Of a DNA stretch of 64,000 nucleotides, positions 1-64,000 are shown piece by piece; the first letter of the stretch is position 1; the number at the start of each line of letters is the position of its first letter. The notes below the pieces were generated by a model. It did no database searches. It worked only from the letters and a program-made list of their open reading frames with translations, and was not told the origin of the DNA. This stretch comes from Anaeromonas frigoriresistens (GTDB taxonomy: Bacteria > Bacillota > Clostridia > Tissierellales > SIT17), in NCBI RefSeq assembly GCF_016820655.1, contig NZ_WSFT01000028.1, forward strand, positions 1 through 64,000, read 5' to 3'. A program made the position numbers and the translations under genes.

Positions 1-80
1 GTCCACACCTATTATTTTTTTATATAGGAGAAATAATAGCTTAAAAACACCTTTCAGAGATTCTAAAAAGCATTATAAAT

Positions 81-105
81 GCCCTAGGTATACGATACCT
101 AGGGC
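81..105. terminator. Perfect hairpin, possible terminator
   Basis: An 11-bp perfect inverted repeat (GCCCTAGGTAT / ATACCTAGGGC) surrounds a 3-nt loop. The T-rich stretch after it is weak on both strands, so it may end transcription of a gene left of the window or be a protein site. Nothing else is recognisable in bases 1-150. Confidence 0.45.
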
Positions 106-151
106 TTAAAATTTCCTTATAATTCCTATAACCAAATTTTATGTATTTACC

Positions 152-180
152 TTGTCTTATCCTTATAATTTTGATATAAT
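152..180 (+). promoter_or_regulatory. Sigma-A promoter of the small RNA
   Basis: TTGTCT at 152-157 and a perfect TATAAT at 175-180 are separated by 17 nt, a near-consensus vegetative promoter. Transcription should start near 187. No coding frame with a ribosome binding site follows before the terminator at 298-321, which points to a non-coding transcript. Confidence 0.7.
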
Positions 181-186
181 TGGAGT

Positions 187-321
187 ATATTTTAAAAAAA
201 GGCTTTGGTTTTAGGCTTGTCCTATTGCTTCTAGGTATCGCTACTACCTGAAGTACTTCTAATATGCGCCAACATATTAAAAGTACTGAAGCTCCGAAAC
301 CGACAGGGGTCGGTTTTTTTT
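187..321 (+). ncRNA. Putative structured small RNA of about 135 nt, family not recognised
   Basis: The interval runs from a strong promoter to an intrinsic terminator and holds no plausible open frame. It can fold into a small hairpin (AGGTA 233-237 with TACCT 245-249). A longer interrupted stem pairs AGTACTT 252-258 with AAGTACT 281-287, and AATATG 261-266 with CATATT 273-278. The terminator hairpin follows at 298-315 (AACCGAC / GTCGGTT, loop AGGG, then a T run). I cannot match it to 6S, SRP, tmRNA, RNase P or a riboswitch class I know. The tidy promoter-stems-terminator layout suggests an independent sRNA rather than a leader, since the next + strand gene begins more than 500 bases on. Confidence 0.55.
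298..321 (+). terminator. Intrinsic terminator of the small RNA
   Basis: A 7-bp GC-containing stem (298-304 with 309-315) has a 4-nt loop and is followed directly by a run of T. It is a classic rho-independent terminator for the + strand transcript. Bases 322-485 are AT-rich with no feature I can identify. Confidence 0.8.
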
Positions 322-485
322 ATGTATTTTTTTTATTTCTTATATGTTATATTTTTAAACTTAATACTATTGTCTCTTATTAATTCCTTTTTTCAACAAT
401 TTTTATAATACTCTATTTCTATATTTAAAAATATAATATGCTTTAGTCTTAAACTTGAAATTTTAAATATAGCTGTATAATTTAA

Positions 486-782
486 TCATTGACTCTTATT
501 TCGATTTTTATAAGAAAAAAAGTCTATTAAAAATAAACCTAATATTATAAAAGTAAAAAAAATTAATCCTTCTTTAGAAAAAATATAATAGATAAAATCT
601 AAAGCACTTCCTGTCATAGTTAAATTGGGTTTAGGTGTTTTAAAAATCAAATCATTAATTATATAATTTGTAATTCTCGAAAAAATTATAATAAAGATAA
701 AAGTTAGAGATACACGGAGCAAAAAATGTTTAAACTTATTTTGTTTGTTACGTCTATAAAACTGTACAATAATATCTCTCAT
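486..782 (-). CDS. Small membrane protein, unknown family
   Basis: A protein of 98 residues. I place the start at the ATG at 782 because AAGGAGG lies 8 nt upstream; an upstream in-frame start would sit on the Shine-Dalgarno. The first 25 residues are basic (RRNKQNKFKH). Two hydrophobic segments follow, around residues 20-40 and 65-85, so it is probably a two-pass membrane protein with a short basic tail. It is divergent from the exported protein gene starting at 869, with a shared promoter region of under 90 bases, so the pair may be co-controlled. I do not recognise the family. Confidence 0.6.
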   Translation of the reverse strand: MRDIIVQFYRRNKQNKFKHFLLRVSLTFIFIIIFSRITNYIINDLIFKTPKPNLTMTGSALDFIYYIFSKEGLIFFTFIILGLFLIDFFSYKNRNKSQ

Positions 783-868
783 GATAAAAACCTCCTTTAT
801 TGACAAATATTTAAGATTTATATATATTATACGTATCTAAATTCTATAATAAAAGGAGATATTTTACA

Positions 869-1362
869 ATGAAAAATAAATTAAAACTAAGTATTGCTAT
901 GTTTCTTTCAGTTATCACTATATTAAATTTTTCTATGATATCTTTTGCTGATACTGCTAACTATGAAAATGAAAAAAGAACAATTGAAATTCAAAGTGCT
1001 AATAGGTTTACTTATAAAACAGAACGATCCAAACCAGTGACTAGAAAAAATATATAACAGCATCACAAGCTAGAAATCAAGATTTATCACATTATGCTGC
1101 TGTTGGAATCTTAGGACTTTCAGGACCTATTGGAGTAGGTTCTAGTATAGCTGTATTAGTAGGTAATGCCATTTATGACATGAATGTAGCAGGTTATGTA
1201 TTAACAACAACAACTGTAGTAAAAAGATATAAGGTACATATGTTAACAGGAAAAAAATATTTAGTTGATACTAGATCAGAGTTAAAGGTAAAAGTGTATG
1301 CTCAAGAAAGAAAAGGTTATTCACTTCATAGATCATTCTCTTTTAATTTACGTCATCGTTAA
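869..1362 (+). pseudogene. Exported protein of unknown function, split by a -1 frameshift in an A run
   Basis: The gene starts at ATG 869 behind AAAAGGAGATATT. Residues 1-27 form a clear Sec signal peptide (basic start, hydrophobic core, cleavage after SFA). The first frame stops at 1055-1057. The frame one base back is open from 1045 to the stop at 1360-1362. It encodes a glycine-rich hydrophobic stretch (AAVGILGLSGPIGVG), then a basic tail rich in V, K and R (KVKVYAQERKGYSLH). The frames join at six A (1045-1050) in the context A AAA AAT, so either one A was lost or ribosomes slip back one base. The fused product would be about 164 residues. I do not recognise it; a secreted peptide or bacteriocin-like role is only a guess. 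Confidence 0.55.
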
Positions 1363-1648
1363 TAAATACACTGGATCTTTCATCTAATTCCTAATCTTAC
1401 TAAAGTATGGAGATTCAAAAGTTAATGAACGATTTTTCATGATGCTTTGGATTTTGACCACTGAAAGAGGTTTATACACTACCCTTCCCTATTCATCCAT
1501 CCATTAACTTTACTAACATGAAAAAATAAAAACTCAATTTACTAAGAGTATTAGGTAAGTATACCAATAAAAAGAAAGGGCTTAAACCCTACTATAGTGT
1601 TGCATTAAAAAAATAATTACAGATTGACATGGAAAAAATTATATAATG

Positions 1649-1712
1649 AAAAAAGGACTTCCTTTGATTAAATGGTAGTATCCCAATACACCATACAAAA
1701 GAGGTCCTTTTT
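1649..1712 (+). repeat. Inverted repeat just before the transposase remnant
   Basis: AAAAAAGGAC at 1649-1658 is mirrored by GTCCTTTTT at 1704-1712, immediately before the ATG of the decayed transposase. This fits the terminal region or anti-readthrough hairpin at the left end of an insertion sequence. No matching right end is visible, and I could not define target duplications. The 280 bases before it (1363-1648) contain no gene I can support. Confidence 0.4.
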
Positions 1713-2300
1713 ATGTTACATTATAATAATAAAACAGTTTTTAGTAGATTAACAAATGTAATTAATGAAAATCAACTAAATAACATAATAGAAAAATGGA
1801 AATAGAGATTATAGAATATTTGTAGAGCTTTTTGAAAATATGGTTAATACAGTAAAAAGGAAATTGGGGATTAATATAACTAATCGTTATTTTAAAGAAA
1901 TAAGAGCTTTTGACTCTTCAATTATTACTATAGCTTCATCACTTGCCCCTCACTTATATTTAGAAGGTAATTTATCAGGCATAAAAATAAGTACACTTTT
2001 GAATTTATCTCAAGGAATACCCGAAAGGGTACAGATAGTGCCTGGAAAAATAAATGATAGAAAATGCATAGATGGATTTATTAATGATAATGAATGCTTA
2101 TATTTATCCGATAGAGGCTACTACAGTTGTTCTTGGTATGACAAAATTACAGATGAGGGGTTTAAATTCATAACTAGACAGGTCCCCAATGCATCAGTTG
2201 AAGAAGTCAAATCAACTTATGTTGAGGATGATAATATATTTGACTATGAAATTACATTGGGTACTGACTATAGTAGAAATAAAACAAAATTCGCCCTACC
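1713..2300 (+). pseudogene. Decayed IS4-type DDE transposase
   Basis: An initial frame from ATG 1713 gives about 30 residues and stops. A second frame starting near 1807 gives about 165 residues typical of IS4-family transposases. It includes the first catalytic aspartate in RAFDSSIITI and the second in YLSDRGYYS. The region between N-terminus and catalytic core is too short, implying an internal deletion. The C-terminal part with the catalytic glutamate is missing, because the reading frame runs straight into the 3' end of the neighbouring diguanylate cyclase gene. The element is therefore inactive. The breakpoint lies close to 2295-2320. Confidence 0.75.
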
Positions 2301-2318
2301 TTCATCTTTATTATCCTA

Positions 2319-3659
2319 TTATTTATTTCTATTCTTATCCCTATACATTTTTTGATCTGCCTTTTTAAATAATTTTTTTATGTCTTTACTTTCATCAGAA
2401 TATGATGATATACCATAGCTAAATTTCATCAAAATTTCTTCATCTTCTATTAACATAGGTTTCCTCAATAGTTTCTTTAACTTTTTCATCTTATTTTCTA
2501 TAATACTCATATCAGTAATACTTAATATTCCCACAAATTCATCTCCACCATATCTAGCCAGAATTTCATTTTTTCCAAATACATCTTTCAATTTATAGGA
2601 AAATTCCTTAAGTACCTCATCTCCAATTATATGACCATATTTATCATTAATTTCTTTAAACTTGTCCAAATCAATTATAATAAATGAAAAATCTTCATTA
2701 TTCTTTTTATCATATTTTTCATCAAGAATTTCTATAAAATAATCCCTATTATATAGACCAGTTAAACTATCATATCTAGCTAAATATAATTTTTCCTCCA
2801 TTAATTTAAAGCTATAGATGGCTTTACTGATTTCCTCAGAAAAATAATTTATTAAAAACTTATCATCCTCATTAAAGGCATCTTGTATATGGCTATCTAC
2901 ATTTAGAATTCCATACACCTTATCATTTAACACTATTGGACAACTTAAGGTAGTCTTTATATTTAATGCATTAGAGTCCTTTAGTTTTTTATAATTATTG
3001 TTCTCCATATTTATCTTATTAAACTCAGAAATATTATTAATAATATATGCCTTATGCATAAATTCTTTATCACAAAAATAAGTTTCTTTTGGTGCCAATT
3101 TTATCTTTTTTATTTCATTATGATTAAATCCAATGGATGTAGCAATAGTAAAATATCCATCCTTAAATACTAATATACTTCCTTTATGGGCATTATCTAT
3201 AAATTTAATTGCTCTTTCTAATATATAATCAAAGACTTCTTCTACATTATCTTTTTTAATTATTTCTCTATTTATTTTTAGTATGCAATCTTTTATCAAT
3301 GACATTCGTTCTAATATTTCTTTATCTTTTGATATCTTATTTACTATACTATTTTGTATTTCTAATTGGTCCTTTAATAAGTAAAGATTATTAGATAGGT
3401 TCTTTGAATGTTTAAATATATTTATATCATCCATCCTACCATTATCCTTTTGACTTTTTTCCCTAAGATTAATAATAAGTTTTCTATTTATATATTCCAT
3501 TAATTTTACTATAATTAAATTCATTGTAAGAAATATAATAACCAATTGAATAATAGAGATATTTTCACTGGAAATAATCTTCGGAAGATATATAACTAGA
3601 ACAGAAATTAAAGCTAATGATAGTTCTAATGTTAATATTTTTTTGTTTATATTAGTCAT
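2319..3659 (-). CDS. Membrane-anchored GAF-GGDEF diguanylate cyclase
   Basis: A protein of 446 residues with AAGGAGG 5 nt before its ATG. Two hydrophobic segments (about residues 8-28 and 36-56) anchor it. A coiled linker and a GAF-like sensor domain (about 120-285) precede a GGDEF domain (about 295-446). The catalytic motif RYGGDEF is intact at about 369-375 and the entry motif YDSLTGLYNRDYF is present, so it should make cyclic di-GMP from GTP. The usual RxxD inhibitory site upstream of GGDEF is absent, so product inhibition at that site is not expected. There is no EAL domain. It is monocistronic; its 3' end abuts the transposase remnant. Confidence 0.88.
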   Translation of the reverse strand: MTNINKKILTLELSLALISVLVIYLPKIISSENISIIQLVIIFLTMNLIIVKLMEYINRKLIINLREKSQKDNGRMDDINIFKHSKNLSNNLYLLKDQLEIQNSIVNKISKDKEILERMSLIKDCILKINREIIKKDNVEEVFDYILERAIKFIDNAHKGSILVFKDGYFTIATSIGFNHNEIKKIKLAPKETYFCDKEFMHKAYIINNISEFNKINMENNNYKKLKDSNALNIKTTLSCPIVLNDKVYGILNVDSHIQDAFNEDDKFLINYFSEEISKAIYSFKLMEEKLYLARYDSLTGLYNRDYFIEILDEKYDKKNNEDFSFIIIDLDKFKEINDKYGHIIGDEVLKEFSYKLKDVFGKNEILARYGGDEFVGILSITDMSIIENKMKKLKKLLRKPMLIEDEEILMKFSYGISSYSDESKDIKKLFKKADQKMYRDKNRNK

Positions 3660-3820
3660 ACTATCCTCCTTGAAAAACTTTTATATGTAACTTAAATATT
3701 TGTATTTTTAGAATATTATATCATATATAATCTAGTATTAAATTGCACTAAAGGAAACTTTATAAAAAATAAAATTTTCAAGTTAACATCATTCATTATA
3801 CTACTATATTGTTTTATAAA

Positions 3821-3861
3821 TAAATAGAAAGAAAACCTTAATTCAAGCTTCTTTCTATTTA
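3821..3861. repeat. Intergenic hairpin between the cyclase and yjeM
   Basis: An 11-bp perfect inverted repeat (TAAATAGAAAG / CTTTCTATTTA) has a 19-nt loop. It lies in a 590-base non-coding interval (3660-4249) between divergent genes. Apart from this hairpin and generally A+T-rich, promoter-like sequence near 4000-4150, I see nothing definite in the interval. Confidence 0.4.
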
Positions 3862-4249
3862 TTGCAATTATTTAAAGTCTTATATTTATATAGATTTTTG
3901 CATTATCATCATCATAAAAAAGTCATTTTATAGATAATTCTTAATTATTTTTAATTTTACATAACCTTGTGATGTAGTTAACAAGTTACTTTTTTATTTA
4001 CACTATAGTTTTATAATAAACTACTTAATCCCTTATTTCCTTCAAAATCTCCTTATGTTATATTTTTCTGACTATATGGAAAACAGTGAAAATTGCAACA
4101 TATTCTATAGTTATTGAATTTTAGCTTAAACCTTATATAATTTATTTACTGGCTTTATAAATTTAATTAAGAGTTTAAACAAGGGAAATCGTTTTCTAAT
4201 ATTTTATCCCCTAAATTTTGACTCACCAAACAAAAAGGAGTAATTATAA

Positions 4250-5773
4250 ATGTCTTCAAACAATAATAAAGGTAAATTAACCTTAGTTTCATTAGTATTA
4301 ATGATATTTACTTCTGTATTTGGTTTTGCTAACATGCCAAGATCTTTCTATTTAATGGGTTATGGTGCGATACCATGGTATGTAATATCAGCCCTTGCTT
4401 TCTTTATACCTTTCGCATTCATGATGGCTGAATACGGTGCGGCATTTAAAGATGAAAAGGGTGGTATCTACTCCTGGATGTCTAAATCTGTAAGTCCTAA
4501 ATTTGCATTCGTTGGTACTTTTATGTGGTATGCTTCATATATCATCTGGATGGTAAACGTAGGATCAGGTATTTGGGTTGTTGTATCAACAGCTATATTC
4601 GGTAAAGACTTAACTAGCTCCTGGTCGTTATTCGGATTAGCACCTACACAAACTCTTGGAATCTTAGGTGTTATGTGGATTTCTTTGGTTACATTTATTT
4701 CTACTAAAGGATTAGATAAGATCAAAAAGATTACATCTGTAGGGGGTATAGCAGTTACTCTATTAAATGTAGTATTACTATTTGGTGGTGTTGCTATATT
4801 AATAGCAAATGGCGGTCAATTAGCACAACCAATTAACTCAATAAGTGACTTTGTATCATCACCAAATGCCTCTTATCAAACTCCATTTGCAGTATTAGCC
4901 TTCACAGTATTTGCAATATTTGCATTCGGTGGTACTGAGGTTGCAGGTGGTCTTGTAAATGAAACTGATAACCCTGAAAAGACTTTCCCTAAAGGTCTTA
5001 CCCTAGCTGCAATAATAATTGCTGTAGGATATGCTGTTGGTATCTTCTTTATAGGTATCTTTACAAACTTCTCAGCATTAGATGTTGAAGGAGTTCATAT
5101 GAGTAATGTTGCTTATATTATAATGAATAACTTAGGATATGAGTTCGGACAAGCCTTTGGATTTAGTGAAGCTATCTCAATAACAATGGGGGATTGGGTA
5201 GCTAGATATGTTGGTATTTCAATGTTATTAGCTTTAACAGGAGCATTCTTTACATTAACTTATGCACCTTTAAATCAACTTATAGGTGGTACTCCAAAAG
5301 AATTATGGCCTGGAAAAATGGGTAAAATTACTGATGGTATCCCTAAAAATGCTATGTGGATTCAAGCTGGTATTGTTATTGCTATGATAGGTTTAGTATC
5401 CTTCGGGGGAGATGCTGCAGATAAATTCTTTGCTAAACTTGTATTGATGACAAACGTCGCTATGACACTTCCTTATATGTTTATTGCTGGAGCATTCATC
5501 GGATTTAAAAAGAAAGATGAAATTCACAAACCATTTGTTATGTTTAAGAGCGTTAAAAGTGGTATGATTGCAGCTATAGTTGTTACATTCACAGTTGGTT
5601 TTGCTAACTTCTTTACAATTATAGATCCTGCAATAAATGGAGATATAAGCTCTACAATCTGGAGTATTGCTGGTCCATTATTCTTCACAGTAGTTGCTTT
5701 ATTAATGTTTGGATCATATGAAAGAAAAATAAAAGTACAACCTAGAGGAACTAAAGACGATAAGGTTGCTTAA
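4250..5773 (+). CDS. yjeM: YjeM-type glutamate/GABA-family amino acid antiporter
   Basis: A 507-residue APC-superfamily membrane protein with about 12 hydrophobic segments. The N-terminal region (LMIFTSVFGFANMPRSFYLM, then AFMMAEYGAAF and GGIYSWM) closely follows E. coli YjeM. YjeM belongs to the glutamate:GABA antiporter family, but its substrate is unproven. AAAGGAG lies 8 nt upstream of the ATG. The gene is alone on its strand and closed by a strong terminator. An amino acid exchanger would suit an amino-acid-fermenting anaerobe that also carries glutamate dehydrogenase (60258-61598). The substrate is inferred by family only. Confidence 0.85.
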   Translation: MSSNNNKGKLTLVSLVLMIFTSVFGFANMPRSFYLMGYGAIPWYVISALAFFIPFAFMMAEYGAAFKDEKGGIYSWMSKSVSPKFAFVGTFMWYASYIIWMVNVGSGIWVVVSTAIFGKDLTSSWSLFGLAPTQTLGILGVMWISLVTFISTKGLDKIKKITSVGGIAVTLLNVVLLFGGVAILIANGGQLAQPINSISDFVSSPNASYQTPFAVLAFTVFAIFAFGGTEVAGGLVNETDNPEKTFPKGLTLAAIIIAVGYAVGIFFIGIFTNFSALDVEGVHMSNVAYIIMNNLGYEFGQAFGFSEAISITMGDWVARYVGISMLLALTGAFFTLTYAPLNQLIGGTPKELWPGKMGKITDGIPKNAMWIQAGIVIAMIGLVSFGGDAADKFFAKLVLMTNVAMTLPYMFIAGAFIGFKKKDEIHKPFVMFKSVKSGMIAAIVVTFTVGFANFFTIIDPAINGDISSTIWSIAGPLFFTVVALLMFGSYERKIKVQPRGTKDDKVA

Positions 5774-5789
5774 TTAAATATTAATGTAT

Positions 5790-5822
5790 AAATAGCAGGG
5801 CAAATGCCCTGCTATTTCTTTT
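5790..5822 (+). terminator. Terminator after yjeM
   Basis: A perfect hairpin AATAGCAGGGC / GCCCTGCTATT with a short AAAT loop is followed by TTCTTTTT. It ends yjeM. The reverse strand also has an A/T-rich flank, so it may serve the convergent ligase remnant too. Confidence 0.85.
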
Positions 5823-6806
5823 TATCCTTCTCTAACTACATCCTTAGGGTTTTTATCTTCTCTTAACCCTTCAAATCTAGGATGCCTTAATTTATTATCA
5901 TTAGTCCATTCCGAGAAGCCTACTTCCCCTACTAATTTAGGTTTCACCCAATGAACACCTTTTTCCTTTAAAAGGAGATTTATCCTTTTCCAAGTCTTTT
6001 AATTGTTTACTTATCCTATCTAGAGTTTCATCATCATATCCAGTACCTACCTTCCCAGCATATACTAGATCATACCCATCATAATATCCAATAAGTAAAG
6101 CTCCAAAGCCTATCCTCTCCCCTTGAGGATCAGTATATCCTCCTATTACAAACTCTTGTCTATGGCCACATTTAAACTTTAGCCATTTCTTTGAACGGGA
6201 ATGAATATATTTACCATCTCTCTTTTTAGCAATTAATCCTTCCTAATCTTTCCTACAGGCTTCTTCAAGATATTCTTCTCCCTCTGTATTTCTATGACTA
6301 GTAAATCTAATAGGATCATCAAAGGAGAATTCACTTTTAAGTATAGACTTTCTTTCTGTTAGAGGGAGATTAGATATATCATATTTATCAATATACATAA
6401 TATCAAATATATAATAATATACTGGTACATTCTTTAATAAATCCTTATCAGGATTATTTACATGCATCCTATTCTGCAATTTTGAAAAACTAGTTACATC
6501 TCCATCAAAGGCTACAATTTCACCATCTATAATAAAGTCCTTATCGGTATACTCCTGTAATTTTTCTACTAACTCAGGATATTGATTATTTAAGTCTTTA
6601 TCATTTCGTGACTTCATATATATATTATTATCTCTACAATAGGTAATACATCTTTCCCCATCTAACTTTCTTTCAAATATCCAATCATCATCTGAGAAAT
6701 GATCATGGGTTAAGGTGGCTAACATAGACTCCATTTTCTTTGGTATATCTCTTTCTTCAATTAAATCCTTTTCATTATCATTTAGATATTTATCTAAAGT
6801 ATCCAT
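5822..6806 (-). pseudogene. Decayed ATP-dependent DNA ligase (LigD ligase-domain type)
   Basis: The first 187 residues carry the nucleotidyltransferase core with the adenylated-lysine motif (FERKLDGERC) and the DGEIVAFD motif. The frame stops at a TAG (6243-6245) just before EGLIAKK, the conserved motif near the lysine that binds ATP. Homologues usually have Trp there, so TGG to TAG is the likely single change. The same frame then reads on through the OB-fold part to a second lesion near 5955-5965. There a one-base shift in an A/T run moves the rest (KGVHWVKPKLVGEVGF to the stop at 5822-5824) into another frame. Joined, the protein would be about 325 residues, normal for a stand-alone LigD-type ligase of non-homologous end joining. 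No Ku gene lies in the window. Two lesions make a dead gene likely. Confidence 0.85.
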
Positions 6807-6911
6807 TATTTTTCATCCTTTTATATAGTGTTTTATCTCTTATTATTTAGATACCATATTTAGAAGGGTGGCAAACATACTCATTAGGATAAGTCTATAT
6901 TAACCCCTGTC

Positions 6912-8753
6912 TCACACCAGCCTTACTTTATATTCCTTAAGCCAGATATTTAACTGTATTAAATATGCCATCAACTGGGGTCCTGTCATTAATTGTCCAA
7001 ACCAGGGCTTTGTATAGGATTTACCTTTGCTGTCTACTATTTCTTTTACTTTTGTATAGTCTATTAGTTCTAATACTGGTGAGGATTTATCTGAAAGTAT
7101 ATTTTTCATTTCTTTTTGAACTAATTCTGTATATACTGGATGATGGGTCTTAGGATAAGGACTTTTCTTTCTATCTATTATCTCATCAGGAAGTATTCCT
7201 CTTAGGGCTTTTCTAAGTATTCCCTTCTCCCTACCTAAATAGAATTTAAATTCCTTTGGTATATTGTAGGCATATTCAACTAATCTGTAATCCGCAAAGG
7301 GGACTCTTACCTCCAAGCTATTTGCCATACTCATTCTATCCTTTCTATTAAGTAAGGTGATCATAAACCATTTAATATTTAGATAGAATAATTCTCTCAT
7401 TCTTCCATCAGTGGAGGACTCTCCATATAATTTTGGAACATGGTTTAATGTATCATTATATTTCTCTCTTACATACTCTTCTATAGGTAGATCTTTTAAA
7501 TCCTTTGACAATATCCTTCTTCTATTTCCTACATTCTTTGACCAAGGAAAAGTATCAGTTTTTATATCCTCTTTATTTCTAAACCAAGGATAGCCTCCAA
7601 ATATCTCATCTGCACATTCTCCGGATAATGCTACTGTATGGGTATTTCTCACTTCTTTACAAAATAAAAGTAGTGATGAGTCTATATCTGCCATTCCCGG
7701 GAGATCCCTAGCTAATACTGCACCTCTTAAGGAATCTATTAATTCTTTACTAGTCAATTCTACATTAGTATGATTACTATTAATATACTCCTCCATCACC
7801 CCTATCCACTGAGAGTCTGGGTCTGGTTGAAACTCACTAGATTTAAAATATTTATCGTTATCCTTATAGTCTATTGAAAATGTATCTAACCTACCTCTAC
7901 CATCTCTTTTAAAGGCCTCTGATGCTATAGCTGATATAGCACTGGAGTCTAGTCCTCCTGATAGGAAGGTACATAGGGGTACATCAGATACTAATTGTCT
8001 TTCTACCGCATCAATAAATAAACTTCTAACATGATCTGAAGTCTCATCTAATCCTTCAGTATGAGGCTTTGCTTCAAGTTCCCAATACTGATTTACTTTT
8101 AACCCATTTTCATCATATATAAGATAATGGGCAGGAGGAACTTCTTTTATATCCCTAAATACTCCGCTACCTAAACTCCTAGCAGGACCCAGTCCAAAGA
8201 CTTCCATTAATCCTATCTTATCTACTGTAGGCTCTATATATGGATGCTTTAAAAGAGCCTTTATCTCTGAAGCAAATATAAGTGAACCATTTATACAAGA
8301 ATAAAATAAAGGCTTAACTCCTAGATGATCCCTGGATAAGAATAATCTTTTATATTTTTTATTCCAAATACCAAAAGAAAATATTCCATTTATATGTTTA
8401 AGACAATCTACTCCCCACTCTATATAAGAAGTTAATAGAACCTCCGTATCAGAATAGGAGGTAAACTTATATCCCTTATCCTTTAACTTTTCTCTTACTT
8501 CCTCGGTGTTATATAATTCTCCATTATATACAATGGTAAATTCCCTCTCTTCTATATTCTTAATCATTGGTTGATATCCACCCTTAGGATCTATAATCGA
8601 CAGTCTTCTATGACCTAATAGAACATCCTTTGATATGTATATACCTCCATTATCGGGACCTCTATTTTCTAATGTATGAATCATTTCTTGAATGATTTGG
8701 GTTTTTTCTGTCAAATCTATATTATTATCTATCCATCCAGCTATTCCACACAT
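6912..8753 (-). CDS. asnB: Asparagine synthase (glutamine-hydrolysing)
   Basis: A 613-residue enzyme converting aspartate to asparagine with glutamine and ATP. I start it at the ATG at 8753, giving MCGIAGW. Cys2 must become N-terminal as the class II glutaminase nucleophile, and GGAG sits 9 nt upstream. An N-terminal glutaminase domain (about 1-210) has RGPDNGG and GHRRLSI motifs. The synthetase domain follows with the ATP pyrophosphatase loop SGGLDSS (about residue 265) and the GECADEIFGGYPW motif. Length is typical of AsnB. It stands alone, divergent from the SNF2 helicase. Confidence 0.93.
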   Translation of the reverse strand: MCGIAGWIDNNIDLTEKTQIIQEMIHTLENRGPDNGGIYISKDVLLGHRRLSIIDPKGGYQPMIKNIEEREFTIVYNGELYNTEEVREKLKDKGYKFTSYSDTEVLLTSYIEWGVDCLKHINGIFSFGIWNKKYKRLFLSRDHLGVKPLFYSCINGSLIFASEIKALLKHPYIEPTVDKIGLMEVFGLGPARSLGSGVFRDIKEVPPAHYLIYDENGLKVNQYWELEAKPHTEGLDETSDHVRSLFIDAVERQLVSDVPLCTFLSGGLDSSAISAIASEAFKRDGRGRLDTFSIDYKDNDKYFKSSEFQPDPDSQWIGVMEEYINSNHTNVELTSKELIDSLRGAVLARDLPGMADIDSSLLLFCKEVRNTHTVALSGECADEIFGGYPWFRNKEDIKTDTFPWSKNVGNRRRILSKDLKDLPIEEYVREKYNDTLNHVPKLYGESSTDGRMRELFYLNIKWFMITLLNRKDRMSMANSLEVRVPFADYRLVEYAYNIPKEFKFYLGREKGILRKALRGILPDEIIDRKKSPYPKTHHPVYTELVQKEMKNILSDKSSPVLELIDYTKVKEIVDSKGKSYTKPWFGQLMTGPQLMAYLIQLNIWLKEYKVRLV

Positions 8754-8841
8754 ATTATCACACTCCACTAGTATTTGATTTTCATTATCATTACACTATA
8801 TAAATTATGATTTCAGTCCTAATATTGTGACTGTAATCCAA

Positions 8842-8870
8842 TTGGGAATTGTGTGTATCTGTGCTATAAT
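8842..8870 (+). promoter_or_regulatory. Promoter of the SNF2 helicase
   Basis: TTGGGA (8842-8847), a 17-nt spacer and TATAAT (8865-8870). TGTGC just before the -10 gives a partial extended -10. It lies 35 nt upstream of the start codon. Confidence 0.65.
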
Positions 8871-8905
8871 AAACTAAGAATATAGACTAATTATCGGGGT
8901 GAAAT

Positions 8906-11900
8906 ATGTTTAATCTTAATGAAAGAATAATTCAAGAAACTAGTCTGAACTACAAAACTTTGCAAAGAGGAAAGCAATATTTCTCCAGTGGCAAAATTAA
9001 AGACTTACATTTTTATAAAAGCAATTTGAAATTTAATGGAACAGTTAAAGGAAATAATCATTATCATGTAAGTGTTTCTTTTAATCCTTTGGGAGACTTT
9101 GAAGATGCCACCTGTACTTGTCCTGCCTATGGTGAGTATTGGGGATATTGTAAACATATAATTGCCATTCTTTTTAAAATAATGGAAGAAGATAAAGCAG
9201 GTCGTTTTGATAAATCAACTTACAAAAAAAACAATAATAATATACTAGATATCCTAGACTATTTCCGTTTCAATCAAGTTTCTGAAAAAACTCCAGTTGA
9301 AGTGGAGTTTAACTATGAGTATGATCCTAATGATTTTATTGGAATAGAGAACGCCTCAACTCTCAATCTAAAAATGGGTGAGGATAAACTTTATGTAGTA
9401 AAAAGTCTGAAAAAATTCTTCCATAGTATAGACATGGAGGATGATATCTATTTTGGAAAGAAATTCACTTTTTCTCCTAAGGTTCATACTTTCAAGGAAG
9501 AAGATCAAAGAATAATTGATCTCTTAAAGGAATTATATGATAATGAAACCTATATAAATGATTACTCTTATGGTCAATATAGTCTATTTAAAGGAAAATA
9601 TGTAACCCTTACCCCTAAGACTCTAAGTAGATTCTTTTATATGATGAAGGATAGAAGTTTTAATGGAAAAATATTAGGCAGGGACTACAATAATATAACT
9701 ATACTAAATGAAGAAATACCTATAGACTTCTTATTAAAGGAACAGGGGAATAATTTGTCTTTAAATATTAATCATCAGGATAATTTAATTCCTCTAGATC
9801 CTAATAAGGAATTTTTCTTTTCTGGAGAAAATATATACAAAATTCCTCAAAACCAAAAAGATAATTTGATGCCTTTTTATAATTCTCTTATTAAGAAAAA
9901 TAACAAGATATTAAGTATCCCTAAAGAATATAAAGAAAGATTTATTTCAGAAGTATATCCATCCATTGAAAAAATTGGAGATGTTAATATAGATGATAAA
10001 GTCAAATCCTCTATATATAATCCCGATTTAACTACAGAAGTATATTTAGATAATGAAAAAGACAGTATTATTGCTAATGTAAAGTTAGTATATGGTGATA
10101 TCTCTATTGATCCTTTCTCTGGAGATGAAAAAGAATCAAGAAAAGATAATAAAATACTCCTTAGAGATATGGAAAAGGAAAAAGAAATATTAACATTTTT
10201 TGAAACTTGGGAATTCAAAGTTAGCAAGAATAAAATCTATCTAGATGATGAAGAAAAGGTATATGAATTTTTATATAATGGTCTAAGTGATTTACAAAAA
10301 ATCTCCGAGGTTTACTATTCCAATAGTTTTAGAAAAATTAATATAAAAGACTCTTCTTCTTTTTCTGGTGGAATTAGACTAAACGATAATACGGATATGC
10401 TAGAATTCAACTTTGAAATTGAAGGTATTAACGATAAGGAATTGGCAGAGGTATTTAATTCAATAAAACAAAAGAAAAAATATTATAGACTTAAGGATGG
10501 ATCTTTCCTTCCTTTATCTCTTGATAGTCTAAATAAAGTTGTAAATATAGTAGATACTCTAGATTTAAATACCAGTGACCTTAAAGACTCTATGATAGAA
10601 CTACCTAAATATAGAGCCCTTTATCTAGATGAAGAGATTCATGAAGGAGATTTACATTATTTTAACCGAAATCTAGCTTTTAAAGAGTTAGTTCAAAATA
10701 TAAAAGAACCAGGAGATATGGAATATACCATCCCTAAAAACCTTAATAATATTTTAAGAAATTATCAAAGTTTTGGTTTTAAATGGTTAAAAACTCTATC
10801 CACCTATGGTTTAGGAGGAATTTTAGCTGATGATATGGGTCTAGGTAAAACTCTTCAAGTTCTTACCTTTCTTCTCACTGAAAAAGAAGAAAAAGGTTCT
10901 CATCCATCTATTATAGTAGTCCCTACCTCTTTGGTTTATAATTGGGAGGATGAGATTAATAAATTCACTCCAAAACTAAAGACCTTAGTTATATCTGGAG
11001 ATAAAGATTATAGGAGAGAAGTAATTGAAGATATAATGGATCATGATATAGTCATCACATCCTATCCATTGATTAGAAGAGATATAGATTTTTATAAGGA
11101 TATCACCTTTAGATATTGTATTCTAGATGAAGCTCAGCATATAAAAAATCCTTTATCTCAAAATGCAAAGTCAGTAAAAATGTTAAAGGGAAAAAATTTC
11201 TTTGCTCTTACTGGAACTCCTATAGAGAATTCCTTGGGTGAATTATGGTCTATTTTTGATTTTATAATGCCAGGATATCTATCATCTCATTCAAAATTCT
11301 TAAAGAAGTATGAAAGACCTATAATAAAACAAGAGGATCAAAAAGTCTTAGATACCTTAAGAAAGCATATTCGTCCCTTTATCTTAAGAAGATTAAAGAA
11401 AGATGTTCTAAAGGAACTTCCTGATAAAATAGAGCATAAATTGGTGGCAGAACTTACTAATGATCAAAAGAAAATTTATCTTTCTTATTTAAAGGAAATC
11501 AAGGGAGAAATCGAATCAGAGATAAAGGAAAATGGATTTAATAAAAGTCATATTAAAATACTAGCTGGACTGACTAGGCTAAGACAGATTTGTTGCCACC
11601 CTAGTACCTTTATTGATAATTATCCTGGTAGCAGTGGTAAATTAGAGCTATTAGAAGAGATTTTAGAGGATTCCATAGAGAGTGGCCATAGAGTCTTACT
11701 ATTTTCACAATTCACTAGTATGCTTTCAATAATAAAAGATTTACTAGATTCTAAAGAAATAAAATATAAGTACCTTGATGGATCTACTAAATCTCAAGAA
11801 AGAGGCAAATTAGTTAAAAAGTTTAATAATGGTGATGGGGATGTATTCCTTATTTCATTAAAAGCAGGGGGTACTGGCCTTAATCTTACTGGAGCAGATA

Positions 11901-12148
11901 TTGTAATCCACTTTGATCCATGGTGGAATCCAGCTGTGGAAAATCAAGCCACGGATAGAGCCCATAGGATAGGACAGAAAAATTCAGTTCAAGTAATGAA
12001 ATTGATAACTAAAGGTACTATTGAAGAAAAAATATTCCAACTTCAAGAAAAGAAAAAACGAATAGTTGATGCAGTTATAAAACCTGGAGAAAAATTAGTA
12101 TCCAAAATGACTGAAGAAGAATTGAGAAATATTTTAGATATAGAATAG
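8906..12148 (+). CDS. SWIM zinc-finger SNF2-family helicase
   Basis: A 1080-residue DNA-translocating ATPase of the Rad54/HepA-like SNF2 group. The N-terminus has a SWIM zinc motif (C70, C72, C82, H84). A long variable region of about 500 residues (the bacterial SNF2-associated region) follows. The ATPase motor carries Walker A DDMGLGKT (about 640-648), DEAQH (about 741), LTGTPIEN, and the C-terminal helicase half with GGTGLNLTGAD and RAHRIGQ (about 1017). Length and order are standard for the Clostridia/Bacillus SWIM-SNF2 proteins, whose role in DNA transactions is not well defined. It is transcribed alone between its own promoter and terminator. Confidence 0.92.
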   Translation: MFNLNERIIQETSLNYKTLQRGKQYFSSGKIKDLHFYKSNLKFNGTVKGNNHYHVSVSFNPLGDFEDATCTCPAYGEYWGYCKHIIAILFKIMEEDKAGRFDKSTYKKNNNNILDILDYFRFNQVSEKTPVEVEFNYEYDPNDFIGIENASTLNLKMGEDKLYVVKSLKKFFHSIDMEDDIYFGKKFTFSPKVHTFKEEDQRIIDLLKELYDNETYINDYSYGQYSLFKGKYVTLTPKTLSRFFYMMKDRSFNGKILGRDYNNITILNEEIPIDFLLKEQGNNLSLNINHQDNLIPLDPNKEFFFSGENIYKIPQNQKDNLMPFYNSLIKKNNKILSIPKEYKERFISEVYPSIEKIGDVNIDDKVKSSIYNPDLTTEVYLDNEKDSIIANVKLVYGDISIDPFSGDEKESRKDNKILLRDMEKEKEILTFFETWEFKVSKNKIYLDDEEKVYEFLYNGLSDLQKISEVYYSNSFRKINIKDSSSFSGGIRLNDNTDMLEFNFEIEGINDKELAEVFNSIKQKKKYYRLKDGSFLPLSLDSLNKVVNIVDTLDLNTSDLKDSMIELPKYRALYLDEEIHEGDLHYFNRNLAFKELVQNIKEPGDMEYTIPKNLNNILRNYQSFGFKWLKTLSTYGLGGILADDMGLGKTLQVLTFLLTEKEEKGSHPSIIVVPTSLVYNWEDEINKFTPKLKTLVISGDKDYRREVIEDIMDHDIVITSYPLIRRDIDFYKDITFRYCILDEAQHIKNPLSQNAKSVKMLKGKNFFALTGTPIENSLGELWSIFDFIMPGYLSSHSKFLKKYERPIIKQEDQKVLDTLRKHIRPFILRRLKKDVLKELPDKIEHKLVAELTNDQKKIYLSYLKEIKGEIESEIKENGFNKSHIKILAGLTRLRQICCHPSTFIDNYPGSSGKLELLEEILEDSIESGHRVLLFSQFTSMLSIIKDLLDSKEIKYKYLDGSTKSQERGKLVKKFNNGDGDVFLISLKAGGTGLNLTGADIVIHFDPWWNPAVENQATDRAHRIGQKNSVQVMKLITKGTIEEKIFQLQEKKKRIVDAVIKPGEKLVSKMTEEELRNILDIE

Positions 12149-12149
12149 T

Positions 12150-12178
12150 AAAAGCCACCTTAAAAGGCGGCTTTTTAT
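12150..12178 (+). terminator. Terminator after the SNF2 helicase
   Basis: The stem AAAAGCCACCTT / AAGGCGGCTTTT (one G-T pair) ends in a T run. It sits directly between the convergent helicase and rhodanese genes and could work in both directions. Confidence 0.8.
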
Positions 12179-12183
12179 GATGT

Positions 12184-13068
12184 TTACTTCTCTATTTCTA
12201 ATCCTGATTTTTCATATTCTAACCAAGAACCATCATAGTTCTCAACATTTTCATATCCTAATAATTCAGTTAATACGAATAATGAATGAGTAGCTCTTAC
12301 TCCACTCTTACAGTGTGGTATAACTACTTTGTCAGCAGTTACTCCAGCATCTTCATATAACTTCTTTAATTCATCAGCATTTTTGAAAGTACCATCTTCA
12401 TTTAAGGCTTGAGTCCACTCTAACTGAACTGCCCCTGGTATTCTACCAGCATTCCACTCTTTATCACCACGAGTATCTAATATTAGCATCTCTTCATTAT
12501 CAAAGCTTTCTTCTACTTCTTCAATAGTAGCAACTAAAGCCTCGTTAGCATCTTCTGCTTTATACTCAGTAGCTTCTGGTTGTGCAGCATCATTTTCAGT
12601 TTCATACTCAGCTGAAATCCAAGCATCTATTCCACCATCAAGTAATTTAACATTTTCATGTCCATATACTTTCATAGCCCACCATACACGGGATGCCCAT
12701 AATTCCTGATCTCCATCATAGATAACTACTGTATCATCATTTTTAATTCCTGCTTCACTCATCATAGCTTCAAATTGCTCTTTACTTATATTCATTCCAG
12801 GTGTTCCATCTACTTCTGTTTGAATAGCACTTCTCTCAATTTTTACTGCTCCTGGTATGTACTTTCCACCTTTTTCAGTAAAATCAACCACTACTACATC
12901 ATCTAACATACCTTTTAATTCTTCTGCTGTTACTATACTCTCTGGTTTAGCATATCCTCTTTCATTTGTACTTGTAGTATTCTCTACATTTTTAGTACAA
13001 GCACTTAATGCTAATACTGCTATAAGTAATATAGCAACCAAAACCAATCCCTTTTTGTTCTTAAGCAT
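12184..13068 (-). CDS. Exported tandem-rhodanese lipoprotein (sulfurtransferase) 1
   Basis: 294 residues from the ATG at 13068, which follows AAAGGAGAGGGG. A lipoprotein signal peptide ends in the lipobox LSAC (Cys24), so the protein should be tethered outside the membrane. Two rhodanese domains follow. The first (about 45-165) lacks a catalytic cysteine, with DGDQELWASR in the active-site position. The second (about 175-294) has the active loop HCKSGVR. This is the usual architecture of thiosulfate or 3-mercaptopyruvate sulfurtransferases and of E. coli YnjE. It is the last gene of the leftward rhodanese/TVP38 series and a paralogue of the gene at 14073-15047. The sulfur donor is unknown. 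Confidence 0.85.
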   Translation of the reverse strand: MLKNKKGLVLVAILLIAVLALSACTKNVENTTSTNERGYAKPESIVTAEELKGMLDDVVVVDFTEKGGKYIPGAVKIERSAIQTEVDGTPGMNISKEQFEAMMSEAGIKNDDTVVIYDGDQELWASRVWWAMKVYGHENVKLLDGGIDAWISAEYETENDAAQPEATEYKAEDANEALVATIEEVEESFDNEEMLILDTRGDKEWNAGRIPGAVQLEWTQALNEDGTFKNADELKKLYEDAGVTADKVVIPHCKSGVRATHSLFVLTELLGYENVENYDGSWLEYEKSGLEIEK

Positions 13069-13187
13069 AGTCCCCTCTCCTTTCACCTTTGAGAATTATT
13101 TAACGCCAATATTATATCATAGTAAATTATATTGTCCCCATTATATAGAAATTACCAATACTTAGGTATCATTATATAGTTTTTTTC

Positions 13188-13219
13188 AAAGTAGCTCACT
13201 AATATTAGTGAGCTACTTT
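13188..13219. terminator. Hairpin downstream of the TVP38 gene
   Basis: A 13-bp perfect stem (AAAGTAGCTCACT / AGTGAGCTACTTT) with a 6-nt loop lies just past the TVP38 stop. The T tract on the minus strand is poor, so termination may be partial and the last rhodanese gene may be partly co-transcribed. Confidence 0.5.
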
Positions 13220-13234
13220 TCATGATGTAATATA

Positions 13235-13942
13235 TTATTTTAATTCATCCATATTAATACCTTTTTTCTTTGCTATATATTTAGGTATTAATGATACTAA
13301 GAATAGGACGATTCCTGCTGCAGCAAACTGTATAAGTAATTTTGCGGATATACCATTCTTAACTATTTCCCCAGCCATGTATGCAAAGATAAATGCTCCT
13401 GGAGCCATACAAATAAATGTAAATGTCACATATGTGCTTAATTTGATCTTAGTTAAACCGTAAGCATAGTTTTGGAATGAGAATGGGAATGCTGGAACTA
13501 ATCTAGTTAAAATTAAGAAACTTGTTCCGTTCTTTTCAACTCCATCATCTATCTTTTTAAACATTTCGTTTTGTCCTACTTTACTTTCAATCAATCCTCT
13601 TGCCACATACTTAGCTACTAAGAAAGCAGCTGTTGCACCTAATGTAGCTCCTATTAAAGCTACTATTGCCCCTGTTATAGGTCCAAAGGCTATACCTGCT
13701 ACTACTGTAAGCATTGATCCTGGTAACATGAATACACAAGAAGCTATAAATACTAATATAAATACAAGATATCCCCATATACCAAAAGAACTAAAAAACT
13801 CTTGCATTGCCTTAGGATCTTGAATTTTACTTACAATACCTGTCTTATATGCTATAAAAAATACTATTCCAATTATTGCGATAGCAGCTATTAACTTAAT
13901 CATATCTGCTTTTTTATTTTTCTTATTATTTGCTACTGTCAT
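13235..13942 (-). CDS. TVP38/TMEM64-family (VTT domain) membrane protein, YdjX/YdjZ-like
   Basis: A 235-residue integral membrane protein with about six hydrophobic segments. GGGAGG precedes the ATG. The central VTT/SNARE-associated domain has the family's glycine-rich start (PGSMLTVVAGIAFGPITGAIVALIG, positions about 72-96), the helix hairpin FLVAKYVARG, and the re-entrant motif RLVPAFPFSFQNYAYGLT. TVP38 proteins are DedA-superfamily transporters or lipid handlers of unknown substrate. In E. coli two of them (YdjX, YdjZ) are encoded beside ynj genes, as here. It sits between the two rhodanese lipoprotein genes, suggesting a membrane role in the same sulfur process. Confidence 0.85.
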   Translation of the reverse strand: MTVANNKKNKKADMIKLIAAIAIIGIVFFIAYKTGIVSKIQDPKAMQEFFSSFGIWGYLVFILVFIASCVFMLPGSMLTVVAGIAFGPITGAIVALIGATLGATAAFLVAKYVARGLIESKVGQNEMFKKIDDGVEKNGTSFLILTRLVPAFPFSFQNYAYGLTKIKLSTYVTFTFICMAPGAFIFAYMAGEIVKNGISAKLLIQFAAAGIVLFLVSLIPKYIAKKKGINMDELK

Positions 13943-14014
13943 AACTTACACCTCCCAAATATTTCATGAAATAAATAGTATGATTGCTTAATTATATTAT
14001 CAAAAAGATTAAAT

Positions 14015-14058
14015 GATGCTGTAATGAAGAAAAGAGTACTCTTTTCTTCATTAGCATC
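14015..14058 (-). terminator. Strong hairpin after rhodanese gene 2
   Basis: A nearly perfect palindrome is centred at 14037 (AATGAAGAAAAGAGT / ACTCTTTTCTTCATT, with outer GATGCT / AGCATC). It lies directly downstream of the 14073-15047 stop and upstream of the TVP38 gene. It probably limits readthrough from the rhodanese gene. Confidence 0.6.
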
Positions 14059-14072
14059 TAATTAATTGTTAA

Positions 14073-15047
14073 TTATTCTACATCTCCTGTTTCTAATGGT
14101 AGATCTTCATTATAACTCCACTCTATCCAAGAACCATCATAGTTTTTAACATTTTCATATCCTAATAATTGAGTTAATACAAAAGTTGTATGAGCTGAAC
14201 GAACTCCTGATTGACAATAAGGAATTATAATCTTATCTTTAGTTATACCAGCTTCTTCATACATTTTCTTAAGCTCTTCTAGATTTTTGAATGTCATATC
14301 TGCTCCATCACCAGTGTTGATTGCTTCTTTATACTCAATCCAAACTCCACTAGGAATTCTACCTTTTCTGAAAGCACCACTCTTTAAATCTTCTCCTGTA
14401 GCTTCTTCAATTGATCTTGTATCTAATATTACTACATTATCATCTTTCATTGCTGCCATTACATCTTCTACTGTAGCTAATTTACTCTCATCTACTTCAC
14501 CAGTAAATTTGTACTCTTTTTCTTCAACTTCTGGTTTACTTACTGTTGTATCAAGTCCAGCAGCTTTCCATCCATCGATACCACCATCGATTAATTTAAC
14601 ATTCTTATGTCCATACATATCTAATTGCCACCATAATCTTGCTGCATCATAATCTCCTGATGCATCATATAAAAGAATTAATGTTTCATTATCTATTCCA
14701 TTTTTACCTAGGAATGCTTCCATTTTTTCTTTATCTGCTCTCATTCCACCGAAGTCATATTCCTCTTCTTCAGCACTATAATCTGGTCTCCAAACATTTA
14801 TAGCTCCTTCAACATGACCTATTAAATACTCTGGAGATTTTCTAATATCTATTATTGCAATATTATCTTCATTCTCTATAAGATCCTTTGCATCTACTGC
14901 ACTGATTAGTATATCTTGATTTGCATATTCTTCATATTTGTTTTGTTGCTTTTCTAGTTCCTTACTTGTTTTCACTTCAGGACCTCCACATCCTATAGCT
15001 GTAGCAGCTACAAATAATACCATTAATAATACCACTAACTTTTTCAT
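14073..15047 (-). CDS. Exported tandem-rhodanese lipoprotein (sulfurtransferase) 2
   Basis: 324 residues, starting at the ATG at 15047 (AAAGGAG lies 13 nt upstream; a GTG in frame at 15059 is too close to it). The signal peptide ends in lipobox AIGC (Cys20). The first rhodanese domain (about 45-175) has no catalytic cysteine, with DASGDYDAARL in the active-site region. The second (about 185-320) carries YCQSGVR. It is clearly paralogous to the protein at 12184-13068, with the same ending logic (LLGYENVKNYDGSW). Together they put two sulfurtransferases on the outer face of the cell. Confidence 0.85.
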   Translation of the reverse strand: MKKLVVLLMVLFVAATAIGCGGPEVKTSKELEKQQNKYEEYANQDILISAVDAKDLIENEDNIAIIDIRKSPEYLIGHVEGAINVWRPDYSAEEEEYDFGGMRADKEKMEAFLGKNGIDNETLILLYDASGDYDAARLWWQLDMYGHKNVKLIDGGIDGWKAAGLDTTVSKPEVEEKEYKFTGEVDESKLATVEDVMAAMKDDNVVILDTRSIEEATGEDLKSGAFRKGRIPSGVWIEYKEAINTGDGADMTFKNLEELKKMYEEAGITKDKIIIPYCQSGVRSAHTTFVLTQLLGYENVKNYDGSWIEWSYNEDLPLETGDVE

Positions 15048-15137
15048 TTTATACCCCACACTCCTTTTTTTGTTAAAATATTATCATTTAAAACTATAAT
15101 AAAAATAAAATATTTAAATATAGTGACAACATATTAT

Positions 15138-15188
15138 GTCATCCTGAGGCTAGTCGAAGGATATTAGCCCTTCAACAGCTCAGATGAC
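15138..15188. repeat. Dispersed palindromic repeat, copy 1
   Basis: GTCATCCTGAG at the left is mirrored by CTCAGATGAC at the right around GTCGAAGGAT. It belongs to the repeat family GTCATYCTGAAC-n-GTGAAGRATCTTA found at eight other intergenic places in this window. Confidence 0.7.
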
Positions 15189-15206
15189 ATTTATACACTT
15201 TTAATA

Positions 15207-15977
15207 CTACTTTAATACTTTTTTGATATTTGACTTAGACTTATATCTATTAGTCCAACCTTTTAGAGGACTAGAAGGATTTCCTGGAAACTCACTATTA
15301 GAGTCATACATATCTCCAAAGATAAGATCTAGAATATGAACTGCCTTCTTTCCACCCTTTACCATTGATTCTCTACATGCTGCACAATATGTCACCATAT
15401 AATCAGATTCAACTTCTTCTGTTCTTTTGTTCATAACTCTTTGAGCTAAATCTGGATTAGCAGGAACTATCATTCCACCGAATCCACAACATTTAGTGTT
15501 CTCTCTTGTATGAGGAGGTTCTTCTACTTTATATCCTAATTCACTCATTATCCATCTAATTCCATCATGAATATCTTTTCTATCTCTAGTTGAGCAAGAG
15601 TCATGAATTGCAAAAGTAATATCACTTTTCTTTCCTATTCCTTTAGCTCTTTCTGGTAATCCTAATGTAGGGAACATCGCCCATAAGGATTTAACTGTTT
15701 GATTAGGACTATTTGCTGACATAGTCAAGAAACATGATTGACAAGCAACTATAATCTCATCTGCTCCTAATTTATCTACTTCAGATTGGAAGTCTCCATA
15801 TCTCTCTTTAAATTTATCTACCTGTCCTAGAGCCTTTGTTGGTTTTCCACAACATTTCAATATTCCACCAGTTCCAGGTAATTTCTCTTGTAAAAATTCT
15901 AATGTTTTCATTACTGCGTCAGGATTGTATGAAGGTAAACTACATCCTGGAATAAATACTCTTTTAGTATCTGCCAT
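15207..15977 (-). CDS. HdrB-like Fe-S protein with two CCG (cysteine-rich) domains
   Basis: 256 residues from ATG 15977, which follows GGGGAGG and lies one base after the stop of the upstream flavoprotein gene. A longer frame into that gene has no ribosome site. Two PF02754-type cysteine-rich repeats are visible. The first has an early CSLP cysteine, CCGKPT and ACQSC; the second has DSCS, CCGFGG and YCAAC. In heterodisulfide reductase HdrB such motifs hold non-cubane [4Fe-4S] clusters that reduce disulfides. The overlapping layout strongly suggests a complex with the flavoprotein. Its substrate is inferred to be a disulfide, persulfide or similar sulfur compound. Confidence 0.82.
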   Translation of the reverse strand: MADTKRVFIPGCSLPSYNPDAVMKTLEFLQEKLPGTGGILKCCGKPTKALGQVDKFKERYGDFQSEVDKLGADEIIVACQSCFLTMSANSPNQTVKSLWAMFPTLGLPERAKGIGKKSDITFAIHDSCSTRDRKDIHDGIRWIMSELGYKVEEPPHTRENTKCCGFGGMIVPANPDLAQRVMNKRTEEVESDYMVTYCAACRESMVKGGKKAVHILDLIFGDMYDSNSEFPGNPSSPLKGWTNRYKSKSNIKKVLK

Positions 15978-15978
15978 A

Positions 15979-17802
15979 TTAGCTCCTCCCCTTCTCAGCT
16001 TTTTTTGAGCTAGTCTTTGCTGGTTTTGATGTATTAAATAATTTTGAGAAACCAAGTAATTGATGCATTTCAATTGCACTGTGACCTTTAATTGGTGACT
16101 TACCGTTATTTTGCTTAATCATTACTTTTCTCATATCCATAAATCTTCCACTCATTTCAAAATCCTTTGGACATGCAATTGTACATTGGCTACACATATT
16201 ACATGAATAAGGAATCATTGGATCCACATCTCCAGTTTCTAGAATGTTTTCAAATAGATCCTTAGGACATTCACAATAGTCGTTAAGCATTACACACTCA
16301 TTCATACAAAGCTTACATTCACACTTTAAGCATCTAGAAGCTTCTTCTATAGCGTTATCTTCAGTAAGACCTAAATCTACTTCTCTGAAGTCTTGTATTC
16401 TTATCTTAGGGTCTAATTGAGTAGTGCTTATTCTTGGAAGGTCTTCTGTTCCTTCTTTTATATCAGTTTCTAATCTTGTTTCATAAGTACCTTCTTTTTC
16501 TCTATCTGTATGAAGTTCTTCTCCATTAAATAATCTCATCATAGATTTTGCAGCTTTTCTTCCTTCAGCCATTGCTTCGATTGCTATAACTGATCCGCCA
16601 CTAGCATCTCCTGCTACAAATACGTTTTCTATTTGACTTTGTAATGTTACTGGGTCTACGTTAAATCTTCCACCTCTTTTAGTTTCTAGAGTTTCATTAA
16701 CAAAAGCATTATCCACTGATTGACCTACAGCAAAAACAACATTTTCTACGTCTAAAACAAGCTTATTATTTTCATCAAATTGTGGGTTAAAGTTTCCTTC
16801 ATCATCAATTATTGATAGACATTTCTTTATTTCAAATCCTACAACTTTTCCATTCTCGTCTACAATCTTTTCAGGACCAAATCCTGCATGAAGAGTAACA
16901 CCCTCTTCTTCTGCTTCTTCTACTTCCCAATCATGGGCTGGCATTTTACCTTTTTCTTCTAAGCATACTAAGTGAACTTCCTCTGCTCCTACTCGTCTAG
17001 CAGATCTTGCCACGTCTATAGCAACGTTTCCTCCACCTATAACTGCTATTTTCTTTGCTATCTTAACATTTTCTTTGTCTAGGCTAACATCTCTCAAGAA
17101 ATTAACAGCATCTAATACTCCATCTTTGTCATGGCCTTCTATCGGAATAATTACTCCTTTATGAGCTCCTACTGCGATAATAACTCCATCGTGGTTCTCT
17201 TTTAGTTCATCAAAGGAAATATCCTTTCCAACTTCTACACCCATCTTGAATTCTACACCTAATTTTTCAAGTAGGCTGTATTCAAAATCAATTATATTTC
17301 TTGGTAATCTGTACTCTGGAATACCAACTCTCATCATTCCACCATATACAGGAAGTCTGTCATATACTGTAACTGAATAACCTTCCATTACTAAATCTAA
17401 TGCTGCTTGTGCCCCTGCTGGACCAGCACCAATTACTGCAACTTTTTTGTTGTTATTCTCTTTTTTGTCTAAATTCCATAGTTCTTCTTTGTCAAAATTA
17501 TCAGCAACAAATCTTTTTAGAGCAGCTATTGCCATTGGCTGTCTATATTCTGTCTCTCTCTTACAATTCTCTTCACAGGGATGGGCACAAACCCTTCCTA
17601 GTGATGCTGGTAAAAATAATTTTTCTCTTATAAGTTTAATTGCATCTTCGTATCTTTTTTCAGCTATTAGATTAACATATCCCTTTACATCTGTATGCAT
17701 AGGACAAGTTGCTTCACAATATGGTACTTCTTCCCCCATACAGTTATCAACTATATCTCTCATCTTATCTAATACTTCTTGTGGATAAGTAAACTTACTC
17801 AT
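15979..17802 (-). CDS. GltD-like NAD(P)H flavoprotein with N- and C-terminal Fe-S modules
   Basis: A 607-residue soluble oxidoreductase. The N-terminal cysteine cluster (C22, C30, C34, then RVCAHPCEENC near 70-82) matches the two-[4Fe-4S] domain of the glutamate synthase small subunit family. An FAD-binding GAGPAG (about 125) and an NAD(P)-binding GGGNVA (about 257) follow. The C-terminus adds a cysteine-rich tail (CLKCECKLC, CECPKDL) and a ferredoxin-like CNMCSQCTIACP that resembles HdrC. No GltB partner is nearby. The next gene is HdrB-like, so electrons probably pass from NAD(P)H through FAD and clusters to that subunit. It is the first gene after the divergent LysR. Confidence 0.85.
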   Translation of the reverse strand: MSKFTYPQEVLDKMRDIVDNCMGEEVPYCEATCPMHTDVKGYVNLIAEKRYEDAIKLIREKLFLPASLGRVCAHPCEENCKRETEYRQPMAIAALKRFVADNFDKEELWNLDKKENNNKKVAVIGAGPAGAQAALDLVMEGYSVTVYDRLPVYGGMMRVGIPEYRLPRNIIDFEYSLLEKLGVEFKMGVEVGKDISFDELKENHDGVIIAVGAHKGVIIPIEGHDKDGVLDAVNFLRDVSLDKENVKIAKKIAVIGGGNVAIDVARSARRVGAEEVHLVCLEEKGKMPAHDWEVEEAEEEGVTLHAGFGPEKIVDENGKVVGFEIKKCLSIIDDEGNFNPQFDENNKLVLDVENVVFAVGQSVDNAFVNETLETKRGGRFNVDPVTLQSQIENVFVAGDASGGSVIAIEAMAEGRKAAKSMMRLFNGEELHTDREKEGTYETRLETDIKEGTEDLPRISTTQLDPKIRIQDFREVDLGLTEDNAIEEASRCLKCECKLCMNECVMLNDYCECPKDLFENILETGDVDPMIPYSCNMCSQCTIACPKDFEMSGRFMDMRKVMIKQNNGKSPIKGHSAIEMHQLLGFSKLFNTSKPAKTSSKKAEKGRS

Positions 17803-17931
17803 AATGAACCCCCTTTATAATAAATAAAACTATATGATATAATAAAAAATAATGATTCCACGAAATTTAACGTAAAATACTTGTTAAATTAATCTCAATA
17901 TAATTATACTATAAGGGGTCTTTTTAGAATA

Positions 17932-17946
17932 ATAAGAATTCCTTAT
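17932..17946. promoter_or_regulatory. Candidate LysR operator (T-N11-A dyad)
   Basis: ATAAG-AATTC-CTTAT is a perfect dyad containing T-N11-A, the form preferred by LysR-type regulators. It lies between the divergent flavoprotein operon and the LysR gene, 55 bases before the LysR start. Control of both directions from this site is an inference. Confidence 0.5.
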
Positions 17947-18001
17947 AATGCATAATAGTAAGTTATGTTAATTCTATAACAATGAAATGAAGGTGATGAA
18001 T

Positions 18002-18892
18002 ATGAATATAGATTATCTAAAGGCCTTTTACGTTACAGTAAAGGCAAATAGTATATCTAAGGCTGCACGAATAATGCATCTGACCCAACCAGGATTAAGT
18101 ATGCAAATACAATCCTTAGAAAAAGAGCTTCAAGTAAGTCTTCTAAATAGAAGTAATAGAGGAGTAGAACTTACCGAAGCTGGACAAATAGTATTTGACT
18201 ATGCTAATACTATACTTTCTCTTCAAGATAATATTGAAAGGGATTTAACAAATTTAAAAACCCATAAGAAAAAACTATTGATTGGATCCTGTAAGTCAAT
18301 AGGAGAGTATGCTCTCCCTTGCAGTGTCTATATTTATAAGCATGAAAATCCGGATATTGATATCAATCTTGAGATATCCAATACAGCTACTGTTATTGAC
18401 AATGTATTAAATAAAACTGTTAATGTGGGAATCGTCCAAGGAAAGATAGACCATAAAGACTTAGTATATGAGAAGATTACTTCAAACAAAATGCTACTAG
18501 TAACTTCTCTTCCCTTAGTTAAGGATAATATAACAATTGAAGAATTAAAAAAACTTCCATTGATATTTAGAGAAGAAGGCTCTGGTGCTAGAGAAGATAT
18601 TACTAAAGCATTATCAGAGAAAAATATATTAACAGATGATTTGAATATTATTTATGAATTAAACTCAATGGAGGCAATTAAAACATCAGTTATTTCCGCT
18701 AAGGGTATTTCCTTTATTCCAGAATTGATTATTAAAAGGGAATTAAGAGACAAAGTTTTAACAAATATAGATGTGGAAGACCTAGATATAGTCTCTGATT
18801 ACTATATCGTCTATAAAAAAAATAATAATCTTAATCCCTATGAGCAAGGTTTTGTAGATTTTTTGAAATCAAAAAAAAGAGGCTTTTGTTAA
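18002..18892 (+). CDS. LysR-family transcriptional regulator
   Basis: 296 residues. I start at the ATG at 18002 (MNIDYLKAF), preceded by AAGGTGATGA. Two in-frame ATGs upstream overlap this site and would add a non-family MKVMN extension. The winged helix-turn-helix (about 4-62; SISKAARIMHLTQPGLSMQIQSLE, given here only as a landmark by its ends S18 and E41) is typical. A C-terminal substrate-binding domain begins at about 90, with IGSCKSIGEYALP like cysteine and sulfur regulators. It is divergent from the flavoprotein/HdrB-like operon and is the likely regulator of that sulfur gene region. The effector is unknown. Confidence 0.88.
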   Translation: MNIDYLKAFYVTVKANSISKAARIMHLTQPGLSMQIQSLEKELQVSLLNRSNRGVELTEAGQIVFDYANTILSLQDNIERDLTNLKTHKKKLLIGSCKSIGEYALPCSVYIYKHENPDIDINLEISNTATVIDNVLNKTVNVGIVQGKIDHKDLVYEKITSNKMLLVTSLPLVKDNITIEELKKLPLIFREEGSGAREDITKALSEKNILTDDLNIIYELNSMEAIKTSVISAKGISFIPELIIKRELRDKVLTNIDVEDLDIVSDYYIVYKKNNNLNPYEQGFVDFLKSKKRGFC

Positions 18893-18903
18893 GCCTCTTT
18901 TTT
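18875..18903 (+). terminator. Terminator of the LysR gene
   Basis: The stem AAAAGAGGCTT / AAGCCTCTTTT overlaps the stop codon and ends in a long T run. This is a textbook intrinsic terminator. Confidence 0.85.
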
Positions 18904-18925
18904 TATTGTATAAATTTATTAGGTT

Positions 18926-18952
18926 GTCATTCTGAACGTAGTTAAGAATCTT
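18926..18952. repeat. Dispersed palindromic repeat, copy 2
   Basis: A single unit GTCATTCTGAACGTAGTTAAG continuing into AATCTTA. It lies between the LysR terminator and the convergent kinase-like gene. Confidence 0.7.
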
Positions 18953-18960
18953 AAAAAATC

Positions 18961-19968
18961 CTACCAGTACTCCTTAAGTAACCTCTCCATAAAATCTATA
19001 TCTAGATATTGTTTAATTCTTACATAAGTATCCATGTTTTTTATATCCTTTCCAGGCTTTTGATATTCTAAATAGGCATATGCACACCAGGATAATGCCC
19101 TTAAATATAGATAGGGGGTATATAGATGTACTCTTTCTTCTATATCGGGTATAGATATAGTTAGATTGTCTTTATACTCTTTATAAAAAGCCTTTTTTTC
19201 ATCTTTAGATAATATATAATTCCCCTTCCAAAGGGTAGTAGTCTCCGCTAAGAATTGAGTCAAATCCTGAGAAGGATCACTTATAACTGGCTTTTCCCAA
19301 TCAATAAGGAAACTTTCTTTTTTACCTATTATAAAATTGCTGGAATTAACTTCTGTATTATTAATTACATGACATTTATTTTCATTAAAATATTTATCTC
19401 TATCTTTATTATCCTCAGCCCAATACAAGAATTCTTTAAAAAACTTTTTATTTTTTTTATTAATTATAGGAGAGGTTAAATAATCCTTTAAAAGGTTTTT
19501 ACCTTCTAATATTCTATCTCCACAAATATTACTTTCTACTATAAATTTAGAAGTATCCATATTTTTCAAATCTAAGGAATGAATCTTTGCAAATACTTTA
19601 CTAGCTTTCATTAAATCTTTTTGATAAATTAAAGGTTCTCCTTCTAAATATTCCATTATTAAAATTCCATATTCTAATTGGGATTTACTAGAATCCACAT
19701 AATATACTTTAGGGGTAACCTTTGATACTTCCAATGTCTTTAATGCATTAAACTCATATTCAATTTGATTATCTACATTGATTTGGCTTCCAGTGTTTAC
19801 TCTAAAGACATATTTGTTAGTACCATCTTCAATAGTAAAGTTTATATTATATTCTCCTTGAGCTAAAAAACTTACTATTAATCGATTTTTATTAAGAATT
19901 ATATTTACATCATTATTTAATACATATGTCTTTATCCTAGCCTCTAATACTTGTGCCAAGCTCATCAT
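18961..19968 (-). CDS. APH/choline-kinase-fold protein with altered catalytic loop
   Basis: 335 residues, last gene of the ten-gene operon that starts at 26769. The N-lobe has a nucleotide-binding-like strand (YVFRVNTGSQ) and IMEYLEGEPL at the hinge, as in aminoglycoside or choline phosphotransferases. The metal-binding motif LIDWEKP and the following D-P-S-Q-D-L are intact. The Brenner catalytic loop HxDxxxxN reads NTEVNSSN instead, so His is replaced by Asn and the catalytic Asp by Glu. It may be a slow kinase, a different transferase or a pseudokinase. It overlaps the preceding gene by 32 bases, implying coupled translation. An antibiotic-resistance role is unlikely in this context. Confidence 0.7.
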   Translation of the reverse strand: MMSLAQVLEARIKTYVLNNDVNIILNKNRLIVSFLAQGEYNINFTIEDGTNKYVFRVNTGSQINVDNQIEYEFNALKTLEVSKVTPKVYYVDSSKSQLEYGILIMEYLEGEPLIYQKDLMKASKVFAKIHSLDLKNMDTSKFIVESNICGDRILEGKNLLKDYLTSPIINKKNKKFFKEFLYWAEDNKDRDKYFNENKCHVINNTEVNSSNFIIGKKESFLIDWEKPVISDPSQDLTQFLAETTTLWKGNYILSKDEKKAFYKEYKDNLTISIPDIEERVHLYTPYLYLRALSWCAYAYLEYQKPGKDIKNMDTYVRIKQYLDIDFMERLLKEYW

Positions 19969-20644
19969 ACCAACTCCAGATATTATTAATATAGTTTATC
20001 GTATTTCTAAGATAAGACTTCCCGAACTTTCCCATTTCAAGTTGTTCTTTAAAATCTATCAGATCTTCTTTAGTATCAATATCCCTATATTTATCTCCTA
20101 ATGCCACCATTGATTCACAGGAATTTAATATATCCATAGTTCCTTCTAATACTGTTTTATTTCCCCATTTAAGTTTACCATCAAATATTTTATTATTCAT
20201 TTCTTTCATTCCAATTAAATAATATCCCCCATCAAATGTAGGTCCTATTACACAGTCCTTTTCTTCCAACTTATTAAATGCATCTAGTATGGATTCTTCA
20301 GAGATTTGAGGTATGTCTGCTCCCATAAGACAGGTACAGTCATAGCCTTTATCTAAAACATCATCTATAGCATTTCTCATTTTATCCCCTAGGGTCTCTC
20401 CCCTTTGGGGAAATACTCTTATATGCTTTGGAATAATACCCTCAATTATATGAAAGGAGTCCTCTGGAGTGTATGTTAAATATATATCAATTGAATCCTT
20501 TAATTTATCAAATAATAAAAATAAGTCCATTAAAAATGCTCTATGAAGAGCTGCACATTCATCAGCTGATAATATACTCATTAGTCTAGTCTTAGTTTTT
20601 CCTGGAATAGGTATCCTAGTCATCAATATCAAAGCTTTTATCAT
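19937..20644 (-). CDS. DUF2064 / TIGR04282-type glycosyltransferase-like protein
   Basis: 235 residues with a nucleotidyltransferase/GT-A-like fold. Landmarks are the N-terminal PIPGKTKTRL, the acidic MGADIPQIS and GPTFDGGYYLIG, all hallmarks of the DUF2064 family. In other organisms the family is paired with TIGR04283 glycosyltransferases and was named for arsenosugar clusters. No ArsM- or ArsS-like gene is seen in this window, so the acceptor here is unknown. Its ATG overlaps the stop of the upstream gene (TAATG), so translation is coupled. Confidence 0.82.
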   Translation of the reverse strand: MIKALILMTRIPIPGKTKTRLMSILSADECAALHRAFLMDLFLLFDKLKDSIDIYLTYTPEDSFHIIEGIIPKHIRVFPQRGETLGDKMRNAIDDVLDKGYDCTCLMGADIPQISEESILDAFNKLEEKDCVIGPTFDGGYYLIGMKEMNNKIFDGKLKWGNKTVLEGTMDILNSCESMVALGDKYRDIDTKEDLIDFKEQLEMGKFGKSYLRNTINYINNIWSWYDELGTSIRG

Positions 20645-21318
20645 TACCTTGCCTCCCTATACATCTTTTCTAATTTTTCATCTGCTACTCCTAATATATA
20701 TAACATTTTAAGTTTATGCATGAATAGATGTACTTTTAATTTTCCACCTTTATTGAATCGTCTTGCCGATGTTCCTAAAGGGATATCTATTAACTTCATA
20801 TTAGTTTCTTTTGATATTCTTTTAGATAATTCCCAATCCTCCATTAATGCCATTTCTTTAAATCCATCTAGTTTATTAAACAAATCCTTTGTTATAAACA
20901 TACCTTGATCTCCAAAATACACTTTTAAATATTTAGCCCTCAAGTTTGAAGTATAGGATACATATTTCATAAAAAAGGAATTATCATCATAAAAATAAAG
21001 AGAAAATCCTCCACCCTTATATCCTTCTTTTATAGCTTTATTAATTTCTTCTAAGGACTGTTCTCCTGGTAAAGAGTCAGAGTGTACGAACCATAATATA
21101 TCACCCTTTGCTTTTTGAGCTCCAGCATTCATTTGTTTAGCTCGACCTTTAGGACTTTCTATGACTGTAGCTAGTTCTAAAGCCATATCTACTGTTTTAT
21201 CACTGCTACCTCCATCCACTATAATAATCTCTTTTTCTCCCTGTAGATTATTAAGCTTGTCTATAGTTTTTCCAATAGTTTTTTCTTCATTTAATACCGG
21301 AACAATGATAGATATCAC
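20644..21318 (-). CDS. Family 2 glycosyltransferase, TIGR04283 type
   Basis: 224 residues, started at the GTG at 21318 after AAAGGGGTG. The GT2 fold shows the N-terminal ISIIVPVLNEEKTIG, the IIVDGGSSD nucleotide-binding turn and the HSDS metal site. It keeps the short length and the C-terminal arginine-rich RRFNKGG of TIGR04283 proteins. It is coupled to the DUF2064 gene by a TAATG overlap. The two may transfer sugar to a small molecule handled by the adjacent ABC importer; this is inferred from linkage only. Confidence 0.82.
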   Translation of the reverse strand: MISIIVPVLNEEKTIGKTIDKLNNLQGEKEIIIVDGGSSDKTVDMALELATVIESPKGRAKQMNAGAQKAKGDILWFVHSDSLPGEQSLEEINKAIKEGYKGGGFSLYFYDDNSFFMKYVSYTSNLRAKYLKVYFGDQGMFITKDLFNKLDGFKEMALMEDWELSKRISKETNMKLIDIPLGTSARRFNKGGKLKVHLFMHKLKMLYILGVADEKLEKMYREAR

Positions 21319-21331
21319 CTAATCACCCCTT

Positions 21332-22348
21332 TTAAAAAAATACTCCATTATTGAAATCCATATGAATAAATATCTTCTCATTTAATCTATATACTTTATC
21401 ACTATTAGAAATAACTCTAATTTGTTTATTTTTAATTTTTATTTTATAATATATTCTATCTCCAGCATATCTTACTTCAGTGATGGTGCCTTCTAACCCT
21501 TCATTAGAGCTATTGTCTAAATAAATGTCCTCGGGATTTATCATTGCTATTACTTCTTTTTGTTCTCTATTATCTATATTAAAAAGACCTATCTCTGTCT
21601 CAAACTTTCCTTCTTTAATATTTCCTTTTATATAATTCCTATTTCCAAGAAAATTTGCAACCTCTATAGATTTAGGATGCTTATATATCTCTGAGGGTTC
21701 ATCTATCTGTTTTATTTCACCATTTAACATAACTGCTATTCTATCAGAAATCATCAAGGCTTCCTCTTTATCATGAGTTACTAAAATTGTAGTAATATTT
21801 AATTTCCTTTGTAAATTAGATATAAATTCTCTCATTTCATCCCTTAATCCAGTATCTAAATTAGAAAAGGGTTCATCTAATAATAATACCTTAGGGTCTA
21901 CCGCTAATGCTCTTGCTATAGCAACCCTTTGTTTTTGTCCCCCTGAAAGTTCATCAGGGTATCGATCTCCCAATCCTTCTAGTTTAACTAATTTTAATAA
22001 TTCATCTACTTTTTCTTTTATAATATTTTTATTCTTTTTTGCCATTTTCAAGCCAAATCCTATATTTTCAGCTACAGTCATATGAGGAAATAAAAGATAA
22101 TCTTGAAAAACTATTACTGCTCCTCTTTTTTCTACCGGTACCTTTGATACATCCTTATCCCCTATAAGTAACTGACCTTTATCATTTTTCAATAATCCTG
22201 CTATAATTTTAAGGGTAGTAGTTTTCCCACAGCCTGATGGACCGAGTAAGGATATTCTCTCTCCCTCTTCAACCTTAAGAGATATATTATTTAATATGGT
22301 TTTTCCATCAAAGGATTTATTTATATTTTTCAGTTCTATTTGTGACAT
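21332..22348 (-). CDS. ABC transporter ATPase, YnjD-like
   Basis: A 338-residue ATP-binding subunit with Walker A GPSGCGKT (about 36-43), signature LSGGQKQR, Walker B VLLLDEPFSNLD and the switch histidine in VTHDKEEA. A C-terminal TOBE-like extension (about 240-338) makes it longer than E. coli YnjD. AAGGAG precedes the ATG. It powers the importer formed with the two permeases (22368-24039) and the YnjB-like binding protein (24042-25280), in one gap-free operon. Confidence 0.9.
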   Translation of the reverse strand: MSQIELKNINKSFDGKTILNNISLKVEEGERISLLGPSGCGKTTTLKIIAGLLKNDKGQLLIGDKDVSKVPVEKRGAVIVFQDYLLFPHMTVAENIGFGLKMAKKNKNIIKEKVDELLKLVKLEGLGDRYPDELSGGQKQRVAIARALAVDPKVLLLDEPFSNLDTGLRDEMREFISNLQRKLNITTILVTHDKEEALMISDRIAVMLNGEIKQIDEPSEIYKHPKSIEVANFLGNRNYIKGNIKEGKFETEIGLFNIDNREQKEVIAMINPEDIYLDNSSNEGLEGTITEVRYAGDRIYYKIKIKNKQIRVISNSDKVYRLNEKIFIHMDFNNGVFF

Positions 22349-22367
22349 ACGATCTTCTCCTTAGCTA

Positions 22368-23168
22368 TTAGACGAATAAGTCTGTCTCTCGTTTATATTT
22401 CTTCTTTATTGATTTCTCCATTATTAATAGTATCATTAATGTTGTTAAACTAAAAACAATACTGTAGGCTGATGCCATCATCCTATCTCCACTTTGGATA
22501 TATGGGAACATTACTAAGGATAATGTCTTTACTTTTCCTCCTCCAATTAAAAATGTTAAAAAGTATTGACTGAAGGATACAATGAACACCATGGATGCAG
22601 CTGATATGACTCCAGGAGTTATCATAGGTAATGTAATATGAAAAAAGGTCTGCAGAGAACTGGCCCCCAAAACTTTTGCTTGAATCTCCATTTTTTCTCC
22701 TATACCTTCAAACACACTGGTTATTATCCTAACTCCATAAGGTATACATGGGATTAAATGAACTAAAACTACTCCTAAAAATGTATTAGCTAAACCCATC
22801 TTTATAAAGGATACATGAATACCCATGGCTACTGCTACTGGTGGTACTATTATCGGTGCTAATACTAATATCTTAAATAATTTCTTTAAAGGAAAATCAT
22901 ATACTCCCAAGGCTTTTGATGCCGGTATGCTTATTATTATTGTTATTAATGTCACTGTAGCAGATAATATTATACTGTAGATTAATACTCCTAAGGTCCC
23001 GGTTCTAAAGCTAAATATATGTTTATATGCCCTTATTCCTAAATCCTTTGGTAACATGTTAGGCCAGGGCCAAGAATTACTAAAACTCCATATCACTAAA
23101 ACAAATAAGGGAACTAAAAGAAAAAATAGTAGTAAATATAGTATTATCTTAGATATTTTAAAATTCAT
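22368..23168 (-). CDS. ABC transporter permease, YnjC C-terminal-half type
   Basis: 266 residues with six hydrophobic segments. The binding-protein-dependent permease EAA loop is visible as KVLGASSLQTFFHITLPMIT (about 165-184). It pairs with the gene at 23173-24039, only 4 bases upstream. In E. coli YnjC these two halves are one polypeptide; here they are separate genes, the likely ancestral state. Confidence 0.87.
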   Translation of the reverse strand: MNFKISKIILYLLLFFLLVPLFVLVIWSFSNSWPWPNMLPKDLGIRAYKHIFSFRTGTLGVLIYSIILSATVTLITIIISIPASKALGVYDFPLKKLFKILVLAPIIVPPVAVAMGIHVSFIKMGLANTFLGVVLVHLIPCIPYGVRIITSVFEGIGEKMEIQAKVLGASSLQTFFHITLPMITPGVISAASMVFIVSFSQYFLTFLIGGGKVKTLSLVMFPYIQSGDRMMASAYSIVFSLTTLMILLIMEKSIKKKYKRETDLFV

Positions 23169-23172
23169 CTTA

Positions 23173-24039
23173 TCACCTACTGTATCTATTTATAAGGTTA
23201 AACACCTTATAGTATATTAATATGAACATTACTGAAAAAAAAGTAAGTATCATATTTATTACCATAGCATAAGGTCTATTTGTTAAATCAGGATTATTAT
23301 ACTCAATAAATGCTTTTACAGGTAATGCCTTTGGACTAGTAGGTCCTAATAGATAGGGAGCCTCAAAAGCACCAAAAGAAAAAGCAAATACTATTATAAA
23401 TGAAGATATTATGGAAGGCATCATCAAAGGTAATAAAATATGAAAAAACACTTGTTTTTTATCGGACCCTAAATTCAATGCAACATCCCTTAATTTATCA
23501 TTTATGTTTTTAAGAACTGTATATACTACCATTGCAATGAAGGGAATCTCCTTCCATATATAAGAAAAAATAATTCCCCAACCATTTTTATCAAATACTA
23601 ATGCGGGAAATTGTGATTGCTCATTTATAATTCCTAAAAAGTTTAATATTCTTGGTAAGACCCCACTTTGAGCCAGTATATTAAAAACTAATAAACTGGC
23701 CACAGTATGAGGAACTATTATAGGTATCCTATATATTATCTCTTCTATTCCTTTTTTATGTTTATTTATAAGTAGTAAGTATGCTAAAATTACCCCTACC
23801 ACCACTGCTATAACTGAAGATACAATAGAAATATAAAAACTAAAACCAAAGGAGGATAGGAAGCCCTTATCTATTAATACTTCTTTATAGTATCTTAATG
23901 TAAATTCAGTCATACCTATTGCTTCAAATCTTCCCAAACTTTGCATAAAACCCATTATAAGACCAGAGGCAAATATACCAAATATTATCGTCATTATAGG
24001 TAATAGCAAAATATATGGTTTAATTTTATCTTTTATCAC
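23173..24039 (-). CDS. ABC transporter permease, YnjC N-terminal-half type
   Basis: 288 residues, GTG start at 24039 (GGTGAG upstream overlaps the end of the binding-protein gene). Six hydrophobic segments and the EAA loop ALNLGSDKKQVFFHILLPLM (about 188-207) mark it as the second permease of the YnjB-C-D type importer. Spacing of 2 bases from the binding-protein stop indicates coupled translation. Confidence 0.87.
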   Translation of the reverse strand: MIKDKIKPYILLLPIMTIIFGIFASGLIMGFMQSLGRFEAIGMTEFTLRYYKEVLIDKGFLSSFGFSFYISIVSSVIAVVVGVILAYLLLINKHKKGIEEIIYRIPIIVPHTVASLLVFNILAQSGVLPRILNFLGIINEQSQFPALVFDKNGWGIIFSYIWKEIPFIAMVVYTVLKNINDKLRDVALNLGSDKKQVFFHILLPLMMPSIISSFIIVFAFSFGAFEAPYLLGPTSPKALPVKAFIEYNNPDLTNRPYAMVINMILTFFSVMFILIYYKVFNLINRYSR

Positions 24040-24041
24040 TT

Positions 24042-25280
24042 CTACTCACCTTCTGTTGGAATGTTTTCTAGCCATATCTCCTCAATTATAGGAACTAAAT
24101 CTGCAGGTAATTCAGGAATTCTATTAGTTAATAATTCTTCTTGAGGAAGAGTTGCTTCCCCTAAATCTATTTCTTCAAATAATGCTTTTTCTTCTTCACT
24201 AAGCTTTGAGTTATCTATTACTGGTAGGTCTCCCCAATTCTTAGGATCATATTTAGATGCTTGAGCTTCTATACTTAATATCTCATTTATTAACACTAAT
24301 GCCCCTGGATTATTGGGACTATTAAAAGGTATTGAAAGGAAATGGGTATTTCCAATAGTACCATTTTCAAATAAAAATGTTCTAGTACTTTCTGGAAATT
24401 CTCCTGTTCTAACCTTAGCTTCGGCACTATTAGGATTATATGTCATATCCATAACAACTTCTCCATCTGCATACATATTGTCTAATTGAGCTATAGTTGC
24501 TGGATATGTCTTTCCTTCTCTCCATAAATAAGGCTTTAATTCTTGTAAATATCCTATTGCTGGCATTATTTTTTCTTTTACTTGTTCTTTATTTGGTTCT
24601 AAATCTTTAACATTTTCGTATCCTACAATATCATAAATAATATTTCTTACAAAGGCACTACCAGTAAAATCTGGCGGGGCAGGGTATGTGAACTTACCCT
24701 TATTACTTTTTGCAAATTCCATTAATTCCTTATGATTAACTGGATACTTATCTACTCTAGCTTCATCATATATCATAACAAATTGAGCTTTACCGAAAGG
24801 TGCTTCCATTCCATCTACCTCATGTCCAAAATCCTTTTTAACTTCTTCAGAGTCTACATCAAGATTTTTCTCAAAATTAGGTAATACATCAGTAAAGGTA
24901 CCCATTAATAAGTCACTTTTCTTTGCAGTGGAAAAGTTTTCCCCGTTAATCCATACTACATCAATACTTCCTTCAGAATCTAATTGCTTTTCTGATAACA
25001 TTTTATTCAAAATATCTTCTATATTCATAGGAACTCTATTTACTTTTATATCATACTTTTCCTTCATAGTATCTGCAAGAAATCCATCTATCCATTCATT
25101 TGTCTGCTGACTTCCACCCCAACCATAAAAGCTAACTTCAGTTCCTTTTGCTTCTTTAACAATTTCTTTCCAATCCTTATCTAATACATTTCCTTCTTCA
25201 TTAGTTTCTCCATTGCCTCCACAGGCTACTAGTGAAATAGCTAGAGTCAGTATAATTAATATACTCAATACCTTTCTCAT
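24042..25280 (-). CDS. YnjB-like substrate-binding lipoprotein
   Basis: 412 residues with a lipoprotein signal peptide and lipobox LVAC (Cys20). The mature start (KDWKEIVKEAKG, then YGWGGSQQTNEWID) lines up with E. coli YnjB, an uncharacterised extracellular solute-binding protein (family 1 type). AGGAGG precedes the ATG. The ligand is unknown. Position between the TusA/YeeE sulfur genes and the rest of the transporter suggests a sulfur- or selenium-containing or glycosylated small molecule, but this is inference. Confidence 0.85.
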   Translation of the reverse strand: MRKVLSILIILTLAISLVACGGNGETNEEGNVLDKDWKEIVKEAKGTEVSFYGWGGSQQTNEWIDGFLADTMKEKYDIKVNRVPMNIEDILNKMLSEKQLDSEGSIDVVWINGENFSTAKKSDLLMGTFTDVLPNFEKNLDVDSEEVKKDFGHEVDGMEAPFGKAQFVMIYDEARVDKYPVNHKELMEFAKSNKGKFTYPAPPDFTGSAFVRNIIYDIVGYENVKDLEPNKEQVKEKIMPAIGYLQELKPYLWREGKTYPATIAQLDNMYADGEVVMDMTYNPNSAEAKVRTGEFPESTRTFLFENGTIGNTHFLSIPFNSPNNPGALVLINEILSIEAQASKYDPKNWGDLPVIDNSKLSEEEKALFEEIDLGEATLPQEELLTNRIPELPADLVPIIEEIWLENIPTEGE

Positions 25281-25294
25281 CTATATCTCTCCTC

Positions 25295-25813
25295 CTACAA
25301 AATAAATTTGATTAATATTTTAGATCCAATATAAGCCCCTACAAACATGAATATCCCAAATACCCATCCATGTAATGAAAGACTTGGTATAGCACTAAAA
25401 AAAGCACCTAGATTACATCCAAAGGCTATTCTTGTACCATATCCCATCAATATTCCTCCAAAAAGTCCAAAAAACAATTGTTTTTTACTTTTTACCTTTT
25501 TAACTTTAAATTCTGATGCTAATAATATTGAAAATAGTGAACCTATTATTGCAGCTATAATAATCACTGTATAAAAATTATTTATTAAACTTTCATTATT
25601 CCTAAATACATCATCAAATTGTGAAAAATAATACCAACTGTCTAAATCTACACCTATCTTATCTAGAATATATGATCCCCAATACAAAAATCCTGTAGAC
25701 ATTCTCATGGATTTTCCAACAAATAAAAGCAAAAAAATATTTAAAATTCCTAGTATTATTCCTCCTATCCAATAGGGCCATGGTTTTTTATAGATTTTTT
25801 CTAAATTCTTCAC
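25295..25813 (-). CDS. YeeE/YedE-family membrane protein, C-terminal-half type
   Basis: 172 residues. The GTG at 25813 is chosen because AGGAGGG ends 5-6 bases before it; the longer frame would start on the Shine-Dalgarno. Four hydrophobic segments include the family signature GTRIAFGCNLGAFFSAIPSL (about 120-139), where the cysteine corresponds to a conserved pore cysteine of thiosulfate importer TsuA/YeeE. The full-length fold is split into two genes, the other half being 26080-26769, with tusA between them. Confidence 0.83.
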   Translation of the reverse strand: MKNLEKIYKKPWPYWIGGIILGILNIFLLLFVGKSMRMSTGFLYWGSYILDKIGVDLDSWYYFSQFDDVFRNNESLINNFYTVIIIAAIIGSLFSILLASEFKVKKVKSKKQLFFGLFGGILMGYGTRIAFGCNLGAFFSAIPSLSLHGWVFGIFMFVGAYIGSKILIKFIL

Positions 25814-25831
25814 ATTAACCCTCCTCAAAAA

Positions 25832-26056
25832 CTATTCTTTCTCAATATAAATCTCCCATTCTCCTTCTGCTACTTCTATATAATCTACCTCATATCCTTG
25901 TTTATTAGCCCATTCTAATACATTTGTTATAGAACAGGTATGATCTGTCTCCATTATGAGTACATCTCCCTTTTTCATTTTCTTTAGCTCCTTATGGGCC
26001 TTTAATAATGGAATAGGACATGCTTCATACATACAATCTAATTTTACTTCAGCCAT
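25832..26056 (-). CDS. TusA/SirA-family sulfur carrier
   Basis: 74 residues, start after AGGAGGAAG. The active motif CPIPLL (Cys13 in EACPIP) is the TusA persulfide site, and LDC at the front plus METDHTCSITNVLEW are typical. TusA proteins accept persulfide sulfur, and TusA-like proteins (TsuB/YeeD) accompany YeeE-type thiosulfate importers. It lies between the two half-size YeeE genes, so it probably receives sulfur directly as it enters the cell. Confidence 0.9.
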   Translation of the reverse strand: MAEVKLDCMYEACPIPLLKAHKELKKMKKGDVLIMETDHTCSITNVLEWANKQGYEVDYIEVAEGEWEIYIEKE

Positions 26057-26079
26057 TTTTCTTCCTCCTAGTCGATAAC

Positions 26080-26769
26080 CTATAACATAATATTATTCTT
26101 TTTATGATACCAGTCTGCTAATATATATAGTCCTACTAAGGCTATTATTTGTAATATAGTCGCCAAAGGTAACCCTACAAAACTAGGCAAATATATCTCC
26201 TTTGTATCCTTTATTACATTTAAATCCCAAAATTTAAAGCTGCTTGCTCCTAAAATAGTTCCTATAATTATTCCTACCATTACTACTATTTGAAGGATAA
26301 ATCCCTCACCTATTCTCATAACAGTACCACTTACACATCCTCCAGCTATAACCATACCTATCCCAAAAATAACTGCTCCAACAGCAGTATGGATACCCAC
26401 AGGATATATGTTTCCCGGAACATTAGCTATTACAATTTCTTTACCTCCTATGGCAAAGTATTGAATAAAGGCAAATCCAATAGTGGATATAATAAGTCCT
26501 AGTATTATAGCTTTTAGTATGCTTGTACTACCTACTAATACAGGATCTCTAAACCCAGCTGTAAAACAAAACCTTGTCCTTTGAAGAGTTATCCCTATAA
26601 GTAGTCCAATAATCCATACGGATGTATATTGATAATCTGTATATATAAATGTTAATAAAAGTATCATCCATAATGCTAATACTAATAAAGCATAGGTTTT
26701 CTGATCTTTCTTTTTTCTTATTTCTATTTGTCTTCTTTTCTTCAATTCTTCTATTTTTTTAGAAGACAT
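26080..26769 (-). CDS. YeeE/YedE-family membrane protein, N-terminal-half type
   Basis: 229 residues, first gene of the ten-gene leftward operon, start after TTGGAGG. A charged cytoplasmic N-terminus (about 1-25) is followed by five to six hydrophobic segments. Conserved motifs are RTRFCFTAGFRD (about 64-75) and AGGCVSGTVMR (about 142-152). Their cysteines are those proposed to relay thiosulfate in TsuA-type channels. Only half of the usual YeeE is present in this gene. Confidence 0.85.
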   Translation of the reverse strand: MSSKKIEELKKRRQIEIRKKKDQKTYALLVLALWMILLLTFIYTDYQYTSVWIIGLLIGITLQRTRFCFTAGFRDPVLVGSTSILKAIILGLIISTIGFAFIQYFAIGGKEIVIANVPGNIYPVGIHTAVGAVIFGIGMVIAGGCVSGTVMRIGEGFILQIVVMVGIIIGTILGASSFKFWDLNVIKDTKEIYLPSFVGLPLATILQIIALVGLYILADWYHKKNNIML

Positions 26770-26860
26770 ACTAAAACCTCCAATTTAAAATATGTTAAAT
26801 TATAGTCAAAGTCCTACTACTATTATAACGTGAATCTTATCTATACTTATATACTTTCTC

Positions 26861-26875
26861 CTTATATTAAATAAG
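26861..26875. promoter_or_regulatory. Candidate operator dyad upstream of the YeeE-TusA-ynj operon
   Basis: CTTAT-ATTAA-ATAAG is a perfect dyad that also satisfies T-N11-A. Its half-sites are those of the LysR-gene dyad at 17932-17946 in swapped order. It could be a second target of the same regulator. Evidence is weak because the sequence is AT-rich. Confidence 0.3.
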
Positions 26876-26877
26876 TA

Positions 26878-26891
26878 TCTGTTATAACAGA
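26878..26891. promoter_or_regulatory. Palindrome upstream of the nucleoside hydrolase, with a second half-site
   Basis: TCTGTTATAACAGA is a perfect 14-bp palindrome. TCTGTTATAAT recurs at about 26928-26938, next to TATAAT-like sequence just upstream of the nucleoside hydrolase. This looks like an operator for an unidentified repressor. Confidence 0.4.
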
Positions 26892-26960
26892 ATAATTTAT
26901 CTTATATCAAGATTTCATCTGTTATAATATTATTATAATTTAATAGAAAAGGAGAATAAT

Positions 26961-27833
26961 ATGAATAAAATAATCTTTGATTGTGATAATACTATGGGTG
27001 TTAAGGAAAGAGATGTTGATGATGGCTTAACCCTACTGTATTTACTAGGAAATGAAAAAATTAATCTATTAGGGGTAACAAACACCTTTGGCAACAGTGA
27101 TATAGAGACTGTTACTAAAGCTACTCAAACACTTTTTAATGATTTAGATATTACAAGTAAAATACCTTTATATAAAGGCGGAGGTTCTATTGATGATCCA
27201 ATTAGTGATGCCTCTAAATTTTTAGTGAAAATGGTTAATAAATCTCCAAAGGAAATTACTATCTTAGCCACCGGATCCCTAACTAATCTTTATGGTGCCT
27301 ATATGGAAGATAAGGACTTCTTTAAAAAAGTTAAGGATATAGTTATAATGGGTGGAATTTTAGAACCTCTTATTTTTAATGGCAAAATCATGGATGAATT
27401 AAACCTATCCTCTGATGCTAATGCAGCTTATAATGTCCTAAGTTCCGATGCCAATATCACACTAATATCTGCCCAATTATGCCTTCAAGCTTTATTCGGT
27501 AAACATGAGTCAAATAGAGTATTAGAGGAACAAAAACCTATATTTAATTATATCAGAAAAATGACATTACCATGGTATGAATTTATTAAAAAGAAATATG
27601 GTATAGAAGGTTTTCACAATTGGGATATAGTTGCTGCTGTATATATAACAAACCCTGAGCTCTTTGATGAAAATATAGTAAAAGTAGGATCAACTGTAGA
27701 AGATTTAAAGACAGGATTTATCAGAAAAGATTCTAGTGAAAAGAGTTATAAACTAAATATCCCTATCCACATAAATGATAAGGATAAATTTAATGATACA
27801 ATATTTGATAGTTGGAATAATGTGGAATACTAA
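26961..27833 (+). CDS. Nucleoside hydrolase (IunH family)
   Basis: 290 residues, start after AAAAGGAG. The N-terminal aspartate cluster (DCDNTMGVKERDVDDG, residues 7-22) forms the calcium site of inosine-uridine nucleoside hydrolases. A glycine-rich ATGSLTN and the C-terminal HNWDIVAAVY histidine/aspartate are present. It cleaves ribonucleosides to ribose and base. That fits the purine salvage theme of the permeases that follow at 29-34 kb, but nucleoside preference cannot be read from sequence. Confidence 0.85.
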   Translation: MNKIIFDCDNTMGVKERDVDDGLTLLYLLGNEKINLLGVTNTFGNSDIETVTKATQTLFNDLDITSKIPLYKGGGSIDDPISDASKFLVKMVNKSPKEITILATGSLTNLYGAYMEDKDFFKKVKDIVIMGGILEPLIFNGKIMDELNLSSDANAAYNVLSSDANITLISAQLCLQALFGKHESNRVLEEQKPIFNYIRKMTLPWYEFIKKKYGIEGFHNWDIVAAVYITNPELFDENIVKVGSTVEDLKTGFIRKDSSEKSYKLNIPIHINDKDKFNDTIFDSWNNVEY

Positions 27834-27896
27834 GATCCTTCACTAAGTTCAGGATGACATGCATAAGTCTGTCCCTGTGAGCTAGTGGAAGAGTTT
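27832..27896. repeat. Dispersed palindromic repeat, copy 3 (two units)
   Basis: One unit AAGATCCTTCACTAAGTTCA continuing to GGATGAC (27832-27858) overlaps the nucleoside hydrolase stop. A diverged inverted unit (GTCCCTGTGAGC, then GAAGAGTTT) follows to 27896. The two units could fold together. Confidence 0.65.
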
Positions 27897-27972
27897 TTAA
27901 AATAACATTTCTATAATTTATTGATGAATTATTTTCCTATTTGGGTAAAAATATATTAAAGGAGATGATTTT

Positions 27973-28371
27973 GTGGAAACAAAAGTTAAAGATATGATTA
28001 ACTCTGATAAAAAGAAAGCCTTAGAATATATGAAAGATAAAGAAAAAAGCAAAAAACTTATTGATGAGGCTATCCACAAGTCCCGGGAGGAAAGCAGTGG
28101 AATTAAAGAGTTTTCAGGAGATTTACACACCATAATAAATATGTTCAAAGCATTTATCTCTGGTGAATATAGGTCTGTTTCTAAAAGAACTATTATTACA
28201 ATAATAGCTGCACTATTATACTTTGTAAATCCTTTAGATGTAGTTCCTGATTTCATCATATATGCAGGTTTCATTGATGATGCATTAGTTATTTCTTTAG
28301 CCATAAGAAGTATTAAAAATGAAATAGAAGACTTTAAAAGATGGAAAGAAATAAATAAAATATACGAATAA
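27973..28371 (+). CDS. DUF1232 (YkvA-like) membrane-associated protein
   Basis: 132 residues, GTG start at 27973 after AAAGGAGATG. A charged N-terminal half is followed by the DUF1232 core, YFVNPLDVVPDFIIYAGFID (about 78-97), a short hydrophobic hairpin with the conserved NPLDVVPD. The function of this widespread family is unknown. Confidence 0.8.
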   Translation: METKVKDMINSDKKKALEYMKDKEKSKKLIDEAIHKSREESSGIKEFSGDLHTIINMFKAFISGEYRSVSKRTIITIIAALLYFVNPLDVVPDFIIYAGFIDDALVISLAIRSIKNEIEDFKRWKEINKIYE

Positions 28372-28441
28372 TCATTACATACCTTCTAATTATATTGTAA
28401 ACAATATAGATAGGAGTACATTTTGAAGGGATGGAGTGCTT

Positions 28442-28612
28442 ATGAAAAATAAAAATGATTCAATAGGTAAAAATGGATATAACTATATTTTAGACACCTA
28501 TGATAAAAATAAATTTTCTATTTTAGAAAATGAAATTAATGCTACAGTATTTCCTTGGGATATGAAAAGGGATGTAGACTATATAGACACTATGAAGTTC
28601 TATAATAAATAG
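28442..28612 (+). CDS. Small hypothetical protein of 56 residues
   Basis: ATG 28442 follows AGGGATGGAGTG and the frame ends at TAG 28610-28612, directly followed by a strong terminator. This makes a real short gene likely. The product is charged and tyrosine-rich (NGYNYILDTYDKNKFSILE) with no signal or membrane segment. I do not recognise it. Confidence 0.6.
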   Translation: MKNKNDSIGKNGYNYILDTYDKNKFSILENEINATVFPWDMKRDVDYIDTMKFYNK

Positions 28613-28619
28613 TACTCCT

Positions 28620-28653
28620 AAAAAGGCTACCCATATTATAGGTAGCCTTTTTC
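28620..28653 (+). terminator. Terminator after the 56-residue gene
   Basis: AAAAAGGCTACC / GGTAGCCTTTTT, 9-nt loop, T-rich tail. Confidence 0.85.
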
Positions 28654-28881
28654 ATTATCTGTTTTCATTTTTTATAGAAAATTCCCTCAAAAATTGTAAA
28701 ATCAACATTATATATGTTAAAATGAATATAGTATAATTCTTAATGATATCTCTAATTTTAGAGAATGTCAAGAAATTTTTTCCTTTTTTCTCAATAATAC
28801 GAGATACTTTACACTTCTAATACTTCATCTTAAGCAACGAGTAATAAAAAAATGTATTACTTTATAAAAAGGGGGTATACT

Positions 28882-29235
28882 TTGGATACAGTAGGAAAGA
28901 GAATTAAGTCATCAAGAAAAAAAATGAAGTTAACTCTTCAAGATTTACAAAAACTAACCGGACTCTCCACTGGTAATCTAAGTGAGTTGGAGAATGATAA
29001 ATTTCTGCCTTCATCAAGAGCCCTAATATCTTTATCAAATTCATTAAATGTTTCTATTGATTGGTTATTACTGGGTATGAAAATAGATTATAAATCAAAA
29101 AATGACTTTGATAGTTATGATTCTAGTTCTTTGACCCCTCAGGAAGATGAGATGTTAAATCTTTATAGGAAATTAGATGATAACGATAGACAACATATCT
29201 TCAATTGTACTAGACGTTTCTCTAAAGAAGTATAA
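28882..29235 (+). CDS. XRE-family helix-turn-helix regulator
   Basis: 117 residues from the TTG at 28882, chosen because AAAAGGGGG lies 6 bases upstream. The ATG at 28852 lacks any ribosome site. The HTH (about 5-60) has the standard LTLQDLQKLTGLSTGNLSEL core with SLNVSIDWLLLG after it. The C-terminal acidic tail (TPQEDEMLNLYRKLDDNDR) is typical of SinR/XRE-type repressors of Clostridia. The target is unknown; it is monocistronic. Confidence 0.83.
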   Translation: MDTVGKRIKSSRKKMKLTLQDLQKLTGLSTGNLSELENDKFLPSSRALISLSNSLNVSIDWLLLGMKIDYKSKNDFDSYDSSSLTPQEDEMLNLYRKLDDNDRQHIFNCTRRFSKEV

Positions 29236-29265
29236 TTTTTAACACTCTTATAAATCAATAGAAAA

Positions 29266-29302
29266 ATAAGAGGATCGTCTAATTTAGACGATCCTCTTAT
29301 TT
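29266..29302. terminator. Bidirectional terminator between the XRE gene and NCS2 permease 1
   Basis: AATAAGAGGATCGTCTAA mirrored by TTAGACGATCCTCTTATT, with A and T runs on both sides. It lies between convergent genes. Confidence 0.85.
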
Positions 29303-29310
29303 ATTAAAAT

Positions 29311-30717
29311 CTAATGAGGTAGGATTGTAAATCTCAATATAAATAATATTGCTAATACATATATTGCAGGATGTACTTCTTTTCCTTTACCCATTGTAAC
29401 TTTAGTTAATGGATAGAATATAAGTCCTGCTGCAATACCATTGGCAATACTATAACTAAAAGGCATTATTGCCATAGTTAAAAATGCAGGTAATGCTTCA
29501 GAGAAATCTTCAAAATCTATATGCTTAATAGATGTCATCATTAATACCCCTACTATAATAAGAGCTGGTGCTGTAGCTTCCGCTGGTACTATTCCCACAA
29601 TAGGTGCCAAGAATAAAGCTAAAACAAATAGTACTCCTACAGTAACTGCAGTAAGTCCTGTTCTTCCACCTTCACTTACTCCTGATGCACTTTCTACATA
29701 AGTTGTTGTAGTTGATGTTCCTAATAATGCTCCCGCTGATGTTGCAATAGAATCTGCAAATAATGCTTTATCCATATTTTTCATCTTTCCATCTTCTTTT
29801 ATAAATCCTGCTTTTGAGCCAGTTCCTACTAAAGTTCCTATTGTATCAAACATATCTACTAAACTGAAGGATATAACTACCGTTACAACACTCATTATAG
29901 CTCCAATAACTCCAACTTCACCTAGATTTAATAGTCCTTTAAAGTCTACTTGGCCTAATGTAGGCATTATACTAGGTATTGACCACGTAAAGTCTGTTGG
30001 TATTGTAGTTACTCCCATAGGTATACTTATAAGGGTAGTTAATACTATACCTATCAATATCGAACCCTTTATTTTTCTAGTCATTAATATTCCCATAACT
30101 ACTAATCCTATCAATGTTACTATTGTGGCACTCTGAGTAAAGTCTCCAAATCCAATTAAAGTAGCTGGATTATCTACTATAATATGTCCCTGTTGTAATC
30201 CAATTAATGCTATAAATAAACCTATACCTCCACCAATTGCTCTTTTCAATGAATCAGGCAATGCATTTACTATTGCTTCCCTAAGTCCCGTTATGGTCAA
30301 TATAATAAATAGTACTCCCGAAATAAATACTGCTGCTAAAGCTTCTTGCCATGTATACCCTAGACCCAATACAACTCCGTAAGTAAAGAATGCATTAAGT
30401 CCCATTCCTGGTGCTAATGCAAAGGGTAGATTTGCATAGAATCCCATGATAAAGGTACCTATCGCTGCTGCTATACAAGTAGCTACAAAAACTGATCCTA
30501 CTATAGGATCTTCAAATCCTATCCCGGCTGCTGCATCTCCTAAAGCCCCTGCTTCATTCATTCCCGCTAATTTCAAAATATTTGGATTAACAAATATAAT
30601 GTAAGCCATAGTAACAAAAGTGGTGATTCCTGCCATTATCTCCGTCTTAACATTTGTACCATTTTCACTAAGTTTAAAAAATGAGTCCATCATTGATGAT
30701 TTTTTTGTAGTATTCAT
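29311..30717 (-). CDS. NCS2-family purine permease 1
   Basis: 468 residues from ATG 30717 (MNTTKKSSMM), which follows AAGGAGG. A longer in-frame extension reads into the riboswitch terminator and is not coding. About 12-14 hydrophobic segments and the AzgA/PbuG-type motifs (ITTFVTMAYIIFVNP, ALAPGMGLNAFF, TTTYVESASGVSEGGRTGL) place it with guanine/hypoxanthine/adenine permeases rather than uracil carriers. A guanine riboswitch controls it. It shares high similarity with the paralogues at 31165 and 32983. Confidence 0.9.
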   Translation of the reverse strand: MNTTKKSSMMDSFFKLSENGTNVKTEIMAGITTFVTMAYIIFVNPNILKLAGMNEAGALGDAAAGIGFEDPIVGSVFVATCIAAAIGTFIMGFYANLPFALAPGMGLNAFFTYGVVLGLGYTWQEALAAVFISGVLFIILTITGLREAIVNALPDSLKRAIGGGIGLFIALIGLQQGHIIVDNPATLIGFGDFTQSATIVTLIGLVVMGILMTRKIKGSILIGIVLTTLISIPMGVTTIPTDFTWSIPSIMPTLGQVDFKGLLNLGEVGVIGAIMSVVTVVISFSLVDMFDTIGTLVGTGSKAGFIKEDGKMKNMDKALFADSIATSAGALLGTSTTTTYVESASGVSEGGRTGLTAVTVGVLFVLALFLAPIVGIVPAEATAPALIIVGVLMMTSIKHIDFEDFSEALPAFLTMAIMPFSYSIANGIAAGLIFYPLTKVTMGKGKEVHPAIYVLAILFILRFTILPH

Positions 30718-30750
30718 CCCAAATACCTCCTTAATATTTATTAAATAAAC

Positions 30751-30926
30751 AAAAATCCCCCACAATAGATTTCTATAAGTGAAACCTACTTGTGGAGGAT
30801 AAAATCCTAAGTAGTGTATTACAAAAAGTAATACCTGTATCCAAAGATACCGTCTCACCCATAGTCTAAGAATTAATGGTTCTTAGGTAGAAACTTACCG
30901 GCCATATCCCGGATATTATATGAGTG
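30751..30926 (-). promoter_or_regulatory. Guanine riboswitch of NCS2 permease 1
   Basis: The purine aptamer occupies 30854-30926, read leftward. Helix P1 (ACTCA / TGGGTGAG), GATATGGCC in loop 2, TTTCTACC in J2/3 and GACTATGGG in J3/1 are all consensus. The specificity base before UAUGG is C, the guanine form, not the U of adenine switches. The expression platform ends in a terminator at 30751-30800 (ATCCTCCACAA / TTGTGGGGGAT). The expected effect is OFF with guanine. Confidence 0.92.
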
Positions 30927-31060
30927 CTTGTATTTAATTATACATTTATATTAACAAATGATTATTTATAAGTCAATAGGAAATACGAATATTTTCATTA
31001 AATTTTACGATAACGTTCTGTTTGAGTGTGATTCTCATAGCTATGAATGAATATAAAGAT

Positions 31061-31160
31061 AAGATCCTTCGTTTCACTCAGGATGACAATAAAATTATAA
31101 ACCAAATCTAAGAGTACAGTAAAAACCTTCTGTCATTCTGAACAACAGTGAAGAATCTTA
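31061..31160. repeat. Dispersed palindromic repeat, copy 4 (two facing units)
   Basis: Units AAGATCCTTCGTTTCACTCA+GGATGAC (31061-31087) and GTCATTCTGAAC through GAATCTTA (31132-31160) face each other 44 bases apart, just downstream of permease 2. Bases 30927-31060 hold the promoter zone of riboswitch 1 and nothing else visible. Confidence 0.75.
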
Positions 31161-31164
31161 TGTC

Positions 31165-32544
31165 TTAATGTGGTAATACCGTAAATTTAATTATAAACAA
31201 AAATGCTAATATATAAATCCCTGGATGAATCTCATCATATTTTTTTGTAGCAATTTTCATCAAAGGATAGAAAACTAATCCTGCAGCAATACCGTTAGCA
31301 ATACTATAACTAAAAGGCATTATTGCCATAGTTAAAAACGCTGGTAGTGCTTCAGTAAAATCATTAAAATCTATTTCCATTATTGGAGACATCATCAAAA
31401 CACCTACTATGATAAGAGCTGGTGCAGTAGCTTGAGGAGGCACGATTCCTATAACAGGAGCAAAGAATAATGATAATACAAATAATATAGATACCACTAC
31501 TGCAGTTAATCCTGTTCTACCACCCTCACTAACTCCCGATGCACTTTCTACATAAGTGGTTGTTGTACAGTTACCAAATAAAGCACCTATAGAGGTAGCG
31601 ATAGAATCTGCAAATAATGCTTTTTTCATATTTTTAAGTCTTCCTTGTTCATCTAAAAATCCAGCTTTAGCTCCTGTACCTATTAGAGCTCCTAAACTAT
31701 CAAATAAATCCACTAAACTAAGGGATATTACAATAGTGACTACATTGGCTATAGCCCCTAGAAGCCCTACTTCACCTAATCTCAATAATCCAACAAAATC
31801 CAACTTAAAAAATGTAGGCTCAAGGCTTGGTAGTCCAAATGTAAATGTATCAGGGATATTTGATACTCCCATGGGTATACCTATAAGGGTTGCCATAACT
31901 ATACCAATTAGCATTGATCCCTTTACCCCTCTAGCCATTAATACTCCAGTAACAATAAGTCCTAATACCGCTACAATAGTTCCTTTATTAGTGAAGTCAC
32001 CAAAACCAACCAATACATCCGGTGCTGATACTATTATTCCGGCATTTTGTAATCCTATAAAAGCTATAAATAATCCTATACCTCCACCAATTGCTCTTTT
32101 TAAAGAGTCTGGGATAGCATCAACAATTCCTTCTCTAAGTCCTGTAATAGTAAGAATAATAAATAAAATTCCAGATATAAATACTGCTGCTAAAGCTTCT
32201 TGCCATGTATATCCCATTCCGATAACTATACCGAAAGAGAAAAATGCATTAAGTCCCATTCCTGGAGCTAGTCCAAAGGGCAAATTAGCTAATACTCCCA
32301 TAAGCAAACTTCCCAGGGCTGCAGCTAAACAAGTGGATGCAAATATGGCTAACACAACTGGATCTTCAAATCCTATAGCTAAGGCGTCCTTACCTAATGC
32401 TCCTAATTCGTTCATTCCTGCCTGTTTCATTATAGTAGGATTTACAAACAGAATGTATGCCATAGTTACAAATGTGGTAATTCCCGCTATTATTTCTGTA
32501 GAAATATTTGTTTTGTTCTCTGAAAGTTTAAAAAATCTCTCCAT
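31165..32544 (-). CDS. NCS2-family purine permease 2
   Basis: 459 residues, start after AGAGGAGG. Motifs are the same as in permease 1 (ITTFVTMAYILFVNP, GLAPGMGLNAFF, CTTTTYVESASGVSEGG) and the two are close paralogues, probably duplicates. It differs in its control region, which carries two ligand-binding domains in tandem. It likely imports a purine base whose salvage uses PRPP. The 335-residue frame on the opposite strand is a shadow of it. Confidence 0.9.
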   Translation of the reverse strand: MERFFKLSENKTNISTEIIAGITTFVTMAYILFVNPTIMKQAGMNELGALGKDALAIGFEDPVVLAIFASTCLAAALGSLLMGVLANLPFGLAPGMGLNAFFSFGIVIGMGYTWQEALAAVFISGILFIILTITGLREGIVDAIPDSLKRAIGGGIGLFIAFIGLQNAGIIVSAPDVLVGFGDFTNKGTIVAVLGLIVTGVLMARGVKGSMLIGIVMATLIGIPMGVSNIPDTFTFGLPSLEPTFFKLDFVGLLRLGEVGLLGAIANVVTIVISLSLVDLFDSLGALIGTGAKAGFLDEQGRLKNMKKALFADSIATSIGALFGNCTTTTYVESASGVSEGGRTGLTAVVVSILFVLSLFFAPVIGIVPPQATAPALIIVGVLMMSPIMEIDFNDFTEALPAFLTMAIMPFSYSIANGIAAGLVFYPLMKIATKKYDEIHPGIYILAFLFIIKFTVLPH

Positions 32545-32580
32545 GATGATCCTCCTCTTATGATTAAGTGTAAATATAAT

Positions 32581-32784
32581 AAACTCAGAGGGATAGGTAT
32601 AATACTCGAAACCTATCCGCCTGAGTTTTTATCTCTTCGGTGTAATATTACAAAGGTAATATCTGTATCGCTTGGTCCAGTCAAGGAATCCTTCGGAACC
32701 CTAGATACACTTTCTTATCATAGTCAAGTAATTCATGGTCACTTGGTAGAGACTTTCTAGCCATATTCTAGAAGTTATATGATT
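32581..32784 (-). promoter_or_regulatory. Tandem guanine + ykkC-type (probably PRPP) riboswitch of NCS2 permease 2
   Basis: Read leftward, a guanine aptamer comes first (32716-32784): AATATGGCT loop, TCTCTACC and TTGACTATGAT with the guanine-specifying C. A few bases later a second aptamer (32612-32713) shows the ykkC-family core: CTAGGGTTCCG, GACTGGACCAAGCGATAC, and a 3' block AAAAACTCAGGCGGATAG. The GGACC-AAGCGATAC form resembles ykkC subtype 2 (ppGpp/PRPP) rather than guanidine-I. A terminator (32581-32628, AACTCAG-GGATAGGT / ACCTATCC-CTGAGTT) overlaps the 3' end of that aptamer. Guanine-PRPP tandems acting as a logic gate are known upstream of purine genes in Firmicutes. PRPP would prevent termination and guanine would favour it. 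Confidence 0.85.
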
Positions 32785-32982
32785 AAATCTACTATTCAAT
32801 TATTTTTTATTAATACGAATATTAATTGTTGTTTTATGATCAATGTTCACTATAACAACATTAATTATGATAACAAAATATATTTTATCAGTCAATAGTT
32901 TTTACGAACTTTTATATATAAATAATTAATATATTTAGACTTTATACGAATTAATAAGAGAAATTTTATAAAATAGTTAACT

Positions 32983-34332
32983 TTATAGTAAGAATTTTCC
33001 TATAAACAATAGAGATAATACATACATAATAGGAGATACTTCTTTATACTTTCCTGTTGTTACTTTAATAAATACATAAGATAATATACCAAATGTTATT
33101 CCTTCTGCTATGCTATAAGTTAATGGCATCATTATTATAGTTAAAAAAGCCGGGATAGCTTCTGTAAAATTTTCTAAATCTATATCTTTAATAGGAGTCA
33201 TCATAAATAACCCTACCAGTATTAATACTGGAGCTACAGCAGTAGAAGGTATCATAAGAAACAATGGAGATAAAAATAAAGCAATTATAAACATACCTGC
33301 TGTACTTACAGCTGTAAGTCCTGTCCTACCTCCCTCTGCTACTCCAGAGGCACTTTCTACCACGGTAGTAACAGTGCTTGTACCAAACATAGCTCCAAAT
33401 GTTGTTCCTATGGCATCAGCAAATAAAGCTCTTTTTGCTCCTGGTAATTGCCCTTTCTCATCAAGCATTTCTGCCTTTGCTCCTACTCCTACTAATGTTC
33501 CCACAGTGTCAAATAAATCTACAAACAAGAATGTAAATAGTACTATAAACATATCCCAAGTTAATATATTATGAAATTGAAATTTAAATAAAATAGGTTC
33601 TAAGGAAGGAGGTCTGCTAATTATGTTCAATCCTTCTGGTAAAATAGTCTCTCCTAGAGGTATTCCTATAAGTGTAGTTAAGATCATGCCTATCAATAAA
33701 GCACCCTTAACATTCTTTACTAATAATGCTCCTGTAATACCAACTCCTATCAAGGTTAATAAAGGTCCTGGTTGGGCTATATTGCCCAATTTAACTACTA
33801 CTCCAGATAATACCCCTTCATCTACTGCTACCATACCAGTATTTACTATTCCAGAGTTCACCAGTCCAATAAACGCTATAAAAAGTCCTATCCCTACGGA
33901 TATTGCCTTTTTTATAGTCATAGGGATACAATTTATTATAGCTTCCCTAATATTTAAAGCAGTCAGAAGAATAAATATTAACCCCTCCAAAAATACTGCC
34001 GTTAATGCAAACTCCCAAGGATAACCCATTCCCAATACTACAGTATATGCAAAAAATGCATTAAGTCCCATACCTGGAGCTAGAGCAAAGGGCATATTGG
34101 CATATAGACCCATAACTAATGTTCCGATTATAGCTGATAGTGCTGTAGCAGTGAATAAAGCATTTATATCCATCCCTGTCTCTGCTAAAGTTATAGGGTT
34201 TACAATAAGTATATAGGCCATAGTCATGAATGTAGTGATCCCAGCTACAATCTCCCTTTTAACAGTAGTATTTCTTTCTTCTATTTTAAAATAATCATTA
34301 CTTTTTTTTATTCTATTAGTTGTAATTTCCAT
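32983..34332 (-). CDS. NCS2-family purine permease 3
   Basis: 449 residues, start after AAAGGAG. It is a more distant paralogue of the two permeases downstream, with the same landmarks (ITTFMTMAYILIVNP, ALAPGMGLNAFF, TTVVESASGVAEGGRTGL). A guanine riboswitch precedes it. The interval 32785-32982 to its left is non-coding and AT-rich, containing the promoter of the tandem riboswitch and nothing else I can identify. Confidence 0.9.
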   Translation of the reverse strand: MEITTNRIKKSNDYFKIEERNTTVKREIVAGITTFMTMAYILIVNPITLAETGMDINALFTATALSAIIGTLVMGLYANMPFALAPGMGLNAFFAYTVVLGMGYPWEFALTAVFLEGLIFILLTALNIREAIINCIPMTIKKAISVGIGLFIAFIGLVNSGIVNTGMVAVDEGVLSGVVVKLGNIAQPGPLLTLIGVGITGALLVKNVKGALLIGMILTTLIGIPLGETILPEGLNIISRPPSLEPILFKFQFHNILTWDMFIVLFTFLFVDLFDTVGTLVGVGAKAEMLDEKGQLPGAKRALFADAIGTTFGAMFGTSTVTTVVESASGVAEGGRTGLTAVSTAGMFIIALFLSPLFLMIPSTAVAPVLILVGLFMMTPIKDIDLENFTEAIPAFLTIIMMPLTYSIAEGITFGILSYVFIKVTTGKYKEVSPIMYVLSLLFIGKFLL

Positions 34333-34390
34333 GATGTCACACTCCTTTTCTTTTGTTTGATTTTTATAAAATTAACTCTCCTAGACAATA

Positions 34391-34550
34391 AAAAATCCCT
34401 CAATAGATTTCACCTATAAGCGAAACCTACTGAGGGATTTATATCCTTAAGTAGAGTATTACATTAGTAATACAAGTCTCACTCATAGTCTAAGAATTCA
34501 CGGTTCTTAGGTAGAAACTCTCCGGCCATATTCCGAATAATATATGAGTT
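34391..34550 (-). promoter_or_regulatory. Guanine riboswitch of NCS2 permease 3
   Basis: Aptamer at 34480-34550, read leftward: P1 ACTCATA / TATGAGT, GAATATGGCC loop, TTTCTACC junction, and TTAGACTATGAGT with the guanine-specifying C. The terminator is at 34391-34440 (AAATCCCTCA / TGAGGGATTT). The P3 stem sequence CCTAAGAAC / TTCTTAG is almost identical to that of riboswitch 1, indicating duplication with the permease genes. Confidence 0.92.
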
Positions 34551-34755
34551 CTTTTATTTAATTATATTAAATATTAACAGAGGTTTGTTAATGTGTCAAT
34601 GAAATATTTAAATATTAAGTTGTTTTAATATAGTATTTTGCATACTCTTTATAACACTTCCACATCTTTTATAGTAATAACAAAAATAAGCAAGATTAGT
34701 TTTCATTAAATATTCTTGTATTATATAATAGTATGAAAGGAGTTGAGCCATACTG

Positions 34756-35346
34756 ATGGAAAGATTAAAAGAATTTTATAAAAGAAGTAAGGTAACATTT
34801 ATACTTTTAACTATCATGATAGTCTATTTTATATTTATGACTTTAAATGGAGGAACTACAAATGTGGAGACACTGGTAAGATATGGTGCTTTCTATCCTC
34901 CTATTATTATCCCATTTAATCAGTATCATAGATTTATAACTTCAATTTTTATTCATATAGGATTTATGCATATGTTTTTTAATGGATATGCTCTATTTCT
35001 ATTTGGTCCTCAAATAGAAAATCTGATGGGAAGTAAAAAATATCTGTTTTTCTTCTTGCTAGCAGGAATAGGTGGAAATTTAACAACTTTTTTATTTAAT
35101 TTTGTTTCCATATCTGCCGGGGCCTCCGGGAGTTTATTTGGATTATTTGGTGCCTTTCTATACCTTATTCATCGTCATAAAAATATGATCACAAAAGAAG
35201 GTAGAAAAAGCATTTTAACATTACTAGGTATAAATTTGGCTTTAACAATATTTGTACCTAGTATTAGTATTACAGCCCATCTTGGAGGCCTGGTGATAGG
35301 ATATCTACTTTCTTATATATTTATTAAAAACCCTTATAATAGCTAA
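34756..35346 (+). CDS. Rhomboid-family intramembrane serine protease
   Basis: 196 residues with six hydrophobic segments and AAAGGAG upstream. The catalytic serine lies in GASGSLFG (Ser124) and the histidine in TAHLGGLVIG (about His175). The loop-1 region has FIHIGFMHMFFNGYALF, including the HxxxN-like pattern of active rhomboids. The size is that of the minimal bacterial six-TM form. Natural substrates are unknown. It is monocistronic with its own terminator. Confidence 0.9.
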   Translation: MERLKEFYKRSKVTFILLTIMIVYFIFMTLNGGTTNVETLVRYGAFYPPIIIPFNQYHRFITSIFIHIGFMHMFFNGYALFLFGPQIENLMGSKKYLFFFLLAGIGGNLTTFLFNFVSISAGASGSLFGLFGAFLYLIHRHKNMITKEGRKSILTLLGINLALTIFVPSISITAHLGGLVIGYLLSYIFIKNPYNS

Positions 35347-35368
35347 TTAGCTATTATAAGGGTTTTTG
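35330..35368 (+). terminator. Terminator overlapping the rhomboid stop codon
   Basis: A long perfect palindrome ACCCTTATAATAGCTA / TAGCTATTATAAGGGT is followed by TTTTTG. The stop codon lies within it. Confidence 0.85.
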
Positions 35369-35531
35369 TATTACTCCAGCACCATAAGTTGAGGTCTTTT
35401 AGCTCCTTTGGTCGCTATAAGTCTCGCCAACTCTGACAGGGCAGGGGTAATACCTACAATTTTATCATTATTATTAGTAAATAATTAACTATTAGAATTT
35501 TGGGAGCCAAAATGAAGTCAGATATTTTTGC

Positions 35532-36083
35532 TTATACTGCTTTTCGATAATGATTGACCGGAAAGCTAAATACCACTTTAATGATATACATTGACAACAT
35601 CGCTATAATGTAAAATGGTAATTCATTTGCAAACTGACTTACCATAAATAATCCAACTATGGATAAAGAGAGTCCAATAACTCTTTGAGCAGGATTTTCT
35701 CTAATCGCATTAATTAAAAAGGCGCTTACAACCGCAAATATCCATATAATTACAAAAGGGATATTATGACCACCGCTAATCAGCATCATAAGCAATGGCT
35801 GAACATGAATACTAATAAAAATAATCCTTCTTTTATTTGATTGACTGTAATGTTCATTAGTCCCGTATGAAAGATTCGCAATTACTCCACCAAAAATATC
35901 AATCATCAGTATTATCATAAATATAGCTTTCCAAATAATTAGGACATCTAATTCAGTACGTGCTATCCACGCTATCACTAATGTGCTTGCAATGGCAAAT
36001 CCCAAAATATACATAAACTCAAACTTTGTAGTCTCTTTACCCATCAATTCATGAAGTGATTTAGGTACTTTCATTTTTTCCAT
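35532..36083 (-). CDS. Multi-pass membrane protein, family not recognised
   Basis: 183 residues, AAGGAG before the ATG and 10 bases downstream of the TetR gene, so the two are an operon. About five hydrophobic segments (around 27-45, 50-68, 90-108, 113-128, 140-175). No motif I can name. Linkage to TetR suggests it is the regulated function, perhaps export or membrane stress. The 185-base gap before it (35369-35531) holds no gene. Confidence 0.65.
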   Translation of the reverse strand: MEKMKVPKSLHELMGKETTKFEFMYILGFAIASTLVIAWIARTELDVLIIWKAIFMIILMIDIFGGVIANLSYGTNEHYSQSNKRRIIFISIHVQPLLMMLISGGHNIPFVIIWIFAVVSAFLINAIRENPAQRVIGLSLSIVGLFMVSQFANELPFYIIAMLSMYIIKVVFSFPVNHYRKAV

Positions 36084-36093
36084 TATGATCTCC

Positions 36094-36681
36094 TTATACT
36101 TTTAATTGTTGTGCAATAGACTCTATCTGAATTTTCCAAGCTTTTTTGTAGACTTCTGTATCATTCGTCATTATAATATGTAATCCGAATCCATCAAGTG
36201 CTACGACAATTAATCTAGCAATTGTTCGCACTGTTGAATCATCTGCTTTATTATCCTTACAATTCTTTATCTTGGATTGCATCAAATCAATAGTCTTACT
36301 TAAATAATCCTTAAATAACATTTGCATTCTTTCACTAAACATACTCTCGTTAAAAAACGATAAAAATACTCTAGCAAATTTATTACTGTCATCATCTTCA
36401 AAACATATTTGTTTACTTATTGCTGCAATAAAGTCATCAATCCATTCGAATTCTGCGCTTTCTAATTCTCTGAGTTGATATTCAATCAGATAACTAAACA
36501 ATGATTCAAATATTCCATCAACAGTTTTGAAATGATTAAATACGTTACTTTTACTTACCTGTGCTTTTGAAGCTAATCTGCCTGCAGTAATATTTTTCAC
36601 TCCTCCTTCGGAAGCAATTTCTAGCGCACATTGTATAAGTAACTCATATGTCTCTTTTCCTTGAATAGTTTGTTTATTCAT
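36094..36681 (-). CDS. TetR-family transcriptional regulator
   Basis: 195 residues from ATG 36681, preceded by TAGGAGG. A longer frame crosses the promoter and operator and is rejected. The N-terminal HTH (about 12-58) shows ITAGRLASKAQVSKSNVFNHF, typical of TetR (positions about 31-51). The C-terminal ligand domain is divergent. A perfect palindrome overlaps its own promoter, so it should repress itself and the membrane protein gene. Confidence 0.88.
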   Translation of the reverse strand: MNKQTIQGKETYELLIQCALEIASEGGVKNITAGRLASKAQVSKSNVFNHFKTVDGIFESLFSYLIEYQLRELESAEFEWIDDFIAAISKQICFEDDDSNKFARVFLSFFNESMFSERMQMLFKDYLSKTIDLMQSKIKNCKDNKADDSTVRTIARLIVVALDGFGLHIIMTNDTEVYKKAWKIQIESIAQQLKV

Positions 36682-36700
36682 CAAATTACCTCCTAATAGA

Positions 36701-36735
36701 ATTATAGCATTGACCGATCGATCGGTCAATGCTAT
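36701..36735 (-). promoter_or_regulatory. TetR promoter with overlapping 32-bp perfect palindromic operator
   Basis: On the minus strand TTGACC and TATAAT are exactly 17 nt apart (36729 to 36701), an excellent promoter. The palindrome at 36704-36735 (half-site ATAGCATTGACCGATC) covers the whole -35 to -10 interval. A repressor bound there would block polymerase completely. This is the clearest operator in the window. Confidence 0.85.
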
Positions 36736-36795
36736 TTCTTGTTTTTATTATTTATCTTTTCTAGGTTATATTATTCAACTATCATAATTAGCTTT

Positions 36796-37764
36796 TTAGA
36801 TTAATGGTAGAATATGTTTTCTTATCAATTCAATTCGATCCTTAACCCGCGGCATAAAAGTGGATGTGATAGCAACAACCAGTTTCTTTTCCGGACTTAC
36901 AAAAATCACATTCCCACCATCACCTAATGCTGCATAACCACTGCAAACCTCGTCTTCTATAATCCACCACAAATAACCGTATGGCACTTCAACCCATCGA
37001 CTGTTTTCCTTCATGCTGTTTTCAATCCATTTTGACGAAAGTATTTGCCTTCCATTCCAAATCCCTTTATTCAAGTACAGTTGACCAAATTTTGTCATGT
37101 CTCTTGGTTTCATAGCAAGTCCCCAGCCTGCAGTATTAACTCCTTGAGGATCCACTACCCACCCACTAACATATTTATTTTTAAGAAAAGCAAGATATTG
37201 ATCTTTATCTTGTACCTTCTGATTATAAGGCGGTCGAATGCTCATAGGCTTAAATAGATTTTCCGTTGCAAAATCAAGAACTGTTTTACCTGTTGCATTC
37301 GTGAGAATACCGGATAGAATTTGAGCACCTACAGTAGAATATTTGAATTCTCCAATAGTCCCTTTACCACCCAATAAATCAAGAGCTGCTTTGGTCCAAT
37401 CATCACTTGAATATACTTTGGTATATGGCTCCGATTTATATTTATATGGTGCTGTCATTGTCAGCAAGTTCCTTATTGTGATTTCATGTATTTTTCGTTC
37501 ACCACGCTTAACCTTGTACTTAGGGAAAAACTCCAATACTTTTTGATCGATGTTCTTAATATAGCCTCTATCAACGGCTATACCGATCAACGCTGAAATA
37601 ACACTTTTTGTAACCGAAGCAATATGGATGGTATCTTCCTGTGTATATCCATTAAAATATTTCTCGTAAACGAAGTTGTCTTTTTTTAAAATCACCATTC
37701 CCGCAATATTGGCATATTGTTCTTTAATGATTTCTTCAAGGGCATTAAATTGGTTTTCATTCAT
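36796..37764 (-). CDS. Serine hydrolase of the class C beta-lactamase fold (esterase/peptidase-like)
   Basis: 322 residues without a signal peptide, so probably cytoplasmic. The nucleophile motif SVTK (Ser50, Lys53) is present, with a Tyr in YSTVGAQIL and GYLWWI later. The protein resembles EstB-type esterases and uncharacterised beta-lactamase-related hydrolases rather than secreted beta-lactamases. The ribosome site is weak (ACGGTGTAAG). It lies beside the TetR operon, but transcription from its own promoter is possible. Codon and base use look less AT-rich than neighbouring genes, hinting at transfer of the whole 35.5-37.8 kb block. Confidence 0.8.
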   Translation of the reverse strand: MNENQFNALEEIIKEQYANIAGMVILKKDNFVYEKYFNGYTQEDTIHIASVTKSVISALIGIAVDRGYIKNIDQKVLEFFPKYKVKRGERKIHEITIRNLLTMTAPYKYKSEPYTKVYSSDDWTKAALDLLGGKGTIGEFKYSTVGAQILSGILTNATGKTVLDFATENLFKPMSIRPPYNQKVQDKDQYLAFLKNKYVSGWVVDPQGVNTAGWGLAMKPRDMTKFGQLYLNKGIWNGRQILSSKWIENSMKENSRWVEVPYGYLWWIIEDEVCSGYAALGDGGNVIFVSPEKKLVVAITSTFMPRVKDRIELIRKHILPLI

Positions 37765-37918
37765 TTCTTACACCGTCAATTATCTGCACAGAATACTTAA
37801 CTCTCTCCTTTTCTTATTTGAATCAATATTGATCTAAGAAAAGTCTAACCTAATATAAAATTCTTTTCAAGAAAAGTTTTAAAAAAACAAATTATATTTT
37901 CTATTCAACGAACTGCCC

Positions 37919-37945
37919 GTGGATGTCCGCTAGGCGGCCATCCAC
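37919..37945. repeat. GC-rich hairpin in the guaA / serine hydrolase gap
   Basis: GTGGATG-CCGC is mirrored by GCGG-CATCCAC around a TAG loop with one mismatch. It is embedded in unusually GC-rich sequence (about 37914-37962) for this genome. It may be a remnant of a mobile-element end. The gap 37765-38082 otherwise holds only the guaA terminator. Confidence 0.45.
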
Positions 37946-37972
37946 TATGCGGGCTGCGCCCTATATGAAAAT

Positions 37973-38020
37973 AAAAGAAGGCCTCCTTTACAAGCAAGCT
38001 TGACAGGAGGCTTTTCTTTT
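37973..38020 (-). terminator. Terminator after guaA
   Basis: The stem GGCCTCC / GGAGGC is extended by AAAAGA / TCTTTT and has a 19-nt loop. It has a T-rich tail on the minus strand and lies about 60 bases past the guaA stop. Confidence 0.7.
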
Positions 38021-38082
38021 ATTTTTATGCAGTTCTTATTTAAATCGCGATTAATACGTGATGTCTACTTTACAAGTAATCA

Positions 38083-39618
38083 TCACTCCCATTCAATAGT
38101 TGATGGAGGTTTACTCGTAATATCATATACGATCCTATTAACCCCATCTACATTATTAACAATCCTATTAGAAGCTTTTTCTAATACTTCATAAGGAATT
38201 CTAGCCCAATCACTGGTCATACCATCACTACTATTTACCGCCCTTAAAGCTATAGTATGGGCATAGGTTCTTCCATCTCCCATTACCCCAACACTTTTTA
38301 TATTAGGTAGCACTGCGAAATACTGCCATATATCTTTGTCTAATCCAGCCCGTTTTATTTCTTCTCTAAAAATATAGTCTGCTTCTCTAACTATATGAAG
38401 CTTCTCTTCTGTTATCTCTCCTAAAACTCTTATAGCTAATCCTGGTCCCGGGAAAGGTTGTCTCATCAATACATCCTCAGGAATATTTAAGCTTCTGCCT
38501 AATACCCTTACCTCATCTTTAAACAATTCCCTTAAAGGTTCTATGATCTCAAAGTCCACATCCTCAGGCAGGCCTCCTACATTATGATGACTTTTGATAA
38601 CCGAAGCTTTATCAGTACCACTTTCTATAACATCAGGATATATAGTCCCTTGGACAAGATAATCTATATCTTTAAGCTTATTTTTTTCTTCCTCAAATAC
38701 TCGGATAAATTCTTCTCCAATAATCTTTCTTTTCATTTCTGGATCAGTTATCCCTTCAAGCTTTGATAAAAACCTTTCTTGGGCATTTACCCTTATAAGA
38801 TTCATATCAAATCTTTCTGTAAATATCTTTTCAACTTGATCTCCTTCATCCTTTCTTAGAAGACCATGATCTACAAATATACAGGTCAGATTTTGTCCTA
38901 TAGCTCTATGGACCAATACTGCCGCCACAGAAGAATCTACTCCTCCAGAAAGGGCACAAATGGCTCTTTTATCTCCAATTTTTTCTTTGATTCTTTCTAT
39001 CTCTTCCTTTGCAAAATCCCCCATATTCCAATCTTGAATTAATCCACAGATATTATATAGGAAATTCCTTATCATCTCAGTTCCCTTTTCTGTATGATTT
39101 ACTTCTGGATGAAATTGAAGAGCATAAATTTTCCTATTCTCATCCTTCATTCCTGCTACAGGACAGGAGGGAGTATTAGCTATAACACTAAACCCTTCAG
39201 GAAGCTGACTGATAAAATCTGTATGACTCATCCAACAATTTAAATTATCTCCTAAATCTTTAAATATCCCACTACTATCTACTATATTAAGTTCTGTCTT
39301 TCCATACTCTCTTTCTTCTGCTCTCATTACCTTTCCATTAAAATGCTGAGCTATTAATTGTCCTCCATAACATATTCCAAGAATAGGTATGTCTAGTTTA
39401 AATACTCCTTCGTCACATTTTGGAGATTCTTCTCCGTATACACTAGAGGGCCCTCCAGAAAATATAATACCATCAGGACTTTTTGACTTTATCCTATCAA
39501 TAGATACATCAAAGGGTAAAATCTCACAATATATCCCTGCTTCTCTAACTCTTCTTGCTATCAACTGACTATATTGACCACCAAAGTCCATTATTAAAAT
39601 ATAGTTACTTTTCATCAT
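38083..39618 (-). CDS. guaA: GMP synthase (glutamine-hydrolysing)
   Basis: 511 residues. It aminates XMP to GMP with glutamine and ATP. The N-terminal class I amidotransferase has nucleophile Cys in GICYGGQ (about 80-86) and the catalytic FHPEVNHTE. The ATP pyrophosphatase loop SGGVDSS follows at about 225, then the GMPS dimerisation domain ending in IEWE. AGGAGGGG lies upstream; the first or second of two adjacent ATGs could be used. It lies 15 bases downstream of guaB, forming a guaB-guaA operon. Confidence 0.96.
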
Positions 39619-39633
39619 ATCCCCTCCTAATTT

Positions 39634-41256
<1,623 letters not shown>

Positions 41257-41363
41257 TCTCAAAATATTAAGTTTCATATATGTTAACAAAAGATTTGTAC
41301 TATGTCAATGGAAAATCAAGAGAAAATATAGTAACATATCTATTTTGTCATTAATTAATTATT

Positions 41364-41403
41364 AATTCAAAAAGAAGGTGATACCTCACCTTCTTTTTGA
41401 ATT
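41364..41403. terminator. Terminator after the short-chain dehydrogenase
   Basis: A 17-bp perfect stem (AATTCAAAAAGAAGGTG / CACCTTCTTTTTGAATT), loop of 6, lies just downstream of the SDR stop on the minus strand. Confidence 0.75.
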
Positions 41404-41440
41404 CTGTAATTATCCATATTAATTTATATGTCAGTTTAAA

Positions 41441-42298
41441 TTAATTAAAAAACATTGATACATCTGGATTTTTTCCTTCAAGCATATCCTTAACCCTTTT
41501 TCCGATAACAAGGTTGTACTGTGGATGTGTTAGGATATAGAATTGCTCTTCTTCGATAGCCATAAATACACTTTGTCTTATTGAATCTATAGGCATTCCA
41601 TTATTTATTACATAATGTCCTCTTTCAATTCCAGCTTTATAAGCTGCACTTTCATAATATGGTTCATTAGGATCTATCTTAAATCTCTCAGGTCTATGTC
41701 TATCACAATTATCTAAATCTGTTTGAACAAATCCTGGACAGAAAACAGACATTTTTATTTTAGAATTAATTGCCTGAAGACTATAATTAGTAGATTCAGT
41801 TAAGGCAACACTAGCATGTTTAGTTGTATGATATGCAACCATATTTTGTGTAGTTAAAAGTCCTGCCACTGATGCACTGTTAACAATATGACAAGGAGTA
41901 TCTTGCTTCAACATAATTGGAATAAAAGCTTTAAGTCCATGAATAATTCCATAAACGTTTGATCCCATTATCCAATCCCATTCTCTTATAGGTAATTCCC
42001 AAACAGGACCGGCTACTACAACCCCTGCATTATTAAATAGTAAATCTACAGATCCAAACTTTTCGATAGTTCTATCTGCTAATTTTTTAACCTCATCATA
42101 TATAGATACATCTGTAACTATAGCTAAAGTTTCTGCTCCCATTTCTTTTACTATTTTTTCTGTGTTCTTTAAATCATCTTCTTCTATATCTGCAATGACT
42201 ACTTTCATTTGTCTTTCCGCACATTCCTTTGCAAACTCAAGTCCAAACCCATTACCGGCTCCTGTAATAACAGCAACTTTATTTTTGAATTCCCTCAT
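41441..42298 (-). CDS. Short-chain dehydrogenase/reductase
   Basis: 285 residues from ATG 42298 after AAGGAGGAG. The Rossmann motif TGAGNGFG (about 12-19), NNAG, the catalytic Ser in NSASVAG and YHTTK give a complete classical SDR active site. The C-terminal extension (about 240-285) is long for the family. It lies 27 bases downstream of the flavoenzyme gene and shares its divergent PucR-type regulator. The substrate is unknown; hydroxysteroid-, alcohol- and polyol-active members look alike at this level. Confidence 0.87.
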   Translation of the reverse strand: MREFKNKVAVITGAGNGFGLEFAKECAERQMKVVIADIEEDDLKNTEKIVKEMGAETLAIVTDVSIYDEVKKLADRTIEKFGSVDLLFNNAGVVVAGPVWELPIREWDWIMGSNVYGIIHGLKAFIPIMLKQDTPCHIVNSASVAGLLTTQNMVAYHTTKHASVALTESTNYSLQAINSKIKMSVFCPGFVQTDLDNCDRHRPERFKIDPNEPYYESAAYKAGIERGHYVINNGMPIDSIRQSVFMAIEEEQFYILTHPQYNLVIGKRVKDMLEGKNPDVSMFFN

Positions 42299-42328
42299 CA
42301 CTACTCCTCCTTAAATATCAGTATATAC

Positions 42329-44266
42329 CTATAAAACAAAGGCTTTTTCAAATCCCTCTCTAGTAGCTTGAGCTATACGCCCCGCTTCATTTACATCCCC
42401 TATTACTCTTACTACTCCGAAGTTATCTTCAATTTCTTTGACCATATTCTCTCTAGGACTCACTCCAAGAGATAATACAACTGCGTCCACTTCTTTATTG
42501 GTGTATTTCTGAGATCTTGTGTCCATTAAAGTTATTGAATTGGAATTTATTTTCATTAATCTATGATTTGGAATTAATTCAGTATTAAACTGTTTTAGTC
42601 TACTCATTACATCAAATAAATTTGAAGGATTTGTACCTTTCCCTATCTCAGATAGCATCTCTACAACAGTTATTTTATTACCATTTTCTCCTAGATACTC
42701 TGCTGTTTCCAATCCAGTTAATCCAGACCCTATCACAGCTATATTTTTATCTTTTAAACTTACCTTCCCACCTAAAATATCTATAATAGTATATACATTG
42801 TCATTATCAACACCAGGGATTGGGGGAACTGTAGGCGCTGCTCCTGCTGCAACAAATACAGCATAAGGATCTAGTTTTCTAATTTCCTCTACTGTAGCTT
42901 CTGTATTTAGTCTTATGTCTACGCCTAATTCCTTTATTTGATGATGCATATTATCTATTAGCCAAGTAATCTTCTCTTTTTTAGGAGGTTTATTTCCATA
43001 TTGCAACATTCCACCTAATTCATTCTCTTTCTCAAAAATCACTGCTTTAAATCCTCTGAGAGCTAATACTCTAGCAGCTTCCATCCCAGCTGGTCCTCCT
43101 CCTACTATAGCAACCACTCTGTTATCTCCTGATTTTTCAATTTCTTTAAATTCTAATTCCCTGCTTGTCTTTGGATTCACTGCACATTTAATCATTCTAC
43201 CGGACTCTAGCTCTTCAAAACAGTGAAGACATGATATACAAGGACGGATATCTTCTTCTTTCCCTAAAAATGCCTTATTAGCCCACTCAGAATCTGCTAA
43301 TTGACCTCTACCTATAGCAACAAAATCTTGAACACCTTCATCTAAAAGTTGTTCTGCAAAACTAGGTTTTCTTATTACATCTACTGCAATCACAGGTATT
43401 TTTACAGCATCTTTGATAGTTTTAGCTAGATGTTTTTTCCAGCCTTGGGGATAAGAAATTGGTTCAACAATAGTTATACCTGACTCATAGGTTCCATTAC
43501 TTACATTTATAGCATCTACACCTATGCTTTCTAAATAAACGGCTATCTTTTTACCTTGATCTATTTTATATCCACCTTCTAAAAATTCATCCCCATCTAT
43601 TCTTACACTTACAGGAAAGTCTTTTCCGCAGATATGTTTTATCCCTAAAATAATCTCAGTAATAAATCTCATTCTATTTACAAAACTTCCACCATATTTA
43701 TCTGTTCTTTTGTTTGAATAAGAACTCATAAATTGATTTATTAAGTATCCATGAGCTCCATGGATTTCTACTCCATCCACCCCAGCTGTCTGAGCAATCT
43801 TAGCTCCTATTACAAACTTTTTAACTAACCCTTCCACTTCTTCAGTAGTAAGAGCTCTTGGCATTTCCTTTGTCTTTTGGCACATTATAGCACTAGGAGC
43901 TACAACTTGTTTTCCACCTATCAACTGACTATGAGTTTGTCTACCAGGATGATGTAATTGCACAAATATTTTTGAATCATATTTATGAATAGTTTTTACT
44001 AACCTCTCTAATCTAGGTATATGTTTGGAACTTGTAACACTTAATTGATTAGATGTTCCTACTCCATATTCATCATCGATCCTTGTGATTTCCGTAATTA
44101 TTAAACCACACCCACCTTTAGCTCTTTCTTCATAATAAGCTATTAATTCATCAGATGCCTCTCCCGTTGACTTGGCAAGAGATACACCTATAGCAGGCAT
44201 GACAATTCTGTTTTTAATTCTTAATTTTCCTATTCTTCCTTTTTCAAAAAGATGATTGTATTTCAC
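42329..44266 (-). CDS. Old-yellow-enzyme-type Fe-S flavoenzyme (2,4-dienoyl-CoA reductase / BaiCD-BaiH-like)
   Basis: 645 residues with the three-part layout of this family. An FMN TIM barrel (about 1-335) carries HGAHGYLINQF and the PGRQ loop. A [4Fe-4S] site follows, CISCLHC then MIKC (about 340-360). FAD and NAD(P) modules have GGGPAG and GSGLTG. Such enzymes reduce activated C=C bonds of enoyl-CoAs, cyclohexenones or steroid/bile intermediates. Pairing with an SDR suggests a two-step reduction of an alpha,beta-unsaturated or hydroxylated cyclic compound. The exact substrate is not readable. Confidence 0.87.
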   Translation of the reverse strand: MKYNHLFEKGRIGKLRIKNRIVMPAIGVSLAKSTGEASDELIAYYEERAKGGCGLIITEITRIDDEYGVGTSNQLSVTSSKHIPRLERLVKTIHKYDSKIFVQLHHPGRQTHSQLIGGKQVVAPSAIMCQKTKEMPRALTTEEVEGLVKKFVIGAKIAQTAGVDGVEIHGAHGYLINQFMSSYSNKRTDKYGGSFVNRMRFITEIILGIKHICGKDFPVSVRIDGDEFLEGGYKIDQGKKIAVYLESIGVDAINVSNGTYESGITIVEPISYPQGWKKHLAKTIKDAVKIPVIAVDVIRKPSFAEQLLDEGVQDFVAIGRGQLADSEWANKAFLGKEEDIRPCISCLHCFEELESGRMIKCAVNPKTSRELEFKEIEKSGDNRVVAIVGGGPAGMEAARVLALRGFKAVIFEKENELGGMLQYGNKPPKKEKITWLIDNMHHQIKELGVDIRLNTEATVEEIRKLDPYAVFVAAGAAPTVPPIPGVDNDNVYTIIDILGGKVSLKDKNIAVIGSGLTGLETAEYLGENGNKITVVEMLSEIGKGTNPSNLFDVMSRLKQFNTELIPNHRLMKINSNSITLMDTRSQKYTNKEVDAVVLSLGVSPRENMVKEIEDNFGVVRVIGDVNEAGRIAQATREGFEKAFVL

Positions 44267-44348
44267 TTTGAGACCCCCTTGTTATATAATAGAATTAACT
44301 TTGTTTTAATTTTATCATTCTTGTGATTACAAACCTATATTCATACTT

Positions 44349-44372
44349 CACAAATAATTTTTATAATTTGTG
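44349..44372. promoter_or_regulatory. Candidate operator between the flavoenzyme and PucR-type regulator
   Basis: CACAAAT and ATTTGTG form an inverted repeat with a 10-base spacer in the 138-base divergent promoter region. A site for the adjacent regulator is plausible. Confidence 0.4.
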
Positions 44373-44404
44373 CTTCATAAACAATAACCAAATGGAGGGA
44401 TAAT

Positions 44405-45949
44405 ATGTCTATGAATTTTTTAAATTTATATAATTCTATAAATCAAAAAAACAATATAAAAATATTCAATTATAATTCTTTACAAGATATATTAGATATA
44501 AGACTGATAACTAAAAATCAAAAAATCTTTTCTGATAATATACTCTATATAGGAAATTCATCAGATATAAACCTCTCTATGCTATCATCTAAATGCTTTT
44601 ATGTAATAGTAGATAGTAACAAAAACAATTTAGAAAATATTAAATTCGAAGATTTCAATATTATTTTGCTATCAGATAATATTGATTTGTTCTTACTGTT
44701 TAACGAAATACAAGATATTTATAATGAAGAACTAAAAATCATGAAAAATTCTGCGATATTATTAAACTCTTTAATACAAGGTAAAGGACTTAATTATTTA
44801 ATAAATATATCATCCAAAATACTAAATAACCCATTAATATTTATAGATGCCAGTTTTAAAATTATATCTTATTCCTCAACTTATGAAATAACAGATAAGC
44901 TATGGAATGAAAACATTCATGCTGGGTATTGTTCTTATGAATTTATTAATGAAGTTAAAAAATTAAAATCCGTAAAAAATTCACCCAACAATAACGAACC
45001 ATATATAGTTACTTGCGATAAAAGTCCTATAAGAAGATTAGTAAGCAAAGTATTTATAAAAAATAGCTTAGTTGGATATATAATTGTATTAGAATCTTTT
45101 ACCTTATTTGAAAATAAAAATGAAAATCTCTTGCCAATAATAAGTAATGTTATATCAGAGGAGCTTCTTACTAATAAGTTTTTTAACAAATCAAAAGGAG
45201 CTGTTTACGAGAGTTTTTTCCTAGAACTTTTAGAAAATAATATAAAAGATGAAAGAATCAAACAGGAAAGATTAAAATCTATAAACTTTAATTATAATAA
45301 TTCTCTTTATGTGTTTGTAATAGATATATCTAATTATAAAACTAATAATTCTTCTGATTTCTTGAGAAATTCCTTAGAAAATTTATTTCCAAACTCAAAG
45401 TCCTTATTTTATAAAGATAATATTATATTAATATCAGAATCTAATAAAAATAATGAGATAAGTAAATCTAAAATAGATAAGTTTATTTTATTTGCAAAAA
45501 AAGAAAACCTCATCTCTGGTATTAGCGAAAGTTTTGATAACATCCTTGATTTCAAAAAATATTATATACAAGCTCTCAATGCACTAAATATCGGAAAAAA
45601 ATTATCATTAAATGACTCCATATTTTTTTATGATGATTTACGATTTTTCGATTTAATATCTGAGTTTCATAACAAGAATGAAATGTTAAAATTTTGTACC
45701 CCCAATGTCCTAAAGCTAAAAGAATATGATGAAAAGCACAATAAAGACTATTTCAATACTTTATATAATTATTTGAAACATAATCAAAATATCAACTTAA
45801 CTTCAAAAAGTCTTTTCATTCATAGAAATACGATAAGTTACAGAATCAATAAAATAGAAGAGATATTAGACATGGACCTAAAGGATGGGGAAAATATATT
45901 TAAAGTAAATTATTCTATGAAAATAATAAAGTATTTATCTGTATCTTAA
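44405..45949 (+). CDS. PucR/CdaR-type transcriptional regulator
   Basis: 514 residues, ATG after TGGAGGG. The N-terminal ~150 residues resemble the PucR sensor region. A middle GAF-like/GGDEF-like segment is strongly diverged. The C-terminal HTH_30 domain (about 455-514) has the family hallmark LTSKSLFIHRNTISYRINKI. Members activate catabolic genes in response to substrate. The divergent position makes it the likely regulator of the SDR/flavoenzyme operon. Confidence 0.85.
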   Translation: MSMNFLNLYNSINQKNNIKIFNYNSLQDILDIRLITKNQKIFSDNILYIGNSSDINLSMLSSKCFYVIVDSNKNNLENIKFEDFNIILLSDNIDLFLLFNEIQDIYNEELKIMKNSAILLNSLIQGKGLNYLINISSKILNNPLIFIDASFKIISYSSTYEITDKLWNENIHAGYCSYEFINEVKKLKSVKNSPNNNEPYIVTCDKSPIRRLVSKVFIKNSLVGYIIVLESFTLFENKNENLLPIISNVISEELLTNKFFNKSKGAVYESFFLELLENNIKDERIKQERLKSINFNYNNSLYVFVIDISNYKTNNSSDFLRNSLENLFPNSKSLFYKDNIILISESNKNNEISKSKIDKFILFAKKENLISGISESFDNILDFKKYYIQALNALNIGKKLSLNDSIFFYDDLRFFDLISEFHNKNEMLKFCTPNVLKLKEYDEKHNKDYFNTLYNYLKHNQNINLTSKSLFIHRNTISYRINKIEEILDMDLKDGENIFKVNYSMKIIKYLSVS

Positions 45950-46113
45950 TTCAAACATTACTCTTTCATACTCACTTTCCACATATAATTTTCCCATATT
46001 TATTTGACCCACTAAATTCTATATCATTTCCTAGCTCTATATTTCCATCATTCTTCTTTAGAAACTTTTTATAGACTATCAATTGAGTTATTTAAAAATC
46101 TAAATTTCTCTTT

Positions 46114-46254
46114 TCAGTGGCATGAAAAATAAAAAATGTTCCTATAGATTATTTTCTTAATCATCCATCCCTTTTTAGCCATACTGGATAAATAGTCTTC
46201 TATCAATGGATAATTAGTCATATTTAAATAATTTATGTTTGTTTTTTTACTCAT
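46114..46254 (-). pseudogene. Truncated DUF2812-like remnant
   Basis: A 46-residue frame with a good ribosome site (GAGGGGG). It contains the hallmark DYLSSMAKKGWMIKKI seen at the start of DUF2812 proteins, which accompany PadR regulators. The frame stops early at 46114-46116. Short out-of-frame fragments follow to about 45960. No PadR gene is adjacent. The 440-base interval 45950-46390 thus holds a decayed gene, a palindrome and the next promoter. Confidence 0.5.
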
Positions 46255-46296
46255 CCCCCTCACACCCAATTACTTTATTTGCATCTCCAATGAGTT

Positions 46297-46342
46297 TATT
46301 TAATCTATCTATTTCTTTTAAAAGAAATAGATAGATTAAATA
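46297..46342. terminator. 46-bp perfect palindrome with T-rich flank
   Basis: 23 bp on each side of centre 46319/46320 (half-site end TCTATCTATTTCTTTT), followed by TATTTTTTTATAA on the + strand. It may be a terminator or the end of a lost element. Confidence 0.5.
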
Positions 46343-46361
46343 TTATTTTTTTATAACTATA

Positions 46362-46390
46362 TTGTAGTTCTGATTAAGTAGGTATATAAT
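46362..46390 (+). promoter_or_regulatory. Promoter of the LCP gene
   Basis: TTGTAG (46362-46367), 17-nt spacer, TATAAT (46385-46390), 36 bases ahead of the chosen start codon. Confidence 0.65.
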
Positions 46391-46425
46391 TGTTTAGTAG
46401 GTATTTTAAGGAAAGGAATGATAGA

Positions 46426-47346
46426 ATGACAAAAAAGAAAATCATATTACTGGGTATATCTGCTGTTCTTATTGGTCTATTAATAGGTGGAGGATTGTAC
46501 TTTGTAACAACTATGAATAAGTTAGATAGAGAGTCAATTTCTAATAATAATGAAGATTTGGGAATTAGTGAAGATGTAATGAAAGAACTAGAAGAAAAGA
46601 ATTCTAAAGTGAAAAATATTGCCTTATTCGGTATAGATGCAGAAGAAGGAGTAACAGGTCGGTCCGATGCTATTATGATTCTTACTATAGATAATGAACA
46701 TAATAAACTTAAACTTACTTCAATAATGAGGGACTCCTATGTAAATATTGATGGTAGAGGTAAGGACAAGATTAATCATGCCTATGCCTTTGGAGGACCA
46801 GAGTTAGCAGTTAAAACAATAAATCAAAATTTCAATCTAAATATCCAAGATTTTGCTACTGTAAATTTTTCAACTTTACCTAAGATTATAGATGCTGTAG
46901 GTGGAGTAAAAATTGATGTTAAAGATTATGAAGTTTCAAGGTCTGGAGTATCTCAAGCTGGTCTACAAAATTTAAGCGGTGAACAAGCTCTTAAATATAG
47001 TAGAATCAGATATGTAGGGAATGGAGATTTTGAAAGAACTCAAAGACAAAGGGAAGTTCTTATGGCTTTATTTCATAAAGTAATGGAAAGAAGTATTCCT
47101 TCTAATATAACTTTAGCTAATCAAATATTACCTATGGTTAAAACTAATCTTACTAATACAGAAATAATAAAAATGGGTACCAATGTAATGTCAAATGGAT
47201 CTATAACTCCTGAAATGGAGAGATTCCCTAGAGATGGATATGTCAAGGGACAAAAAATCAACGGAGTTTATTATTTAGTATATGATGAGGAAGATACTAT
47301 AAAACAAATGCAAGATTATTTATTTGAAGATAAGAAGTTGGATTAA
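46426..47346 (+). CDS. LytR-CpsA-Psr (LCP) family cell wall glycopolymer ligase
   Basis: 306 residues from ATG 46426, chosen over an in-frame TTG at 46390 that overlaps the -10 box. One N-terminal membrane anchor (about 5-28) and an extracellular LCP domain carry the motifs GIDAEEGVTGRSDAIMI, TSIMRDSYV, KINHAYAFGG and YSRIRYVGNGDFERTQRQ, whose arginines and aspartates bind polyprenyl pyrophosphate. The protein attaches wall polymers to peptidoglycan. Monocistronic. Confidence 0.92.
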   Translation: MTKKKIILLGISAVLIGLLIGGGLYFVTTMNKLDRESISNNNEDLGISEDVMKELEEKNSKVKNIALFGIDAEEGVTGRSDAIMILTIDNEHNKLKLTSIMRDSYVNIDGRGKDKINHAYAFGGPELAVKTINQNFNLNIQDFATVNFSTLPKIIDAVGGVKIDVKDYEVSRSGVSQAGLQNLSGEQALKYSRIRYVGNGDFERTQRQREVLMALFHKVMERSIPSNITLANQILPMVKTNLTNTEIIKMGTNVMSNGSITPEMERFPRDGYVKGQKINGVYYLVYDEEDTIKQMQDYLFEDKKLD

Positions 47347-47396
47347 TAAATACAGATCCTCTAACTAATATAAGAATGTAATTTAGTTTTAAGATT

Positions 47397-47455
47397 GTCA
47401 TTCTGAACGGATGTGAAGAATCTTAAAGAAAGATCCTTCGATTCCTCAGGATGAC
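47397..47455. repeat. Dispersed palindromic repeat, copy 5 (two facing units)
   Basis: GTCATTCTGAAC through GAATCTTA (47397-47425) faces AAGATCCTTC through CAGGATGAC (47430-47455) with only 4 bases between. The whole can fold into one long hairpin. It sits between convergent LCP and larC. Confidence 0.8.
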
Positions 47456-47463
47456 AACAAAAA

Positions 47464-47494
47464 AAGGGATAATAGCCTTAGGCTATTATCCCTT
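47464..47494. terminator. Terminator at the 3' end of larC
   Basis: AAGGGATAATAGCC / GGCTATTATCCCTT with a TTA loop. It overlaps the larC stop and is flanked by A and T runs, so it is probably bidirectional. Confidence 0.8.
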
Positions 47495-48687
47495 CTTTGT
47501 TGTCACTTCATCATATATACATTTCAAAGCTACACCATTTTTTTCTGCAACTTTTTTTACATCTTCATACTCTGGAGACCTTTGAATAATCTCACCATTT
47601 CTCATCCCTATTTTCATGCTTATATCTCCATATTTTGTATTGATATTTTGAAATTTCCTATCTAGAATCTCTCTATCCACTTTATACATTCTAATTCCAA
47701 AGGTAGTGGTCTCTTTAAAAATCTCATTTACTATATTTTTCTTTTTATCCTCTGATACCAATACAGACAGTTTCACTCCAGGTCTATTCTTTTTCATAAT
47801 TATATTAGTAAGATATACATCTAAAGCTCCCATATCCAATAGCTTCGGTACAATATGAGAATAAATCTCTGGATTCATGTCATCTATATTAGTTTCTAAT
47901 ATAGTTAATTTGTCTTTAGTTTTTTTTTACCTATCATAACTCTCAGGATATTAGTTATTTCTAAATCTTTTTTACCTATTCCATATCCTATTCCTTCAAT
48001 CTCCATAGCCGGTGTAGGGATGATATCCTTTGCTAAGGCTTTTATGATAGCGGCCCCTGTGGGAGTTACTAACTCACTTCTTATTCCTGTAGAATACACA
48101 TCTATCCCTCTTAATATTTCTAGTGTAGCTGGAGCTGGTACAGGAATAATCCCATGGGCACATTTCACATGTCCAGTACCTATGTGTAAGGGGGATGAGT
48201 ATATTTTATCTACCTTTAGCATGTCAATACATATAGCTGTACCAATAATATCAACTATAGAATCAATAGCTCCCACCTCATGAAAATGTACATCCTCTAT
48301 AGTCTTCCCATGAATCTTAGCCTCTGCCTTTGCTACATATTGAAATATATTTTTACTCATATTTTTAACTCCATCATTTAAATCACTATCATCTATTATT
48401 TTTTCTATATCATAAAGGTTTCTATGTTCTCCATGGTGATTGTCATGATTATGCCCATGATCATGATGATGGTGATGACCCTCATCTTCTAAAATAACAT
48501 TAAAGCCCATCCCTGTTATTCCACTTTTTTCACCTTTTTCTATCTTAATACTATATCCTTCAATATTTATCTTTTTAAGTTCATTTAAAAATTTTTCCTT
48601 ATCAATACCTAAGTCCAATAAGGCTCCAATGGTCATATCTCCACTAATCCCAGACAAACAATCGAAATATAAAATTCTTTCTTCCAT
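47486..48687 (-). CDS. larC: LarC nickel-insertion protein, two frames joined by -1 frameshift
   Basis: LarC inserts Ni into the pincer nucleotide cofactor of LarA-type racemases, using CTP. The first frame (48687-47905, 260 residues) has the family start DCLSGISGDM and a histidine-rich nickel-binding stretch (HHHHHDHGHNHDNHHGEH, about 72-89), and ends with IGKKKLKTN. The second frame gives the LarC2 part (LETNIDDMNPEIYSH to EVTTKKG) ending at 47486. The frames meet at nine A on the coding strand (47920-47928), where slipping back one base yields full-length LarC of about 400 residues. Lactobacillus larC1-larC2 is also expressed through frameshifting, so this is probably programmed rather than decay. 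Confidence 0.85.
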
Positions 48688-48743
48688 ATGTAATCCTCCT
48701 ATGTAATAAACTTTTATCTTTACTGTATAACCTTATAAGTAAT

Positions 48744-48771
48744 AAGATCCTTCTACTACGCTCAGGATGAC
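48744..48771. repeat. Dispersed palindromic repeat, copy 6
   Basis: A single unit AAGATCCTTCTACTACGCTC+AGGATGAC between larB and larC. Confidence 0.75.
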
Positions 48772-48782
48772 CACTAGTGATA

Positions 48783-49547
48783 CTATTTCCCAGCCATTTC
48801 TATCTGCCTATTAATAGTACTAGCTAAATATCCAGCTCCAAATCCATTATCTATATTTACAACTCCTATTCCACTGGCACAACTATTAAGCATAGCTAAT
48901 AATGCAGCTAATCCTCCAAAATTTGCTCCATATCCTATACTAGTAGGAACTGCAATAACAGGTTTATCCACTAGACCTCCTACCACACTGGCTAGGGCTC
49001 CCTCCATTCCAGCTACAGCTATTATTACATTGCAATCATCTAGTTTACTTCTATTAGATAATAGTCTATGAATTCCTGCTACTCCCACATCATATAATCG
49101 ATCTACCCTATTACCAAATGCCTCTAAGGTAAGGGCAGCCTCTTCTGCCACAGCTATATCAGAAGTACCACCAGTAGTTACAAGAACTTTGCCTTCTGTA
49201 AGTTTTACTTCATTCTTTTTGATAACTATTATTCTAGCCTGTTCATGATATTCTATATTATCATGTAAATCCTTAACAGATTCATACACTTCTCTATCAG
49301 CTCTAGTTGCTAAAATATTATTGTCCTTTTTTAGCATAGTTTTAATTATTCCTCTTATATGTTCCTTGGCTTTACCCTCACAATAAATCACTTCAGGATA
49401 TCCATTTCTCAATGCCCTATGATTATCTATTTTTGCATATTCTATATCTTCAAAGGGAAAATCTTTAAGGATATCCACTCCTTCATCAATGGACATTTCC
49501 CCATCTTTTACCCCTTGTAAAAAAGCTTTCAATTGATCTTTATTCAT
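48783..49547 (-). CDS. larB: LarB pyridinium carboxylase/hydrolase of nickel-pincer cofactor synthesis
   Basis: 254 residues from ATG 49547 after TGGAGG. The C-terminal half resembles PurE (TTGGTSDIAVAEEA, DVGVAGIHRL, AGMEGALASVVGG, GYGANFGG). LarB carboxylates the pyridinium ring of nicotinic acid adenine dinucleotide and cleaves the phosphoanhydride, the first step in making the (SCS)Ni cofactor. It lies between larE and larC, all leftward. Confidence 0.92.
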   Translation of the reverse strand: MNKDQLKAFLQGVKDGEMSIDEGVDILKDFPFEDIEYAKIDNHRALRNGYPEVIYCEGKAKEHIRGIIKTMLKKDNNILATRADREVYESVKDLHDNIEYHEQARIIVIKKNEVKLTEGKVLVTTGGTSDIAVAEEAALTLEAFGNRVDRLYDVGVAGIHRLLSNRSKLDDCNVIIAVAGMEGALASVVGGLVDKPVIAVPTSIGYGANFGGLAALLAMLNSCASGIGVVNIDNGFGAGYLASTINRQIEMAGK

Positions 49548-49597
49548 TGTTACACCTCCAGGCAATATTAAAATTCCAGCTTCCTTAACAAAAAATT

Positions 49598-49663
49598 AGA
49601 CTCTTCGACTAAGCTCACAGGGACATACTATGATTGTCATCCTGAACGAAGTGAAGGATCTTA
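49598..49663. repeat. Dispersed palindromic repeat, copy 7 (two units)
   Basis: AGACTCTTCGACTAAGCTCA+CAGGGAC (49598-49624) and GTCATCCTGAACGAAGTGAA+GGATCTTA (49636-49663) face each other between larE and larB. The second unit is the least degenerate copy. Confidence 0.8.
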
Positions 49664-49709
49664 TCTTTTAGGACTCTTCACAAGTTTAAATCAATAAATC
49701 CCAGGATAT

Positions 49710-50516
49710 CTACTGATTTATACCATCATTCATTTTGCCCATTCTATATCCTTCTAAATCCAATGCAACATACTTAAATCCAAATTCTCTTATTTTCTCA
49801 GATACTTTAGCCATAAACTCTACATTGAAAAACTTCTTCATATCCTCAGGTAATACTTCTATCCTTGCCACTTCCCCATGATACCTTACTCTATATTGTC
49901 TAAAACCTATGCTATGTAAATAGTTTTCTGCCCTTTCTATCATTCTAAGCTTTTCATTAGTTAATTCTTCTCCATATGGAAGTCTTGTAATAAGGCAAGC
50001 AAATGCAGGTTTATCCCAGGTAGGAAGTTCTAATTCCTTAGAAATTTCTCTAATATCCTTTTTGGTAAGTCCCACTTCCTTTAATGGGCTTATTACATTT
50101 AATTCTTCTATAGCTTTAAGTCCTGGTCTATAATCCCCTAAATCATCCAGATTTGTTCCATCTAAAACATTATTTATTCCGTGTTTTTGTGCTACTTCCT
50201 TTATAGTAGTAAATACATTCATCTTACATATATAACATCTATTTTCTGGATTAAATTTAAGACTCTCATCTTCTATATCATCTATAATAATAACTTCATG
50301 TTTTATACCTATCTTTTTGGCATATTCTTTCGCTTCTTCTATTTCAGTTTTAGAATGCATAGGGGCACTTATAGTTATAGCTATGGCTTTATCCCCGAGA
50401 ACATCTGAAGCTACTTTTGCTAAAAGAGTACTATCTACTCCACCAGAAAAGGCTACTGCTACATTTCCAATATTCCTTATATATTCTTTTAATTTCTGTA
50501 ATTTTAAACTAGCCAT
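49710..50516 (-). CDS. larE: LarE ATP-dependent sulfur transferase
   Basis: 268 residues, GAGGAG before the ATG. The PP-loop SGGVDST (24-30) adenylates the substrate. FACLITRLPYG holds Cys174, equivalent to the sacrificial Cys176 of Lactobacillus plantarum LarE. A second pair, CYIC (94-97), is also present. LarE adds the two sulfurs of the nickel-pincer nucleotide. larA is not in this window, so the user enzyme is encoded elsewhere. Confidence 0.92.
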   Translation of the reverse strand: MASLKLQKLKEYIRNIGNVAVAFSGGVDSTLLAKVASDVLGDKAIAITISAPMHSKTEIEEAKEYAKKIGIKHEVIIIDDIEDESLKFNPENRCYICKMNVFTTIKEVAQKHGINNVLDGTNLDDLGDYRPGLKAIEELNVISPLKEVGLTKKDIREISKELELPTWDKPAFACLITRLPYGEELTNEKLRMIERAENYLHSIGFRQYRVRYHGEVARIEVLPEDMKKFFNVEFMAKVSEKIREFGFKYVALDLEGYRMGKMNDGINQ

Positions 50517-50637
50517 ATAATCAACTCCTCAAAGTAACTTTCTACATCATTAAAGTTATTATATCATAGAGATTAATTGTGAACTATTGCTTTTAATCTT
50601 CAAATCAGGGTATATATACTTTAAAAGGAGGGATATC

Positions 50638-50829
50638 ATGAATAATCAAGATTCTAAAAACAAATGGGATGATATAAAACACCAAATCAAAGATAAATGG
50701 GACAGATTGACCGATGATGATATCAATCATATCAACGGAGACAGAGAGAAATTAGCTCTAAAAATTCAAGAGCGATATGGTAAGACCTATAATGAAATTG
50801 ATAAGGAACTAAAATTCTGGCAGTTCTAA
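50638..50829 (+). CDS. CsbD-family small stress protein 1
   Basis: 63 residues from ATG 50638, behind AAAAGGAGGG. Shows the CsbD pattern (KWDDIKHQIKDKWDRLTDDD, then INGDREKLALKIQERYG). CsbD-like proteins are abundant, small, charged and often under stress sigma control; function unknown. Followed 71 bases later by a paralogue. Confidence 0.85.
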   Translation: MNNQDSKNKWDDIKHQIKDKWDRLTDDDINHINGDREKLALKIQERYGKTYNEIDKELKFWQF

Positions 50830-50900
50830 TTATTATCCACAAAGTAGTTGGGTATAAGTATTAATAGAATGAACAGGAATAAACAAAGGAGGAATTAAGT

Positions 50901-51092
50901 ATGAATAACTCAGATTTAAAAGGAAAATGGAGTCAAATTAAAGGTGAAGCTCAAAGAAAATGGGGTAAACTTACTAACGATGACTTAGATGTAATAGAAG
51001 GTGACAGAGAGAAATTAATTGGAAAACTTCAAGAAAGATATGATATGTCTAGAGAAGAGGCTGAAAGAGAAGTAGATAGCTTTAGACTTTAA
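50901..51092 (+). CDS. CsbD-family small stress protein 2
   Basis: 63 residues, start behind AAAGGAGGAA. The same layout as its neighbour (KGKWSQIKGEAQRKWGKLTN, DLDVIEGDREKLIGKLQ). A tandem duplicate, with its own ribosome site and a terminator just after it. Confidence 0.87.
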   Translation: MNNSDLKGKWSQIKGEAQRKWGKLTNDDLDVIEGDREKLIGKLQERYDMSREEAEREVDSFRL

Positions 51093-51105
51093 TCTTAGTA
51101 TAAGT

Positions 51106-51135
51106 AAAGGTTAAGTGAAAAATCACTTAACCTTT
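51106..51135. terminator. Terminator between csbD-like gene and anti-sigma gene
   Basis: AAAGGTTAAGTG / CACTTAACCTTT, 6-nt loop. Lies between convergent genes and overlaps the stop of the anti-sigma gene. Confidence 0.8.
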
Positions 51136-52505
51136 ATTCTTATATCTTCTTTTATTATATTAGGGTAATATGAAATTGGTATTTTAATAATATTATCGGA
51201 AACCTTATCTTTATCCACTTCTACTTTGTAGAAATAGTTATATCCTTTTTCTTTCTCTTCTTCTCTAACTTTTCCATACTCTCTTGTTGAAATTCCATCA
51301 TCAGAGGAAATTGCGAAATCAGATGATGACATAATCAAATTATTTAATTCTTCTTCACTAAAATTAATTCCTAATTCTATATTATACACATCATCCTTTT
51401 CCTCTATATCTATGATTTTTAATTTGTCATCTATTGGATTTAGAATCTTTTCTTCCTTTATATCTATATTTAACTGAAGATTATCTTTATCTACAGCATA
51501 GATCCCATCAAAGGCTATGGTTAAATCTTTAGGCTCGTTAAGATAGTTGCTCTCTATTATCCTACTTTGTTTAATTTTACTAAACTCTCCACCAAAGGAG
51601 TTTCTGTATTCTCCTTTTTCGTCAATTACTCTAAAATTATAGAGATCAAATATATACTTTGAATTTTTTTCATCATACTCTATCTCTACTTCAGTGGTGA
51701 TTGGGTGTTGGATGAGTTTAGCTATTGTAACTTTTTGTCCTGCTATATCAATCTCTTTATTAAGATCATACACTTTCTTTTCATATTCAAATTTCTCTTT
51801 ATTTACTTTGAAAGTTACTTCCCATGTAGAATCTAATACCGCTCCTGTTTCCTCTGTAGAATTTAAAATTGTTTTATAATCTTGAGGACTATCCCACTCT
51901 TTAAACTTAACCTTCATAGTTATTTCTTCAGGAATTTTCCAGGGAATATCTTCATGTCTATATACATTTTTAACACGGGATATTTTTCTATTTTCTTCTT
52001 CCATCATATTAGGAAAACTAGAGTAACCCAACCGATTATACTCTAAAAAGAGTCTATTGCCATTTTCATCATAAAAATCCATTGATTCAAATCCAATATA
52101 TTTGTGGTCCCCTTTATTTTCTATACTATAAAATAATAATACTCTTTTTTGATCCATAACAAAGTCATCTACTGTAAGTACTAATCCTTCCTGCTCATCA
52201 CTTTTACCTACATGTTGAATATAATCATATTCTTGAGCTAATTGAAGTCCCTTATCATCACTAATAAAACGAACTATAGCATCACCTAATGGAAGTTTTC
52301 TTACCATATCTGCAAAAGCTGGGGATATCCTTATAGATATTGTAAATATAACTATTAATACACTTGCTGCTATAGTGGATAATATCTTTATATTCTTTTT
52401 CTTTTTAGACTTTTTCCCTTCATCTATACCTTTTGATATAAATTCTTCTATATTGTCCGGTATTTCAATATTGTCATATTTATCTTTATAATCATCAAAT
52501 TTCAT
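51123..52505 (-). CDS. DUF4179 membrane anti-sigma factor
   Basis: 460 residues from ATG 52505, which follows TTGGAGG and overlaps the last 11 bases of the sigma gene. An N-terminal cytoplasmic segment of about 45 residues precedes one membrane helix (about 46-64, ILSTIAASVLIVIFTISI). A large extracytoplasmic part follows, with DUF4179 near residues 65-160 and a beta-rich tail. This is the layout of the RsiV/RsiM-like partners of Clostridial ECF sigma factors. The signal sensed is unknown. Confidence 0.87.
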   Translation of the reverse strand: MKFDDYKDKYDNIEIPDNIEEFISKGIDEGKKSKKKKNIKILSTIAASVLIVIFTISIRISPAFADMVRKLPLGDAIVRFISDDKGLQLAQEYDYIQHVGKSDEQEGLVLTVDDFVMDQKRVLLFYSIENKGDHKYIGFESMDFYDENGNRLFLEYNRLGYSSFPNMMEEENRKISRVKNVYRHEDIPWKIPEEITMKVKFKEWDSPQDYKTILNSTEETGAVLDSTWEVTFKVNKEKFEYEKKVYDLNKEIDIAGQKVTIAKLIQHPITTEVEIEYDEKNSKYIFDLYNFRVIDEKGEYRNSFGGEFSKIKQSRIIESNYLNEPKDLTIAFDGIYAVDKDNLQLNIDIKEEKILNPIDDKLKIIDIEEKDDVYNIELGINFSEEELNNLIMSSSDFAISSDDGISTREYGKVREEEKEKGYNYFYKVEVDKDKVSDNIIKIPISYYPNIIKEDIRIKVK

Positions 52506-52989
52506 TAACGTCACCTCCAATATTAATTCCATCCCTTAAACTATTCAAACCTCTACTTAATCTGGTCTTTACAGTACCCTCTGGGGTATTTAATATATTA
52601 GATATCTCTGATATGGTTAATCCTTCAAAATATTTAAGAATAATTATCTCCCTATATTTAGGTCTTAATCGATCTACTAAGTCATGGACTTCTAAGTCTT
52701 TTTGGAAATTTATATTACCGTCTTCAAACTCTTTATATAATTCTACTTTTCTTTCCATTTTCTTTTTTCTATTAATACAATAATTAATTAATATCCTGAT
52801 AGTCCAAGTCTTCATATATTCTTTTTTCTTTAGTTTATGTAAGTTTTTATATCCTTTATAGGCTGTTTCCTGTATTGCATCTAAGGCTTCATCTTTATCC
52901 CCCAAATAAGAATAAGCAATTCTATATAACTGTTCTTTATTTTCCTTGAGTATTTTATAAAATTCCGATTCTATCTTTTTAATTCCCAT
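52495..52989 (-). CDS. ECF-type RNA polymerase sigma factor
   Basis: 164 residues from ATG 52989 after GGGAGGTGAAGG. Region 2 (YRIAYSYLGDKDEALDAIQE, about 26-45) and region 4 (YREIIILKYFEGLTISEISN then GTVKTRLSRG) are complete. It is translationally coupled to its anti-sigma factor. The pair probably controls itself and an envelope regulon. Confidence 0.92.
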   Translation of the reverse strand: MGIKKIESEFYKILKENKEQLYRIAYSYLGDKDEALDAIQETAYKGYKNLHKLKKKEYMKTWTIRILINYCINRKKKMERKVELYKEFEDGNINFQKDLEVHDLVDRLRPKYREIIILKYFEGLTISEISNILNTPEGTVKTRLSRGLNSLRDGINIGGDVNEI

Positions 52990-53076
52990 ACCTTCACCTC
53001 CCTTATATAAATTAGACAATATAATAGGCTAAACTGTTTCAAAAACTTTTCTAATATTTAATTTATCATATATAAA

Positions 53077-53102
53077 CAAAAAATGCCTGCCTTCAAGGCA
53101 GA
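53077..53102 (-). terminator. Terminator after the interrupted membrane gene
   Basis: On the minus strand CTGCCT / AGGCAG with a short loop is followed by CATTTTTT. Lies about 60 bases past the stop at 53161. Confidence 0.7.
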
Positions 53103-53160
53103 CTATTAGTTTAATTGGGATTATTCAATTGAATTATAAAAATTAATCTTATTAAATATT

Positions 53161-53889
53161 TTATGCAAATAATAATAGTATTGAATAAGCTACTGTACCA
53201 GTTAAAAAAGCCCAGAAACTACTCTGTCTTTTCTCAGGTAATTCTTCTTTAAGTATATTAAATATTATACCCCCTGCTAAAAAGGAGAATAGTATTGCAA
53301 TAGTAATTTCATTCACTTCTATTAAGCTTCCTATGGCCCATCCCACAACACTTGATACAGCCAATATCCATCTGCCAAATTTATCATATATTTCTTTGTG
53401 ATGCTCTCTTAAACCATGATCTATTACAAAGAAATGTAATCCAATAGCTATAAAATATAAAAACAAATCACTAAAACTGTTATTTTCCCTATGTAATAAT
53501 AAATAGCCAATAAGAATATTGTACATACCAGAAGTAGCTAAGTGAACCCAAAACACAGACTCATCAGCATTCTCTCCTGTAGTAATATCATTTTTCTTTG
53601 ATTCCTTTGTCACTCTTTCTAATCCATAAAAAACAACTAATCCTATCATAGATATCAAATAAATATGATGTTCAAAAAAATTAATCCCTCATATATCCAT
53701 AGTTTCTTCAATTTCATTTTGATGTTCACTCAACTGTGGAAGTATATGAATAAATACATAGGCTACCGCTACTCCACCGGATATAGATAAAAATCTACTG
53801 CGAGGTATTTTATCTAAAAATTTTAAATGTATGGTAAATATATGAATAAGAACAAATCCTAAAGTCAATATAAAAGTAACTAAAATCAT
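53161..53889 (-). pseudogene. Polytopic membrane protein interrupted by one in-frame TGA
   Basis: ATG 53889 follows AAGGAG. The first part (66 residues) has two hydrophobic segments and the motif GGVAVAYVFIHILPQLSEHQ, then stops at TGA (53689-53691) after EETMDI. The same frame continues as GINFFEHHIYLISMIGLVVF and on to a stop at 53161, giving four or five more membrane segments. Without the TGA it would be one protein of 242 residues. The layout recalls ZIP-like or unclassified membrane proteins with FLEHHxYL after the linker. The TGA falls in a poorly conserved linker, which argues for a recent nonsense mutation; readthrough is not excluded. Confidence 0.7.
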
Positions 53890-54039
53890 GATTCAACAAC
53901 TCCTTCATTAGATTATTACCCAAAATATAAACATTAATATTATTTCTAAAAATTACATGCAATATAATTCCCTTTATTTCAAATAATAAACTATAAGAAA
54001 GTTCATATATTAACTAATTCCTATATTAGGAGGTTTACT

Positions 54040-54255
54040 ATGGATATTTTAAATCGGAAAGAAATGGATTCCCAGATGCTTCACTTTATTGATGAACAAC
54101 TTCAAGAAGAATTATTAATGCAAAAGAAGTATATTAATTATTCCAACCAATTATTTGATAGTGAATTAAAGGATATCTGCATCTCAGGAAGCAAAAAACA
54201 TAAGGAAAACTATGATAGTATATTAAATTACCTAACAGCTAAAGAAGGGAGCTAA
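54040..54255 (+). CDS. Small protein of a coat-protein pair
   Basis: 71 residues behind TTAGGAGG. Helical and charged (HFIDEQLQEELLMQKKYINY) with the look of the short ferritin-like helices in CotF-type proteins, but too short to assign. It lies 2 bases before the CotF-like gene, so the two are co-translated. Confidence 0.6.
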   Translation: MDILNRKEMDSQMLHFIDEQLQEELLMQKKYINYSNQLFDSELKDICISGSKKHKENYDSILNYLTAKEGS

Positions 54256-54257
54256 AG

Positions 54258-54539
54258 ATGATATTATCTAGAGACCTTACAGAAAAGGACATTCTTCAAG
54301 ACTTAATTTTATCCGAAAAACAACTTTCTCACTCTTATAATAACTCAATAATGGATATTAATTGCCCGGTATTAAGAGATACCTTTATAAACTGTCAGAT
54401 AAATATTCAATGGTCTCAATATTTATTAAAGGATGCTATTGACAGAAGAAACTGGGAGAAAGTTAATCTTGTATCTCAAATAGAAAAAGAAATATTAGTT
54501 AATAAATATTTATCCCCTAACACAATGGATGTTTATTGA
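54258..54539 (+). CDS. CotF-like spore coat protein
   Basis: 93 residues. The pattern LTEKDILQDLILSEKQLSHS, Y-N near 27-28, then CPVLRDTF and NIQWSQYLLKDAIDRRNW follows the CotF (Coat_F) domain of Bacillus and Clostridia, in which Q-K and WY/NW positions are conserved. It suggests the organism sporulates. Ribosome site GAAGGGAG overlaps the stop of the preceding gene. Confidence 0.72.
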   Translation: MILSRDLTEKDILQDLILSEKQLSHSYNNSIMDINCPVLRDTFINCQINIQWSQYLLKDAIDRRNWEKVNLVSQIEKEILVNKYLSPNTMDVY

Positions 54540-54586
54540 AAATTCTGTAAATTTTTAGTATAATTATCTAAGAGGGAGGGGATTAT

Positions 54587-54976
54587 TTGATATTATTTGC
54601 AACTATATATATGGTGATTCTAACAATTTTATCAATGAAAGTTCTATTACAATATCTATTTAATAAATTTAGAGATGGTCACCTTATATTAAAACTTTTT
54701 GTTATCATCAGTAATTTTATAGTTTTGGGTTATATGTACACTGGAGTTCAAACTGGAGTAACAATTTTTCAAATAAAGTATGAAATTCTTGATAATAAAG
54801 ATCTAATTATGCAGCAATTAACAGATGTTACATATAAAACAGCTATAGCAGGGACAATAGCCTATATTATGGGTCAATTATTAATGAAATTCATAAAACA
54901 TATAGAAGATAAGGAGTATAAAAAGAACTCTTTAAATCCAGAGTCTAAGGCATGGGATAACTTCTATAATAAATAA
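54587..54976 (+). CDS. Small membrane protein of unknown family
   Basis: 129 residues, TTG start at 54587 after GGGAGGGG. Three hydrophobic segments (about 3-22, 36-57, 82-100) and a charged C-terminal tail. I do not recognise it. Shortly after the CotF-like gene; possibly co-expressed. Confidence 0.6.
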   Translation: MILFATIYMVILTILSMKVLLQYLFNKFRDGHLILKLFVIISNFIVLGYMYTGVQTGVTIFQIKYEILDNKDLIMQQLTDVTYKTAIAGTIAYIMGQLLMKFIKHIEDKEYKKNSLNPESKAWDNFYNK

Positions 54977-55000
54977 TATAAATGTCTTTAATTTAAGGCA

Positions 55001-55030
55001 AAAAAAATCCGGATTTCCCCGGATTTTTTA
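55001..55030. terminator. Bidirectional terminator between the small membrane gene and groEL
   Basis: AAAAATCCGG / CCGGATTTTT with a short loop and A/T runs on both sides, between convergent genes. Confidence 0.85.
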
Positions 55031-55041
55031 TGTCTTACTTA

Positions 55042-56703
<1,662 letters not shown>

Positions 56704-56712
56704 TTACGGGTA

Positions 56713-56994
56713 TTACTCAACTATTGCTAATACATCATTTAATTTAATAATTGTGTATTCTTCTCCGTCAAGCTTAACTTCTGTTCCAGAAAATTTAGAA
56801 GCTATGACTCTATCTCCTACTTTTATTGTATCTTTTTTCTTATCGTCTCCTGTTATTCCTTCACCCAATGCTAGCACCTCTGATATTTGAGGTTGTTCTT
56901 GAGCTGAATTTGGTAATACTATACCACTTTTAGTTTTTTCTTCTGCTTCGATTTTCTTAATAACTACCCTATCACCTAATGGCTTAATTTTCAT
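56713..56994 (-). CDS. groS: Co-chaperonin GroES
   Basis: 93 residues. Complete with the start IKPLGDRVVIKKIEAEEKT (residues 3-21), the mobile loop KSGIVLPNSAQ and the end KLNDVLAIVE. First gene of the groES-groEL operon, start behind GGAGGGTAATT. Confidence 0.97.
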   Translation of the reverse strand: MKIKPLGDRVVIKKIEAEEKTKSGIVLPNSAQEQPQISEVLALGEGITGDDKKKDTIKVGDRVIASKFSGTEVKLDGEEYTIIKLNDVLAIVE

Positions 56995-57044
56995 AATTAC
57001 CCTCCTTAATATTTATCTTTAATTTATATAATAAACTCATTTTA

Positions 57045-57071
57045 TTAGCACTCTCATCTGCCGAGTGCTAA
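57045..57071 (-). promoter_or_regulatory. CIRCE operator of groES-groEL
   Basis: TTAGCACTC (57045-57053), nine bases, GAGTGCTAA (57063-57071): a perfect CIRCE element bound by HrcA. It lies 50 bases upstream of groES. hrcA itself is not in the window. Bases 57072-57240 have no gene. Confidence 0.96.
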
Positions 57072-57246
57072 TACCTACAAATATAATGTTACAAAATAGA
57101 TAGACTATATGCAAATAGCTTTTTCTTGTATTTTTGACTAATATCAACCAATATATTCAATTATGCTTAATTAGGTCTCTATTTCATGATATTTCTTTAA
57201 ATATCTTTTGTTTTCTTTATTTTTTGAATATTGTGTTAGTAAAAAT

Positions 57247-57275
57247 AATAATCGGGAACTCAATGATCCCGATTA
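57247..57275 (-). terminator. Terminator of the AI-2E-family gene
   Basis: ATAATCGGGA / TCCCGATTAT, 9-nt loop, overlapping the stop codon of the gene at 57273. The T-rich side lies on the minus strand. Confidence 0.75.
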
Positions 57276-58370
57276 TATATCTAAATTACTATTATTTAGA
57301 CGTTTATCTACAAAACGTATTATTAACATTCTAAGCACAGCTATCACAGGAACTCCTAGAAGCATCCCCATAAATCCAAACAATGCTCCTCCTATAGTAA
57401 TGGCTGATATTATCCAAAAAGGTGTGACTCCTACATGATCCCCTAGAATCTTAGGCCCTAAGTATAGACCATCAAATTGTTGAATCACTAATATGGCAAC
57501 AGCTACCCATAAGGCCTTTATTGGAGAAATAAACAAGGTGATAATTACAGCTGGTACTGCTCCGATAAATGGACCAAAATAAGGAATCATATTAGTAATA
57601 CCCACTATAACACTTAAAAGCAATGAAAAAGGTGCTCTTACTATTAGAAATAATATTAAAAAACATATAATTCCAATTATTAATGAATCTATAAACTTAC
57701 CTACTAGATATCTACTAAATATTCTATTCACATCTTGACCTAGATGTATAATCTTTGTGGCATTAGTATAGTCAAAGGTTGCATATAATAGTCTTTTTAT
57801 TTGTCTATTAAAACTTTCTTTATCCTTAAGCATATATATAGATACTACTATACTAATAATTATTTCCAATAAAAATGCAGTTACATTAATTGCTTGAAAT
57901 AATACTTCATTCACTGCCGTATTTGCTATTCTTGTAATCTTATCTAAAGAGTTAAATAAGATTTCTTCTAGATTTTGAGTAATATTAGTCCCACTTAATA
58001 TTTCAAATTTCTTTACATTATATTCAATAAATCTCTGGATGTTCTTTACATATTCCGGTGTATTAGATACCAAAGTTGTTATACTCTCAATTATATTAGG
58101 TGTAACTATCGCTATTAAAAAGGTTAATGCCCCTAATACAATTAAATAAGTGAAAAATATACTTCCTATTCTATCTAATTTAAATGTTCGTTCTATATAT
58201 TTAACCATGGGATTAAGAAGATAAGCTATACCAAAAGCTACTAAAAAAGGACTTAGTACCCTCGCGACTACAGATATTGAATCTGGATTGTCTATTACTT
58301 TAAATATTAATATTGATAATATAATTAATGGAAGAAAACTTAAATATGGTATAAATTTCTTATTATTCAT
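57273..58370 (-). CDS. AI-2E/PerM-family transporter
   Basis: 365 residues, AAAGGGGAG before the ATG. About eight hydrophobic segments with a central amphipathic region, and the family motifs GITNMIPYFGPFIGAVPA and QQFDGLYLGPKILGD are clear. Members include TqsA-like exporters and Na+/H+ antiporters; substrate cannot be assigned. Monocistronic. Confidence 0.87.
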   Translation of the reverse strand: MNNKKFIPYLSFLPLIILSILIFKVIDNPDSISVVARVLSPFLVAFGIAYLLNPMVKYIERTFKLDRIGSIFFTYLIVLGALTFLIAIVTPNIIESITTLVSNTPEYVKNIQRFIEYNVKKFEILSGTNITQNLEEILFNSLDKITRIANTAVNEVLFQAINVTAFLLEIIISIVVSIYMLKDKESFNRQIKRLLYATFDYTNATKIIHLGQDVNRIFSRYLVGKFIDSLIIGIICFLILFLIVRAPFSLLLSVIVGITNMIPYFGPFIGAVPAVIITLFISPIKALWVAVAILVIQQFDGLYLGPKILGDHVGVTPFWIISAITIGGALFGFMGMLLGVPVIAVLRMLIIRFVDKRLNNSNLDI

Positions 58371-58481
58371 TACTACTCCCCTTTAAAATGAAATCTTATA
58401 TGAAACTTAAAAAAGTCTTAGACTATTGTATCAAATAATCTTATTCAATTATATATTAAATACTATTCTAAAAGATACATA

Positions 58482-59195
58482 TTAAGAAATTAGAACAAAA
58501 ATATTTTCCCATGCTAGTTTTAACACATAAAATATTAAAGGAAAGAAGATTGCTGGTAGCATATTACTCACCTTTATTTCTTTTATTTCTAATATATTTA
58601 TACCTATCCCTATTATTAAAAGTCCCCCCACCGCTGCCATATCTAGAGTAACAGCATCAGTTAATACATTATTTAATAATGAAGCAAGTATTGTAATAGT
58701 TCCTTGATAAATAAGGACACTCACCGCTGAAAAAGCTACACCTATACCTAAAGTAGATGCGAACACTATAGCAGTTATACCATCTATCACCGACTTAGCA
58801 AAAAGAGTATCATGATTTCCTGTAAGTCCACTTTCTAATGACCCTACAATAGCCATTGCTCCTACACAGTATATTAGTGAGGCTGTAACAAACCCTTTAG
58901 AAAAGTTAGAATCTCCTCTTCCTAATTTTTTCTCCAAAACATTCCCTAAAACATTTAACTTTTTATCAATTCCTAGAGCTTCCCCTACTAATGATCCTAG
59001 TACTACACTAAATATAACTATTAGTATATTATTACTCTCTAAAGCACTAGTTAAACCTATTACTATAACTACTAAGGAAAGTCCATTCATTATTATTCCT
59101 TTATAATTATCCTTAAGACCATGCTTAATATTTACACCTATTAGCCCCCCAGCTAATATAGCTAAAAAATTAACTATAGTACCTAACAACCCCAT
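58482..59195 (-). CDS. DUF554-family membrane protein (YqgA/YdfK-like)
   Basis: 237 residues, seven or so hydrophobic segments. The glycine-rich motifs MGLLGTIVNFLAILAGGLIG (residues 1-20) and GAMAIVGSLESGLTG are the DUF554 signature. The function is unknown. AAGGAG lies close to the ATG. Confidence 0.85.
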   Translation of the reverse strand: MGLLGTIVNFLAILAGGLIGVNIKHGLKDNYKGIIMNGLSLVVIVIGLTSALESNNILIVIFSVVLGSLVGEALGIDKKLNVLGNVLEKKLGRGDSNFSKGFVTASLIYCVGAMAIVGSLESGLTGNHDTLFAKSVIDGITAIVFASTLGIGVAFSAVSVLIYQGTITILASLLNNVLTDAVTLDMAAVGGLLIIGIGINILEIKEIKVSNMLPAIFFPLIFYVLKLAWENIFVLIS

Positions 59196-59220
59196 CAGCT
59201 CCTTATTTAATTTTATCTTT

Positions 59221-59247
59221 AGGATTCTTCACTACGTTCAGAATAAC
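59221..59247. repeat. Dispersed palindromic repeat, copy 8
   Basis: Unit AGGATTCTTCACTACGTTCA+GAATAAC in the gap between the DNA glycosylase and DUF554 genes; more diverged than other copies. Confidence 0.65.
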
Positions 59248-59251
59248 AGCT

Positions 59252-60136
59252 TTACTTCTTCTTTCCTATACCTAATTCTCTGGCATAGTAGAACAAGTAT
59301 TGCTGTGCGAATCCAGCTAGCTCACCAAATCTATTTTGAGAATACTTTTGAATATCTTTTAATTTTGTATCTTCATCTAAATAAAAATACTCCATAACCC
59401 TCTTAACCCAAACATCAATAGGAAAGGCATCAGGTTTATTCATGGAAAATAGCATAATACAATCAGCTACTTTAGGTCCTACTCCTGGAAATAATATAAG
59501 ATCTTTTCTAGCATCTTCTGTAGAAACATTTTTTATAGCATAAATGTCTATTTCTCTATTATCTACTATATTTGCTGCTGATAATATATATTTTCCTCTA
59601 AAACCAGTATAACAACTTTTTATATCATCTACTGATAAATGATTCAAAGCCTCTGCTGTAGGAAAACTATAATATTTCTTTCCATTATACTCCTCTATAA
59701 AGTCTCCATATCTTTCACTTAGGGTCTCCAATGCTCTCTTTATCATTGGGATTCTATTGTTGGCTGAGGTTATAAAAGAAATTAATATTTCCCATTCATC
59801 CTGTCTAAGTATTCTTATTCCTTCTCCAAATTCTATAGCTTTTCTTAAAGTCTCATCCTTTGATAATTTTAACTTTATCTCGTCATAATCCCTACCTAAA
59901 TCAAAATAATTATACCATATTTTTTCAAAATCCTCTTTATTAGTATTCGAGAAAATTACATCATTTCCTTCTTTATCTACATTTAAAACTTTTCCATAAG
60001 CAACTCCTGTATAACTTCCATCTTCTTCTCTATTCCATCTAAAACACTGGCCACATTCAAAAATATGCTTAGGCTCAAAATTTTTCACATCTTTTAATAT
60101 AATCCTGTTATCTTTTTCTATTAAATTTATATCCAT
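59252..60136 (-). CDS. ogg: OGG1-type 8-oxoguanine DNA glycosylase/lyase
   Basis: 294 residues from ATG 60136 after TGGAGGG. The N-terminal OGG domain (FECGQCFRW near 26-34) is followed by the HhH-GPD domain. FPGVGPKVADC gives catalytic Lys222, and FPIDVWVKR gives Asp241, spaced 19 residues apart as in human OGG1 (K249/D268). It removes oxidised guanine and nicks the strand. It is of the Ogg1/Clostridial type rather than MutM. Confidence 0.9.
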   Translation of the reverse strand: MDINLIEKDNRIILKDVKNFEPKHIFECGQCFRWNREEDGSYTGVAYGKVLNVDKEGNDVIFSNTNKEDFEKIWYNYFDLGRDYDEIKLKLSKDETLRKAIEFGEGIRILRQDEWEILISFITSANNRIPMIKRALETLSERYGDFIEEYNGKKYYSFPTAEALNHLSVDDIKSCYTGFRGKYILSAANIVDNREIDIYAIKNVSTEDARKDLILFPGVGPKVADCIMLFSMNKPDAFPIDVWVKRVMEYFYLDEDTKLKDIQKYSQNRFGELAGFAQQYLFYYARELGIGKKK

Positions 60137-60226
60137 GATATCCCTCCATTTTATCCTATATATCATAGATAATTACCCAAACAGAGGTTATTTAAACCTA
60201 TAATGTCATCAGAAAGGCATCAAAAA

Positions 60227-60246
60227 AGGACCCATAAAGGGTCCTT
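60227..60246 (-). terminator. Terminator of gdhA
   Basis: AGGACCC / GGGTCCT with a 5-nt loop between A and T runs, just downstream of the gdhA stop on the minus strand. Confidence 0.75.
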
Positions 60247-60257
60247 AAATTTTATAA

Positions 60258-61601
<1,344 letters not shown>

Positions 61602-61743
61602 TTAATCTCCCCTTTTAATTAAAATAATTAAAAACTTAAGGTGTAGTTATATACTAAGACCAAACCTCTTAAAAATAAACTACTCCTACTAAATAATCAC
61701 TCGTTAAAAATTTAACTTAAGCGAACTTAAGAAAAGGTTTTCA

Positions 61744-61804
61744 TTTTGGATACTTCTACTTCTCTATCCAAAATATATACTATAATCTTCATTACACTGT
61801 AATG
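61744..61804. promoter_or_regulatory. Hairpin and short dyad upstream of gdhA
   Basis: TTTTGGATA / TATCCAAAA (61744-61772) and CATTAC-ACT-GTAATG (61790-61804) lie in the 238-base gap between gdhA and the P-loop gene. The first could be a leader hairpin or weak terminator, the second a protein-binding site. Nothing else is recognisable in 61599-61836. Confidence 0.35.
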
Positions 61805-61836
61805 ATAACATATGAATATTTCTTTGTAAATAAATT

Positions 61837-62652
61837 TTAAGTTTTTATAATCTTTTTTATTGTAACATTTACAGAGAGTATATTAAGAGAAGTCATGTAG
61901 TCAATTTCTGAGATGATAGATCTCTGTAACTTCTGTACTAAATCAGGAATTATTACGATTTTGTCAAGAATAACATCTATATTAATATGTATACCATTAA
62001 CATTACTTTTGATATATATATTACTTATTTTATTTATTCCTTCTATCTTATATCCTCCCACTTTAGTTAAGTCTTTTAATACACCATTAGAAATAGTATA
62101 TCTGCCTAAATAACTAAATGTAGGCCGTACTACAGTCTTTTCATATATATGTTCATTTGTATTTTCATCTTTTCTTCTAAATATCTTTAATGGGTCTATA
62201 AAGTATCCTGAAAAATCCTTCTTTATCTCAAATGTAGGTACCGGTATTACATGTTTACCTTCCATCATTCTAGAGTTTTTGGCTTTTGATATTTCATCTT
62301 CATTAGATATTTGATTAATATATATCTTTTCTTGTATCTCTCCAAGATTTAATATCTTAGCTATCTTTTCTACCATTCTATCAGAAGTACCTAATATAAG
62401 AATTCTATCTGGATTATTATTATTAATAGCATTTATCACCTGTTCTCTATGGGACTCCTCCATAAACAATGCTCTTTTTACAGCACTTATTATTGATTGT
62501 TCCCTTTTAGCAGATTTTCCTGCTATCACCCTAGCTCCCTTAATTAACAATCCATCATCCAATATATACTCTATTTTTTTATCCTTAGCTACCATTATTG
62601 CCTTATAGCTTTTTCCACTACCACTCTCTCCAACTAAAGCAAAAACTTTCAT
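61837..62652 (-). CDS. P-loop protein with C-terminal Asp23/Gls24-like domain
   Basis: 271 residues, GGAGG before the ATG. The N-terminus has a Walker A GESGSGKS (8-15), then LILGTSDRM on a Walker B-like strand. The C-terminal ~90 residues (TISNGVLKDLTKVGGYKIEG, then NIDVILDKIVIIPDLVQKLQ and IKKII) look like the Asp23/Gls24 alkaline-shock domain (IPxxAxxVQ pattern). Nucleotide-binding plus Asp23 is an unusual arrangement; the role is unknown. Monocistronic. Confidence 0.7.
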   Translation of the reverse strand: MKVFALVGESGSGKSYKAIMVAKDKKIEYILDDGLLIKGARVIAGKSAKREQSIISAVKRALFMEESHREQVINAINNNNPDRILILGTSDRMVEKIAKILNLGEIQEKIYINQISNEDEISKAKNSRMMEGKHVIPVPTFEIKKDFSGYFIDPLKIFRRKDENTNEHIYEKTVVRPTFSYLGRYTISNGVLKDLTKVGGYKIEGINKISNIYIKSNVNGIHINIDVILDKIVIIPDLVQKLQRSIISEIDYMTSLNILSVNVTIKKIIKT

Positions 62653-62698
62653 ATGAATTCCTCCAGGGGTGATGTATTTATTTTTTAAATATTATATT

Positions 62699-62738
62699 GT
62701 CATCCTGAACAAAGTGAAGAATCTTTAAGACTCTTCAC
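62699..62738. repeat. Dispersed palindromic repeat, copy 9
   Basis: A unit GTCATCCTGAACAAAGTGAA+GAATCTT followed by a partial inverted unit AAGACTCTTCAC, in the gap between the MCP and the P-loop gene. Confidence 0.75.
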
Positions 62739-62756
62739 ATCAACCCTATTATAACA

Positions 62757-62788
62757 CAAAAGGGACTAATATATATTAGTCCCTTTTT
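62757..62788 (-). terminator. Terminator of the chemotaxis receptor gene
   Basis: AAAAGGGACTAATATA / TATTAGTCCCTTTT, close to the MCP stop, with T-rich flanks. Confidence 0.85.
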
Positions 62789-62793
62789 ATCAT

Positions 62794-64000
62794 CTATATT
62801 TGAAATTTATCCATTTCTTTATTTAATCTATCTGCTAAAGCATTTAAATTATCTGCTAATGTTGCCACTTGCTCTACTGCACTAGTTTGTTGTTGCATTG
62901 AAGCACTTACCTCCTCTGAGGCTGCTGCAGTCTCCTCAGATACAGAAGATATGTTTTCTATTGAATCAACTAATGAATTCTTACCTTGATCTATATCAGT
63001 GATAAAGTCATTCATAGTCTCTATTTTTGCAGATATTTCATCTATCTTAGATGAGATATTGGTAAAACTCTCATTTACCATATTTACTGCTTCTCCTTGC
63101 TTAATAGAACTTTCCTTTACTTCTCCCATAACTTTCACAGTGTTTTCACTCTGATCTTGGATTCCAGTAACTATTCCTCTGATTTCTTCAGCTGCTTTAC
63201 CAGATCCTTCTGCTAATTCTCTAATCTCATTAGCAACTACTGCAAATCCTCTTCCATGTTCTCCCGCTCTTGCTGCTTCAATAGAGGCATTTAGAGCTAG
63301 TAGATTAGTTTGCTCTGCAATAGATGTTATAGTTTGAAGTATATTTCCGATATCTTTAGACTTATCACTTAATCCTAGTACTGCTTTTTCTATATTATCT
63401 GTAGTATATTTACTCTCTTCATTTTCATTCTTTAAAGTTTCCACTGCCTTTACTCCATTTAGGTTGGCATCCATAACATCTTGAGTAACCTTTATTATTT
63501 CATCACTATTTGTTACTAGGTTATTTATTTTATTTCCTAAAGCAGATACCATTGAAGCTCCACTTTCTGCATCTGATGCTTGTTCTGATGCTCCCTTAGC
63601 TATTTCTTCTACTGTTCGGGATACCTCTTCAGCTGATGCGCTAGTCTCCTCAGAGGTAGCAGCTAACTCTTGAGAGGCATGGATAACTTCTTGAGATACA
63701 CCTCTAGAACGAGATATTAAGTTTTTAACCTCATTTATCATTAAATTAAAGGTATCAGATAATGTACCTATTTCATCATTAGATTTTACATTTGATACTA
63801 CAGTGAAGTCTCCTATCTTAACCCTTTCCATATCAGTCACTAATACACCTAAAGGTTTTGTTATCATTTTAGAGAATATAATAGCTCCAATAATACCTAT
63901 TATCAAAACAATTCCACCAATAGTTAATATATCAAATAATATTCCATTAACGCTTTCCCTTAATTCTTTTATATAGCTGGTACCTAATACTTTCCAATCT
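62794..64000 (-). CDS. Methyl-accepting chemotaxis protein, 5' end outside the window
   Basis: The last 401 residues are present. The frame is open to the right edge and reads [13 protein letters not shown] at the cut, the end of a periplasmic-type sensor domain. A membrane helix follows (about window residues 22-42), then a HAMP domain ([19 protein letters not shown] start). A long coiled coil has the invariant signalling tip [19 protein letters not shown]. It relays an unknown ligand signal to CheA/CheW. Confidence 0.93.

Follow-up and report, generated by a model that had tools for sequence, protein, structure and literature searches.

A predicted guanine-PRPP tandem riboswitch ahead of an AzgA-type purine permease, with collapsed PRPP-aptamer remnants in the leaders of its neighbours

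Permeases and riboswitches at the locus

The window, that is, the whole stretch of 64,000 nucleotides analysed here, holds three permease genes side by side (A, B and C). A guanine aptamer lies ahead of each, and a PRPP aptamer at B only. Two covariance models are used throughout: R1, built from 40 second aptamers of tandems with the window included, and R2 for the purine aptamers, in which the window is one of 27 training rows. The features are as follows:

29311-30717, minus strand: permease A, a paralogue 72% identical to B (PF00860 for 29311-30690)
30854-30927, minus strand: guanine aptamer of permease A (Rfam span 30842-30943; RF00167 83.5 bits, R2 77.1 bits)
31165-32544, minus strand: permease B, an AzgA-type NCS2 purine permease of 459 aa by PF00860 and AZG homology
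32577-32632, minus strand: intrinsic terminator over P3 and the 3' tail of the PRPP aptamer, from folding
32608-32714, minus strand: PRPP-class ykkC aptamer, second input, by RF00442, residues 49 and 96, and R1
32713-32786, minus strand: guanine aptamer, first input (Rfam span 32701-32802; RF00167, Purine, 81.4 bits)
32983-34332, minus strand: permease C, 52% identical to B (PF00860 E 4.9e-38)
34478-34551, minus strand: guanine aptamer of permease C (Rfam span 34466-34567; RF00167 88.1 bits)
41184-41257, minus strand: guanine-only riboswitch of an IMP dehydrogenase-GMP synthase pair (Rfam span 41172-41273; RF00167 84.3 bits)

The start of permease A was taken at the ATG after GGAGG, and the ORFs 39634-41133 and 38083-39618, whose names we recognised from their sequences, are presumably the IMP dehydrogenase-GMP synthase pair. 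Permease B matches PF00860 with E 4.3e-42 (144.6 bits against a cut-off of 27). Compared with the adenine/guanine permeases AZG1 (8irl) and AZG2 (9j12) in the PDB, which share this domain and are homologous to it, its best E is 1.2e-66, to AZG1; a search of NCBIfam with permease B gave no match. A purine substrate is predicted for permease B from this homology.

According to the Rfam models and folding, the tandem element occupies about 32577-32802 of the minus strand. A preliminary description, which named no strand, had placed it at 32581-32784, where it does lie, but that span clips the 5' end of the guanine aptamer. This aptamer scores 81.4 bits with RF00167 over 32701-32802, against a gathering score of 37, and 80.5 bits with R2, for which it is a training row. 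Its junction bases CTACC and GACTA are intact, including C74, which we take to be the guanine-specifying base of purine aptamers. The ykkC-scaffold aptamer (RF00442, 61.7 bits) adjoins it directly, and one terminator, overlapping the second aptamer, is common to both, so that the arrangement of the preliminary description is borne out in both respects. The terminator hairpin within 32570-32635 folds with -23.9 kcal/mol (z -5.07; 0/200 shuffles as stable), its 5' arm is supplied by the PRPP aptamer (P3 and 3' tail), and the hairpin is followed by TTTATTATATTT. Downstream follow GAGGAGG and the ATG of permease B, with the PRPP aptamer 63 nt ahead of the gene. Neither aptamer folded alone exceeded its shuffles in stability (z 0.13 and -0.76), and support for the aptamers comes from the covariance models, that for the terminator from folding.

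Class of the second aptamer

The second aptamer is matched at 32616-32715 by RF00442, the guanidine-I model of the ykkC scaffold, with 61.7 bits and E 7.2e-11 on 301 bases. The ykkC-type aptamer of the preliminary description thus has a covariance-model match, 1.3 bits below the curated gathering score of 63. In a search of the window's genome up to E 10, it was the single match of RF00442. R1 gives it 102.9 bits, with the window among its 40 training rows. In the alignment of these 40 homologues, 14 of 20 stem pairs changed on both sides (0/500 shuffles) and 96.5% of the cells in stem columns are paired; this alignment also served to predict the structure.

A pyrimidine at position 49 has been described as a mark against guanidine, and G96 as a mark for PRPP versus ppGpp (Knappenberger 2018, PMC6031431). 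The second aptamer of the window has C at position 49, and G96 is present. In the numbering of that study, C77, C78, G96, A101, A103, G104 and G105 were counted on the window at the published spacing. The conserved P0-forming tails are likewise present, GAAAG on the 5' side and GGATAGGTTTC on the 3' side, and GAAAG accommodates the PRPP contacts A5 and G6. The window therefore resembles the T. mathranii PRPP aptamer in contact residues, spacing, P0 end helix and tandem setting, as far as these are given in PMC6031431.

Guanidine-I identity was rejected, since position 49 is C rather than A and the 61.7 bits lie under the gathering score of 63, and so was the ppGpp identity of ykkC 2a, which has no G96, whereas the window does. 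The ADP or nucleoside-diphosphate riboswitches (ykkC 2c) have binding-pocket changes of their own and NUDIX or HAD targets; the target here is a permease. We consider ppGpp, guanidine or a nucleoside diphosphate, in place of PRPP, a very improbable ligand of the second aptamer. Guanidine-I is its best Rfam model, and G96A alone converts a PRPP aptamer into one that prefers ppGpp (PMC6031431), but C49, G96 and the retention of both P0 tails and of the PRPP-contacting residues given above all argue against such a ligand, as does the neighbouring guanine aptamer, which is typical of the PRPP class. Among 122 aligned ykkC matches of the order sample described below, A49 occurred in 15, none of which stands in a tandem (0/15).

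By the residues checked, the second aptamer is of the PRPP class, and together with PF00860 (E 4.3e-42) this agrees with the preliminary description of a guanine-PRPP tandem on an NCS2 permease. The kind of tandem is already known, and its identification from sequence is good.

Gate logic and the antiterminator

The published guanine-PRPP gate is an IMPLY gate, turned OFF by one combination alone, high guanine together with low PRPP (Sherlock 2018, PMC5912903; also PMC6031431), as was experimentally shown for the codA tandem of B. megaterium (PMC5912903). In that tandem, as in the window, a guanine aptamer is followed directly by a ykkC 2b aptamer with a terminator overlapping the second, and the diagnostic residues are the same. 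The genes that PMC5912903 gives for the tandem are de novo steps up to IMP, with codA also common for 2b RNAs, whereas the target in the window is a purine permease; the P0/P1 overlap of this copy is also weak. The preliminary description had uptake depend on 'PRPP high and guanine low', which is NOT-A-AND-B and departs from the published IMPLY logic.

By homology, we posit the following scheme for permease B. With neither ligand, upstream RNA would occupy the 5' arm of the terminator and the permease would be transcribed. Guanine would lock P1 of the first aptamer and free the 5' arm, whereupon the terminator would form (OFF). PRPP, once bound, would keep P3 and the end helix P0 in place; the 5' arm is part of these, so the gene would stay ON despite guanine. 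Uptake would then be shut in just one situation, namely abundant guanine with scarce PRPP, the co-substrate that turns imported bases into nucleotides. We assign a probability of roughly 0.78 to a transcription-attenuating two-input guanine/PRPP riboswitch acting on purine uptake; the ligands, direction and truth table are those expected from homologous gates. Counting against it are the weak duplex of P1 strand and tail in this copy, the occurrence of the P0 extension outside detected tandems, and the loss of the PRPP aptamer from two sister leaders, all described below.

The 3' strand of the guanine P1 is complementary to the terminator 5' arm in leaders A and C (-17.5 and -19.2 kcal/mol), where it pairs with the tail at a probability of 0.99 and 1.00. 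In these folding models, the pairing is an ordinary antiterminator. Among five intact related tandems, two of them identical in sequence, the duplex of P1 strand and tail has -15.1 to -16.6 kcal/mol and consists of P0 plus an extension, closed by the PRPP aptamer. Across 111 distinct tandems, too, P0 extends into the guanine P1 strand, with 77-91% paired at the first four added positions; for 76 aptamers beside which no guanine aptamer was detected, the figure is 58-66%. None of 1000 permutations reached the value of either set, and tandems are thus not alone in having the extension. P0 and the guanine P1 have been proposed to be mutually exclusive in one RNA, that of T. mathranii (Knappenberger 2018, PMC6031431), and the modelled extension fits this proposal. 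An antiterminator that PRPP stabilises and guanine removes would explain IMPLY behaviour.

In the window's own gate the corresponding duplex reaches just -4.9 kcal/mol and is weak and bulged. Its P1 strand pairs with the tail at a probability of 0.01, and with its own P1 partner at 0.04, while the probability with the tail is 0.19-0.98 in seven related tandems (two identical in sequence). In the fold, two A residues intervene between P1 strand and P0, and the contiguous extension is missing, unlike the mutually exclusive P0 and P1 of T. mathranii (PMC6031431); alignments show one extra base between the P1 strand and GAAAG. With antiterminator pairing nearly lost, the ligand-free state may be OFF, and the truth table may have drifted. 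We regard it as possible, if somewhat unlikely, that ligand-free RNA of B terminates by default, that PRPP is required, and that guanine acts weakly or only by crowding. A duplex far below those of the related tandems and of leaders A and C would suit such a gate, as would the extra base before GAAAG. This reading rests, however, on secondary-structure energies of ligand-free RNA that take no account of kinetics; a bulged ATAA/TTAT extension is possible in B, and ligand-free tandems elsewhere also spread widely, down to 0.19 in L282. If true, it would nearly amount to the logic of the preliminary description ('PRPP high and guanine low'), and with near-absent antiterminator pairing a PRPP-requiring gate is conceivable for this copy.

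Collapsed PRPP aptamers in the leaders of A and C

The leaders of permeases A and C share with that of B the guanine aptamer, the permease family and the antiterminator-terminator platform, but their PRPP core is lost. What is left was located with R1 run without filters and with shuffle tests:

30781-30856, minus strand: collapsed PRPP-aptamer remnant in leader A
34422-34484, minus strand: collapsed PRPP-aptamer remnant in leader C

The remnant of A keeps short P1, P2 and P3 stems and the GTAGGTTTCACTTATAG tail, with the core gone, and that of C keeps P2, a P3-like part and the tail. R1 gave 12.4 bits for A (E 2.1e-4 for 181 bases) and 6.7 bits for C (E 0.009 for 171 bases), these E-values being rough. 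Local alignment of leaders A and C and of the leader of congener G001 with each of five tandem leaders, two of which are the same sequence, gave scores that 0/300 shuffles reached, compared with 2 to 152 of 300 for the control leader G002 and 9 to 244 for that of guaBA. Set against 40 intact aptamers without terminators, A was equalled by 1/200 shuffles and C and G001 by 0/200, the controls by 125/200 (guaBA), 182/200 (G002), 99/200 (purL of G001) and 36/200 (the genome's own purL). That guanine-only purL leader (L274:1344-1423) was itself considered as a remnant on account of its R1 score (8.2 bits, E 0.0034); it is at most a possible one and was not counted, because 36/200 shuffles did as well. 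What is new at this locus are the collapsed PRPP-aptamer remnants in guanine-only leaders of neighbouring permeases.

In a quick tree of 76 permeases, B is surrounded by permeases under tandem control. A makes up a four-member set with the three congeners, deeper inside the same assemblage (supports 95-98), and C, on a long branch, joins tandem-controlled permeases as well (support 91). The simplest reading is that A and C lost the PRPP cap; a less simple but conceivable alternative is that B acquired it on top of an older guanine leader. The decay might be thought to have reached the PRPP aptamer of B too, leaving it no longer working. The remnants in the sister leaders and the weak coupling in B speak for this, but the stems and contact residues of B are intact and RF00442 gives it 61.7 bits, whereas the remnants have no core, and we judge a decayed aptamer in B quite improbable. 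With one intact gate and two collapsed PRPP caps, the three sister leaders of one genome make up a natural set for the gate mechanism.

Related genomes distribute their switches differently. The window's genome has a guanine-only switch on purL. In two of three congeners, variant-purine/PRPP tandems precede purC and purL, while the permease has a guanine-only switch; in the third, purL as well as the permease has a guanine-only switch.

Target genes of guanine-PRPP tandems

The genes of such tandems are stated to 'only include' de novo steps to IMP, with codA named as also common for 2b RNAs (PMC5912903), a count of 192 guanine-PRPP tandems has been given (PMC9481103), and the de novo role is repeated in PMC7266159. 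The words permease, xpt and xanthine are absent from the main text of PMC5912903. Among the main texts of open-licence papers, we found no paper linking PRPP or guanine-PRPP riboswitches to a permease or xanthine permease; guanine-I switches on xpt of Paenibacillus have been predicted as OFF switches (PMC9295807). Target genes were compared in three samples, which overlap in that some records recur (e.g., L096 and L288).

The first sample was a pattern scan of contigs of one genome per species (84,980 species), which looked for CTAGGGTTCCG after a canonical guanine aptamer. It gave at least 120 loci; their gene fractions favour canonical guanine aptamers and should not be read as estimates of prevalence. 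Among the matches listed, 115 of 120 have a full-length R1 match, a weak one in L044 (37.8 bits); of those without, L113, labelled Planctomycetota, is most likely a chance match, and L038, L087, L110 and L123 lie at the end of a stretch. With representatives named by NCBIfam, the first genes among the 120 listed loci were xpt (42), AzgA-type permease (34), purE (10), pbuX (7), purL (5) and purD (4), with 102 gene-assigned in all. The listed permease cases, among them Sporomusa, Pelosinus, Dethiobacter, Alkaliphilus, Thermohalobacter and three MAGs labelled Ktedonobacterales or Ktedonobacteria, have a pyrimidine at position 49 throughout (34/34; 28 T, 6 C).

The second, order sample comprised 150 genomes, with an RF00442 match at E <=1e-5 in 87. 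Of 122 matches aligned with R1, 100 are PRPP-type; the 15 with A49, four before ABC-transporter genes, which have a different 3' tail and a doubtful column 96, and three before acetyltransferase-like genes were left out. Position 49 is C in 96 of the 100, T in 2 and G in 2. Tandem status was assigned by R2, as a text pattern misses variant purine aptamers; L237-L239 contained no purine aptamer by Rfam at its cut-off. The ORF assigned was purL in 59 cases (48 in tandem), permease in 16 with the window included (16), purC in 15 (12), purF, at 503-579 nt, in 7 (2), purE in 2 (1) and another gene in 1 (0), one place being counted twice because L146 and L175 overlap.

The third, phylum sample covered 398 genomes, 226 of them with an R1 match at E <=1e-8. 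Of at least 150 matches, 110 were classified, namely 29 loci, 80 hand-picked from 120 further rows, and the window; every one of them has G96 and, at position 49, a pyrimidine. De novo purine genes account for 74 of these 110 (23 in tandem), permeases for 26 (19), BMP-like ABC binding proteins for 4 (4), nucleoside-phosphorylase-like genes for 2 (2), and pbuX (1), adenine deaminase (1), an unnamed gene (1) and formate-tetrahydrofolate ligase (0) for 1 each. The BMP-like and phosphorylase-like names, taken from representatives, lie below curated cut-offs. Within the 110 classified of at least 150 matches, tandems were commoner on uptake and salvage genes (27/34) than on de novo genes (23/74; Fisher p 3e-6), a comparison limited by the relatedness of the genomes, which are not independent, and by the training of R1 on tandems; in the order sample, however, 63 of 83 de novo matches are also in tandem.

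The view of the preliminary description that these tandems act mainly on de novo genes agrees with the order sample (83/100) and the phylum sample (74/110 classified of at least 150) but not with the listed scan loci (19/102). A permease target is not exceptional, being found in 34/102 listed scan loci, 16/100 order matches and 26/110 classified phylum matches of at least 150. The idea of a unique permease target was dropped. Both the target gene in the window and the recurrence of the element on permeases are established, and in the sampled genomes, as far as sequence identifies them, guanine-PRPP tandems are often on uptake and salvage genes, besides de novo purine genes.

In the published rationale, PRPP overrides guanine so that AMP but not GMP is made in the stringent response, a rationale based on the claim that de novo steps to IMP are all that tandems control. 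The presence of tandems on AzgA-type permease, xpt-pbuX, nucleoside-phosphorylase-like and adenine deaminase genes is at odds with this rationale and points to a broader rule, namely to acquire purine bases while PRPP is available to trap them. We see the worth of the finding in the repeated use of uptake and salvage genes as targets and in the decay of the sister leaders. A more general picture is tentative, and we think it unlikely to hold in full: the guanine-PRPP gate would be a guanine OFF switch with a PRPP-capped antiterminator that decays to a plain guanine switch when the cap collapses, as in A and C, while B would have lost its antiterminator and become PRPP-requiring, and uptake and salvage would be a main business of these gates.

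Several minor observations were made among these matches. In the scan of at least 120 tandems, the 42 with xpt as first gene (e.g., L015, L018, L024, L035) have pbuX next in those checked and come mainly from Paenibacillus, Brevibacillus and Alicyclobacillus; 13 of the 42 listed have GGACAGATTC where others have GGNNAGGTTTC. Guanine-ykkC tandems with long insertions (R1 51-61 bits) occur at L008, L042, L050, L078 and L111 in MAGs labelled Ktedonobacterales, Ktedonobacteria or Chloroflexi, which do not belong to the phylum that PMC5912903 names for PRPP riboswitches. In the phylum sample, L285, L335, L344, L349, L314, L319 and L345 are tandems before BMP-like, nucleoside-phosphorylase-like and adenine deaminase genes. 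G at position 49 was seen in PRPP-type aptamers before purL at L174:343-447, L194:341-445 and L108:742-846, of which L108 and L174 seem to be one record. Finally, 64 of 78 purine aptamers adjoining PRPP aptamers in the order sample (L131-L242) have a non-canonical junction around positions 53, 72 and 73 (40/48 for purL, 12/12 for purC and 9/15 for permeases). The ligand of such aptamers may be other than plain guanine; L241:295-368 and 1227-1300 are examples of the purine aptamers surveyed.
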